From positions 1 to 36,050 of the forward strand of contig JAJYUB010000035.1 in assembly GCA_021792795.1 (NCBI GenBank): a stretch of DNA of 36,050 bases. The letters run 5' to 3'. Below the pieces are notes generated by a model that was not told where the DNA came from, ran no database searches, and saw nothing but the letters and a program-made list of their open reading frames with translations. Made by a program: the position numbers and the translations under genes. This DNA is from Acidobacteriota bacterium (GTDB lineage Bacteria > Acidobacteriota > Terriglobia > Terriglobales > Acidobacteriaceae). Of this stretch, positions 1 to 36,050 are shown piece after piece; positions within the stretch are counted from its first letter, which is position 1; the number at the start of each line of letters is the position of its first letter.

Positions 1-40
1 AAACGATCAGGCTGCCAAACAGCTTGGTGAACCTCTCCAT
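1..40 (-). CDS. 5' end of a divergent gene (partial)
   Basis: Read on the minus strand, an ATG at 38-40 opens a frame that runs off the window edge after 13 codons (MERFTKLFGSLIV). A GGGAGG Shine-Dalgarno lies about 6 bases upstream of the ATG. The basic-then-hydrophobic start would suit a signal peptide or first membrane helix, but 13 residues are too few to name a family. It is divergent from the sugar operon at 306, so it may be a transporter or regulator of that pathway; this is inference only. Confidence 0.5.
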   Translation of the reverse strand, partial: MERFTKLFGSLIV

Positions 41-94
41 CGGTCGCCTCCCTTTGCTCTCGTCGGGATAACAAGATCATCGGACAGGCGACCG
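41..94 (-). promoter_or_regulatory. Leader inverted repeat next to the start codon of the divergent gene
   Basis: A perfect 9-base inverted repeat, CGGTCGCCT at 41-49 and AGGCGACCG at 86-94, lies immediately before the minus-strand ATG at 38-40. In the minus-strand transcript it would form a stem whose 3' arm overlaps the end of the GGGAGG ribosome binding site. It could limit translation of that gene or serve as a protein-binding site. The rest of the spacer up to 305 shows no operator I can identify. Confidence 0.35.
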
Positions 95-305
95 CTGGTT
101 TCAAAATTTCAAATATCTTTGGCTAGGATTCTGTCTGGAATTGTCGCAGGACGGCCTTTCGTTCCAGTCCGACCAAATCGCGGCGTATGCTGGATTTGGA
201 CGTGCTGAACCTCTCATATCAACCTCAACCTTCAATTTTGATGAGCTTCTGGATCGTGGGAAGCAAATGTCAAACGATAGTATGCTGTTTTGTGCGCAAT
301 AAACC

Positions 306-1235
306 ATGAAAAATACCGACAAAGACGATATTGCGACCATTGTTCGCCGTGCAGTTATGGAGTCCCTCGCGGTGAATCGGGCCCGGCAGACGGCTCCGGA
401 GGAACCGCTGGAGATTTTTACTTCGCCTGAGGCCAACGCGCTGAAGGAGGAGATTCTGCGCGTGGGCAAAAAGCTGTGGGAGCGTCAATATGTGGATGGA
501 AACGGCGGGAATATTTCCGTCCGCGTGTCGCCGCATTATGTTCTCTGCACACCGACGTTGTGCAGCAAGGGCGATCTTTGCATGGAGGACTTGTCGCTGG
601 TCGATCTCGACAATTACCAGATTTGCGGCGATCGTCCGCAGACCAGCGAGATCCTGTTGCATCTTGAGATTTACAAGGCCGTGCCCGCCGCGAAGGCCGT
701 GATTCACTGCCATCCTCCGTATGCAACCGCGCATGCCGTTGCCGGAGTCGTGCCTCAGGGCAATTTAATTCCCGAGCAGGAAGTGTTCATCGGGCCCGTC
801 GCTCTTGCCCCGTATGAAACCCCGGGCACCCGCGCCTTCGCGAAGACCGTCCTCCCATACGTGAAAGACCACAACACGATATTGCTGGCCAATCATGGCA
901 TTGTTTGCTGGGCCGACACGGCGACCCATGCGGAATGGTATGTGGAAGTTGTTGACACCTACTGCAAAACCGTCATGATTGCCTCGCAACTGCGGCCAAA
1001 GCTGAACGAAATTCCTCCCGACAAAATAGTCGACTTGCTTGCCATCAAGAAAAAGTTGGGATTGCCCGACCCGCGGCTGAAGAGCGGCGCGGATGCAGCG
1101 GAGGCGATCACAGCCGGTGCGGCCGTGTCGCAGGAGAAAGCTTCGCCGGTGAAGCTCCCGGCCAACTACGAAATCGATGAGCTTGTCAGCCGTTTGATGT
1201 CGGAAGTCTTAGGTTTTCTTTATAGGGCCGAATGA
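306..1235 (+). CDS. Class II aldolase (rhamnulose/fuculose-1-phosphate aldolase type)
   Basis: Zinc-dependent aldolase expected to split a deoxy-ketose 1-phosphate into DHAP and L-lactaldehyde. The aldolase domain spans about residues 44-230 and shows the phosphate-binding GNGGNIS block (66-71), a catalytic Glu in QTSEILLH (Glu115), zinc His134 and His136 in IHCHPPYA, and a third His197 in LLANHGIV. At 309 residues it is longer than E. coli FucA (215) or RhaD (274). The excess is a roughly 40-residue N-terminal extension starting with an amphipathic helix (DIATIVRRAVMESL) and an Ala/Gly-rich linker ending in a second short helix (YEIDELVSRLMSEVL). Its stop overlaps the rhaB start (ATGA), and rhaB and aldA downstream fix the pathway. 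Whether the substrate is rhamnulose- or fuculose-1-phosphate cannot be read from sequence; the kinase favours rhamnulose. Confidence 0.88.
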   Translation: MKNTDKDDIATIVRRAVMESLAVNRARQTAPEEPLEIFTSPEANALKEEILRVGKKLWERQYVDGNGGNISVRVSPHYVLCTPTLCSKGDLCMEDLSLVDLDNYQICGDRPQTSEILLHLEIYKAVPAAKAVIHCHPPYATAHAVAGVVPQGNLIPEQEVFIGPVALAPYETPGTRAFAKTVLPYVKDHNTILLANHGIVCWADTATHAEWYVEVVDTYCKTVMIASQLRPKLNEIPPDKIVDLLAIKKKLGLPDPRLKSGADAAEAITAGAAVSQEKASPVKLPANYEIDELVSRLMSEVLGFLYRAE

Positions 1236-2716
1236 CGCACACCGCAAATTTCGTGGCTGCGGATCTGGGAGCGTCGAGCGGACGTTTGATGGTCGGGGCA
1301 TGGAATGGGCGCGCCTTTTTGCTGGATGAATTGCATCGGTTCCCGAATAGCGGCATCCGTGTATCTGGCAGCTTGCATTGGGATGTTTTGAGAATGTGGG
1401 CTGAGATCCAACATGGACTGGCGAAATATCGTACGCGCTTTGCAGACGCGCCGGCCGCCATCGGTGTCGATGCCTGGGGAGTGGACTTTGCGCTGCTGGA
1501 CCAGCGCGGACGATTGCTCGGCAATCCGTATCACTATCGCGATGCAAGGACCGACGGCGTTCCCGAGATCGTCTTCCAACAGATCGATCCGCGCGAGTTG
1601 TTTCGATGGACTGGCGTCCAAACCATGCAGATTAACACAATCTTTCAGCTGTATTCCATGGCTCATACCGCCGACCCGCAGTTGAAGATCGCCGACACAT
1701 TGCTGATGATTCCAGATCTCTTCCATTACTTTCTCTGCTGCGCGCGGGCTGTGGAGCACTCCGAAGCCACGACAACGCAGATGTACTCGCCCACGAATGG
1801 CTGGGCGCGAGCGGTGTTGGACACTTTGGAGATGCCGGTTCACATGCTGCCCAAAGTTGTCTTTCCCGGAACGCAATTGGGCCCGGTGCGGCCAGAAATC
1901 TTGCGAGACGCAGGTTTCAGCAGCACTTTCCCGGTGGTAGCGGTCGCTTCGCACGATACCGCGAGCGCCGTGGCCGCAATCCCGAACATGGACGAGACCA
2001 GCGCCTTCATCAGCAGCGGGACATGGAGCTTGATGGGGGTAGAACTGCGGGAGCCGATCACTTCCGAGAGGGCATTTTCGCTGGGCTTTACCAACGAGGG
2101 CGGTGCCGACGGGTCCATCTTGCTGGTAAAAAACATGACCGGTCTGTGGATTTTGCAGGAGTGCCAGCGCCAATGGAGCAGCGGTGGCCACGCGCACACT
2201 TGGACCGACATTACGGCGATGGCAGCGTCCGCAAAGGCGTTTGAATGCGTGCTCGATGTGGACGCGATCGATTTCCGCGCGCCGGAAAATATGCCGCGGG
2301 CGATGGCTGCCTATTGTCGGCGCACCATGCAGCCGCAGCCGCAAACCATCGGCGCGGTTGCGCGCTGCTTCTTTGAAAGTCTGGCTCTGAAGTATCGTTC
2401 TGTGCTGGAGTCGCTGGAAACGTTGACGGAACGGCGGCTTAAAACCATACGCATTGTCGGTGGAGGTTGCCTGAATGCGTTACTCTGCCAGATGACCGCC
2501 GATGCCTGCAATCGCACCGTGGTCAGCGGCCCGGCGGAGGCCTCCGCTTTTGGCAACGTGATGCTGCAGGCCGTCGCCACCGGGCACCTTTCAAACATTG
2601 GCGCGGGTCGCGCCGCAATTGCTGCATCCATCCAATGCGTTCCCTATTTCCCGCAAAGGACAGAAGACTGGGACGAGGCCTACGCGCGGATGGAACATAC
2701 GCACACGCACGTATGA
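1232..2716 (+). CDS. rhaB: Rhamnulokinase
   Basis: FGGY-family sugar kinase that phosphorylates L-rhamnulose to L-rhamnulose 1-phosphate, the substrate of the aldolase just upstream. The 494 residues match the usual length (E. coli RhaB 489). The N-terminal ATP-binding signature FVAADLGASSGRLMVG is at about residues 7-22, and the sugar-binding GVDAWGVDFALLDQRG follows near residue 80. The C-terminal nucleotide-binding region contains IRIVGGGCLNALLCQM followed by a Pro-Ala-Glu-Ala-Ser-Ala-Phe-Gly-Asn block. The start ATG overlaps the aldolase stop in ATGA, and the stop overlaps an ATG of the next frame, so translation of the three genes is probably coupled. No rhamnose isomerase is in the window. 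A fuculokinase or xylulokinase role is less likely. Confidence 0.92.
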   Translation: MTHTANFVAADLGASSGRLMVGAWNGRAFLLDELHRFPNSGIRVSGSLHWDVLRMWAEIQHGLAKYRTRFADAPAAIGVDAWGVDFALLDQRGRLLGNPYHYRDARTDGVPEIVFQQIDPRELFRWTGVQTMQINTIFQLYSMAHTADPQLKIADTLLMIPDLFHYFLCCARAVEHSEATTTQMYSPTNGWARAVLDTLEMPVHMLPKVVFPGTQLGPVRPEILRDAGFSSTFPVVAVASHDTASAVAAIPNMDETSAFISSGTWSLMGVELREPITSERAFSLGFTNEGGADGSILLVKNMTGLWILQECQRQWSSGGHAHTWTDITAMAASAKAFECVLDVDAIDFRAPENMPRAMAAYCRRTMQPQPQTIGAVARCFFESLALKYRSVLESLETLTERRLKTIRIVGGGCLNALLCQMTADACNRTVVSGPAEASAFGNVMLQAVATGHLSNIGAGRAAIAASIQCVPYFPQRTEDWDEAYARMEHTHTHV

Positions 2717-2739
2717 ACTTGAAAATGGAGAAACACGCC

Positions 2740-4224
2740 ATGCATGGCACGGCAACAACAATTCCTCGGCACCAAATGTTGATCGACGGCGAACTCGTCG
2801 CCTCAGAAAAGACAATCGCAGTCATCAACCCCACGACAGAAGACGTCATTTCCGAGGTCCCCAGCGGAACTTTGGAGAACGTGAACGCGGCCGTCCTGGC
2901 GGCGGAAAAGGCGCAAAAAAGCTGGAGTCTGCTACCGGCCATCGAGCGCGCCGGGTACCTGCGCGAGATTGCGCAGGCCATTCGCGCAGACCGGGAGCAC
3001 CTGGCGCGCACCATCACCGAAGAGCAAGGAAAGATATTGTCGCTGGCACAAGTGGAAGTAGATTTCTCCGCCGACTACATCGACTATATGGCGGAGTTTG
3101 CGCGCCGCTACGAAGGCGAAATTATCCAGAGCGATCGCCGGGGCGAAAACATCCTGCTGTTCAAGCATCCGATCGGCGTCATTGCCGGCATTCTTCCATG
3201 GAACTTTCCATTTTTCCTGATCGTTCGCAAGATGGCGCCGGCACTCATTACGGGAAATACCATCGTTATTAAGCCGAGCAGTGAAACGCCGAACAATGCG
3301 TTCGAATTTGCCAAGATCGTGGCCAAGTCGTCCTTGCCGAAAGGCGTGTTCAATCTTGTGTCCGGCAAAGGCAGCGTAGTGGGAGATGGCCTGGCGCGTC
3401 ATCCAAGGGTCGGCATGGTCAGCCTGACCGGCAGCGTGGAAGGCGGCATCGCGGTAATGCGGGCGGCGGCCGACAACGTGACCAATGTATCGCTGGAGCT
3501 GGGAGGGAAAGCGCCTGCGATCGTAATGCAGGACGCAGATCTCGACCTGGCGGTGAAGTCGATACGCGCGTCGCGCATCATCAACAGCGGGCAGGTCTGC
3601 AACTGTGCCGAGCGTGTCTACGTGCAGGAGTCCATCGCGGACAGTTTTATTGAAAAGATGACAAAGGCGATGGAAAAGACCGTGGTCGGCGATCCGTTCC
3701 AGAAGGACACCGAGATGGGCCCGATGGTCAGCAAAGCGCAGATGGATTCCGTCGACCGCGCCGTCCAGACAGCGATCCAGGAGGGCGCCGAACTCCTCTG
3801 CGGCGGGAAAAAATATTCTGGCCGCAAAGGTCATTACTATCCGCCGACCGTGTTGACCCACTGCAAGCAGGACACGCAAATTATGCAGCAGGAAGTCTTC
3901 GGTCCGGTGCTACCGATCACGACCTTCAAAGATCTCGACGAAGCGATTGAAAATGCCAACGACTGTCAGTATGGACTGACTTCATCGATTTACACTCGCA
4001 GCCTGGACGTGGCGATGCGCGCCAGTAACGAAATAAAATTTGGCGAGACCTATGTCAATCGCGAGAACTTTGAGGCCATGCAGGGCTTTCATGCCGGCTG
4101 GCGTAAGTCAGGCATTGGCGGCGCGGACGGCAAACATGGCGTGGAAGAATACTTGCAGACCCATGTCGTCTACATGAATTACGACTGGAAGAACAAAGCT
4201 TCTTCCCAGTCCACCAAGATATAG
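2740..4224 (+). CDS. aldA: Lactaldehyde dehydrogenase (NAD-dependent aldehyde dehydrogenase)
   Basis: Oxidises L-lactaldehyde, the aldolase product, to L-lactate. The protein follows E. coli AldA closely along its whole length: ADYIDYMAEFARRYEGEIIQ, the ILPWNFPFF block, catalytic Glu253 in LELGGKAP, nucleophile Cys287 in SGQVCNCAERV, and the C-terminal NRENFEAMQGFHAGWRKSG block. It is the non-acylating, cytosolic type. The frame is open far upstream. I chose ATG 2740 because it follows a TGGAGA ribosome binding site and gives an N-terminus as short as E. coli AldA. ATG 2713, which overlaps the rhaB stop, is the main alternative (503 residues). It is the last gene of the operon and is followed by a hairpin. 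Confidence 0.93.
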   Translation: MHGTATTIPRHQMLIDGELVASEKTIAVINPTTEDVISEVPSGTLENVNAAVLAAEKAQKSWSLLPAIERAGYLREIAQAIRADREHLARTITEEQGKILSLAQVEVDFSADYIDYMAEFARRYEGEIIQSDRRGENILLFKHPIGVIAGILPWNFPFFLIVRKMAPALITGNTIVIKPSSETPNNAFEFAKIVAKSSLPKGVFNLVSGKGSVVGDGLARHPRVGMVSLTGSVEGGIAVMRAAADNVTNVSLELGGKAPAIVMQDADLDLAVKSIRASRIINSGQVCNCAERVYVQESIADSFIEKMTKAMEKTVVGDPFQKDTEMGPMVSKAQMDSVDRAVQTAIQEGAELLCGGKKYSGRKGHYYPPTVLTHCKQDTQIMQQEVFGPVLPITTFKDLDEAIENANDCQYGLTSSIYTRSLDVAMRASNEIKFGETYVNRENFEAMQGFHAGWRKSGIGGADGKHGVEEYLQTHVVYMNYDWKNKASSQSTKI

Positions 4225-4730
4225 CCAGGATCGGACACCCACCACATCGGAAGGTCTCGCCCAGCATGGCGGGCCTTCTCTCGATATCAGCAGGAAAACT
4301 GATCGAGAAAGCCAAAGGGCGAATTCTCTTGCGAGAACTCGCCCTCAGCCATCCGAATTTTCGAAGATCCGGTGTTCGGTGACCGAACCACAACCTCGTC
4401 ATCCCGGAATCACTCAGGACCCGCGAGCATGACCCGCACATCCTTGGACTTCCGTTCCACGTGTCGTAAGAGCTTCCTTTCTGCCAACCGTCTTCAGTTG
4501 CCTGAAGTGAGTCTCGTTGCCGATCCTCTGGCTGGCTTCGGTTTCGCTCTCTTCTCTGAAAGATTTCTCTTCCGTTGCCACTGAGTATTGCACAAGAAGT
4601 GCTGGTTTCTGCGGATTTATTTCGGTGCGAATCGTGCCCGAATTGTGCAAAAAACAGCCCCATTTACGACCCGACTGAACAACCACAATATTGCCGTCTA
4701 TATCCAATTTCTGCCGCGAATTTCCAGCCG
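4225..4730. other. 506-base gene-free spacer with a strong hairpin and a 15-base palindrome
   Basis: No frame here resembles a protein; the open frames on both strands lack ribosome binding sites and family motifs. Besides the stem-loop at 4251, it holds an 11-pair hairpin at 4317-4344 (GGGCGA-A-TTCTC, loop TTGC, GAGAA-C-TCGCCC). On the minus strand this hairpin is followed by CCTTTGGCTTTCTC, so it could terminate minus-strand transcription coming from the aminopeptidase gene, although it lies almost 390 bases beyond that stop. A perfect palindrome, GTTCGGT-G-ACCGAAC, occupies 4374-4388 and could be an operator-like site. Confidence 0.5.
4251..4277 (+). terminator. Stem-loop after the deoxy-sugar operon
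   Basis: About 26 bases after the aldA stop. The left arm AAGG-(T)-CTCGCC (4251-4261) pairs with GGCGGG-CCTT (4268-4277), with one bulged T, one T-G pair and a six-base loop. It is followed by CTCTCTCG and not by a run of T, so intrinsic termination is only probable. Confidence 0.45.
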
Positions 4731-5987
4731 CTAAACCCACTCGCCCTGCCGCATCAGCGGCTCGGCAACCTCCGTCGCGGTAATGCCATCGATGTCCAGC
4801 TTGCCCGATCCGATCATCCAATCCACATGGATCAGGCTGTCGTTCGCGCCCTTGGCCGCTAGCTGTTCCGGCGTCAGCTTGTCGCCGTCGCGCAGGCACG
4901 ATGTGTATGCCTGCCCCAGCGCAATATGCGACGCGGCATTCTCATCGAACAGCGTGTTCAGAAACAGCAATCCGCTGGCTGCAATCGGCGAAGAATGCGG
5001 CACCAGCGCCACCTCGCCCAAACGCCGCGCGCCTTCATCGGTGTCGATCAATCGCTGCAGCACCTCCTGGCCTCGGCTGGCGCGCGCTTCCACGATGCGG
5101 CCTTTTTCAAACCTCACGTGAATCCCTTCGATCATCGTCCCTTGATGCGACAGCGGTTTGGTTGCCGTCACGGTGCCGTCAGCGCGGCCTTTATGCGGAG
5201 TCGTAAAGACTTCCTCCGTGGGCATATTCGGAATGCAGTAGAGGCCGTTTCCCGCCGTTGTTCCTCCTCCCAGCCAAAGGTGGTCATCCGCCAGCCCCAG
5301 ACGAAAATCGGTCCCCGGCCCGCGATACTGCAGCGCCGCGTAACGCTTTTCATTCAGCCGCGCGGCGCGTCTGTGCAACTCAGCATCATGCGTCTTCCAC
5401 GCGGCCACCGGGTCGTCGGCGTTGATGCGTGTCGTCTGGAAAATTGCCTCCCACAGCTTTGCCACTGCAACATCTTCGGGTTCACCAGGAAACATCGCCG
5501 CGGCCCACGCCGGTGTTGCACTGGCCACAATGGTCCAGTTGATTTCGTGTCGCGTAATTAATTCGAGCGCCGGCCGATAGGCTTGCGAGACCGCGCGATT
5601 CGCCCGCCCCACCTTGCCCGCATCTTCATTCGAGAGCAATGTTGGATTTCCTCCCGCAATGGCCAGCCGCGCCGCGCCGCTTTTAAAGGCCGCTCCCATG
5701 CCGTCGTACAACCATTTGGCCGCATGGTCAAAACTTTCATCGGCGGCGAAACGGTAACGCATCAACGCCGCTTCATCGTCGCTGTAAAGCGTGGTCACCA
5801 GCGAAGCGCCGGCACGATAGGCTTGCTCCGTGATGCGCCGCGCAAGTGCCAGCGAGTCGAGCGATGCCGTCATCACCAGCTCTTGCCCTGGCTGCAGGCC
5901 GAGTCCGACCCGTACCGCGACCTCCGCCAGCAGATCCAGTTTCTGTTCGTGCGTCCGTTGTTCCGCCATCACTGCCGTTTCACTCAT
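4731..5987 (-). CDS. M29-family (AmpS/PepS-type) metallo-aminopeptidase
   Basis: Cytosolic metal-dependent aminopeptidase of family M29, 418 residues, the normal family length of about 410. The N-terminal half carries the usual helix-strand domain starting at EQKLDLLAEVAVRVGLGLQP. The C-terminal half holds the metal-site blocks: the Glu of GEVALVPHSSPI, the FDENAASHIALGQAY stretch with its His, and the His-Val-Asp of SLIHVDWMIGSG. I placed the start at ATG 5985-5987, preceded by GAGGGA at slightly long spacing. The same frame stays open upstream as far as 6353, but that part encodes the remains of an integrase and is not part of the family, so a longer fused start should be avoided. It is transcribed away from tRNA-Ser. 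Confidence 0.88.
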   Translation of the reverse strand: MSETAVMAEQRTHEQKLDLLAEVAVRVGLGLQPGQELVMTASLDSLALARRITEQAYRAGASLVTTLYSDDEAALMRYRFAADESFDHAAKWLYDGMGAAFKSGAARLAIAGGNPTLLSNEDAGKVGRANRAVSQAYRPALELITRHEINWTIVASATPAWAAAMFPGEPEDVAVAKLWEAIFQTTRINADDPVAAWKTHDAELHRRAARLNEKRYAALQYRGPGTDFRLGLADDHLWLGGGTTAGNGLYCIPNMPTEEVFTTPHKGRADGTVTATKPLSHQGTMIEGIHVRFEKGRIVEARASRGQEVLQRLIDTDEGARRLGEVALVPHSSPIAASGLLFLNTLFDENAASHIALGQAYTSCLRDGDKLTPEQLAAKGANDSLIHVDWMIGSGKLDIDGITATEVAEPLMRQGEWV

Positions 5988-6149
5988 GTCTTTCAGTCCC
6001 TCGTCGCTTGTACAAATTTTAGCCCGGCGGGAAGGTTGTCGCACCTCTCGCCGCGCGATCTCTACGTCGCATGAACCGTTTCCGGCGTGCTTCCATGGCG
6101 CAGGCGAGGGCCAGGGCTTCGTGCGCCCGTCGTACCACCCTGGACGGGA

Positions 6150-6233
6150 GAGGTACAACGCTCCACCGTCGCTCATGCGATCGGCGGAATTCTTGGCTTT
6201 TGCTTTGCGGATTTCTGTGTCTGTGAGCGCCAC
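6150..6233 (-). pseudogene. 5' remnant of a P4-type tyrosine integrase
   Basis: On the minus strand a GTG at 6231-6233, preceded by GAAGGG at good spacing, begins MALTDTEIRKAKAKNSADRM and continues SDGGALYL. This is the characteristic start of the arm-DNA-binding domain (DUF4102) of P4/CP4-like phage integrases. After about 28 codons the similarity stops; the core-binding and catalytic domains are absent. The fragment lies about 190 bases beyond the 3' end of tRNA-Ser and reads away from it, the usual position for an integrase inserted at a tRNA. By chance it stays in frame with the aminopeptidase downstream. I take it as the scar of a lost integrative element. Confidence 0.65.
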
Positions 6234-6264
6234 GGCAAGCCCTTCAATTCGCTGTTTTGGAAGA

Positions 6265-6335
6265 TACCTCCAAGGGAAAAGCAAACATACCCCCAAAAGT
6301 ACCCCCACCGGAATGTGGCTCTCATAAGTACCTCG
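6265..6335. repeat. Repeated TACCYC(C/G) sites, probable integrase arm-type sites
   Basis: TACCCCC occurs at 6288-6294 and again at 6300-6306, exactly 12 bases apart. Related copies are TACCTCC at 6265-6271 and TACCTCG at 6329-6335. On the minus strand these read GGGGGTA or GAGGTA. Short G-rich direct repeats of this kind commonly precede P4-type integrase genes next to the attachment site. Their place between tRNA-Ser and the integrase remnant supports that reading. Confidence 0.45.
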
Positions 6336-6421
6336 ATGGACGGAGTAATACAAGAAGTTGTTTGTTTTCAGTGGATTGTTTTATCGGATTGGACTTGCTA
6401 GGATGTCTTTGGAAGGGTTAT

Positions 6422-6509
6422 TGGCGGAGAGAGTGGGATTCGAACCCACGTTACCTTGCGGTAAACACGCTTTCCAAGCGTGCGCCTTCAGCCACTCGGC
6501 CATCTCTCC
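6422..6509 (-). tRNA. tRNA-Ser (GGA)
   Basis: The minus strand folds into a complete class II tRNA. The acceptor GGAGAGA pairs with TCTCTCC, followed by discriminator G and an encoded CCA. The anticodon stem CACGC/GCGTG encloses loop TTGGAAA with anticodon GGA. It has a long variable arm and the T-loop GTTCGAATC. An open frame on the opposite strand ending in the well-known VGFEPTLP pattern is a tRNA artefact and not a gene. The 3' end faces the integrase remnant, so this gene was probably used as an attachment site. Confidence 0.97.
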
Positions 6510-6755
6510 AAGCAAGGTCTTGACACTTGAATCTAACACATGCGCGGGGCACCGTGCAGCGCGGGCTGCCCGGCCCTTGTGCTGTCTACCGCTTTGATCG
6601 CTCGCATGTCGGACGCAGCCCCGTGCTGCTTCACGCATCCTTCTGAAAGAGGGGAAAGCGTCGCTGCAAAAACGTACCTGGAAAGGGATCTCCAGGGTAT
6701 GAAAAGATACGATTTGGCGAGAATTCTGCGATCCAGCAGCGGTATACTAAAGTGT

Positions 6756-7742
6756 ATGCCAAAATACTCCGTCGTCGTTCCATTCCATAACGAGGAAGAA
6801 ACTGTTACAGCCCTCTACGACACTTTGAAAGCGGTTATGGAGCAGGTGGGGGATACGTTTGAGATGATCTTCGTCGACGATGGGTCCACGGACCGAACCT
6901 ACCGGCTGCTGGAAGAAATCACAGCCGTCGACAGCCGCGTTATGGTCGTCAAGCTGCGCCGCAACTTCGGCCAGACCTGCGCCCTTGCCGCTGGGTTCGA
7001 CCACGCGCAGGGCGACTTTATCCTGGCCATGGATGGCGACCTGCAGCATGACCCGACAGAAATCCCAAATTTCCTTGCCAAGCTGGAGGAGGGCTACGAC
7101 GTTGTCAGCGGATGGCGCAAAGAGCGCATCGACAACTTCGTCATGCGCCGCATTCCATCCCGCTGCGCAAACTGGCTGATGGCGAAGTTGTCTGGCGTCG
7201 ACATTCACGACTTTGGCACCACCTATAAGGCATATCGCAGGGAAGTGATCCATAACATTCCGCTATATGGGGAGATGCACCGCTTTATTCCCGCGCTGGC
7301 GTCCTGGTACGGCGCGTCCATCTGCGAAATTCCCATCAAGAACATCAATCGCGAGCGGGGAAAATCGCACTACGGCATTTCGCGCACGTTTAGGGTGTTT
7401 TTTGACCTGATGACGATTCGCTTCCTGCTGAAGTACATGTCGCGGCCAATGCATTTCTTCGGCTCGCTGGGCGCGACCAGCATGTTGGGCGGTCTGGCGC
7501 TCTCCATGTGGCTGCTGGTCTTGAAGGTGCTGACGCATCAGCCCATCATGGATCAGCACGGCCCTTTATTTGTCGTTGCGGGAGTTCTGATTCTGGCGGG
7601 GATCCAGTTGCTGGCCATCGGCCTGATTGGCGAGCTGCTGGTGCGGCATTTCTATCAGGGCCAGGGGCGCGCCCCGTATACCGTCGATCGCGTCATCCGT
7701 TTGAACGCATCCGGCGAAGCCAGTATTCTGCGCGGGGAGTAA
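6756..7742 (+). CDS. Family 2 glycosyltransferase, polyprenyl-phosphate sugar synthase (GtrB/DPM1-like)
   Basis: Membrane-bound inverting glycosyltransferase, 328 residues, expected to move a sugar from a nucleotide donor onto undecaprenyl phosphate for cell-envelope polysaccharide or lipid A modification. The GT-A domain begins at residue 1 with YSVVVPFHNEEETV, then FVDDGSTDRT and the metal-binding DGDLQHDP. DFGTTYKAYRREV and the IPIKNINRERGKSHYGISRT acceptor-side block follow. Two C-terminal membrane helices (about residues 235-260 and 270-297) are typical of GtrB/ArnC. ATG 6756 fits the family start. ATG 6699 would add residues of no known domain. No clear Shine-Dalgarno precedes 6756, and a TATACT box sits 8 bases upstream, so the transcript may be leaderless. 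The exact sugar is unknown. Confidence 0.85.
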   Translation: MPKYSVVVPFHNEEETVTALYDTLKAVMEQVGDTFEMIFVDDGSTDRTYRLLEEITAVDSRVMVVKLRRNFGQTCALAAGFDHAQGDFILAMDGDLQHDPTEIPNFLAKLEEGYDVVSGWRKERIDNFVMRRIPSRCANWLMAKLSGVDIHDFGTTYKAYRREVIHNIPLYGEMHRFIPALASWYGASICEIPIKNINRERGKSHYGISRTFRVFFDLMTIRFLLKYMSRPMHFFGSLGATSMLGGLALSMWLLVLKVLTHQPIMDQHGPLFVVAGVLILAGIQLLAIGLIGELLVRHFYQGQGRAPYTVDRVIRLNASGEASILRGE

Positions 7743-7787
7743 CTCTCCGCCTGCTACGCCTTCCTAGCCACCCAGTTGAGGCAGCCC

Positions 7788-8756
7788 ATGAAAGCCGTTC
7801 AAATTACGAAAACAGGCGGCCCGGAAACGGTCTGCCTGGTCGACATTGATCGTCCCATGCCCGCCGCTGGACAGGTGCTGGTGGAAGTGAAAGCCATCGG
7901 CGTCAACTTCATCGACATCTACTATCGCGAAGGCGTCTATCCCGCGCCGCTTCCCCTGACCCTTGGGCAGGAAGCTGCGGGGATGGTCGTTGAAGTCGGC
8001 GCGAATGTGGGACGTTTCCACGTCGGCGATCGCGTCGCCTGGTGTACGTCCCTGGGTGCGTATGCGGAGTTCGCCGTCGTTCCCGAGGCAGCGCTGGTCG
8101 CCGTTCCCGCCACGGTCACATTCGAGCAAGCCGCTGCAAGCCTGTTGCAGGGCATGACCGCGCAATACCTGACTACCTCGACATTTGCGCTGAAGGCCAG
8201 TGACACGGCGCTGCTGCATGCCGGTGCGGGCGGCGTTGGATTGCTGCTGACGCAAATGGCGGTCGAGGCCGGAGCGCATGTCATCTCTACCGTGTCGACG
8301 CCGGAGAAGGCGAAACTGGCGCGTGAGGCTGGCGCGCACGACGTAATTCTGTATTCGCAGAAAGACTTTGAGCCCGCAGTGAAAAAGATCACTGGCGGTC
8401 GCGGCGTCGATGTTGTGTACGATTCGGTGGGCAGGGAGACCTTCGAGCGATCTTTGAGGTGTTTGCGGCATCGCGGAATGCTGGTGTTGTTCGGCGCGTC
8501 GAGCGGCTCGGTGCCTCCATTCGACCTGATTCAGCTATCGCGCGGCGGATCGTTGTTCCTGACGCGACCCAGCCTGGCTCATTACGTCGAAAGCAGGGAA
8601 GAGCTGGAGGCTCGTTCGGCGGACGTCTTCCAGCGCGTGGAGCGCGGCACGCTCAAGCTTCGCATCCATCAAAGTTTTCCGCTCGCGGAAGCCGCGAAGG
8701 CCCAGGAAGCCTTGCAATCCCGCGCCACGACAGGCAAGTTACTGCTCGTTCCATAA
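7788..8756 (+). CDS. qor: NADPH:quinone oxidoreductase, zinc-free MDR family
   Basis: Cytosolic NADPH-dependent reductase of quinones and related carbonyl compounds, 322 residues (E. coli Qor 327). Seen: MKAVQITKTGGPETV at the start, the family block NFIDIYYREGVYP, the GQEAAGMV region, the Rossmann nucleotide-binding AGAGGVGLLLTQ, and the C-terminal VVYDSVGRETF and PLAEAAKAQEAL segments. The zinc ligands of alcohol dehydrogenases are absent. I use ATG 7788 with AGG seven bases before it; a TTG at 7776 in the same frame is less likely. It follows the glycosyltransferase by 45 bases and may share its transcript. A perfect hairpin lies 30 bases after the stop. Confidence 0.9.
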   Translation: MKAVQITKTGGPETVCLVDIDRPMPAAGQVLVEVKAIGVNFIDIYYREGVYPAPLPLTLGQEAAGMVVEVGANVGRFHVGDRVAWCTSLGAYAEFAVVPEAALVAVPATVTFEQAAASLLQGMTAQYLTTSTFALKASDTALLHAGAGGVGLLLTQMAVEAGAHVISTVSTPEKAKLAREAGAHDVILYSQKDFEPAVKKITGGRGVDVVYDSVGRETFERSLRCLRHRGMLVLFGASSGSVPPFDLIQLSRGGSLFLTRPSLAHYVESREELEARSADVFQRVERGTLKLRIHQSFPLAEAAKAQEALQSRATTGKLLLVP

Positions 8757-8786
8757 GTTCTGTAGCGCGTATAGGACGGGACTTAC

Positions 8787-8817
8787 CCCATTCAAGCCAA
8801 CAGCAGGCTTGAATGGG
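8787..8817 (+). repeat. Perfect 12-base inverted repeat after qor; copy A of a short dispersed repeat
   Basis: CCCATTCAAGCC (8787-8798) and GGCTTGAATGGG (8806-8817) pair perfectly around a seven-base loop. This can act as a transcription terminator for qor, although no T run follows. Read on the minus strand, 8797-8822 is nearly the same as 9430-9456, so this is also a repeated element (see the second copy). Confidence 0.7.
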
Positions 8818-8855
8818 CACCCGGCGAAGTAGCTTCAAAGGAAAGGGACCCCTCG

Positions 8856-9302
8856 ATGGAGCAAGAGACAGTTACGATCGTTGTCGCCAGTCTTGGCGCC
8901 GTCACAACTCTTGGCGGTATTGTTTTCGGGCATCTTCTGTCACGATCATCGCAGAGGGATCTGTGGATTCTTGATCGCAGGCACGAAGAATTTCAAAAGC
9001 TTTTAGGAGCTCTTGCTGCGTCCATGTATGCAGAGGTCGAAGCAATGTATCAGAGCGAATTGACCCCAGGGGAGCGAAAAGACAAAACGCGTAGAACAGC
9101 AGATTTCTTCCGGATCGTCCAGACACGAATCTTCACCTTTGCCGACGTCAAGCGTTTGCATCTTGAACGCGAATGGCTTGTGGCGGTGAATGCCTATCTA
9201 ACGAGCAGACCCCATGATCTCGAAACTTTCAAGAAAACGTACGAGACGCTGGCGCAAAAGCTAGTTGATGCCGCAATCGCGCAAAAGGTTAAGAAGCATT
9301 GA
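8856..9302 (+). CDS. Small single-pass membrane protein of unknown function
   Basis: I do not recognise a family. The 148-residue product starts with a probable membrane anchor (about residues 6-27, TIVVASLGAVTTLGGIVFGH), followed by a charged, largely helical domain rich in Arg, Lys and Glu (for example RRHEEFQKLLGALAAS and HDLETFKKTYETLAQKLVD). The start is supported by GGAAAGGG eight bases before ATG 8856. Codon use looks more AT-rich than in neighbouring genes. It stands alone and is bracketed by the two copies of the palindromic repeat at 8797 and 9430, which hints at acquisition as a small cassette. Alternatives are a local orphan gene or a toxin/defence accessory; nothing in the sequence decides this. 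Confidence 0.6.
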   Translation: MEQETVTIVVASLGAVTTLGGIVFGHLLSRSSQRDLWILDRRHEEFQKLLGALAASMYAEVEAMYQSELTPGERKDKTRRTADFFRIVQTRIFTFADVKRLHLEREWLVAVNAYLTSRPHDLETFKKTYETLAQKLVDAAIAQKVKKH

Positions 9303-9392
9303 GTGTCTGGGAGACAGATTCTGGAACTCCGGCCGTGTCACCGGCATTCCGCCAGTTGACTACTACTTGATACCTGGCCGTCATCGCTATCT

Positions 9393-9411
9393 ACAAAATG
9401 ACGCATTTTGT
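9393..9411. repeat. Short perfect inverted repeat
   Basis: ACAAAATG (9393-9400) and CATTTTGT (9404-9411) form an eight-base perfect inverted repeat with a three-base centre. It lies in the spacer after the orphan gene. Function unknown; it may be a weak terminator or a binding site. Confidence 0.35.
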
Positions 9412-9429
9412 CGAGAGAGAAACACGTCT

Positions 9430-9456
9430 GGGTGTCCCATGCAAGCCTGCTGTTGG
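9430..9456. repeat. Copy B of the short dispersed repeat
   Basis: Reads GGGTG-T-CCCATGCAAGCCTGCTGTTGG in the plus direction. It matches the minus strand of 8797-8822 with one substitution and one inserted T. The 3' arm of the palindrome is degraded in this copy (TCTTTTGGC where copy A would read CTTGAATGGG), so it no longer forms the full stem. Confidence 0.6.
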
Positions 9457-9526
9457 TCTTTTGGCTAGAGAGGGATCAATAGAATTGTCATGTCCCGCGA
9501 AGGAAACAGCCAGGGGCGAAAACTCG

Positions 9527-10327
9527 CTATGAGCGGCGAAACATGGAAAACAGGCTGCGTTTTTTTGGCGCGGTAAATTCTTCGTCTTCTTCAAAGGCGC
9601 GTGCAGGCTCTGGTTGCTCTGGCAATCCTTTACCCTCAAACACCGCCTCGGGATTTTGCACACACAGGCGTTCCGCAGTTTCCTCTCCGTAGTGCTGGGA
9701 GAGGAATTCGAAGGCCTTGCTCATCACCGGCGGTCGGGACGTTGTATTGTGGGCGTCCGTTGCGATCATGTGTACCCATCCCCAGTCGAGCAGTTCCCGC
9801 GCAATGCGCTGCGGTCCACGGCCAAATCTGCCGACCATGGAGCCTGCGGTCACCTGTACCAGGCAGCCCATGCGCAGCCATTGCGCCAGTTTTTCCGGCT
9901 TCTGCATTAGCGTCAAATTGCGTTCCGGATGGGTCAGGATCGGCACGATTCCAGCCACGGCCATCTCATAAAAGCTGGCGGAGATATTCTGCGGAATGCC
10001 GAAATCCGGAAACTCCACTAGCAAATATTTTTTGCCATTGACCGTGTATTTTGTCGGGTGCGCCAGCGCATCTTCAATATTGTCGAAACTCAAGTGGAAG
10101 TCGCAGCCCGAGCCGAGGGTCAGGCGGTCACCGATCTTATGTTGCAATTCCGCCAGCAGCGCAGCATTTTTTTCGGGACGAAACGCATAGTCACTGTTGG
10201 CGTGGGGCGTACACGCAATATGAGTGATGCCATCGTCGATGGCAATGTTCGCCATCTCCAGCGATGTCTCCAAATCTCTGGCGCCATCGTCGAGGCCGGG
10301 CAGCAGGTGGTGATGAATGTCAATCAT
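9527..10327 (-). CDS. CpsB/YwqE-family PHP-domain tyrosine phosphatase
   Basis: Manganese-dependent protein-tyrosine phosphatase of the PHP superfamily, the type that dephosphorylates bacterial tyrosine kinases controlling exopolysaccharide assembly. The 266 residues begin with the metal-binding MIDIHHHLLPGLDDGA. They continue with GITHIACTPHANSDY, LGSGCDFHLS, VPILTHPERN and the C-terminal metal motif MIATDAHNTTSRPP. The last 40 residues are a Glu- and Lys-rich tail ending KKRSLFSMFRRS, which is longer than in the Firmicute enzymes. No kinase partner (Wzc type) is in the window. It is 25 bases after purQ on the same strand and may be co-transcribed with it. A histidinol-phosphatase role is possible but the match to the CpsB group is better. 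Confidence 0.82.
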   Translation of the reverse strand: MIDIHHHLLPGLDDGARDLETSLEMANIAIDDGITHIACTPHANSDYAFRPEKNAALLAELQHKIGDRLTLGSGCDFHLSFDNIEDALAHPTKYTVNGKKYLLVEFPDFGIPQNISASFYEMAVAGIVPILTHPERNLTLMQKPEKLAQWLRMGCLVQVTAGSMVGRFGRGPQRIARELLDWGWVHMIATDAHNTTSRPPVMSKAFEFLSQHYGEETAERLCVQNPEAVFEGKGLPEQPEPARAFEEDEEFTAPKKRSLFSMFRRS

Positions 10328-10352
10328 AGTGTGCCGAACGGCGGTTCCGGTT

Positions 10353-11051
10353 TCAATCCTGTCCTGCCAGAGTCGCCACCATCGACTGAAAGATGCGCAG
10401 TCCGTCCGCCGATCCCAGCAACGCTTCGCTCGACCGGTCTGGGTGCGGCATCATTCCCAGAACGTTGCGCCCCTCATTTAGGATGCCGGCAATGTTCTGC
10501 AGAGATCCGTTGGGGTTGGCTTCCGCTGTAATCTCGCCTGCGGCCGTCGAATAGCGAAAGGCAATGCGGCGTTGCGCTTCCAGTTGCTGCAGCGTGGGCG
10601 CGTCGCAGAAATAATTTCCTTCCATGTGGCCGATGGGAATCTTCAGGACCTGGCATGGCTGCAGCAGGTTGGTGAAGGGAGAATCGCTGGTCTCTGTCCG
10701 CAGATAAATCTGTTTGCAGATGTATTTCAGTCCAGCGTTGCGCATCAGCGCGCCGGGCAGCAGGCCGCTCTCGGTCAGGATCTGAAATCCATTGCAAATT
10801 CCCAGCACCAGGCCGCCGGACGCCGCAAATTTCTTCACTGCCTGCATAATGGGCGCGAAGTGGGCAATCGCCCCGGTGCGCAGATAATCGCCATAAGCGA
10901 AGCCGCCAGGCACAAGAATTGCATCGCAGTTCTCAAGCTGTTCGCTTTCGTGCCACAGAAAGACGACAGGCTGGCCCACCACTTCCGAGATGACGTGGTA
11001 GGTGTCGTGATCGCAGTTGGACCCGGGGAAAACAAGCACGCCAAATTTCAT
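10353..11051 (-). CDS. purQ: Phosphoribosylformylglycinamidine synthase, glutaminase subunit
   Basis: Class I glutamine amidotransferase subunit that supplies ammonia to PurL in step four of purine synthesis. It has 232 residues, normal for the separate small-subunit form. Seen: the start [29 protein letters not shown], nucleophile Cys in [22 protein letters not shown] and the catalytic His and Glu of [12 protein letters not shown] chose ATG 11051 by family comparison; ATG 11057 would add two residues, and neither has a clear ribosome binding site. The open frame upstream to 11219 has no homologous content. purL and purS are not in the window; purB is far away at 33021. Confidence 0.94.
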
Positions 11052-11222
11052 TTGCATGTAGTTTATCAGCGGTTTTTCGATTGGTATCATCACAGAGTTC
11101 CCCGAGGAGCGGCTTTTCCCGTGGAAAGGCCGCGCAGGAGCACTCGCTTCGATGTCATCTGTTTCCAATTCGCAATCCTCGCCACAGCCGTCGCGCACAA
11201 TCCATCCCGCGCGAGGCATCCA

Positions 11223-11729
11223 ATGAACGAGCCGGAAAAAGAAAGCCCCAGCGTCCGCCCTGCAGTGAAGCTGCGCCCTCCCATCGCAAAGGCCGGCGGA
11301 GCGCTGATGAACTGGCTGCGGGCCACCTTCATCGACGCGGTGCTGGTGGGCATACTTTGGCTGGCCGGACTATGGCTGCTGCATATCCCTCTGGCCCCGT
11401 TATGGGCGCTCATCGGCGCCATGGCGCAATTCATTCCCAATGTTGGCGGCATGCTGGCGCTGATCGGGCCGAGCCTGACGCTGCTGTTCACCGGCGGCGG
11501 TTGGGAGAAATTTGGCCTGCTGCTCGGCCTGTATGCGGGGATTGTCGTCATTGACCAACTGGGTCTGCAGCCCTGGTTGATGAAGAAAAATGCCAGGGTG
11601 CCGATCTGGGCGTCGATCTTTGGGCCGATCCTACTGGGGACCATCATTCCTTTCTGGGGAGTGTTGCTGGCGCCACCGGTGTTGGCGGTCATTTTCGCAT
11701 TTCGCAAGCCTCGGTCGCAGAAGGCGTAG
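11223..11729 (+). CDS. Half-size AI-2E/PerM-family membrane protein
   Basis: The protein matches only the C-terminal half of the AI-2E transporter family (PF01594). [19 protein letters not shown], the [20 protein letters not shown] segment and the [20 protein letters not shown] stretch are the typical last helices. At 168 residues it has roughly four or five membrane segments, where full members have about eight in 350 residues. The N-terminus is a short polar tail ([16 protein letters not shown]). ATG 11223 is weakly supported, with no good Shine-Dalgarno. No upstream frame encodes the missing half: the region upstream is purQ on the other strand. It is either a genuine short paralogue or a 5'-truncated relic. 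Function in transport of a signal molecule is not established for this group. Confidence 0.7.
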
Positions 11730-11758
11730 ACTAGCCACGCGGATTGGCGATCCTGCCC

Positions 11759-11817
11759 TTCGGACGGGTATCTCCAGCGTGATAAAATCAGGGTTTGTGC
11801 GGTCGACTTGCGACCGC
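11759..11817 (+). promoter_or_regulatory. Possible promoter and 5' hairpin of yebC
   Basis: A TAAAAT box at 11783-11788 with a weak TTCGGA element about 18 bases before it would start a transcript near 11795. Right at that 5' end is a perfect seven-base stem, GCGGTCG (11799-11805) and CGACCGC (11811-11817), with a five-base loop, 45 bases before the yebC ATG. The hairpin could stabilise the 5' end of the mRNA, or end any transcript entering from upstream. Confidence 0.35.
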
Positions 11818-11862
11818 GGTAGCATCTAAATTTGCATCGAAAGCAGTTCACGAGGGTCTTCC

Positions 11863-12612
11863 ATGTCCGGCCATTCAAAATGGGCCACTATCAAGCATAA
11901 GAAGGGCGCGACCGATGCCAAGCGGGGAAAGATTTTCACGCGCCTGATCAAGGAAATTACCATGGCTGCCCGGGCCGGCGGCGGAGATCCAGACGGCAAT
12001 CCGCGCCTGCGTGGCGCCATCGCTGCCGCCAAAGCGGAAAACATGCCCCAGGACAACATCAAGCGCGCGATTCAGCGCGGTACTGGCGAGCTGGAAGGCG
12101 CGGCCTACGAGGAAATCACGTTCGAGGGCTACGGTCCGGGCGGCGTTGCCGTCATCGTGGAAGCGACGACGGACAATCGCAATCGAACCGTCAGCGAGAT
12201 TCGCCACGGATTTTCCAAAAACGGCGGCAACCTGGGCGAATCGAATTCCGTGTCGTGGATGTTTTCAAAGAAGGGCCTCATCTCCGTAGCCAAATCGGCT
12301 GCGAGTGAAGACAAGTTGATGGATCTGGTTTTAGAAGCTGGCGGGGATGACATCCGCGACGAAGGCGATTCGTGGGAGATCATCACCGAACCGGCGTCGT
12401 TCGACGCAGTGCATGCCGCGATCAAAGCAGGGGGCATCGAAACGCAGATGGCGGAAGTGACGATGCTGGCTTCCACCTACACCAAGCTGGAAGGCCCGGC
12501 GGCAGCGCAGATGATTCGCCTGCTGGAGGCGTTGGAAGATCAGGATGACGTGCAGAATGTGTATTCCAACTTCGACATCGACGCCAAGCAGATGGAAGAA
12601 GTCGCGGGCTGA
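11863..12612 (+). CDS. yebC: YebC/PmpR-family translation/transcription factor
   Basis: Cytosolic YebC/TACO1-family protein, 249 residues, the normal length. The signature start [20 protein letters not shown], then [31 protein letters not shown], the [20 protein letters not shown] block and [18 protein letters not shown] are unmistakable. Family members have been described both as DNA-binding regulators and, more recently, as factors that relieve ribosome stalling at proline-rich stretches. The start ATG follows a GAGG ribosome binding site. ruvC, which often follows yebC in proteobacteria, is not here. Confidence 0.95.
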
Positions 12613-12701
12613 GGCAGGGACAACCTGCATGAAGTGATAAAAAATTGGATCGATTCCCAGAATTTTTGACTGGGGCGCGGTTGCCGTCGGTTGGAGTGCT
12701 C

Positions 12702-13421
12702 TTGAAGAAGCAGATGGTTTTGCTCGTTGCGTTCCTGCTTGGCTTGGTGCAGGTTTCCTATTCCCAGACAAGTTCCTCGTCCATCTCGGCGGATGCGAAT
12801 CGCACTCCATCCGCACAGACAATTGCCAATGGCGATTTCGTTCACGCGGCGATGCAGCGTGACCCGTGGGACCGCGGCGTTTTTATCGATGGAGGCTTCG
12901 GCACATCGGGAGAAACCAGCGATCATTTTCTGAATGCGGGTGTGCGCGTCGGCAAAGTCCTCACCGACCCGGCCGGCCCGGGGGTCCTTCGCGGGCAATT
13001 TGAATATGCGGTTGAGTTGATTCCATACTGGCAGGCGTTCACGCCGAAGCAGACGTACATGCTCACTACGGTCGATCCGCCGCGGCGCGTGACAACCGGC
13101 GGCACCTATACCGGATTGAGCCTGACGCCGGTGATCCTCCGCTGGAACCTGGTCCGCTGGAAGCGGGTGATGCCGTGGCTGCAGGGCGGCGGTGGCCTGA
13201 TCTGGACGAACCATAAATTTCCGCCGAACGGTCCGCGCGGAACCAGCGTGTGGAACTTCGAGCCGCAGATTGGCGTCGGCATGCATTATTTTGTGAAGCC
13301 GGACCAGGCGATTACCTTTGTGGCGAATGCTGTACATATTTCCAACGCCAGCCTGGGAGACGCCAATCCCGGCGTCAATGCAACTGTGCAATTCCAGATC
13401 GGCTATACATGGTGGAAGTGA
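12702..13421 (+). CDS. PagL-like lipid A 3-O-deacylase family outer-membrane protein
   Basis: Predicted secreted beta-barrel of 239 residues in the acyloxyacyl hydrolase/PagL family, which removes the 3-O acyl chain of lipid A in the outer membrane. An N-terminal signal peptide (KKQMVLLVAFLLGLVQVSYS) is followed by amphipathic strands with alternating aromatic residues. The C-terminal catalytic region reads AVHISNASLGDANPGVN (His212, Ser214), matching the HxSN motif. At the place of the P. aeruginosa PagL catalytic Glu, 12 residues after the Ser, there is Asn226. I place the start at TTG 12702 because GGAG lies five bases before it. GTG 12696 and ATG 12714 are alternatives. The next gene, ftcD, starts 13 bases later but is functionally unrelated. 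Confidence 0.75.
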   Translation: MKKQMVLLVAFLLGLVQVSYSQTSSSSISADANRTPSAQTIANGDFVHAAMQRDPWDRGVFIDGGFGTSGETSDHFLNAGVRVGKVLTDPAGPGVLRGQFEYAVELIPYWQAFTPKQTYMLTTVDPPRRVTTGGTYTGLSLTPVILRWNLVRWKRVMPWLQGGGGLIWTNHKFPPNGPRGTSVWNFEPQIGVGMHYFVKPDQAITFVANAVHISNASLGDANPGVNATVQFQIGYTWWK

Positions 13422-13434
13422 CCAACGCCTCCCG

Positions 13435-14349
13435 ATGAACACCAAAGAATCAATAGTCGAGTGTGTTCCGAATTTTTCTGAAGGGACCAATGTCGCCGCC
13501 GTGCGTGAGATTGTCCACGCCATGCAGATAGATGGAGTTTCCTTGCTGGACTACTCGCTTGACCCGGACCACAACCGTTCGGTCGTCACGCTTGCGGGCG
13601 CGCCCGCGTCGGTAATGGAGTCGGTCCTGCGTGGGGTCGGTAAGGCCATCCAATCCATCGACATGACCGCGCAGCATGGCGTGCATCCTCGCATTGGAGC
13701 GGCTGATGTGGTTCCGCTGGTACCGATTCGTAATATTTCATTGCCGGAGTGTGCCGCGCTGGCGCATCAGTTGGGGCAGGAAATATGGAAGCGCCATCAT
13801 GTTCCGGTGTACTTTTATGAAGCGGCGGCGCTGCGCCCGGACCGCAAATTGTTGGAGAACATTCGCAATGGGCAGTTTGAAGGGTTGCGGAAAAGAGTAC
13901 AGCAGGACGCGGCCAGCCGGCCCGATGTCGGAGGGCCTTCGCTGCATCCAACCGCAGGGGCCGTCGCCGTAGGCGCGCGGCAACTCCTGATTGCATGCAA
14001 CGTTTTCTTGACTACCGGCAACGTCGGCATTGCGCGTACCATCGCCCGCGAAATTCGCGCATCCAGCGGCGGCCTCGCCGGACTGAAGGCGATGGGTGTT
14101 CTGGTCAGCGGCAAGGCCCAGGTGTCGATGAACATAACAGATTTCCACGCCACCCCGGTTAGCAGGGTCTATCAAGCCGTGAAGGACGCCGCGGCGCAGT
14201 TGGGCGCCCAGCCGGACCGTGTGGAACTGATTGGACTGGTGCCGGAGGCCGCGGTCGAACCGGGCAGCGAATGGATGGAACTGGCAACCAACTTTTCTGT
14301 CGCGCGGACCCTGGAGAGTAGACTGGAAGCACCACTGATTTGGCCCTAG
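13435..14349 (+). CDS. ftcD: Glutamate formimidoyltransferase
   Basis: Transfers the formimino group from N-formimino-L-glutamate to tetrahydrofolate, the last step of one histidine degradation route. The 304 residues contain both transferase subdomains: SIVECVPNFSEGTNVAAVRE at the start, LLDYSLDPDHNRSVVT, the HGVHPRIGAADVVPLVPI block, and the C-terminal GLKAMGVLV and AQVSMNITDF segments. This is the stand-alone form; the cyclodeaminase domain found in the mammalian fusion is absent. ATG 13435 matches the family start. No other histidine-utilisation gene is visible, so it may serve folate one-carbon metabolism with genes elsewhere. Confidence 0.93.
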   Translation: MNTKESIVECVPNFSEGTNVAAVREIVHAMQIDGVSLLDYSLDPDHNRSVVTLAGAPASVMESVLRGVGKAIQSIDMTAQHGVHPRIGAADVVPLVPIRNISLPECAALAHQLGQEIWKRHHVPVYFYEAAALRPDRKLLENIRNGQFEGLRKRVQQDAASRPDVGGPSLHPTAGAVAVGARQLLIACNVFLTTGNVGIARTIAREIRASSGGLAGLKAMGVLVSGKAQVSMNITDFHATPVSRVYQAVKDAAAQLGAQPDRVELIGLVPEAAVEPGSEWMELATNFSVARTLESRLEAPLIWP

Positions 14350-14470
14350 GTGGCCCTGAATCCATGCATGCCGCGTGTGACTTCAGATGCAATCGCGCGT
14401 CGAAGATATGAGCGCCGGAGAAACGTCATGCGGCGCCGAGACGCTGCCACAAAATTGTGAGGAGATGTAC

Positions 14471-15430
14471 ATGAATCGCTGGAAAAAAGTTTTGAGTTTC
14501 AGTGTCGGTGCAGTCGCACTGGCGACGCTTACGCTGTCGGCCTCGGCATCGCAGTTGGCGACTGAGTCCCAGGCTGCCGTGCCGAAGGACGTGCAGCAGC
14601 TCATCGTCGTCGATTATCAGGCAATGGAGAACTCCGACATCGCCATGAAACTGCGCGCCAAGGTCCTGCCGCCTGAACTGAAACGGCTGCAGGACGCGCT
14701 GCAGCAGTCGGGCATGAATGTGAACCAGAGCGTGGTCCAACTGGCCTTTGCCTCCTACCGTGTGCCGGGAGACGCTTCGTCGCGGATCGTCGGCATCGCT
14801 TCGGGCCAGTTTCCGGTGCAGGAGTTTGCGGACAATTTCAAGAAACATCACGTCAAAGGGACCCCGGTGCGGAACGAGACGATCTATCCGATGGGCAACA
14901 CTGGGTTGAGCGTCGTGTTTCTGGACCAGACCACCATGATTTTCGGTTCGCTGGAGGCCATCAAAGATTCGCTGGATGCGCGTGACGGGATCAAGCCCAG
15001 CTTCCTGACGAATGCGGCGATGCAGAACCTGATCCCGCCGCTGCAGGATGAAGCTGTATGGAGCATTCTCGATCAAAAAGGCACTCAGGAAATGATGAAG
15101 TCAGTGCTGGGCCAGGCCGCGCAGGTGGCAGATTTCAGCACGGTAAAAAACAGTCTGGTAGGGTCGCGCTACACCATGGACTTCAGCCAGGGCGTAAGGT
15201 TTTCTCTGGATGTTGTGACGCCGGATACGGTTACGGCTGCTACCATGTCGTCCTTGATGGGCGCGGCAGCTTTGATGGAAAAGATGAACGCCACTCCGAC
15301 CGAGACACAGGCGATCGACGCGACGAACATCACGTCGAGCGGAAACGTGCTACAGGTGCGTTTCGTGACCTCGGACGATCAATTCGCGTCGCTGCTGAAT
15401 TCGCAGTTGTTCCAGTCCGTGGTCCACTAG
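14471..15430 (+). CDS. Secreted protein of unknown function
   Basis: The 319-residue product begins with a clear signal peptide (MNRWKKVLSFSVGAVALATL, cleavage expected around ASA-SQLA, residue 30). The start is fixed by GAGGAG seven bases before ATG 14471. The mature part is a soluble alpha/beta protein with repeated segments of the form IVGIASGQFPVQEF and LSVVFLDQTTMIFGSLEAIK. The latter resembles threshold or self-evaluation proteins I have seen annotated only as hypothetical in acidobacteria. I cannot assign a family. It has no cysteines and no lipobox in the part examined, so it is probably periplasmic. It is followed by a hairpin and then by the fluoride locus, from which it appears transcriptionally separate. 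Confidence 0.75.
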   Translation: MNRWKKVLSFSVGAVALATLTLSASASQLATESQAAVPKDVQQLIVVDYQAMENSDIAMKLRAKVLPPELKRLQDALQQSGMNVNQSVVQLAFASYRVPGDASSRIVGIASGQFPVQEFADNFKKHHVKGTPVRNETIYPMGNTGLSVVFLDQTTMIFGSLEAIKDSLDARDGIKPSFLTNAAMQNLIPPLQDEAVWSILDQKGTQEMMKSVLGQAAQVADFSTVKNSLVGSRYTMDFSQGVRFSLDVVTPDTVTAATMSSLMGAAALMEKMNATPTETQAIDATNITSSGNVLQVRFVTSDDQFASLLNSQLFQSVVH

Positions 15431-15448
15431 TACGGTCGAGCCAAGAGA

Positions 15449-15484
15449 GCGGCGGCAATGGCATTGAATGATTGCCCGTGCCGC
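15449..15484 (+). terminator. Stem-loop separating the secreted protein gene from the fluoride locus
   Basis: GCGGC (15449-15453) pairs with GCCGC (15480-15484), and GGCAAT (15454-15459) with ATTGCC (15471-15476), leaving a three-base bulge and an 11-base loop. The stem begins 19 bases after the preceding stop codon. There is no T run, so it is a terminator candidate, not a certain one. Confidence 0.45.
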
Positions 15485-15594
15485 AACCACTCCTCGCGCG
15501 CCCATCTGCATGGTCGAACAGCGCTCGTAGCCGAGTTCGCCGATTTGGGGGACTTGCGCTTTCAGCCCGCCCACTACCCGATCTTCTGGTAGTG

Positions 15595-15624
15595 TTGACA
15601 GCGGCGGTAGCAATGGAATACAAG
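15595..15624 (+). promoter_or_regulatory. Sigma70-like promoter of the fluoride operon
   Basis: A consensus TTGACA at 15595-15600 is followed after 18 bases by TACAAG at 15619-15624 (four of six -10 positions). The predicted transcription start near 15631 falls just before the first aptamer at 15638, which is exactly what a riboswitch-controlled operon needs. Confidence 0.55.
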
Positions 15625-15637
15625 TAAGGGTTGGTTA

Positions 15638-15714
15638 GGTGAGGGAGTTCACCTTTAACCGCTGTCCAATCCAATAGGCCGGACAGATGATGACTCCTGA
15701 CAGGGAATCCTGTC
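15638..15714 (+). ncRNA. Fluoride (crcB-motif) riboswitch, first copy
   Basis: The sequence fits the fluoride riboswitch consensus. There is a 5' hairpin GGTGA/TCACC (15638-15642, 15649-15653) whose loop holds GGAGT (15644-15648). The linker TTTAACC follows, then a second stem CTGTCC/GGACAG (15662-15667, 15681-15686), then ATGATGACTCCTG, where ACTCC (15693-15697) closes the long-range stem with GGAGT. A GACAGG/CCTGTC hairpin (15699-15714) follows directly. ACTCCT (15693-15698) is also complementary to AGGAGT at 15753-15758, the ribosome binding site of the small ORF. Fluoride binding would therefore free that site, suggesting a translational ON switch. The crcB gene downstream in the same direction strongly supports the call. 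Confidence 0.88.
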
Positions 15715-15766
15715 GCGGAGCCATGTCCCGGCACGATCTCTGAACAAAGACTAGGAGTTTGGATCC

Positions 15767-15925
15767 ATGACATACACATGGGTTCTCTTGAATTTTTACG
15801 CCAGTCTGGTGCTTGGCGCAATCGCGCGTGTCATCCCTCGCGCGCAGAGCAAGATCGAAAACCCCATCTATAGGAACGGCGACCAGGTATCGCCGCCATC
15901 TACGACCGCTGGCAGACGTCGGTGA
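15767..15925 (+). CDS. Small (52-residue) putative membrane protein between the two riboswitches
   Basis: ATG 15767 follows an AGGAG ribosome binding site (15753-15757) at nine bases and opens a 52-codon frame. It encodes MTYTWVLLNFYASLVLGAIA followed by a basic, polar tail ending in TTAGRRR. One membrane helix is predicted at about residues 4-24. The stop lies 20 bases before the second aptamer. Its ribosome binding site is complementary to the 3' strand of the first aptamer, so if real it is the direct target of that riboswitch. The LGAIAR stretch is faintly like the LGSIAR start of CrcB; a decayed channel gene is possible. A frame shift near codon 40 would give another ending (AIYDRWQTSVKA), so a broken gene is a second possibility. 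Confidence 0.45.
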   Translation: MTYTWVLLNFYASLVLGAIARVIPRAQSKIENPIYRNGDQVSPPSTTAGRRR

Positions 15926-15945
15926 AGGCATAGCAAATCGCAGTA

Positions 15946-16017
15946 GGTGTTGGAGTCCACCGCAAACCGCTCAACTGGGCAGATGACTCCTCGAAGCTTC
16001 AAATACTTGGAGGAGTC
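15946..16017 (+). ncRNA. Fluoride riboswitch, second copy, with Shine-Dalgarno-sequestering platform
   Basis: A second aptamer: hairpin GGTG/CACC (15946-15949, 15958-15961) with GGAGTC (15952-15957) inside; linker GCAAACC; short stem GCTC/GGGC (15969-15972, 15977-15980); then AGATGACTCCTC. GACTCC (15985-15990) pairs with GGAGTC to close the aptamer. The same strand, GACTCCTC (15985-15992), is the exact reverse complement of GAGGAGTC (16010-16017), which contains the ribosome binding site touching ATG 16018. AAG/CTT (15994-15996, 16006-16008) extends the alternative stem. The two pairings exclude each other. With fluoride the aptamer holds GACTCC and the site is free; without it the site is masked. 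Confidence 0.9.
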
Positions 16018-18111
16018 ATGCCCGAACCCATACCCGATCTCACCATGAACCGACACCCCGGGGAGTTAAATGATCCCCAGCAGAGACATCTCAGAGTCAC
16101 TTGCCAATATATCGACAAGCTTCTGAGCGACGTTGAACACGTTCTTCATGCGGCGACGTCTCCATCTCCATTCCCCCGCTACGTCGTGGACATCACACCC
16201 GCGCAGACCCGCGCGATTGAGGACCACATCCGCCGCCTGCGTTCGCAACTGCTGCGTACGCTGGCCTGGCAGCACATGAGACCAAACTCGCCGGAAATTC
16301 CAGCGACACGCGCGGTGATGACAGACCTGGCTTTTGTCGACATCGCGGTCGAGGAACTAAAACCCGGTTACATGCGTGGCTATGGCGCCGTCCCGGAGGA
16401 TGCGGCAAGCGAACTCAATGGAGTGGTCTACGAGCTTCGCTCCCTGGTCGCAGGCATGGAACGCTATGTCCGCCAGGAGTTGGGTACCAACCTGGAGGCA
16501 CGCCTCCGGAAACTGGAGGAAACCGGGTGCGATGTGGACCTGTTGCGGCTCATGGAGCAGATTGTCACTCGTCAAGGCTTGGTGGAATTCCGATCGCGCA
16601 TCGATTCGCTTGTGTCGAGGCTGGAGGACAACGATTTGGAAGTGGCCCTGTTCGGTCGAGTCGGCAGCGGCAAATCTTCTCTGCTGAATGCGCTGCTCGG
16701 CACGGATGTTCTTCCCGTCGGCATCAACCCCATCACGGCGGTGCCCACCAAATTGCGCTACGGGACATCCTTGCGAGCGACGGTGACCTATGGCGACGGC
16801 AGAAATGAGATCGTCAAGGTCGAGGACCTACCGGGCCTGGTCACGGAAAAAGAGAACCCCGGCAATCTGAGAAATGTCGTGCGAGTGGTGGTTGAGGTCC
16901 CTTCGCCACGCCTCCGGCACGGCATCGTGCTGGTGGATACGCCGGGACTTGGCTCCCTGGCGAGGCGGGGTGGAGCGGAAACTCTGGCCTATCTTCCCAC
17001 ATGCGACCTTGCGCTGCTCTTGATCGATGCATGGGCAACGTTCAACGACGAAGACATCGGAACTCTGCGCCTGCTGTATGAAGCGGGAATCCCCGCCATC
17101 GTTCTACTCAGCAAGGCAGACCTGCTCGCGGAAGGAGATCTGCACCAGGTTGTCGGCTACATTCAGAAACAGATGCAACACGAGTTGGGCCTGGAAATGA
17201 ACGTCCACCCTGTCAGCTCGCTTTCGGGCCATTCCATCCTGCTCGATTATTTCTTTGAGCGGGAGTTGCTTCCCCGATTCGACCAGGCACGCAGTCTCCG
17301 GAACGGCTCGGTCGCAAGAAAGATTGGGACCTTGCGCGACTCGGTGATTGCGGCGCTGGAGACGAACCTCGACCGCAAAAAACGAGGAGGGCACAATCTT
17401 CCAACCGATGCGCAGGGTCTGGAGGAGCGATTGCGCCATCTGACCGGCATGATTGGGGAGCAGCGCACCACTCTCAACGATGCCTTTCTCAAACTCGCGG
17501 AGTCGCCGGAGGCGGTCCTGAGCCAGGTAGCGGATACCGCGCTGCGATGGATGCGAACTCATTCCAAGGCCCGCGTCACTTCCTTCCAACTCTCAGAATG
17601 GATCCACGATGCTGTTCGGCAAGACCTGGAGCGATCCATTGGAAGTGTCGGCTGGGTAAGTCGGCGCGCCATCGACACATTGCTGAGCGTGGCGCAGGAG
17701 ATGGGGCGGACCGACGTGCCTGCCCAGGATGACCTGGAGATTCTCTTGCGCGATATGCCTCGCTTTGAGCTGGCGGCGCTACCGAAGGACATCGACACAA
17801 GCCATTGGATGTTTCTGGGAGATAGCCTGGTCCGCGCCAAAATCAGAAACAGCCTGCGGCAAAGTATCGGCGAATTGCTGCAACAGGAACTTCACCTGTA
17901 CGGTCGCGCGCTGTCGCAGTGGAACCAGCAGTTCGCCAGCAAGATGGAGTTCCTGGTAAGTTCCTACGCCGACGCCTATCGCGTCCAGTTGCACAGGACC
18001 GCGGGGACTGCGAAAGACGCGATCGATGCGCCGCAACTGGAAGACGACCTGGCTCGCCTGAAGAACTGGGGAGTGGATAAGATTTCAAATGAAATGCGAA
18101 CACATGGATAG
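16018..18111 (+). CDS. Dynamin-like large GTPase, fluoride-riboswitch controlled
   Basis: A 697-residue protein with an N-terminal helical region (about 20-205), a central dynamin/Era-type GTPase domain (about 205-420) and a long helical C-terminal part. G motifs: P-loop GRVGSGKS (213-220), switch Thr in NPITAVPTK (Thr240), DTPG (307-310), SKAD in place of NKxD (365-368), and VSSLSG (399-404). No obvious transmembrane helix is present; membrane contact, if any, would be through the helical stalk as in bacterial dynamin-like proteins. ATG 16018 directly follows GGAGGAG (16009-16015), which the second fluoride riboswitch can mask. crcB starts seven bases after its stop. The context implies a role in surviving fluoride, perhaps membrane maintenance or channel assembly; this is inference. 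I know of no described fluoride-linked GTPase of this kind. Confidence 0.85.
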   Translation: MPEPIPDLTMNRHPGELNDPQQRHLRVTCQYIDKLLSDVEHVLHAATSPSPFPRYVVDITPAQTRAIEDHIRRLRSQLLRTLAWQHMRPNSPEIPATRAVMTDLAFVDIAVEELKPGYMRGYGAVPEDAASELNGVVYELRSLVAGMERYVRQELGTNLEARLRKLEETGCDVDLLRLMEQIVTRQGLVEFRSRIDSLVSRLEDNDLEVALFGRVGSGKSSLLNALLGTDVLPVGINPITAVPTKLRYGTSLRATVTYGDGRNEIVKVEDLPGLVTEKENPGNLRNVVRVVVEVPSPRLRHGIVLVDTPGLGSLARRGGAETLAYLPTCDLALLLIDAWATFNDEDIGTLRLLYEAGIPAIVLLSKADLLAEGDLHQVVGYIQKQMQHELGLEMNVHPVSSLSGHSILLDYFFERELLPRFDQARSLRNGSVARKIGTLRDSVIAALETNLDRKKRGGHNLPTDAQGLEERLRHLTGMIGEQRTTLNDAFLKLAESPEAVLSQVADTALRWMRTHSKARVTSFQLSEWIHDAVRQDLERSIGSVGWVSRRAIDTLLSVAQEMGRTDVPAQDDLEILLRDMPRFELAALPKDIDTSHWMFLGDSLVRAKIRNSLRQSIGELLQQELHLYGRALSQWNQQFASKMEFLVSSYADAYRVQLHRTAGTAKDAIDAPQLEDDLARLKNWGVDKISNEMRTHG

Positions 18112-18117
18112 GGAGGC

Positions 18118-18501
18118 ATGAGTTTGTCGAAATATATGTATATTGCGGTGGGCGGGGCGCTGGGCTCCATTGCTAGATTTTGGGTTGGTTCCGCGGTCGC
18201 CAGCCGTCTGGGTACAAAGTTCCCTTACGGGACGTTTGTCATCAACATCACGGCCTGTGTGGTCCTTGGCTTCTCGCTGACGTTTCTGGCCAAGCGGACA
18301 GGCCTGAATCCTGCGTGGAGATTTCTGGCGCCTGTCGGCTTTGTCGGCGCTTACAGCACGTTTTCGACGTATGAGTGGGAGACCCTTTCCACGCTGCGGA
18401 GCGGCGCCTTCTCCATGGCCGCACTCTATGCATTCAGCAGCCTTTTCCTTGGACTTGCGGCCATATGGTGCGGCGCTCTCATCGCAGAGATGATCTCATG
18501 A
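18118..18501 (+). CDS. crcB: Fluoride ion channel/exporter (Fluc)
   Basis: Small four-helix membrane protein that forms an antiparallel dimeric fluoride channel and exports F-. The 127 residues show AVGGALGSIARFW (Arg20), PYGTFVINITACVVLG (Asn43) and the central GFVGAYSTFSTYEWET. The first Phe of the Phe box is present (Phe82); the second position is Tyr85 in place of the usual Phe. Only one crcB gene is here, so a homodimer is expected. GGGAGG lies only one base before ATG 18118 but seven before the in-frame TTG 18124, so the true start may be the TTG. It sits six bases after the GTPase gene and is part of the riboswitch-controlled operon. Confidence 0.94.
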   Translation: MSLSKYMYIAVGGALGSIARFWVGSAVASRLGTKFPYGTFVINITACVVLGFSLTFLAKRTGLNPAWRFLAPVGFVGAYSTFSTYEWETLSTLRSGAFSMAALYAFSSLFLGLAAIWCGALIAEMIS

Positions 18502-18623
18502 GGACCCACAAACAACTCGCCATTCATCAATCGGCCCTGGCGACGAAAGCGATACTTTGACTCTCGCACGGGATAAAATTGCGGCGGAAAGTTCCGATCG
18601 TTCTTGCCACCCGGATTGACGCC

Positions 18624-18761
18624 ATGATCGAGAACTATCGTCGGCGGTTGGCGCAGGAGTTGTTGCAACTCAGCCAAGAACCGGAAACGGACAGGGCTGG
18701 CTGGGGATCGCTCGGACGAACTGCCGGGTTTCTCGTCGCCCAGCGCGGGTTACGCAGGTAA
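18624..18761 (+). CDS. Possible 45-residue ORF between crcB and the DUF190 genes
   Basis: The only open frame filling the 270-base gap after crcB. From ATG 18624 it encodes MIENYRRRLAQELLQLSQEP and a further 25 residues ending in LVAQRGLRR; an in-frame TTG at 18579 would give 60 residues. Its stop overlaps the AAAGGAGG ribosome binding site of the next gene, as expected for coupled genes. It lacks its own Shine-Dalgarno and has no recognisable family. I found no third fluoride aptamer in this gap. Confidence 0.25.
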   Translation: MIENYRRRLAQELLQLSQEPETDRAGWGSLGRTAGFLVAQRGLRR

Positions 18762-18771
18762 AGGAGGATTC

Positions 18772-19494
18772 ATGTTGCATGCAGGCAAGGCAGTCAAGGT
18801 CTCGATCTATCTGAGCGAGGGATCGACACATCACGGGGTTTCAACCTATTCCAGTATTCTGGACTTTCTTTTCTATCGGGGAGTTTCCGGCGCAACCGTG
18901 CTGAAGGGTGTAGCCGGGTTTGGCGCGGACCATCACATCCATTCCGCGAGTTTCGTCGAAATTTCGGACCACTTGCCGCTGAAGATTGAATTTATCGAAT
19001 CGCGGGAAAAGGTGGATGAGCTTCTTGGGAAACTGAAGAAAATGGCTGGTACCGGCATGATCGAAGTGCAAGAGACTACGGTGGCCAAGCCGGCCCAGGC
19101 TTCGAAGCGGAAGAGTCCCGCGCTCCCAGCGCACATGAAGATCGAAGGCAGAGCCAGGCTGATGCGCATCTACATCGGTGAATCCGACCGGTGGAAAGAT
19201 AAGCCACTTTACAAGGCACTCGTTGAAGCAATGCGGGCCAACGACATTGCCGGCGTCACCGTCTATCGCGGCATTCTTGGCTACGGCGCGCACAGGCGGG
19301 TCCACAAGAACAAGCCCCTGCACCTGTCCCGCGATTGCTCGATCATGCTCTCGGTGATCGATACGGAAGAGAAGCTGCAATCCTTTCTGCCGATAGTCGA
19401 ACAAATGGTCCAGGAAGGATTGGTCGTTTTGTCGGACGTAGACATCATTAAGTACTCCTATCGCGCGCTGGATACGAATCAAGACGCGGTATGA
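18772..19494 (+). CDS. Tandem two-domain DUF190 protein
   Basis: DUF190 (PF02641) proteins are small alpha/beta proteins with a PII/ferredoxin-like fold, frequently encoded beside crcB; their molecular role is not established. Here two copies are fused in 240 residues. Domain 1 (about 7-103) has KVSIYLSEGSTHHGVSTYSS, VSGATVLKGVAGFGADHHIH and the closing ISDHLPLKIEFIES segment. Domain 2 (about 126-230) has RARLMRIYIGESDRWKDKPL, IAGVTVYRGILGYGAHRRVH and DCSIMLSVIDTEEKL. They are joined by a Lys/Ala-rich linker. Domain 1 replaces the usual D(K/R)W.GKPL stretch with STHHGVSTYS, so the two copies have diverged. An excellent AAAGGAGG precedes ATG 18772. The stop overlaps the start of the next DUF190 gene. 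Confidence 0.9.
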   Translation: MLHAGKAVKVSIYLSEGSTHHGVSTYSSILDFLFYRGVSGATVLKGVAGFGADHHIHSASFVEISDHLPLKIEFIESREKVDELLGKLKKMAGTGMIEVQETTVAKPAQASKRKSPALPAHMKIEGRARLMRIYIGESDRWKDKPLYKALVEAMRANDIAGVTVYRGILGYGAHRRVHKNKPLHLSRDCSIMLSVIDTEEKLQSFLPIVEQMVQEGLVVLSDVDIIKYSYRALDTNQDAV

Positions 19495-19892
19495 GCGGAG
19501 AGATGACCATGAAAGAACAGTTCCAAGCGCGTATGTTGCGGATACATTTTGGTGAAGATGACAAGTGGCAGGGCAAGCCCTTGCAGGAGGCGATTTTCGC
19601 CAAATGTATGGAACTGGGAATGGCCGGCGCTACCGTGTATCGAGGAATTGAAGGGTATGGGGCCAGCACCAGGATCCATCGTGCCAGTCATTGGACGTTT
19701 TCAAAAGACGCACCGGTCATGGTGAGCATCATCGACACCGAGGAGCAGATTGCCAAGCTCATTCCGCATCTGGATGCAATGGTCGAGGAAGGCCTGATCG
19801 CGACCTCCCGAGTCGATGTGATCCGGTATTCACGAAATCAAGCAACACGCCGTAGAAAGCAGAATGCGATTTTCACGGGGGCACAAGAATAA
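19491..19892 (+). CDS. DUF190 protein, third domain of the locus
   Basis: Single-domain DUF190 protein of 133 residues: RMLRIHFGEDDKWQGKPLQE, MAGATVYRGIEGYGASTRIH, PVMVSIIDTEEQI and a C-terminal VDVIRYSRNQATRRRKQN tail rich in basic residues. It is closest to domain 2 of the preceding gene, with which it shares the intact KW.(D/G)KPL stretch. ATG 19491 overlaps the preceding stop (ATGA). ATG 19509, with GGAGAG six bases before it, is an equally good start and would remove six residues. It is the last recognisable gene of the fluoride operon. Confidence 0.88.
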   Translation: MSGEMTMKEQFQARMLRIHFGEDDKWQGKPLQEAIFAKCMELGMAGATVYRGIEGYGASTRIHRASHWTFSKDAPVMVSIIDTEEQIAKLIPHLDAMVEEGLIATSRVDVIRYSRNQATRRRKQNAIFTGAQE

Positions 19893-20347
19893 AGTCCCCG
19901 ATTGAAAAGAACGGCGGCTTGCGCCCGGGCCGTGAGACGCTGAAACGTTCGATCGATTTGCTGACAAATATTGCTGGGCATCGCCAGACGCGTCATTTGA
20001 GTGCATCGCTTGCAGGCTTTTCGAGCAAGCTTTCGACGAATTGCTTCAATCTGGCCATGTTGGGCCAAATGGACCGCAATTTTGAAGACGAAATTGCTCC
20101 CTGGAAGCGAAAACTGCTGAAGCAGATATGGTAAAAGCAACCTTCGCGCAGTGGTGGGGATTCTCCAAGCGGCTGCTTGTGGACAGGGCTATCTCTTGGG
20201 AACAGGCAAGCGTAGACCAGAAACAAAGGGTCCAGAGTGTCTTTTTTTTCCAGACGGTCTAAAATACCGCCCGAAAAATGGATTTCGAGCCGTGACAACG
20301 AGTGTCTTTTCAGTTAGATGGAAAATTTCTTGAGTGGAAAATGCGTA
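19893..20347. other. 455-base spacer without a recognisable gene
   Basis: Between the fluoride operon and tRNA-Arg. A frame of about 70 codons (19919-20134) has no ATG start, no ribosome binding site and no family motif. A run of eight T at 20242-20249 follows GGGTCCAGAGTGTC without a convincing stem, so a terminator is only possible. I see no repeat, riboswitch or attachment site. Confidence 0.5.
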
Positions 20348-20424
20348 TGGTGCGCCCCGAGGGATTCGAACCCCCGGCCTTCTGGTTCGTAGCCAGACGC
20401 TCTATCCAACTGAGCTAGGGGCGC
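20348..20424 (-). tRNA. tRNA-Arg (ACG)
   Basis: Minus-strand cloverleaf of 77 bases. Acceptor GCGCCCC pairs with GGGGCGC, with discriminator A and encoded CCA. The D-arm is AGCTCAGTTGGATAGAGC. Anticodon stem TCTGG/CCAGA surrounds loop CTACGAA with anticodon ACG, and the T-loop is GTTCGAATC. The A at the wobble position implies deamination to inosine by TadA. Confidence 0.97.
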
Positions 20425-20604
20425 ACAAGAAACGGATGTGCGTGCTTCGGTGAAAAGCAGCAGTTTCTAACTTATCAGGAGCCGTGTTTCGGCGCAAATT
20501 TTTTGCGTGGAAGACAGCCGGTGAGTTTGGGGGAATGCCTATGAGTGGGGTGTAATGGAGGCATACGCTTGTGGTCTATTGTTGCGCTATCAGGACAGGA
20601 ATGG

Positions 20605-21396
20605 ATGATGACTTACGTCGCTGGAGACGAACCCACCAAGCTCACCGCAGGAAGTTCTATGGCAACTGGACGCAAGCGGCGCGACGTACTGGAACTTGGC
20701 GCGGGGTATGGATTGGTTCTGCTGGTGATCTGGACGCCTCGCCCGCTACAAACGGTTCTTTTTTACGTGGCCGTCGCCGCACTGGCGGCGATCTTCTGGA
20801 GGTCATTCAAGAGCTGGTCGGCGATGGGCCTGCGTACGGCGAATTTCCTTCGTTCCCTCTGGGTGATGGGCGTGGCCATGATACTGGCCACAGTCGCTGT
20901 GTTTCTTGCCATTCGACTCCACACCTTGCACGTGCCGGATGGCCTTGTGCTTTTCCTCAAGACCTATTGGGGTTACGCCCTTTGGTCTTTTGTGCAACAG
21001 ATTCTGCTGCTCGACTTTTTCCTGCTGCGCCTGCTTCGTTTGCTACCCGGGAGAAAATCCGCAGTGGCAGCGACGGCGGGAATCTTCGCCTTGGCGCATC
21101 TGCCGAACCCGATACTGACGCCGCTGACCCTTCTCTGGGGCCTGGCAGCGTGCCTGGTTTTTCTTCGTTACCGCAACCTCTATCCTTTGGCCATGGCGCA
21201 CGCCATTTTCGGCATCTGCATCGCCATTACGGTGCCCGGGCCGGCCAGCCATAACATGCGGGTTGGCCTGGGATATCTGCAGTATCGGCCGTCTCGAAAT
21301 CGTCAACGCAGCCAAATTGACCAAATCGTGTCCACGCAGGCGTGGGTGATCGCGGAGGCCCCAACCCGGCGCTGCTGGCGCCATGCGCGGCCGTAG
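20605..21396 (+). CDS. CPBP-family membrane protein with altered catalytic motif
   Basis: Multi-pass membrane protein of 263 residues in the CPBP (CAAX protease and bacteriocin-processing) superfamily. The conserved core is present: WSFVQQILLLDFFLLRLLRL (about 128-147), FALAHLPNPILTPLTLLWGL with its His165, and YPLAMAHAIFG with His199. However, the Glu-Glu of motif 1 is replaced by Gln-Gln (131-132). Peptidase activity is therefore doubtful unless this subgroup uses other residues. ATG 20605 has AGGA four bases before it, and ATG 20608 is equally good. The last 27 or so residues after YLQYRPS look like read-through: they are basic, of low similarity to a CPBP tail, and lie opposite the 3' end of the convergent gene. 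Confidence 0.75.
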   Translation: MMTYVAGDEPTKLTAGSSMATGRKRRDVLELGAGYGLVLLVIWTPRPLQTVLFYVAVAALAAIFWRSFKSWSAMGLRTANFLRSLWVMGVAMILATVAVFLAIRLHTLHVPDGLVLFLKTYWGYALWSFVQQILLLDFFLLRLLRLLPGRKSAVAATAGIFALAHLPNPILTPLTLLWGLAACLVFLRYRNLYPLAMAHAIFGICIAITVPGPASHNMRVGLGYLQYRPSRNRQRSQIDQIVSTQAWVIAEAPTRRCWRHARP

Positions 21397-22178
21397 AAGA
21401 TTCCCGCCAACGCGGCCAGCAACACATACCGCCAGTTGAAATGAACGGCGCGCTTGTTAAAATGCGCCAACCCAAATAGTGCTGCCGTCAAAAACAGTGA
21501 TGGATAACGACCGATGCGCCGCTCCAGCAGGTTCTGTAGCCATCCGCGAAAGAAAAGCTCCTCCGGAACGGCAATGAAGAAAAAGGTGAAGAGAACCGCT
21601 CCCGGCAACCGAGGCAGCCATGGCGCCGATGGATGCAGATGCAGAAAACCCAGGCCCAGTCCAAGCGAAATCGCGATCGGCGTGTAGAAGGCCAGTTCCC
21701 GCAACCCGATGCCGAGATCGCGCAGGCGCAGGCGTAGATTGAATCCAACGTTCTCCAGTCGCCGTACCACAAGGAATCCCCAGATGCCGGCATCGAGAAG
21801 AAGAATCTTGTTGAAGACGGTAAGATGGGCCGGCCAAGCATGCTCAAACCAGCGAAGATCGATAGCCAAACCAAGGACCGCGAGGACCAGAAAGTCGCAC
21901 CAGTTGCCGTGCCGAGCGGGATCGCTGCGCGTTGCCTGCCACATCAGCGTGGAAATGGCGACTGGCAGCAGCGCATATAAGGCCAGCCATTCCCATCGGA
22001 AGGTCCCTGTGGAAAGCGCGACCAGCAGATAGGGCACACACAAGACCGATGGCACAAGGAGCCGCGCGCTCGTCGGGAGTGCTTCCGTTGCGCAGGCAAG
22101 CTGGGTCGCGAAAAACGCTGCCGTCAAAAACGGTATTAGCGTGAAAAGGGCCGCCATCGCAATTGCGGGACTGATCAT
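21303..22178 (-). CDS. CPBP-family intramembrane glutamic endopeptidase
   Basis: Integral membrane protease of 291 residues with the full CPBP signature. Motif 1 is VPEELFFRG (Glu206, Glu207, Arg211), motif 2 FGLAHF (His239), and motif 3 ASAITHACVDTIW (His279). About eight hydrophobic segments precede or contain these. Substrates of bacterial CPBP proteases vary (prenylated proteins, bacteriocin precursors, signalling proteins) and cannot be told from sequence. It is convergent with the preceding CPBP-like gene and overlaps its 3' end by 94 bases. No ribosome binding site of good quality precedes ATG 22178. Confidence 0.85.
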   Translation of the reverse strand: MISPAIAMAALFTLIPFLTAAFFATQLACATEALPTSARLLVPSVLCVPYLLVALSTGTFRWEWLALYALLPVAISTLMWQATRSDPARHGNWCDFLVLAVLGLAIDLRWFEHAWPAHLTVFNKILLLDAGIWGFLVVRRLENVGFNLRLRLRDLGIGLRELAFYTPIAISLGLGLGFLHLHPSAPWLPRLPGAVLFTFFFIAVPEELFFRGWLQNLLERRIGRYPSLFLTAALFGLAHFNKRAVHFNWRYVLLAALAGIFYGRAWRQQRRVGASAITHACVDTIWSIWLR

Positions 22179-22299
22179 TGGCAGGTACCAGTCTAGCGTC
22201 CCTCCGCATCATCCCAGCAAGTACCGGGCCGAGATTTCAGCGACAGTGTAACTTGCATCGATTGGGCGAACGGCTCGCTACACAGAGGCGGCAATACGA

Positions 22300-22575
22300 T
22301 CAGGCGGCGGGGTTCTTGTTTGCGTCCGGCGCGGGCGGCGGAGAGGGAGCGAATAGGGAGATTTGTTCCGTGACAGAAAGCCCGGCGCGGCGCAGTAACT
22401 GAAAGACGACGGCATTGCTGAGGCGGGTGGCATCGTATTCCACCAGAACAGTCCGGTCTGACTGGTTCAGGCGCACGCGACGAATGCCGTAGACATCGTA
22501 AAGGTCCGCCACGGCGCGCATGGTGTCTTCGGTCGGATGCTGGGCATAGCGAAACTGAACGTCCATGGTCGTCAT
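22300..22575 (-). CDS. Small HMA-like (ferredoxin-fold) protein without metal-binding cysteines
   Basis: A 91-residue protein whose segments alternate strand-helix-strand-strand-helix-strand: VQFRYAQH, EDTMRAVADLYDVYG, IRRVRLNQSD, RTVLVEYDATR, LSNAVVFQLLRRAG, LSVTEQISLF. This is the pattern of heavy-metal-associated domains, but the CxxC is missing. The C-terminus is a Pro/Ala-rich tail. ATG 22575 is preceded by TGGAAT; ATG 22566 is a possible alternative. It lies 77 bases downstream of the TlpA-like gene on the same strand, so they may be co-transcribed. Function unknown. Confidence 0.6.
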   Translation of the reverse strand: MTTMDVQFRYAQHPTEDTMRAVADLYDVYGIRRVRLNQSDRTVLVEYDATRLSNAVVFQLLRRAGLSVTEQISLFAPSPPPAPDANKNPAA

Positions 22576-22652
22576 GATTCCATCATAAATGGCCGAGCGA
22601 ATTCAGGCGGTTGAGAAGCCGCGCGGTTCCCTAGGTTTCGCCGTGGCATGCA

Positions 22653-23192
22653 TCAATGCGTGGCGTTGAGGGCGGCGGACAAGGTTTGGAAAATTTCTGG
22701 ATCGTTCCAATCCTGCGCGCTGACGTATTTGCGAACAATGTGTCCGGAGCGATCGATCACGTAGGCTTCCGGAATTTGCACGGTACCGTAGCGATGCATT
22801 ACATCCTGAGAAGGGTCGCGGATGGTGAGAAAATCGACGTGATTCGCCAGCAGGAAATTGCGGTAAGCTTGCGGGTCCTGGTCGATGCTGACGCCGAGAA
22901 TTTGCATCTGCGGCAGTCGATGGTGAAGGGCAAGGAGCGAAGGAAACTCCTCCACGCATGGGGCGCACCAGCTTGCCCAGAACGTAAGGAGCACTACCTG
23001 ACCGCGATACTGCTTCAGGCTGATCGTCTGCGCGCCTTTGTGAATGGTGAAGGCCGGGGCCACTTCGCCCAGTTCGCGCGGAAGCTGGCCGCGATTGCAT
23101 CCGGCGCCGCCCGCTAGACAGGCGACGGCGAGTATCGCCAGCACAACAGAACGCCTAAATTTCCCGTCTCTCGACTTCTGCCATCTCTCCAT
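22653..23192 (-). CDS. TlpA/ResA-like thioredoxin-fold lipoprotein
   Basis: Membrane-anchored thiol-disulfide oxidoreductase, 179 residues. The signal segment VVLAILAVACLAGGAGC ends in a probable lipobox Cys32. The thioredoxin fold follows with PAFTIHKG, GQVVLLTFWASWCAPCVEEF (redox Cys76 and Cys79), LGVSIDQDPQAY, and cis-Pro in VQIPEAYVIDRSG. Such proteins keep cysteines reduced in the periplasm, for example for cytochrome c maturation. It is divergent from the glycosyltransferase at 23202 with only nine bases between the outermost starts, so the two promoters must overlap the coding starts or lie inside them. Confidence 0.9.
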   Translation of the reverse strand: MERWQKSRDGKFRRSVVLAILAVACLAGGAGCNRGQLPRELGEVAPAFTIHKGAQTISLKQYRGQVVLLTFWASWCAPCVEEFPSLLALHHRLPQMQILGVSIDQDPQAYRNFLLANHVDFLTIRDPSQDVMHRYGTVQIPEAYVIDRSGHIVRKYVSAQDWNDPEIFQTLSAALNATH

Positions 23193-23201
23193 GTCCTATC
23201 T

Positions 23202-24296
23202 ATGATACGAATTTGTTGGATGGATATGAAATCGGCGATGACATTTTCGACAGAATCGGCAGCAGATGGTTCGACCCCGCTTCAGCTTTCCGTGATGGTT
23301 CCGGCGCGGAACGAAGCCCCGTCGATCCGGGAGTGTCTTGCGTCTTTGGCGCGGCAGAGCGAGGAAGACTTTTTGCTGGGGCGCGATTGGGAACTGATTG
23401 TGGTGGACGATGCATCGTCGGATGCGACACGGCAGATTGCGGGCGAGTTTGCCGGCGTGACCGCGATGGAAGCTCCGCCGTTGGCGGAGGGTTGGACGGG
23501 AAAGACGAATGCGCTGTGGTTTGCAGCGCAGCAGGCACGGGGGAAATGGCTGTTGTTTACTGACGCGGATACGGTGCATGAGCCCGGCGATCTGCGGCGG
23601 GCCATGCATGAAGCGGAGCGGTACAAGGTGGCGCTGCTTTCGTATTCTCCACGGCAGTTGGTGCGTGGCGTGTGGCAGCGCGCGCTGATGGCGTTGATCT
23701 TTGCCGATCTGGCGCAGACCTATCCGCCGCGACTGGTGAATCTTGCCGACTTCCGTGTGGCGGCGGCGAACGGCCAGTTCATTTTGATTCGGCAGGGCAC
23801 GTATATGCGTGTCGGCGGGCACAAGGCGGTGCGCGGATCGTTGATCGAAGACATGGATCTGGCGCTGCATACCAAACATGCGGGAGAATCGCTGCGGCTG
23901 CGTTCTGCGCCGGATGCACTAAGTGCGCGGACGCCCAAGTCTTTGGGTGAGATGTGCGCCGGGTGGAGAAAAAATCTTGCACTGCTGTTTCCGGATGCGC
24001 TGAGCCGCGGACTGTGGAAGCTGTTTCAGACGGTGTTGCTGTTTGGGCTGCCCCTGCTGGCGATCTGGTTATATCTGACCCTCGCGCGCGCGCCAGTCAT
24101 CTGGGCGGTGGGATTGTGGTGGGCATGGCGAGTGCGGGTACATTATGCCAACACCGCCAAGGCGCATTTTTCCGTTGCGGATGTCCTGTTGTCGCCGCTG
24201 GCGCTGCCGCTGTATGGATGGCTGTTACTGGATAGCTGGATGCAGCAACATCTGCGGCGAAAGATCACCTGGAAAGGCCGCGAGTACAAGGCTTGA
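23202..24296 (+). CDS. Family 2 glycosyltransferase, HpnB-like
   Basis: Membrane-associated GT2 enzyme of up to 364 residues. The GT-A domain begins near residue 30 with LSVMVPARNEAPSIRECLAS, then LIVVDDASSDATRQI, GWTGKTNALW, LLFTDADTVHEP (metal-binding DxD) and SLIEDMDLALHTK. The C-terminal WRKNLALLFP and three hydrophobic segments follow. The closest group I recognise is the hopene-associated HpnB family, which suggests hopanoid or glycolipid modification, but no hopanoid gene is nearby. The start is uncertain among ATG 23202, 23220 and 23226; the conserved domain is unaffected. The gene is divergent from the TlpA-like gene. Confidence 0.82.
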   Translation: MIRICWMDMKSAMTFSTESAADGSTPLQLSVMVPARNEAPSIRECLASLARQSEEDFLLGRDWELIVVDDASSDATRQIAGEFAGVTAMEAPPLAEGWTGKTNALWFAAQQARGKWLLFTDADTVHEPGDLRRAMHEAERYKVALLSYSPRQLVRGVWQRALMALIFADLAQTYPPRLVNLADFRVAAANGQFILIRQGTYMRVGGHKAVRGSLIEDMDLALHTKHAGESLRLRSAPDALSARTPKSLGEMCAGWRKNLALLFPDALSRGLWKLFQTVLLFGLPLLAIWLYLTLARAPVIWAVGLWWAWRVRVHYANTAKAHFSVADVLLSPLALPLYGWLLLDSWMQQHLRRKITWKGREYKA

Positions 24297-24376
24297 GGCG
24301 CGGACCAGGTCGCATCGCGTGAAGACAGAAAAAATGCGTCAAGACGCAGGCCGGGTGAATCCAATATGCTAAGTTT

Positions 24377-24787
24377 ATGGTGCTTTTAACGCGCAAGGCG
24401 GAATTCTCCTCGGCCCACTACTATTGGAACGATGCCTGGTCGCAACAGGAGAATGAAAAGGTCTTTGGCAAATGCGCGAACCGCAATGGCCACGGGCATA
24501 ATTACACCCTGGAGGTAACTGTCGCGGGGGAGATCGATCCGGTGTCGGGATTCGTCGTCGATTTGAAGGCGCTAAAGGATGTAATGGAGCGCGAGGTGGT
24601 CCAGGTGTACGATCACCGGCATTTGAACCTGGAGGTACCGGAATTTCGTGCGGTGATTCCGACGACGGAGAACATTGCGATCGCGATCTGGAAGCGGCTG
24701 GAGCAGAAAATTGTCGGCGCTCGCCTGCAACGTGTGCGGGTGTATGAGATGCCGGACCTCTTCGCCGATTACTGTGGAGAACGATGA
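24377..24787 (+). CDS. 6-pyruvoyltetrahydropterin synthase family protein, first paralogue
   Basis: PTPS/QueD-fold enzyme, 136 residues, acting on 7,8-dihydroneopterin triphosphate. The zinc ligands are His14 (SSAHYY), His39 and His41 (NGHGHNY). Catalytic Cys33 (GKCANRNGHGHNY), Asp79-His80 (VYDHRHLNLEV) and Glu124 (VYEMPD) are all present, so it should be active. The GKC.N.NGHGHNY form is that of true PTPS of tetrahydrobiopterin synthesis; E. coli QueD differs. A TATGCT box ends six bases before ATG 24377 and no Shine-Dalgarno is visible, so the mRNA may be leaderless. The stop overlaps the start of the second paralogue, and folE follows. Confidence 0.88.
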   Translation: MVLLTRKAEFSSAHYYWNDAWSQQENEKVFGKCANRNGHGHNYTLEVTVAGEIDPVSGFVVDLKALKDVMEREVVQVYDHRHLNLEVPEFRAVIPTTENIAIAIWKRLEQKIVGARLQRVRVYEMPDLFADYCGER

Positions 24788-25224
24788 AAGCCTATTTGTC
24801 TCGACGCTACCGCTTCAGCGCTTCGCATCGGCTGCACACGGACCGATATTCGCCGGAACAAAACCAGGCGGTGTATGGAAAATGCAACAATCCGCATGGT
24901 CACGGGCATAACTACACCGTGGAAGTGATGGTGAGCGGGGAAGTGGATGCGGTGACCGGGATGGTTTGCAATCTGGGCGACCTGGACGATTTTGTGCGAC
25001 GCGAGATTGTGGACAGGTTCGACGAGAAGAACCTGAACCTGGATGCTAGCTTCGCAGCGATTGTTCCCACCACGGAAAACCTTTGCTTAGAAATTTATAA
25101 GGTAATCAATGCGACTTTGGCCCATGGCAAGCTGGAGAAGGTACGGGTGGAAGAGACCGCTAACAATTTTTTTGAATATGCCGGTGAACCGGCGAGTGCG
25201 CGAGAAGACAAAGACAGTTCCTAG
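24784..25224 (+). CDS. 6-pyruvoyltetrahydropterin synthase family protein, second paralogue
   Basis: Tandem paralogue of the preceding gene, 146 residues. Zinc ligands His15 (SASHRL), His40 and His42 (PHGHGHNY), and Cys34 (GKCNNPHGHGHNY) are kept, and PTTENLCLEIY and Glu124 are present. The catalytic Asp-His pair, however, reads Asp80-Glu81 (RFDEKNLNL), so the acid/base His is lost. It may have another activity, form mixed hexamers with the first paralogue, or use the Glu. The C-terminus carries a polar tail (ASAREDKDSS). The start overlaps the preceding stop in ATGA, implying co-translation. folE starts 23 bases after the stop. Confidence 0.87.
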   Translation: MKAYLSRRYRFSASHRLHTDRYSPEQNQAVYGKCNNPHGHGHNYTVEVMVSGEVDAVTGMVCNLGDLDDFVRREIVDRFDEKNLNLDASFAAIVPTTENLCLEIYKVINATLAHGKLEKVRVEETANNFFEYAGEPASAREDKDSS

Positions 25225-25247
25225 TTTGAGGAATGAAAGGTCGTTTA

Positions 25248-25862
25248 ATGGCAAAGCCAGTTTTAGTACGGGTGTCCGCGGAGAACCTTTCCGAGTTTTC
25301 TACTGAGGACCTTTACAGAGAGCTGATCGGTCGCTATGGAGAAGACCCAACGCGCGACGGTCTGTTGCGGACGCCGGAGCGTGTGCGCAAGTCGATGGAG
25401 TTTCTGACCCGAGGGTATAAGCAGGATGCGGGCGCGATTCTGCGCGGCGCCATGTTCGACGTGGACTACGACGAGATGGTGATCGTGAAAGATGTGGAAG
25501 TGTTCTCAATGTGCGAGCATCACATGCTGCCATTTTTTGGAAGAGTGCATGTGGCCTACATTCCGAACGGGAAGGTGATCGGCCTGAGTAAAATCCCGCG
25601 CCTGGTGGATGTGTTTGCTCGCCGGCTGCAGGTGCAGGAGCGGCTGACCCGCGAGATTGCCGATGCAATTCAAGAGGCGATTGAGCCCCAGGGAGTAGGC
25701 GTGGTGATTGAAGCGCGCCATTTATGCATGATGATGCGCGGGGTGGAAAAGCAACACTCGTCGACGGTGACCTCTGCCATGCTGGGGGCGTTTCGCACCA
25801 ACCAGCAAACGCGCCACGAGTTTCTGTCGCTGGTGCATGGCCGCGAAGAGAATGGAATCTAG
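25248..25862 (+). CDS. folE: GTP cyclohydrolase I
   Basis: Converts GTP to 7,8-dihydroneopterin triphosphate, the first step for folate and biopterin and the substrate of the two PTPS proteins upstream. It has 204 residues from ATG 25248, which AAAGG precedes at seven bases; ATG 25233 is an alternative. Seen: [15 protein letters not shown], the zinc-binding [52 protein letters not shown] and the GTP-binding [19 protein letters not shown] with its third zinc ligand Cys. This is the type IA enzyme. The three-gene cluster points to tetrahydrobiopterin or a related reduced pterin; no sepiapterin reductase is in the window. Confidence 0.95.
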
Positions 25863-26065
25863 CGCGTCCGTTATCGCTGCAATGCGCGCGGGACTTTCTC
25901 CTCTGCTACCCTTATTGGTCCGGCCCGATTGGAATGAACCAATTTTCCCTCACCTTGGCTGTAAAAGACACGGCGAGGAGGGGGGGCCTGCGAATGCAAT
26001 GCTTTCGGGCCAGACAATAACGCGGCGAACGCAAGAGACTGCCTGTCCTATTCTGAAGCTGGCCC

Positions 26066-26941
26066 ATGAATGGCCTTTTGATCGTGAACAAATCGGCAGG
26101 GATGACTTCGCACGACGTGGTGGCGAAGGTGCGCAAGCTGACGGGAGAGTCGTCCGTGGGCCATCTGGGCACGCTCGACCCGATGGCCACCGGAGTGCTG
26201 CCGCTGCTGCTGGGAAGGTTCACTCGACTTGCGCAATTCTTCAAGCAGGACAGCAAGCGCTACACCGGAACCATGCGATTCGGGTTTGCGACCGACACCT
26301 ACGATGCCGACGGAGATGCCGCTAGCGACCGTGTGGATCCAGCATTGACGCTGGCAGAAATTCGCAGGCTTGCGGAGAGATTTCATGGTGAGAGCGAGCA
26401 GACGCCGCCGCCATTTTCCGCAAAGAAAACCCAAGGTGTCCCCGCATATAAACTGGCGCGTCAGGGAAAGCCGGTGGAGCTGCGTGCGGTCCGCATTGAG
26501 ATTCGCCGGTTTGAAATTGTCGGCTACGAAGCGCCGAATGCGCAGTTTGCTGTCGAGGTTTCTTCGGGAAGCTATATCCGCTCCATTGCGCATGAACTCG
26601 GTCAGCTTGCCGGATGCGGCGCGCATCTGGGGAGTCTATGTCGCGTGCAGGCAGGAGAGTTCGTGTTAGAGCAGGCGGCCACACTGGACGAGATTGCCGA
26701 ATGGCAGCGAGAAGGCTCCTTGACGGGGCGTTTACCGCATCCGCGCCGTGTGCTGCCGCAGATGCCTTCGGTCACGGTGGATGAAAATACTGCGACGCGG
26801 CTGAAGAATGGGATGGCGTGCAATCTGCCGGAATATTCCAACGCGCCTTTCGTCAAGATATTTACCGATCAAAGCGAGCTGTTTGCGATTGGGCGCCGCA
26901 TTGCAGGGACGCTGATGCAGCCGATGGCGGTGCTGGGCTAG
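26066..26941 (+). CDS. truB: tRNA pseudouridine-55 synthase
   Basis: Forms pseudouridine 55 in the T-loop of tRNAs. It has 291 residues with the TruB signature: MNGLLIVNKSAGMTSHDVV, VGHLGTLDPMATGVLPLLLG containing the catalytic Asp, RYTGTMRFGFATDTYDADG, PPPFSAKKTQGVPAYKLAR and the SGSYIRSIAHELG block, then a short PUA-like C-terminal part. The 200 bases before it show no clear ribosome binding site or operon partner; rbfA and infB, its usual neighbours, are absent. Its stop shares a CTAG palindrome with the stop of the convergent esterase gene. Confidence 0.95.
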   Translation: MNGLLIVNKSAGMTSHDVVAKVRKLTGESSVGHLGTLDPMATGVLPLLLGRFTRLAQFFKQDSKRYTGTMRFGFATDTYDADGDAASDRVDPALTLAEIRRLAERFHGESEQTPPPFSAKKTQGVPAYKLARQGKPVELRAVRIEIRRFEIVGYEAPNAQFAVEVSSGSYIRSIAHELGQLAGCGAHLGSLCRVQAGEFVLEQAATLDEIAEWQREGSLTGRLPHPRRVLPQMPSVTVDENTATRLKNGMACNLPEYSNAPFVKIFTDQSELFAIGRRIAGTLMQPMAVLG

Positions 26942-27684
26942 TGACCCTGGGACGGGGTGTGGTTGTGCGCCGGTTTCCGCAGCAGCGGCAATAACAGCGG
27001 AAGAAAATTCTTCGCAACCTGCTTGCAGCCCTGCGCGGTGGGATGAATGCCGTCGTCTTGCATGGAGCCGGGTACGCCATAGACATCCTTCAACATAAAG
27101 GGGAGCAGGGGCACATGGTACACCTTCGACTCTTTTCGATAGATAGCGTTGAACTTGGCGATGTAGTCGCTGCCATAGTTCGGCGGCAGCGTAATTCCGC
27201 CGAGGATCACTTTGGCGTGCGCATCCTGCATCGCCGAGATGATGGCGGAGAGGTTGGCCTCAGTATCCTGGATGGGAAGGCCGCGCAAGCCGTCGTTGCC
27301 GCCGAAGGCGACGATGACGACGGATGGACGATACTTCAGGACTTCAGGAATGCGAAGGACGCCATCCTTCGTGGTGTTGCCGCTGATGCCCAGGTTGACG
27401 ACGCGATAGCGATACCCGCGCGCATCCAGCTCCCGCTGAAGATCGGCGGGATAGCTCCGGTCGCGGCTGACTCCAAGGCCCGCGGTGAGACTGTCTCCGA
27501 AGGCCACGACGGTCGGACGCGACGGGCCCGCAGGTACAGACGGTTGCGGCGGCGAGGAAACGGAAGTGGATGCGGCAGGCGTGGCGGGCTGCGGTTGCGA
27601 GGCTGGACCGCTGCATCCGAGAAGCCATGCGATCATCAAGACAGAAGAGAAAATTGTTTTCAAATCGGATTTCATCCACGCCAT
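26938..27684 (-). CDS. tesA: SGNH/GDSL esterase lipoprotein (TesA-type arylesterase/lysophospholipase)
   Basis: Secreted SGNH hydrolase of 248 residues. The N-terminal hydrophobic segment ends in a lipobox (MIAWLLGC), followed by a Pro/Ser/Ala-rich linker of about 35 residues. The catalytic domain then shows VVAFGDSLTAGLG (nucleophile Ser), NLGISGNTTKDGV (Gly), VVIVAFGGNDGLRG (Asn), and DGIHPTAQGC (Asp and His). E. coli TesA is periplasmic without the lipid anchor. The start is ATG 27684; GTG 27690 and ATG 27675 are possible. It is divergent from ybbA with eight bases between starts, the same pairing as in E. coli, which supports the gene symbol. The last four bases overlap truB. Confidence 0.88.
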   Translation of the reverse strand: MAWMKSDLKTIFSSVLMIAWLLGCSGPASQPQPATPAASTSVSSPPQPSVPAGPSRPTVVAFGDSLTAGLGVSRDRSYPADLQRELDARGYRYRVVNLGISGNTTKDGVLRIPEVLKYRPSVVIVAFGGNDGLRGLPIQDTEANLSAIISAMQDAHAKVILGGITLPPNYGSDYIAKFNAIYRKESKVYHVPLLPFMLKDVYGVPGSMQDDGIHPTAQGCKQVAKNFLPLLLPLLRKPAHNHTPSQGH

Positions 27685-27692
27685 ACTCACCC

Positions 27693-28418
27693 ATGCCCTC
27701 TGAAACTCACGCTATCATCGCAGTACGCGGACTGAAAAAAACTTTGCGCAGCGGATCGACATCCCTGGAAATTCTGAAGGGAATCGATCTCAGCATTCCG
27801 TCGCGTCAATTCGTCGTCATCATGGGTGCTTCCGGCAGCGGGAAAAGTACGCTGCTTGGCTTGCTTGCAGGTTTGGATGCTCCCACCAGCGGCACGGTCG
27901 CAATTGATGGCGAAGAGATCGGCGGTTTGAGCGAGGATGCTCTGTCGCAGATTCGCGCCACCAAACTTGGTTTTGTCTTTCAATCCTATCAACTGATCCC
28001 AACGCTGACGGCGCTGGAAAATGTTTTGTTGCCGCATGAACTGCACGCCAGTGACGATGGAAAACCGCGGGCGCAGGAACTGCTGGCCAGTGTCGGCCTG
28101 CAGGATCGCATGCATCATTATCCTGTACAGTTGTCGGGAGGAGAGCAGCAGCGGGTGGCGTTGGCGCGGGCGTTTATGTTGCGGCCTCCTGTCATTCTGG
28201 CGGACGAGCCGACAGGCAATCTGGATTCCGCGACCGGTGCGCGAGTGATGGAATTGCTGTTGGAATTGAATCGCCGAGAAGGGACCACGCTGGTCCTGGT
28301 AACGCACGATGCCAGCTTGGCAGCGCATGCGGAAAGAAAAATCCTGCTGCGGGATGGACGAATTGAGGCGGATGAATTGTCCTCGCCGCAAGTGCAGGAA
28401 GCCGGAGCCGACGTATGA
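27693..28418 (+). CDS. ybbA: ABC transporter ATP-binding protein, YbbA/LolD family
   Basis: ATPase of a MacB/LolCDE-type (type VII) ABC system, 241 residues. Walker A is in IMGASGSGKSTLLGLLAGL, the Q-loop in LGFVFQSYQLIPTLTA, the signature in QLSGGEQQRVALARAFMLRP, Walker B in VILADEPTGNLDS, and the H-loop His in LVLVTHDASLA. The start ATG lies eight bases from the start of the divergent tesA gene. Its stop overlaps the permease start in ATGA. Such systems work on substrates at the outer face of the inner membrane and often need no transport through it; the substrate of YbbAP is not firmly known. Confidence 0.93.
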   Translation: MPSETHAIIAVRGLKKTLRSGSTSLEILKGIDLSIPSRQFVVIMGASGSGKSTLLGLLAGLDAPTSGTVAIDGEEIGGLSEDALSQIRATKLGFVFQSYQLIPTLTALENVLLPHELHASDDGKPRAQELLASVGLQDRMHHYPVQLSGGEQQRVALARAFMLRPPVILADEPTGNLDSATGARVMELLLELNRREGTTLVLVTHDASLAAHAERKILLRDGRIEADELSSPQVQEAGADV

Positions 28419-30994
28419 GGGCTCCCGCTGGAGGATTGGCATGGAGGACGGCATGGAAAATTGCCTGGCGCGATCTGCACGCTTCCTGGATCAAGTTCAC
28501 ATTTGTCGTGATTGCCGTGGCGTTGGGAGTGGGGTCGCTGACAGGCGTGCGCAGCTTCAGCCTTATCTTCCAACGGACACTGTTGGCGCAGGCGCGCACC
28601 CTGATGGCCGCAGACCTGTCGGCAAAAGATTTTCATCCATATAGCGACGAGCAACTGGCCACTCTCGATCGATTGCAAGCGCTCGGTGTTGACCACACGC
28701 TGGTGACGGAGACGGTTTCGATGGCGTCAACCGTAACCAATCCCGATCCCGTGCTGGTGTCGTTGAAGGCGGTTGATCCGGCAAGGTATCCGTATTACGG
28801 AACTGTGGCGCTGGCTTCCGGCAAGCCGCTGCACGACGTACTCCACGACGATATAGCTGTGGTCAGCGAAGAGTTTTTGCTGCGTGATCACTCTGATGTA
28901 GGCGACACGCTGCATGTGGGGAACAAATACTTCACGATTGCCGATGTGCTGCGATCCGAGCCAGACAGAATTTCGTCGTCGTTCAGTATCGGACCGCGAG
29001 TGATGATCAGCCAGGCTGCGTTGTCCGCGACAGGGTTGGTCCGTCCCGGTAGTCGCGCATCGGAGCGAATGCTATTTCGATTAACGCCGCAGGCGGCCCA
29101 ACAGGGCATGGACATTTCGACCCTTCGGAAACAGGTGGAGGCGATTCTGCCGGAAGCGCAGGTGACCGATTACCGAGAAGCCAATCCGGCGCTGGTGCAT
29201 GGCCTGGAGCGCTCGACCGCCATGCTGACACTTGTCAGCCTGGTGACCATGGTGCTGAGCGCGATTGGCGTGGCGATGGCCATGCACGCGCACTTGCAGC
29301 AGCGACTGGAAACCATCGCGATCATGAAAGCGCTGGGCGCACGCTCCTCGCAGGTGATGCGAATTTACCTGCTGCAGACGCTATTTCTGGGAGTAGTGGG
29401 GGCGTTGCTGGGTGTAGCGGCAGGCTTTGGCGTGGCGCGCGCATTTCCCATTCTGCTGGAGAGGCTGGTGTCATTGCCGGTGGAGGGACAGCTTGTGTTC
29501 TCTCCTGTGGTAATTGGACTATGCACCGGAGTTTTGACGACGTTGCTATTCACGCTGCCGCCGCTGTTGGAGATTCGCAGTTTTCGTCCATTGCGGATTA
29601 TGCGGCGAAATGTTGAGCAGGAACAGGGAACTCGTCTGGTGAACATATTCCCGCGTGATCCGTTTCAGATTGGGATGATTCTGATCATTTTGGCGGCATT
29701 GGCCGTCATTGCCAGCACCCTGACAGAATCCGCAGTGGTGGGCGAATGGTTTGCCGGCGGACTGCTGGTGGTGCTGGTAGTTCTGCTGCTGGCAGCCTCC
29801 GGACTGCTGGCAGCCGTGCGCTGGATGATGCAATGGCAACGCTGGCGGTTCAGTCCCATGGTGCGCCAGGGGCTGGTGAATCTGCAGCGGCCGGGGAACC
29901 AGTCGGCGGCCGTGCTGACCGCGCTGGGACTAGGCGTCATGCTGATGATGACGATCTATTTTGTTCAGCACGCCATTGTGCAGGACCTGCAGATGACCAG
30001 CGGATCGGCCAGCGTGCCGAATGTGTTTCTGGTGGATGTAGGGGCGGACGAACTGGCAGGAGTGGAAAAGTTGATCGCCGCGCAACCGGCGGTGAAAGGC
30101 GGCCTGGAGACGATCCCAATTGTTTCGGCCCGGATCTTGTCGCTGAACGGAGTGCCGACGAATCAGTTGCACCTCCAGCATTATCCGAAACGGATGCTGC
30201 GATCCACTTCGCTCACCTGGGCGGACACGCCACCTGCGGGCGAAAAAGTTGTGGACGGACGCTGGTGGAACAAGACGAGTGGGACGCCCGAGGTAGCGGT
30301 CAGCGAGTCGACTGCGAAAGCGTTGCACTTGAAGGTTGGCTCCGCAATTGGGTTTGCGACGGGAGAAAAGATATTTGTCGCTGCCGTAGTTGCAATTGTG
30401 CGCGCGGACGGCGACCACATTTACGCGCGCAGCCAGTTCATCTTGCCAAGCCTTGTGCTGACGGGGCAGGCCGTGGTTTGGTATGGCGCGTTCCATGCGG
30501 ACCCGGCGCGTGTGGGCGATGTGGAGAAGAGTTTGTTCGCGGCGTATCCAACGGTGACCGTGATCAACATGGCGGATGTGCTGGAAGTGGTGAGCAAAGT
30601 AGTGGACCGGATTGCCATGGTCCTGCGATTTGTGGCGGGCTTCGTTCTGCTGGCGGGAGGAATCATTCTGGCGTCGAGCGTGGCCGCGACGCGCTTTCAG
30701 CGGGTGCGCGAGGTGGCAATTTTGAAGTCCCTCGGCGCGCTGCGTGCGCAGGTGATCCGCATGTTGAGTATTGAATTCCTGATGCTGGGCGGCATCGCCG
30801 GTCTCGCGGGAGCGGTGTGTGCGCTGGCGCTTTCGAGTGTGCTGCTGCACCGGCTGGATGTCAGTTTTCATCCGAACTGGGGAGTGACAGTTGGCGCCAT
30901 GGTGGAGTCGGCGATTCTGGCCAGCGTCACGGGATGGCTCGCGTCCTATCGCATTTTGCAACAAAAGCCACTGGACGTGCTGCGCGAAGAATGA
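28415..30994 (+). CDS. ybbP: ABC transporter permease, YbbP family (FtsX-type)
   Basis: Large permease of 859 residues with the YbbP layout. There is an N-terminal helix (about 26-46, FTFVVIAVALGVGSLTG), a periplasmic domain, and a first FtsX bundle (about 268-395) ending with the coupling RSFRPLRIMRR. Two central helices (about 415-465) precede a further helix with a second large periplasmic domain (about 500-730). The second FtsX bundle at the end contains REVAILKSLGALRAQVIRML. About ten membrane segments in all. It partners the ATPase just upstream (ATGA overlap). Together with tesA this suggests a lipid-related function, as proposed for the E. coli locus. No frameshift is seen. Confidence 0.92.
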   Translation: MRAPAGGLAWRTAWKIAWRDLHASWIKFTFVVIAVALGVGSLTGVRSFSLIFQRTLLAQARTLMAADLSAKDFHPYSDEQLATLDRLQALGVDHTLVTETVSMASTVTNPDPVLVSLKAVDPARYPYYGTVALASGKPLHDVLHDDIAVVSEEFLLRDHSDVGDTLHVGNKYFTIADVLRSEPDRISSSFSIGPRVMISQAALSATGLVRPGSRASERMLFRLTPQAAQQGMDISTLRKQVEAILPEAQVTDYREANPALVHGLERSTAMLTLVSLVTMVLSAIGVAMAMHAHLQQRLETIAIMKALGARSSQVMRIYLLQTLFLGVVGALLGVAAGFGVARAFPILLERLVSLPVEGQLVFSPVVIGLCTGVLTTLLFTLPPLLEIRSFRPLRIMRRNVEQEQGTRLVNIFPRDPFQIGMILIILAALAVIASTLTESAVVGEWFAGGLLVVLVVLLLAASGLLAAVRWMMQWQRWRFSPMVRQGLVNLQRPGNQSAAVLTALGLGVMLMMTIYFVQHAIVQDLQMTSGSASVPNVFLVDVGADELAGVEKLIAAQPAVKGGLETIPIVSARILSLNGVPTNQLHLQHYPKRMLRSTSLTWADTPPAGEKVVDGRWWNKTSGTPEVAVSESTAKALHLKVGSAIGFATGEKIFVAAVVAIVRADGDHIYARSQFILPSLVLTGQAVVWYGAFHADPARVGDVEKSLFAAYPTVTVINMADVLEVVSKVVDRIAMVLRFVAGFVLLAGGIILASSVAATRFQRVREVAILKSLGALRAQVIRMLSIEFLMLGGIAGLAGAVCALALSSVLLHRLDVSFHPNWGVTVGAMVESAILASVTGWLASYRILQQKPLDVLREE

Positions 30995-31043
30995 ACGCAA
31001 CTCTGCCGCCGCAAGTAGTTGCCATGTTGCGCTGAAGGAAGGA

Positions 31044-31072
31044 TTGACCGGGAAGCGCGCGGCCAATATATT
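31044..31072 (+). promoter_or_regulatory. Sigma70 promoter of tRNA-Gln
   Basis: TTGACC at 31044-31049 and TATATT at 31067-31072 are spaced by exactly 17 bases. The predicted start near 31079 is about 32 bases before the mature tRNA. This is one of the clearest promoters in the window. Confidence 0.7.
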
Positions 31073-31110
31073 CAATCAAGGACGTTATTTTCCAGCGAGC
31101 GTCCCCGCAC

Positions 31111-31184
31111 TGCCCCTTCGTTCAATGGTAGGACAGCTGCCTCTGGAGCAGCATATTGGGGTTCGAATCCCTGAGGGGCAGCCA
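31111..31184 (+). tRNA. tRNA-Gln (CTG)
   Basis: A 74-base cloverleaf. Acceptor TGCCCCT pairs with AGGGGCA, discriminator G, encoded CCA. Anticodon stem GCTGC/GCAGC holds loop CTCTGGA with anticodon CTG, and the T-loop is GTTCGAATC. The weak U-A first acceptor pair is typical of tRNA-Gln. It decodes CAG; the TTG isoacceptor is not in the window. Confidence 0.97.
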
Positions 31185-31384
31185 AACCTTTTGCGGTCCT
31201 ACTTTCCGCCCCGCGGGCGCCGGAAATAATCCTTTTGTCGCTTTGCTGTGTCGAGACCTTGTGGGCGCGATTGTGCATCAATAGTGCGGTCAGGTGGCTG
31301 CGCCGAGAGTCCCTGAAAAATGAAAAAAGGCACCCGCGATTCAGGTCGCGGAAGATGAATTGCTTTTTATTCGACCGATACATC

Positions 31385-32383
31385 ATGGCGACCACGAGCC
31401 CAACAACTCCGTCAACTACTGCGATGCCGTCGGCCGCCTACGTGACTCTGAAACGCACCGCCGTCGCAGTTGTGCTGGTCGCGATGGCCATCGACATCGT
31501 TATGAGCGCGGTGTTTTATCGCCATCCTGTGTGGACGATCAATCAGGCCACGGATGTGCGTCTGCGGCTTGCTGGATTTCACAGCGAGTATGTCCGCGTG
31601 GATTCCTATCGCGTACATTATTTTGTCGGCGGCAAGGGGAAACCGCTGGTGCTGATTCATGGACTGGGCGCTCGCAGTGAGGATTGGATGCCCGAAATGC
31701 CGGCGTATGCGAAGAACGGATTTCGCGTCTATGCCATTGACCTGCTTGGGTGCGGACGGACGGACCGCTCGGACATTGCGTACACGATTGGGCAGCAGGC
31801 GGATTTGATTTACGGATTTTTAGGCGCGATGAAGGTAGACAAAGCGGACGTCATTGGCTGGTCGATGGGCGGCTGGGTGGCGTTGGAATTTGCCCTGCAA
31901 CATCCACAGCGTGTAGACCGGTTGGTGGCGATGGACAGCGCTGGATTGAAATTCAAGACCGATCTTTCACCGGAGATTTTGGAGCCGAACAATATTTCGC
32001 AGCTCAAGCGTCTGGAAACGATACTGCTGTCGCACACGTACTACATCCCAGGATTTGTACAGCGCGATCTGCTGCGTACGATGGAACGCAATCGGTCGGT
32101 GGTGCAACGAACGCTGCAGTCGTTGCTGCGCGAAGATGGCGATTTTGCAGGGCGACTGGGCCAGCTACAGATGCCAGTGCTGCTGGTCTGGGGCGCGGAC
32201 GATGACTTGATGCCGCCCAGCGTTGGATTGCAGATGCACGGTGCAATTCCGCAATCCGTGCTGGAACTGTATTCCGGGTGCGGGCATATGGGACCGGCAA
32301 CTTGCGCTGACCGCATGGTGCCGCGAGTAATTGATTTTCTACGGAGCCAGCCACCCATGGCAGGCGGGGGGTTTCATTATTGA
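31385..32383 (+). CDS. Membrane-anchored alpha/beta hydrolase
   Basis: Alpha/beta-hydrolase fold protein of 332 residues. One N-terminal membrane helix (about residues 22-42, TAVAVVLVAMAIDIVMSAVF) is followed by a typical catalytic domain. LVLIHGLGARSEDW is the oxyanion-hole motif, VIGWSMGGWVALEFA carries the nucleophile Ser, LLVWGADDDLMPP the acidic residue and YSGCGHMGPATCAD the His. The best general match is lipase/esterase or MhpC-like hydrolase; the substrate is unknown. ATG 31385 has no clear ribosome binding site, and ATG 31355 (ten residues longer) is an alternative. It is convergent with ubiX, with 15 bases between stops. Confidence 0.82.
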   Translation: MATTSPTTPSTTAMPSAAYVTLKRTAVAVVLVAMAIDIVMSAVFYRHPVWTINQATDVRLRLAGFHSEYVRVDSYRVHYFVGGKGKPLVLIHGLGARSEDWMPEMPAYAKNGFRVYAIDLLGCGRTDRSDIAYTIGQQADLIYGFLGAMKVDKADVIGWSMGGWVALEFALQHPQRVDRLVAMDSAGLKFKTDLSPEILEPNNISQLKRLETILLSHTYYIPGFVQRDLLRTMERNRSVVQRTLQSLLREDGDFAGRLGQLQMPVLLVWGADDDLMPPSVGLQMHGAIPQSVLELYSGCGHMGPATCADRMVPRVIDFLRSQPPMAGGGFHY

Positions 32384-32398
32384 CCGAACTCTACGCGG

Positions 32399-33004
32399 CT
32401 ATTTGGATTTGCCGGTCCATTGATACGCGGAGTCTTGGGGCAGGCCGAGGTGCGCCAGCACGCGGCAAACATATTGCCGCGCCATTTCCAGCGTGCCGGT
32501 GGGGCGGTTGTAGAAGACGGGAATGACAGGGAAAATGGTTGCGCCCGCGTCGGCTGCCAACTGCATGTTGCGCAGATGAATTTTGTTGAAGGGAGTTTCG
32601 CGGACGCCCAGCAGCAACGGCCGTCGTTCTTTAAGGCAGACATCCGCGGCCCGCGCGATCAGGTTGTCGGCCAGTCCGTTGGCGATCGCGCCAAGCGTCC
32701 CCATGCTGCAGGGGAGAATGATCATTCCGTCACAGGGACAACTGCCGCTGGCAATGGGAGCACCGATGTCGCCGGGCGCATGCTGGATGATCTTGTCGCT
32801 CGTTTGCCCGAGGAGTTTCGCCACTATGTCCTTGCGTCCGCTAATTTCAAGTTCCTCGGCAAGGACGCGAAGAGAACTTTCTGATGCGATGAAGTGAACG
32901 CGTTCGACGCGCGCATCCTGTTCCAGTAGAAGAAGCAGTTCGCGTGTCAGAATTGCGCCGCTGGCGCCAGTTAGCGCGACGGTCAAAGTTTTTCCGGATG
33001 GCAT
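32399..33004 (-). CDS. ubiX: Flavin prenyltransferase
   Basis: Makes the prenylated FMN cofactor for UbiD-type decarboxylases. It has 201 residues: TLTVALTGASGAILTRELLL at the start, HFIASESSLRVLAEEL, PIASGSCPCDGMIILPCSMG, LADNLIARAADVCLKERRPL and the VRETPFNKIHLRNM motif. I use ATG 33004 because it fits the family start and has AGG before it. ATG 33031 in the same frame would overlap the end of purB and add nine residues. It is the last gene of a grx-purB-ubiX operon. No ubiD is in the window. Confidence 0.92.
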   Translation of the reverse strand: MPSGKTLTVALTGASGAILTRELLLLLEQDARVERVHFIASESSLRVLAEELEISGRKDIVAKLLGQTSDKIIQHAPGDIGAPIASGSCPCDGMIILPCSMGTLGAIANGLADNLIARAADVCLKERRPLLLGVRETPFNKIHLRNMQLAADAGATIFPVIPVFYNRPTGTLEMARQYVCRVLAHLGLPQDSAYQWTGKSK

Positions 33005-33020
33005 CGAGCGGCCTGCTCTC

Positions 33021-34322
33021 TCAAGCTTCATGGTTCAAGACACGATCAAAGATGGTATCGACATTGGTGAGTTGGCGTTGTAGATCGAAGGCGCGGGCCA
33101 GCTTCTCCGGAGACAGCAATTTTGTAATCGCGGGATCGTTGCCAACCTCTTCGCGGAAATTCAGATCCTGTTGCCAGGCGCGCATGGCGTGGGACTGAAC
33201 CACCTTGTACGCATCCTCGCGCGACATACCGGCTTCGGCGAGATCGAGCAGCAGCTGGCCAGAAAAAATGAGGCCGTCGGTGAGCTCCAAATTGCGCAAC
33301 ATGCGTTGCGGATGCACGACCAGCTTGTCGATGAGGTGGGTCGTCTTCTCCAGCAAGTAGTCCGTCAAAATCGTCGAGTCGGGGAAAATGATGCGCTCGA
33401 CGGAGGAGTGAGAAATATCGCGCTCGTGCCACAGGGCCACATTTTCCAGCGCCGCCTGCTGATTGGCTCGGACCACGCGGGCTAGGCCGCTGATCTGCTC
33501 GCTGGTGATGGGGTTGCGCTTGTGCGGCATGGCGGAGGAGCCTTTTTGCTTCTCGGAGAAATATTCCTCCGCTTCGCGAACTTCAGTGCGCTGCAAGTGG
33601 CGGATTTCAACTGCAATCTTGTCCAGCGTGGCTGTAATTAACGCCAGCGTGCCGATGTAGAACGCATGTCGGTCGCGCTGCAGCACCTGGGTGGCAACCA
33701 AGGCAGGCGTGAGGCCGAGACGCTCGCAGATGCGGGCTTCATGTTCCGGCTTCAGGTGGCCGAAGGTGCCGACCGCGCCGGAAAGTTTGCCGATGCGCAT
33801 GTCCTCCGCAGCCATGTCGAAGCGGCGAAGATTTCGCCGCATCTCCGCGTACCAGTTCAGCAGCTTCAGGCCGAACGTGGTGGGCTCAGCGTGTACGCCG
33901 TGCGTGCGTCCGACCGTAGGCGTGTGATGGAATTCGATGGCGCGGCTCTTCAGTACATCCAGAAAGCGGAGAATGTCCGCTCGCAGGATGGCAGAGGCGG
34001 CCTTTACCTGGAGTGCCTGCGCGGTATCGACGACATCGTTCGAGGTAAGGCCATAGTGCAGCCAGCGTGCCTCGGGTCCGATCTTTTCTGCGACCGCAGT
34101 GGTGAAGGCAATCACGTCGTGCCGAACTTCCGCCTCAATCTGTTGAATACGAGCCACGTCGATGCTACCGCGCTCGCGAATGGCGCGGGCCGCGTCGGCG
34201 GGAACGATACCGAACTCGGCCAGCGCCTCGGAGGCCGCGGCTTCGACCTCCAGCCACATGCGGTACTTGTTTTCTTCCGTCCAGATGCGGCCCATGGCGG
34301 GGCGTGTGTAGCGTGCAATCAC
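33021..34322 (-). CDS. purB: Adenylosuccinate lyase
   Basis: Splits SAICAR and adenylosuccinate in purine synthesis. The 433 residues match the short bacterial form. Seen: RYTRPAMGRIWTEENKYRMW at the start, HYGLTSNDVVDTA, VGRTHGVHAEPTTFGLKLLN with the catalytic His, and the fumarase/aspartase-superfamily signature GSSAMPHKRNPITSEQISGL with the catalytic Ser loop. It starts with GTG 34322, preceded by AAGGGA, and overlaps the glutaredoxin stop (GTGA). Its own stop lies close before or within the start region of ubiX, so the three genes form one transcript. Confidence 0.95.
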   Translation of the reverse strand: MIARYTRPAMGRIWTEENKYRMWLEVEAAASEALAEFGIVPADAARAIRERGSIDVARIQQIEAEVRHDVIAFTTAVAEKIGPEARWLHYGLTSNDVVDTAQALQVKAASAILRADILRFLDVLKSRAIEFHHTPTVGRTHGVHAEPTTFGLKLLNWYAEMRRNLRRFDMAAEDMRIGKLSGAVGTFGHLKPEHEARICERLGLTPALVATQVLQRDRHAFYIGTLALITATLDKIAVEIRHLQRTEVREAEEYFSEKQKGSSAMPHKRNPITSEQISGLARVVRANQQAALENVALWHERDISHSSVERIIFPDSTILTDYLLEKTTHLIDKLVVHPQRMLRNLELTDGLIFSGQLLLDLAEAGMSREDAYKVVQSHAMRAWQQDLNFREEVGNDPAITKLLSPEKLARAFDLQRQLTNVDTIFDRVLNHEA

Positions 34323-34627
34323 GAGCGTGATCCCTTATGCGTGACAGATTGCTGGGGGGAAGCGCCGCTATCAGGTTGGGCGACGCCGAGGAGTGCGGCC
34401 ATCTCCTCATAGAGGAACCCATAGCCCGGTTGATACGGCTGCACCCATTTGCCGTCGATGACGAACTGCGGGATGGCGCGTTTTCCGGTGTGGGCGACGA
34501 CTTCCTGCGCCGCACCGGGCGTGGTTTCGATATCGATTTCGGTATGAGGAATGTTGTAGCGCTGGAGAAAGCGTTTGGCTTCGCGGCAGTCAGGACACCA
34601 GGACGCCGAGTACACGATCAAAGTCAT
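34319..34627 (-). CDS. Glutaredoxin-family protein
   Basis: Small cytosolic thiol reductase of 102 residues. YSASWCPDCREAKRFL gives a CPDC active site like the mycoredoxin and NrdH-type group. HTEIDIETTPGAAQEV and the cis-Pro in RAIPQFVIDGKW complete the thioredoxin-like fold. The C-terminal tail of about 15 residues (DSGASPQQSVTHKGSRS) is not part of the domain. GGAG lies two bases before ATG 34627, closer than usual. First gene of the operon with purB and ubiX. Confidence 0.9.
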   Translation of the reverse strand: MTLIVYSASWCPDCREAKRFLQRYNIPHTEIDIETTPGAAQEVVAHTGKRAIPQFVIDGKWVQPYQPGYGFLYEEMAALLGVAQPDSGASPQQSVTHKGSRS

Positions 34628-34711
34628 ATCTCCATGATAAATGGCAGGATGAAATTAGGGGGAGGGACGTTTTGTCGTAAGCAGCGGTGTCTGAGTGTTT
34701 GGGTCCTCACA

Positions 34712-34804
34712 TTAGGAGGCAGGGACTGCGAGCTTCGGTTTGGTATGCCAGACGACTGGTTCGACGGGTCCGACGAGGAAGATCCAAATGAGGACGCCGA
34801 CCAT
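34712..34804 (-). pseudogene. Detached 3' end of the MFS transporter gene
   Basis: Thirty codons directly after the premature stop, in the same frame, encode the rest of helix 12 and the short cytosolic tail (LIWIFLVGPVEPVVW, then HTKPKLAVPAS). The GPVEPV(V/R)W ending is a hallmark of the ACS transporters. It begins by chance with an ATG but has no ribosome binding site of its own. Confidence 0.7.
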
Positions 34805-35941
34805 TTACACCGCCGCCAAAATGACGAACGCCCATGAAAAATATCCTGTCCGCTGGATCACAAACCCGGTGACGGCAGGAGCCACGATTCCAGAAAGATT
34901 GCCGATGCAGCACTGAAAACCTGTCCAGCGTCCAGAGGCATTGGGTCCGGCGAGTGTCTGCGTGATGGGAAATACATTCGATGTGGAGATGCCAATACCC
35001 ATGACGCCCAAGGTGACCATTACGATGCATAGACGCGACGCGAAAACAGGGGCGAGAAGAAGGGAAGTGCCGGACAGGGCGATACCTCCTGCGACGAAGG
35101 TTTTGCGAGCTAGAGTAGGGCTGCCGCCAGCCAGAATCCAGCGGTCGGAAAGCCAACCGGAGACGATGGTACAGACCGCTGCGAGCAGATATGCGGTGCC
35201 TCCGACTTTGGCCATCGTGTTCATGGAGAAGTGGCGTTCGCGGACCAGATAGAAGGGCAGCCAGGTGATCAGAAAATAGTTCACATAGTTTCCGCAGAAC
35301 AGGCCGAGGAATGTTCCCCAGGCAGAGCGTAGTCGCAGGAATTCAGAAAGCGTCGGGATTCCGGTCGAACCCCCCGTTGCAGAAACCGGCGGCGGAGGCA
35401 TGAGTTTCATCCATGGGATCAGCCAAAGCAGGCTGAGGAGTCCGAGTCCAACAAAAAACGGACGCCAGCCGAAGCGAGCCATGAGCGTTCCACCCAGAAC
35501 GATGCCAATCCCGGGTCCAAGCAACAACCCAGCCGATACCACCGAGTTGGCAAGTCCGCGATGCTGTTCGTGAAAATTGAGGGCGATGATCTTCGAATAG
35601 GAAGGGTAGGCTACGGACTCGCCGATTCCGAGGGTCAAGCGCACTACAAACAGGGCCGTCAGAGTGTGTACGAAGCCAGTGGCGGCGGTCGAGGCAGACC
35701 AGACGAAGAATCCTGCTGCCATGAGCCAGCTGACGTTGAGCCGATCGACCAGCCATCCTGAAATAGGCTGCATACAGGCGTAGGTCCAGAAGAAAGCGGA
35801 CAGCAAAATTCCGAGATGAGAGGCTGAAATTTGCAGATCGTTTTTCACCATGGGTGCAGCGATGGACAGGTTGCCGCGATCAATGTAGTTGAGAAATACA
35901 GAGATGCCAAGCAGCACCAGGAGAGCTATTGACTTCTGCAT
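34805..35941 (-). CDS. MFS transporter (anion:cation symporter type), cut short by an in-frame stop
   Basis: Major facilitator of the ACS/phthalate-permease type for organic anions or sugar acids. Seen: NYIDRGNLSIAAPMVKNDL after helix 1, WTYACMQPISGWLVDRLNVS, TLGIGESVAYPSYSKIIAL, HRGLANSVVSAGLLLGPGIG and a second half of six segments. The frame stops at TAA (34805-34807) in the last membrane helix (WAFVILAAV-stop). Immediately after it the same frame continues for 30 codons, MVGVLIWIFLVGPVEPVVWH and more, to TAA at 34712-34714. That is exactly the normal end of this family. So it is either a recent nonsense mutation, a sequence error or a read-through stop. ATG 35941 has no clear Shine-Dalgarno. 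Confidence 0.82.
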   Translation of the reverse strand: MQKSIALLVLLGISVFLNYIDRGNLSIAAPMVKNDLQISASHLGILLSAFFWTYACMQPISGWLVDRLNVSWLMAAGFFVWSASTAATGFVHTLTALFVVRLTLGIGESVAYPSYSKIIALNFHEQHRGLANSVVSAGLLLGPGIGIVLGGTLMARFGWRPFFVGLGLLSLLWLIPWMKLMPPPPVSATGGSTGIPTLSEFLRLRSAWGTFLGLFCGNYVNYFLITWLPFYLVRERHFSMNTMAKVGGTAYLLAAVCTIVSGWLSDRWILAGGSPTLARKTFVAGGIALSGTSLLLAPVFASRLCIVMVTLGVMGIGISTSNVFPITQTLAGPNASGRWTGFQCCIGNLSGIVAPAVTGFVIQRTGYFSWAFVILAAV

Positions 35942-35956
35942 AAATAATGCAATGGC

Positions 35957-36050
35957 CTAGCGCAAAGAAAAGCTCAGTTCGGATTGTGCGATGCAGCCAC
36001 GCAGTTTTTGCTGTGAGTTGCGAATGCCGTCGATGGAACCGAGAATGTCT
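35957..36050 (-). CDS. 3' end of a gene (partial)
   Basis: Minus-strand frame entering from the window edge and stopping at TAG 35957-35959. The visible last 30 residues are DILGSIDGIRNSQQKLRGCI followed by AQSELSFSLR. This is too short to name a family. It lies 15 bases before the MFS start, so the two are probably one operon, and it may be a catabolic enzyme or regulator acting on the transported compound. Confidence 0.45.
   Translation of the reverse strand, partial: DILGSIDGIRNSQQKLRGCIAQSELSFSLR

Follow-up and report, generated by a model that had tools for sequence, protein, structure and literature searches.

In the present study, a gene encoding a dynamin-like GTPase was found within a fluoride riboswitch operon of the window, by which we mean the whole stretch of 36,050 nucleotides analyzed. 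Sequence comparisons support this GTPase being a recurrent member of fluoride loci, and the control of its gene by fluoride is strongly supported on the same comparative grounds. In many soil bacteria, an RNA fluoride sensor located directly ahead of a dynamin-like GTPase gene seems to turn this gene on along with those for fluoride export.

All parts of the operon lie on the plus strand, and the layout in the original prediction, namely two fluoride aptamers, a GTPase of 697 residues, crcB, and three DUF190 domains in one direction, was recovered. Aptamer 1 (15629–15706) exceeded the gathering threshold of RF01734 (39.6 versus 34 bits), whereas aptamer 2 (15937–15999), which is dedicated to the GTPase, did not when taken alone (27.4 bits; E 9e-5 in a search confined to 15550–18800). 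The GTPase gene, designated type A (16018–18111; Dynamin_N 1e-23), is followed after six bases by crcB for the Fluc fluoride channel (18118–18501; TIGR00494, 104.2 versus 80.45), and further downstream by genes for a two-domain DUF190 (PII-like) protein (18772–19494; DUF190 4.3e-63 in two stretches, P-II 2.6e-11) and a single-domain DUF190 protein (19491–19892; 1.3e-34). Scans for promoters (two promoter-like sites, each on the opposite strand, versus 2.5 expected) and terminators (eight terminator-like sites versus 4.1 expected) yielded nothing convincing.

Regarding the association with fluoride, homologous loci were mostly from Acidobacteriota, with some from Planctomycetota and Verrucomicrobiota, and the best 80 of 173 confirmed relatives were considered. 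Four loci were dropped, two without the N-terminus (L116 and L124) and two with less than 300 nt upstream (L062 and L071); the latter pair carries an aptamer 19–20 nt ahead of the gene, although both were left out. Among the remaining 76, an aptamer on the same strand was present within 300 nt upstream of type A in 54 and within 3 kb in 69, the density elsewhere in these loci being 0.016 per 300-nt strand, and no such upstream aptamer was found in seven (L082, L084, L089, L101, L132, L134, and L139). Seven of the 80 loci overlap places sampled earlier (L061, L062, L088, L091, L111, L113, and L124), and five of these (L061, L088, L091, L111, and L113) contributed aptamers to model R1; when the contributing loci were subtracted, the counts were 49/71 and 64/71, respectively. 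Rfam's own model placed an aptamer upstream on the same strand in eight of nine more distant loci among the best 80 and detected at least one aptamer in 17 of the first 20 loci. Homologues are repeatedly located beside crcB, DUF190 genes, and fluoride aptamers, which is the association whose lack would, by the original prediction, have refuted it.

The neighborhood of type A was also recurrent. In 46 loci, CrcB was encoded within 6 kb in 27, DUF190 in 31, enolase in 24, and a B-like dynamin, defined as scoring higher on the B than on the A profile with at least 50 bits, in 33; counts for Usp and the Na/H exchanger are rough because their profiles were built from one and two sequences, respectively. 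Of 59 Dynamin_N matches in Terriglobia, 47 have an aptamer no more than 10 kb away. Dynamins of other kinds gave a different picture: just six of 86 dynamin genes in a planctomycete sample were near an aptamer, and among 149 genomes of Planctomycetota, Dynamin_N was present in 50, RF01734 in 21, and both in nine, an overlap that was not significant (p 0.33). Fifteen sampled type A proteins formed one clade (support 100/99) in a tree that took every third A row and every second B row, with two control rows falling outside the length limits and several control branches being long; the sister to this clade was a 248-aa fragment (L189, G138) without a nearby RF01734 match. Twenty loci (L175–L194) had no R1 matches and, since they had been preselected as dynamins without an RF01734 match, are not an independent control; this result means no more than that the stricter filters had concealed no matches.

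The product of the gene is, judging from its sequence, an intact dynamin-family GTPase, and the dynamin-like identity first proposed for it agrees with a Dynamin_N score of 84.6 bits against a cut-off of 27. Among the G1–G5 motifs previously attributed to this protein, G1 (GRVGSGKS at 213), G3 (DTPG at 307), and G4 (SKAD at 365, unlike the textbook N/TKxD) were located, and T240, which is invariant in 43 homologues, is likely the G2 residue, while the position of G5 was not fixed. The dN/dS values of 0.17–0.27 indicate that the gene is under purifying selection. Type A consists of an N-terminal helical domain (approximately residues 1–168), a G domain, and a dynamin-type helical part, and its structure model (pLDDT 80.2, pTM 0.50) predicts an architecture similar to mitofusin/Fzo1/IniA/BDLP. 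The model aligned with Fzo1 and mitofusin 1 at Z 24.8–25.8 over 296–317 residues spanning 164–692 (5yew_A: Z 25.8 with an rmsd of 3.8 over 308 residues), and its best Foldseek match was IniA (3.2e-18). Since whole-chain TM-scores to IniA, BDLP1, SynDLP, and mitofusin/Fzo1 were low (0.2–0.34), only the domain arrangement, a predicted G domain with a dynamin-type helical part, appears to be common to A and these proteins, which differ from it in their organisms, triggers, and N-terminal parts. No fold match was accepted for the N-terminal domain (lowest Foldseek E, 0.34; highest VIA-align Z, 7.8 across 68 residues). By hydropathy alone, type A shows neither a transmembrane segment nor a hydrophobic tip that is clear, and type B has a candidate tip at approximately residue 485.

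The control of translation may reside in aptamer 2 and a proposed switch hairpin (15983–16019). An alignment of 25 sequences comprised the window and 24 relatives picked for having a close aptamer. All 324 cells (100%) of P1, P2, and the pseudoknot of aptamer 2 held a standard pair there, which represents conservation rather than covariation because 12 of the 13 pairs never vary. The position of this aptamer is also retained, being 17–22 nt ahead of the start codon in 25 of the best 80 of 173 relatives. One arm of the hairpin (15983–15992) lies in the 3' strand of the aptamer and is shared with its pseudoknot, and the other (16010–16019) comprises the Shine-Dalgarno bases of the GTPase and the AU of its start codon. 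The arms are an exact 10-pair complement, the hairpin is present in the minimum-energy fold (z -3.41), and 95.1% of its cells are paired in the 25 sequences, among which no compensatory changes were found. A helix-against-shuffle test gave a value of at most 10 of 200 shuffles in just 18 of 49 scored loci; three further loci were unscored, the motif being absent, and loci with a varied motif were scored from CTCCT onwards only. In loci with a longer gap, a complementary stretch often occurs soon after the aptamer instead.

Taken together, we lean slightly towards a fluoride-resistance operon of which type A is a regular member, with translation gated by aptamer 2 and an A/B dynamin pair keeping the membrane tight under fluoride. 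A rise in cytosolic fluoride would fold aptamer 2, the pseudoknot of which would then hold the strand that would otherwise mask the start codon of the GTPase and its Shine-Dalgarno sequence; as sequence and conservation suggest, the GTPase would be translated, and CrcB probably as well by virtue of the close spacing. The likeliest role of the GTPase, considering bacterial dynamin pairs, would be membrane remodeling or repair. In intact relatives, type A is usually encoded with the second dynamin, type B, and by homology to Cj-DLP1/2, DynA, or IniA, such a pair may bind the inner membrane and tether, fuse, or trim it, so that, during HF entry and fluoride export, the membrane would stay tight and the proton gradient would be maintained. 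Among the closest precedents is the Campylobacter pair Cj-DLP1/Cj-DLP2, which is encoded in an operon and has one member with an extra N-terminal domain (PMC6104087); these proteins (5owv, 5oxf) were the best PDB entries for type A by sequence profile. A second dynamin is encoded at the locus in 33 of 46 relatives, with none found in the window or its assembled genome, and A has a predicted N-terminal helical domain without an accepted fold match; the Campylobacter pair, as far as the available part of that source describes it, lies outside a fluoride operon.

The window itself departs from this arrangement in two respects. Contrary to the idea of an operon led by the GTPase, enolase once stood ahead of it: by alignment with relatives in which the enolase gene is intact, the region between the aptamers is the scar that its deletion left behind. 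At this scar (15767–15933), the leader up to 15892 runs into the final ~41 bases of enolase (15893–15933). Enolase, with its domains present, follows the counterpart of aptamer 1 in L039 and L040, approximately 1.35 kb separates the flanks of the scar in L041 and L052, and G006 (L051) aligns straight across the junction. The window operon is a deletion derivative without its enolase. An open reading frame of 52 aa (15767–15925), considered as a small membrane protein, is probably not a gene and was not counted as one because it crosses the deletion junction and has no Pfam match. The second departure is that a B-type dynamin, which relatives usually carry, was found neither in the window nor in the assembled genome; since B was not found in the assembly and enolase has been deleted, A may act alone or with a partner absent from the assembly. 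A second copy of the operon on contig C97 of the same genome has an intact enolase, a GTPase interrupted by the contig end, and three aptamer matches, one of which is below gathering. The operon is present twice in some genomes, and its flanks differ.

GlnK acts on AmtB, and by analogy the GTPase may assemble, cluster, or gate CrcB with the PII-like DUF190 proteins instead of remodeling membranes. In 30 of the best 80 of 173 relatives, CrcB starts fewer than 400 nt downstream of A, DUF190 also matches the P-II family, and in L056 and L058 the N-terminal domain of type A stands alone adjoining CrcB and DUF190. We nevertheless consider such an accessory role unlikely: CrcB was within 6 kb in only the 27 of 46 loci mentioned above, no CrcB or DUF190 was recognized (by blastp only) around the B-type dynamins of five planctomycete loci, and the dynamin architecture suggests membranes.

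The transition state of GTPases can be mimicked by GDP together with MgFx or AlFx, and fluoride may therefore act on the protein, which would be an overproduced metal-fluoride target or a sensor serving as a protein-level switch. In line with this, the G1, G3, and G4 residues vary little or not at all in homologues, the available text of PMC6104087 describes a Cj-DLP1 structure bound to GDP.AlF4, and the enolase and pyrophosphatase of the same islands belong to fluoride-inhibited enzymes in that of PMC11139923. However, a sink would presumably need far more protein than fluoride allows, and the replacement form, in which A is a fluoride-resistant spare of a housekeeping dynamin as for enolase, is disfavored because this 98.2%-complete genome has no Dynamin_N matches (E up to 1e-5) beyond the two fluoride copies; we regard direct action on the protein as distinctly improbable. 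It is very doubtful that several phyla possess a dedicated fluoride dynamin system, consisting of an A/B pair with an N-terminal adaptor domain that is separable, produced exclusively under fluoride and remodeling the inner membrane, with a GTPase cycle itself gated by GDP-metal-fluoride transition-state complexes; if so, RNA and protein would sense the same ion in one operon. It is highly improbable that A belongs to a passenger or phage-defense Leo-type pair in mobile islands with incidental riboswitch control, as the two copies in some genomes, the differing flanks, and weak PADLOC matches to LeoA and LeoBC might suggest, because beyond membership of the dynamin superfamily the similarity is at the P-loop level only (36 residues for LeoA and 51 for LeoBC around the P-loop, full-length matches not being obtained by PADLOC), A sits in a fluoride-island context with an aptamer directly ahead of the gene in most homologues across several phyla, and the GTPase is under purifying selection.

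To our knowledge, the triggers of bacterial dynamins are mostly unknown. A dynamin that is a regular, directly riboswitch-led member of fluoride loci would give a group of these proteins a defined inducer, NaF, and so make their function directly testable; it would also add an unrecognized, possibly membrane-protecting, arm to fluoride resistance and would suggest the envelope as a target of fluoride or HF. According to the accessible part of PMC11139923, fluoride is resisted by exporting it, by replacing or overproducing the enzymes that it inhibits, by controlling pH and ions, and through general stress genes. In agreement with the original prediction, searchable open-access full text yielded no description of a dynamin under fluoride control, with the gene list of Baker et al. 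(2012) lying outside, and in the available text of PMC9971707 on the fluoride riboswitch, GTPase appears in the reference list only. A fluoride-riboswitch operon of Enterobacter cloacae FRM is given in the accessible text of PMC5533749 as six genes (ppaC, uspA, eno, gpmA, crcB, and orf5249), a list without a dynamin or DUF190. It shares the fluoride aptamer and crcB with the window, as well as enolase, pyrophosphatase, and Usp with the relatives of the window, which differs from the E. cloacae operon as described there in having two aptamers, the second directly ahead of the GTPase.

In the present study, every part of the fluoride operon originally predicted was recovered by model searches on the forward strand: two fluoride aptamers, a dynamin-like GTPase, crcB six bases 3' of its end, and three DUF190 domains. 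Aptamer 1 (15629-15706) scored 39.6 bits with the Rfam fluoride riboswitch model RF01734, above the gathering score of 34, and aptamer 2 (15937-15999) scored 27.4 bits, below it. They are followed by the 697-aa dynamin-family GTPase, hereafter A (16018-18111; Dynamin_N, 1e-23), crcB (18118-18501; TIGR00494, 104.2 against a cut-off of 80.45), and two DUF190 proteins, the first with two domains (18772-19494) and the second with one (19491-19892). The G1, G3, and G4 motifs of A lie at 213, 307, and 365, with SKAD as G4. Comparisons of the window with the related loci L040, L041, and L050 gave dN/dS values of 0.17-0.27 for the GTPase; those of crcB were 0.14 and 0.21, and that of the two-domain DUF190 protein was 0.10. 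Further 3', the interval 20351-22178 contains one tRNA gene as well as a convergent pair of Rce1-like genes (CAAX protease family).

The prediction hinged on homologues of A being associated with fluoride riboswitches elsewhere, and such an association was found. Eleven homologues from a protein search alone served as queries for 80 loci, the best 80 of 173 confirmed relatives, which are mostly from Acidobacteriota with several Planctomycetota, two labelled as Verrucomicrobiota (Limisphaerales and Opitutia), one Proteobacteria bin, and one Methanoregula-labelled bin. An aptamer model (R1) built from 22 aptamers of this analysis was run on these loci, 76 of which included the N-terminus with no less than 300 nt of upstream sequence; a same-strand aptamer lay within 300 nt upstream in 54 of the 76 and within 3 kb in 69, was not found by this model in seven, and had a background density elsewhere in those loci of 0.016 per 300-nt strand. 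Without the loci common to the first set, the counts were 49/71 and 64/71. Rfam's model detected an aptamer in all nine distant loci (eight upstream on the same strand, and L134 on the opposite strand) and in 17 of the 20 first loci, the remaining three of which (L050, L053, and L054) start inside the GTPase or 93 nt before it. The Methanoregula sp.-labelled bin (L112, DADT01000057.1) carries a bacterial-type A locus with five aptamers over the gathering score, which represents either contamination or transfer.

Among 151 Terriglobia genomes, Dynamin_N (E <=1e-10) was present in 28 and RF01734 in 91, the latter in 24/28 genomes with a dynamin versus 67/123 without (odds ratio 5.0, p 0.0024). 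An aptamer lay within 10 kb of 47 of the 59 Dynamin_N matches, and within 3 kb upstream on the same strand of 30; of the 12 matches without an RF01734 aptamer nearby, one (G192:C10) does carry an aptamer according to R1 (L162, 49.7 bits), and R1 detected one in 15 of the 29 loci that one Terriglobia Dynamin_N search listed. Across 149 genomes from the phylum to which G228 belongs (labelled planctomycete), genome-level co-occurrence was not significant, and an aptamer was near only six of 86 dynamin genes, in each case on the same strand and less than 1 kb upstream; no aptamer was near the remaining 80. A tree built from 59 G domains placed all 15 A proteins that were sampled in a single group (100/99), to which a control fragment was sister, and proteins similar to B, a second dynamin usual in relatives, fell in more than one place. 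Taken together, these samples and the tree indicate that certain subfamilies of dynamins, rather than dynamins in general, accompany fluoride. In five planctomycete loci, a B-like dynamin is directly under an aptamer.

Regarding the neighbours of A, 46 of the best 80 of 173 loci had at least 6 kb downstream, and within 6 kb of A these contained a B-like dynamin (33), DUF190 (31), CrcB (27), enolase (24), MutS-like protein (10), Na/H exchanger (9), Usp (8), and pyrophosphatase (5); 37 of the 46 contained one or more of these proteins other than the B-like dynamin and the MutS-like protein. The L040 island combines five aptamers over the gathering score with a pyrophosphatase, an MFS transporter, two MutS-like proteins, enolase, A, CrcB, DUF190, and another two dynamins. 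It also encodes an AAA-type ATPase of approximately 250 aa (L040:2388-3137; AAA_16 barely at cut-off), relatives of which occur in 26 of the best 80 of 173 loci. Known fluoride-riboswitch genes include exporters, Na/H antiporters, pyrophosphatase, enolase, and formate hydrogenlyase (PMC11139923), the main text of which names neither a GTPase nor MutS; PMC7266159 mentions DNA-repair genes. In three planctomycete loci, a 1207-aa protein, identified as SMC by Pfam in L173 (1229-4852) and matched by equal-length ORFs in L170 (536-4159) and L174 (7502-11125), is directly 5' of an aptamer-led dynamin. At L172:8810-10650, a second fluoride aptamer precedes a 276-aa ORF with no Pfam match, a 123-aa ORF, and two formate/nitrite transporter (PF01226) genes identified by a Pfam scan of L172, an arrangement that recurs in L173 and L174 judging by gene size and order.

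The AlphaFold model of A had a mean pLDDT of 80.2 and a pTM of 0.50. The best sequence-profile PDB entries were Cj-DLP1/2, and Foldseek favoured IniA and BDLP with low whole-chain TM-scores. Residues 164-692 of the model could be superposed on Fzo1 and on mitofusin 1 (Z 24.8-25.8, rmsd 3.1-3.8, 296-317 residues). Residues 1-168 are modelled as a helical domain (pLDDT 89.1), for which structure searches gave no accepted fold match; this domain occurs as a separate short protein adjoining CrcB and DUF190 in L056 (9517-9993) and L058 (7546-8019), directly 3' of an aptamer in L057 (1227-1673), and with a B-like dynamin in L173 (10937-11344). In A, neither a transmembrane segment nor a clear hydrophobic tip was found, and B has a candidate tip. 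Inner-membrane action has been proposed for paired bacterial dynamins (PMC6104087), and by homology A, usually with B, may act there. A plausible reason for needing a dynamin under fluoride is that the cytoplasm is acidified and the proton-motive force falls as HF enters (PMC11139923), when a tight membrane would matter most. Alternatively, the GTPase may sense fluoride directly through metal-fluoride complexes, or may be a channel accessory. The original view that no dynamin-like GTPase has been reported as fluoride-controlled agrees with the literature covered here, open-access full text, in which we found none; priority is thus not proven. The fluoride regulon and bacterial dynamins are each known, and their standing combination appears to be new.

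A deletion scar lies between the two aptamers. Sequences bordering the window junction 15892/15893 are separated by approximately 1.35 kb in L041 and L052, and an enolase gene (Enolase_N and Enolase_C) occupies the corresponding place in L039 and L040; the L041 ORF in this place (4167-5495), used as an enolase query, matched homologues in 44 of the best 80 of 173 loci. The window retains the leader and approximately 41 bases of the enolase 3' end, with the stop at 15931-15933. The alignment with genome G006 (L051) runs unbroken across the junction, and the deletion is thus common to both genomes rather than an assembly artefact of this one. Aptamer 1 thus formerly belonged to enolase, and aptamer 2 would serve the GTPase. 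Strand 15983-15992 of aptamer 2, part of which forms the pseudoknot, is a perfect complement of 16010-16019, a stretch that includes Shine-Dalgarno bases and two start-codon bases of the GTPase. This hairpin is present in the minimum-energy fold (z -3.41), and its pairing reached 95.1% in 25 sequences, including the window, selected because their aptamer lies near the start codon, versus 35-53% when slid; with no compensatory changes in this alignment, these values reflect conservation alone. In the presence of fluoride, the aptamer would be the preferred fold and the ribosome-binding site would become accessible. Beyond the gene content, conservation, and aptamer association shown here, the sequence points to fluoride induction and translational control of A. 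The aptamer-GTPase gap is larger in other loci, often 60-130 nt, and these must use a different arrangement. A second operon copy with enolase intact lies on contig C97 of the window's genome (L039, C97:1-10250), where the aptamer model matched three times, once below gathering, and where an aptamer also leads a complex-I/hydrogenase-like antiporter operon on the opposite strand. Its GTPase, truncated by the contig end, is 99% identical to that of the window over 232 residues. Two copies of A were also present in genome G004 (97% and 80% identical).
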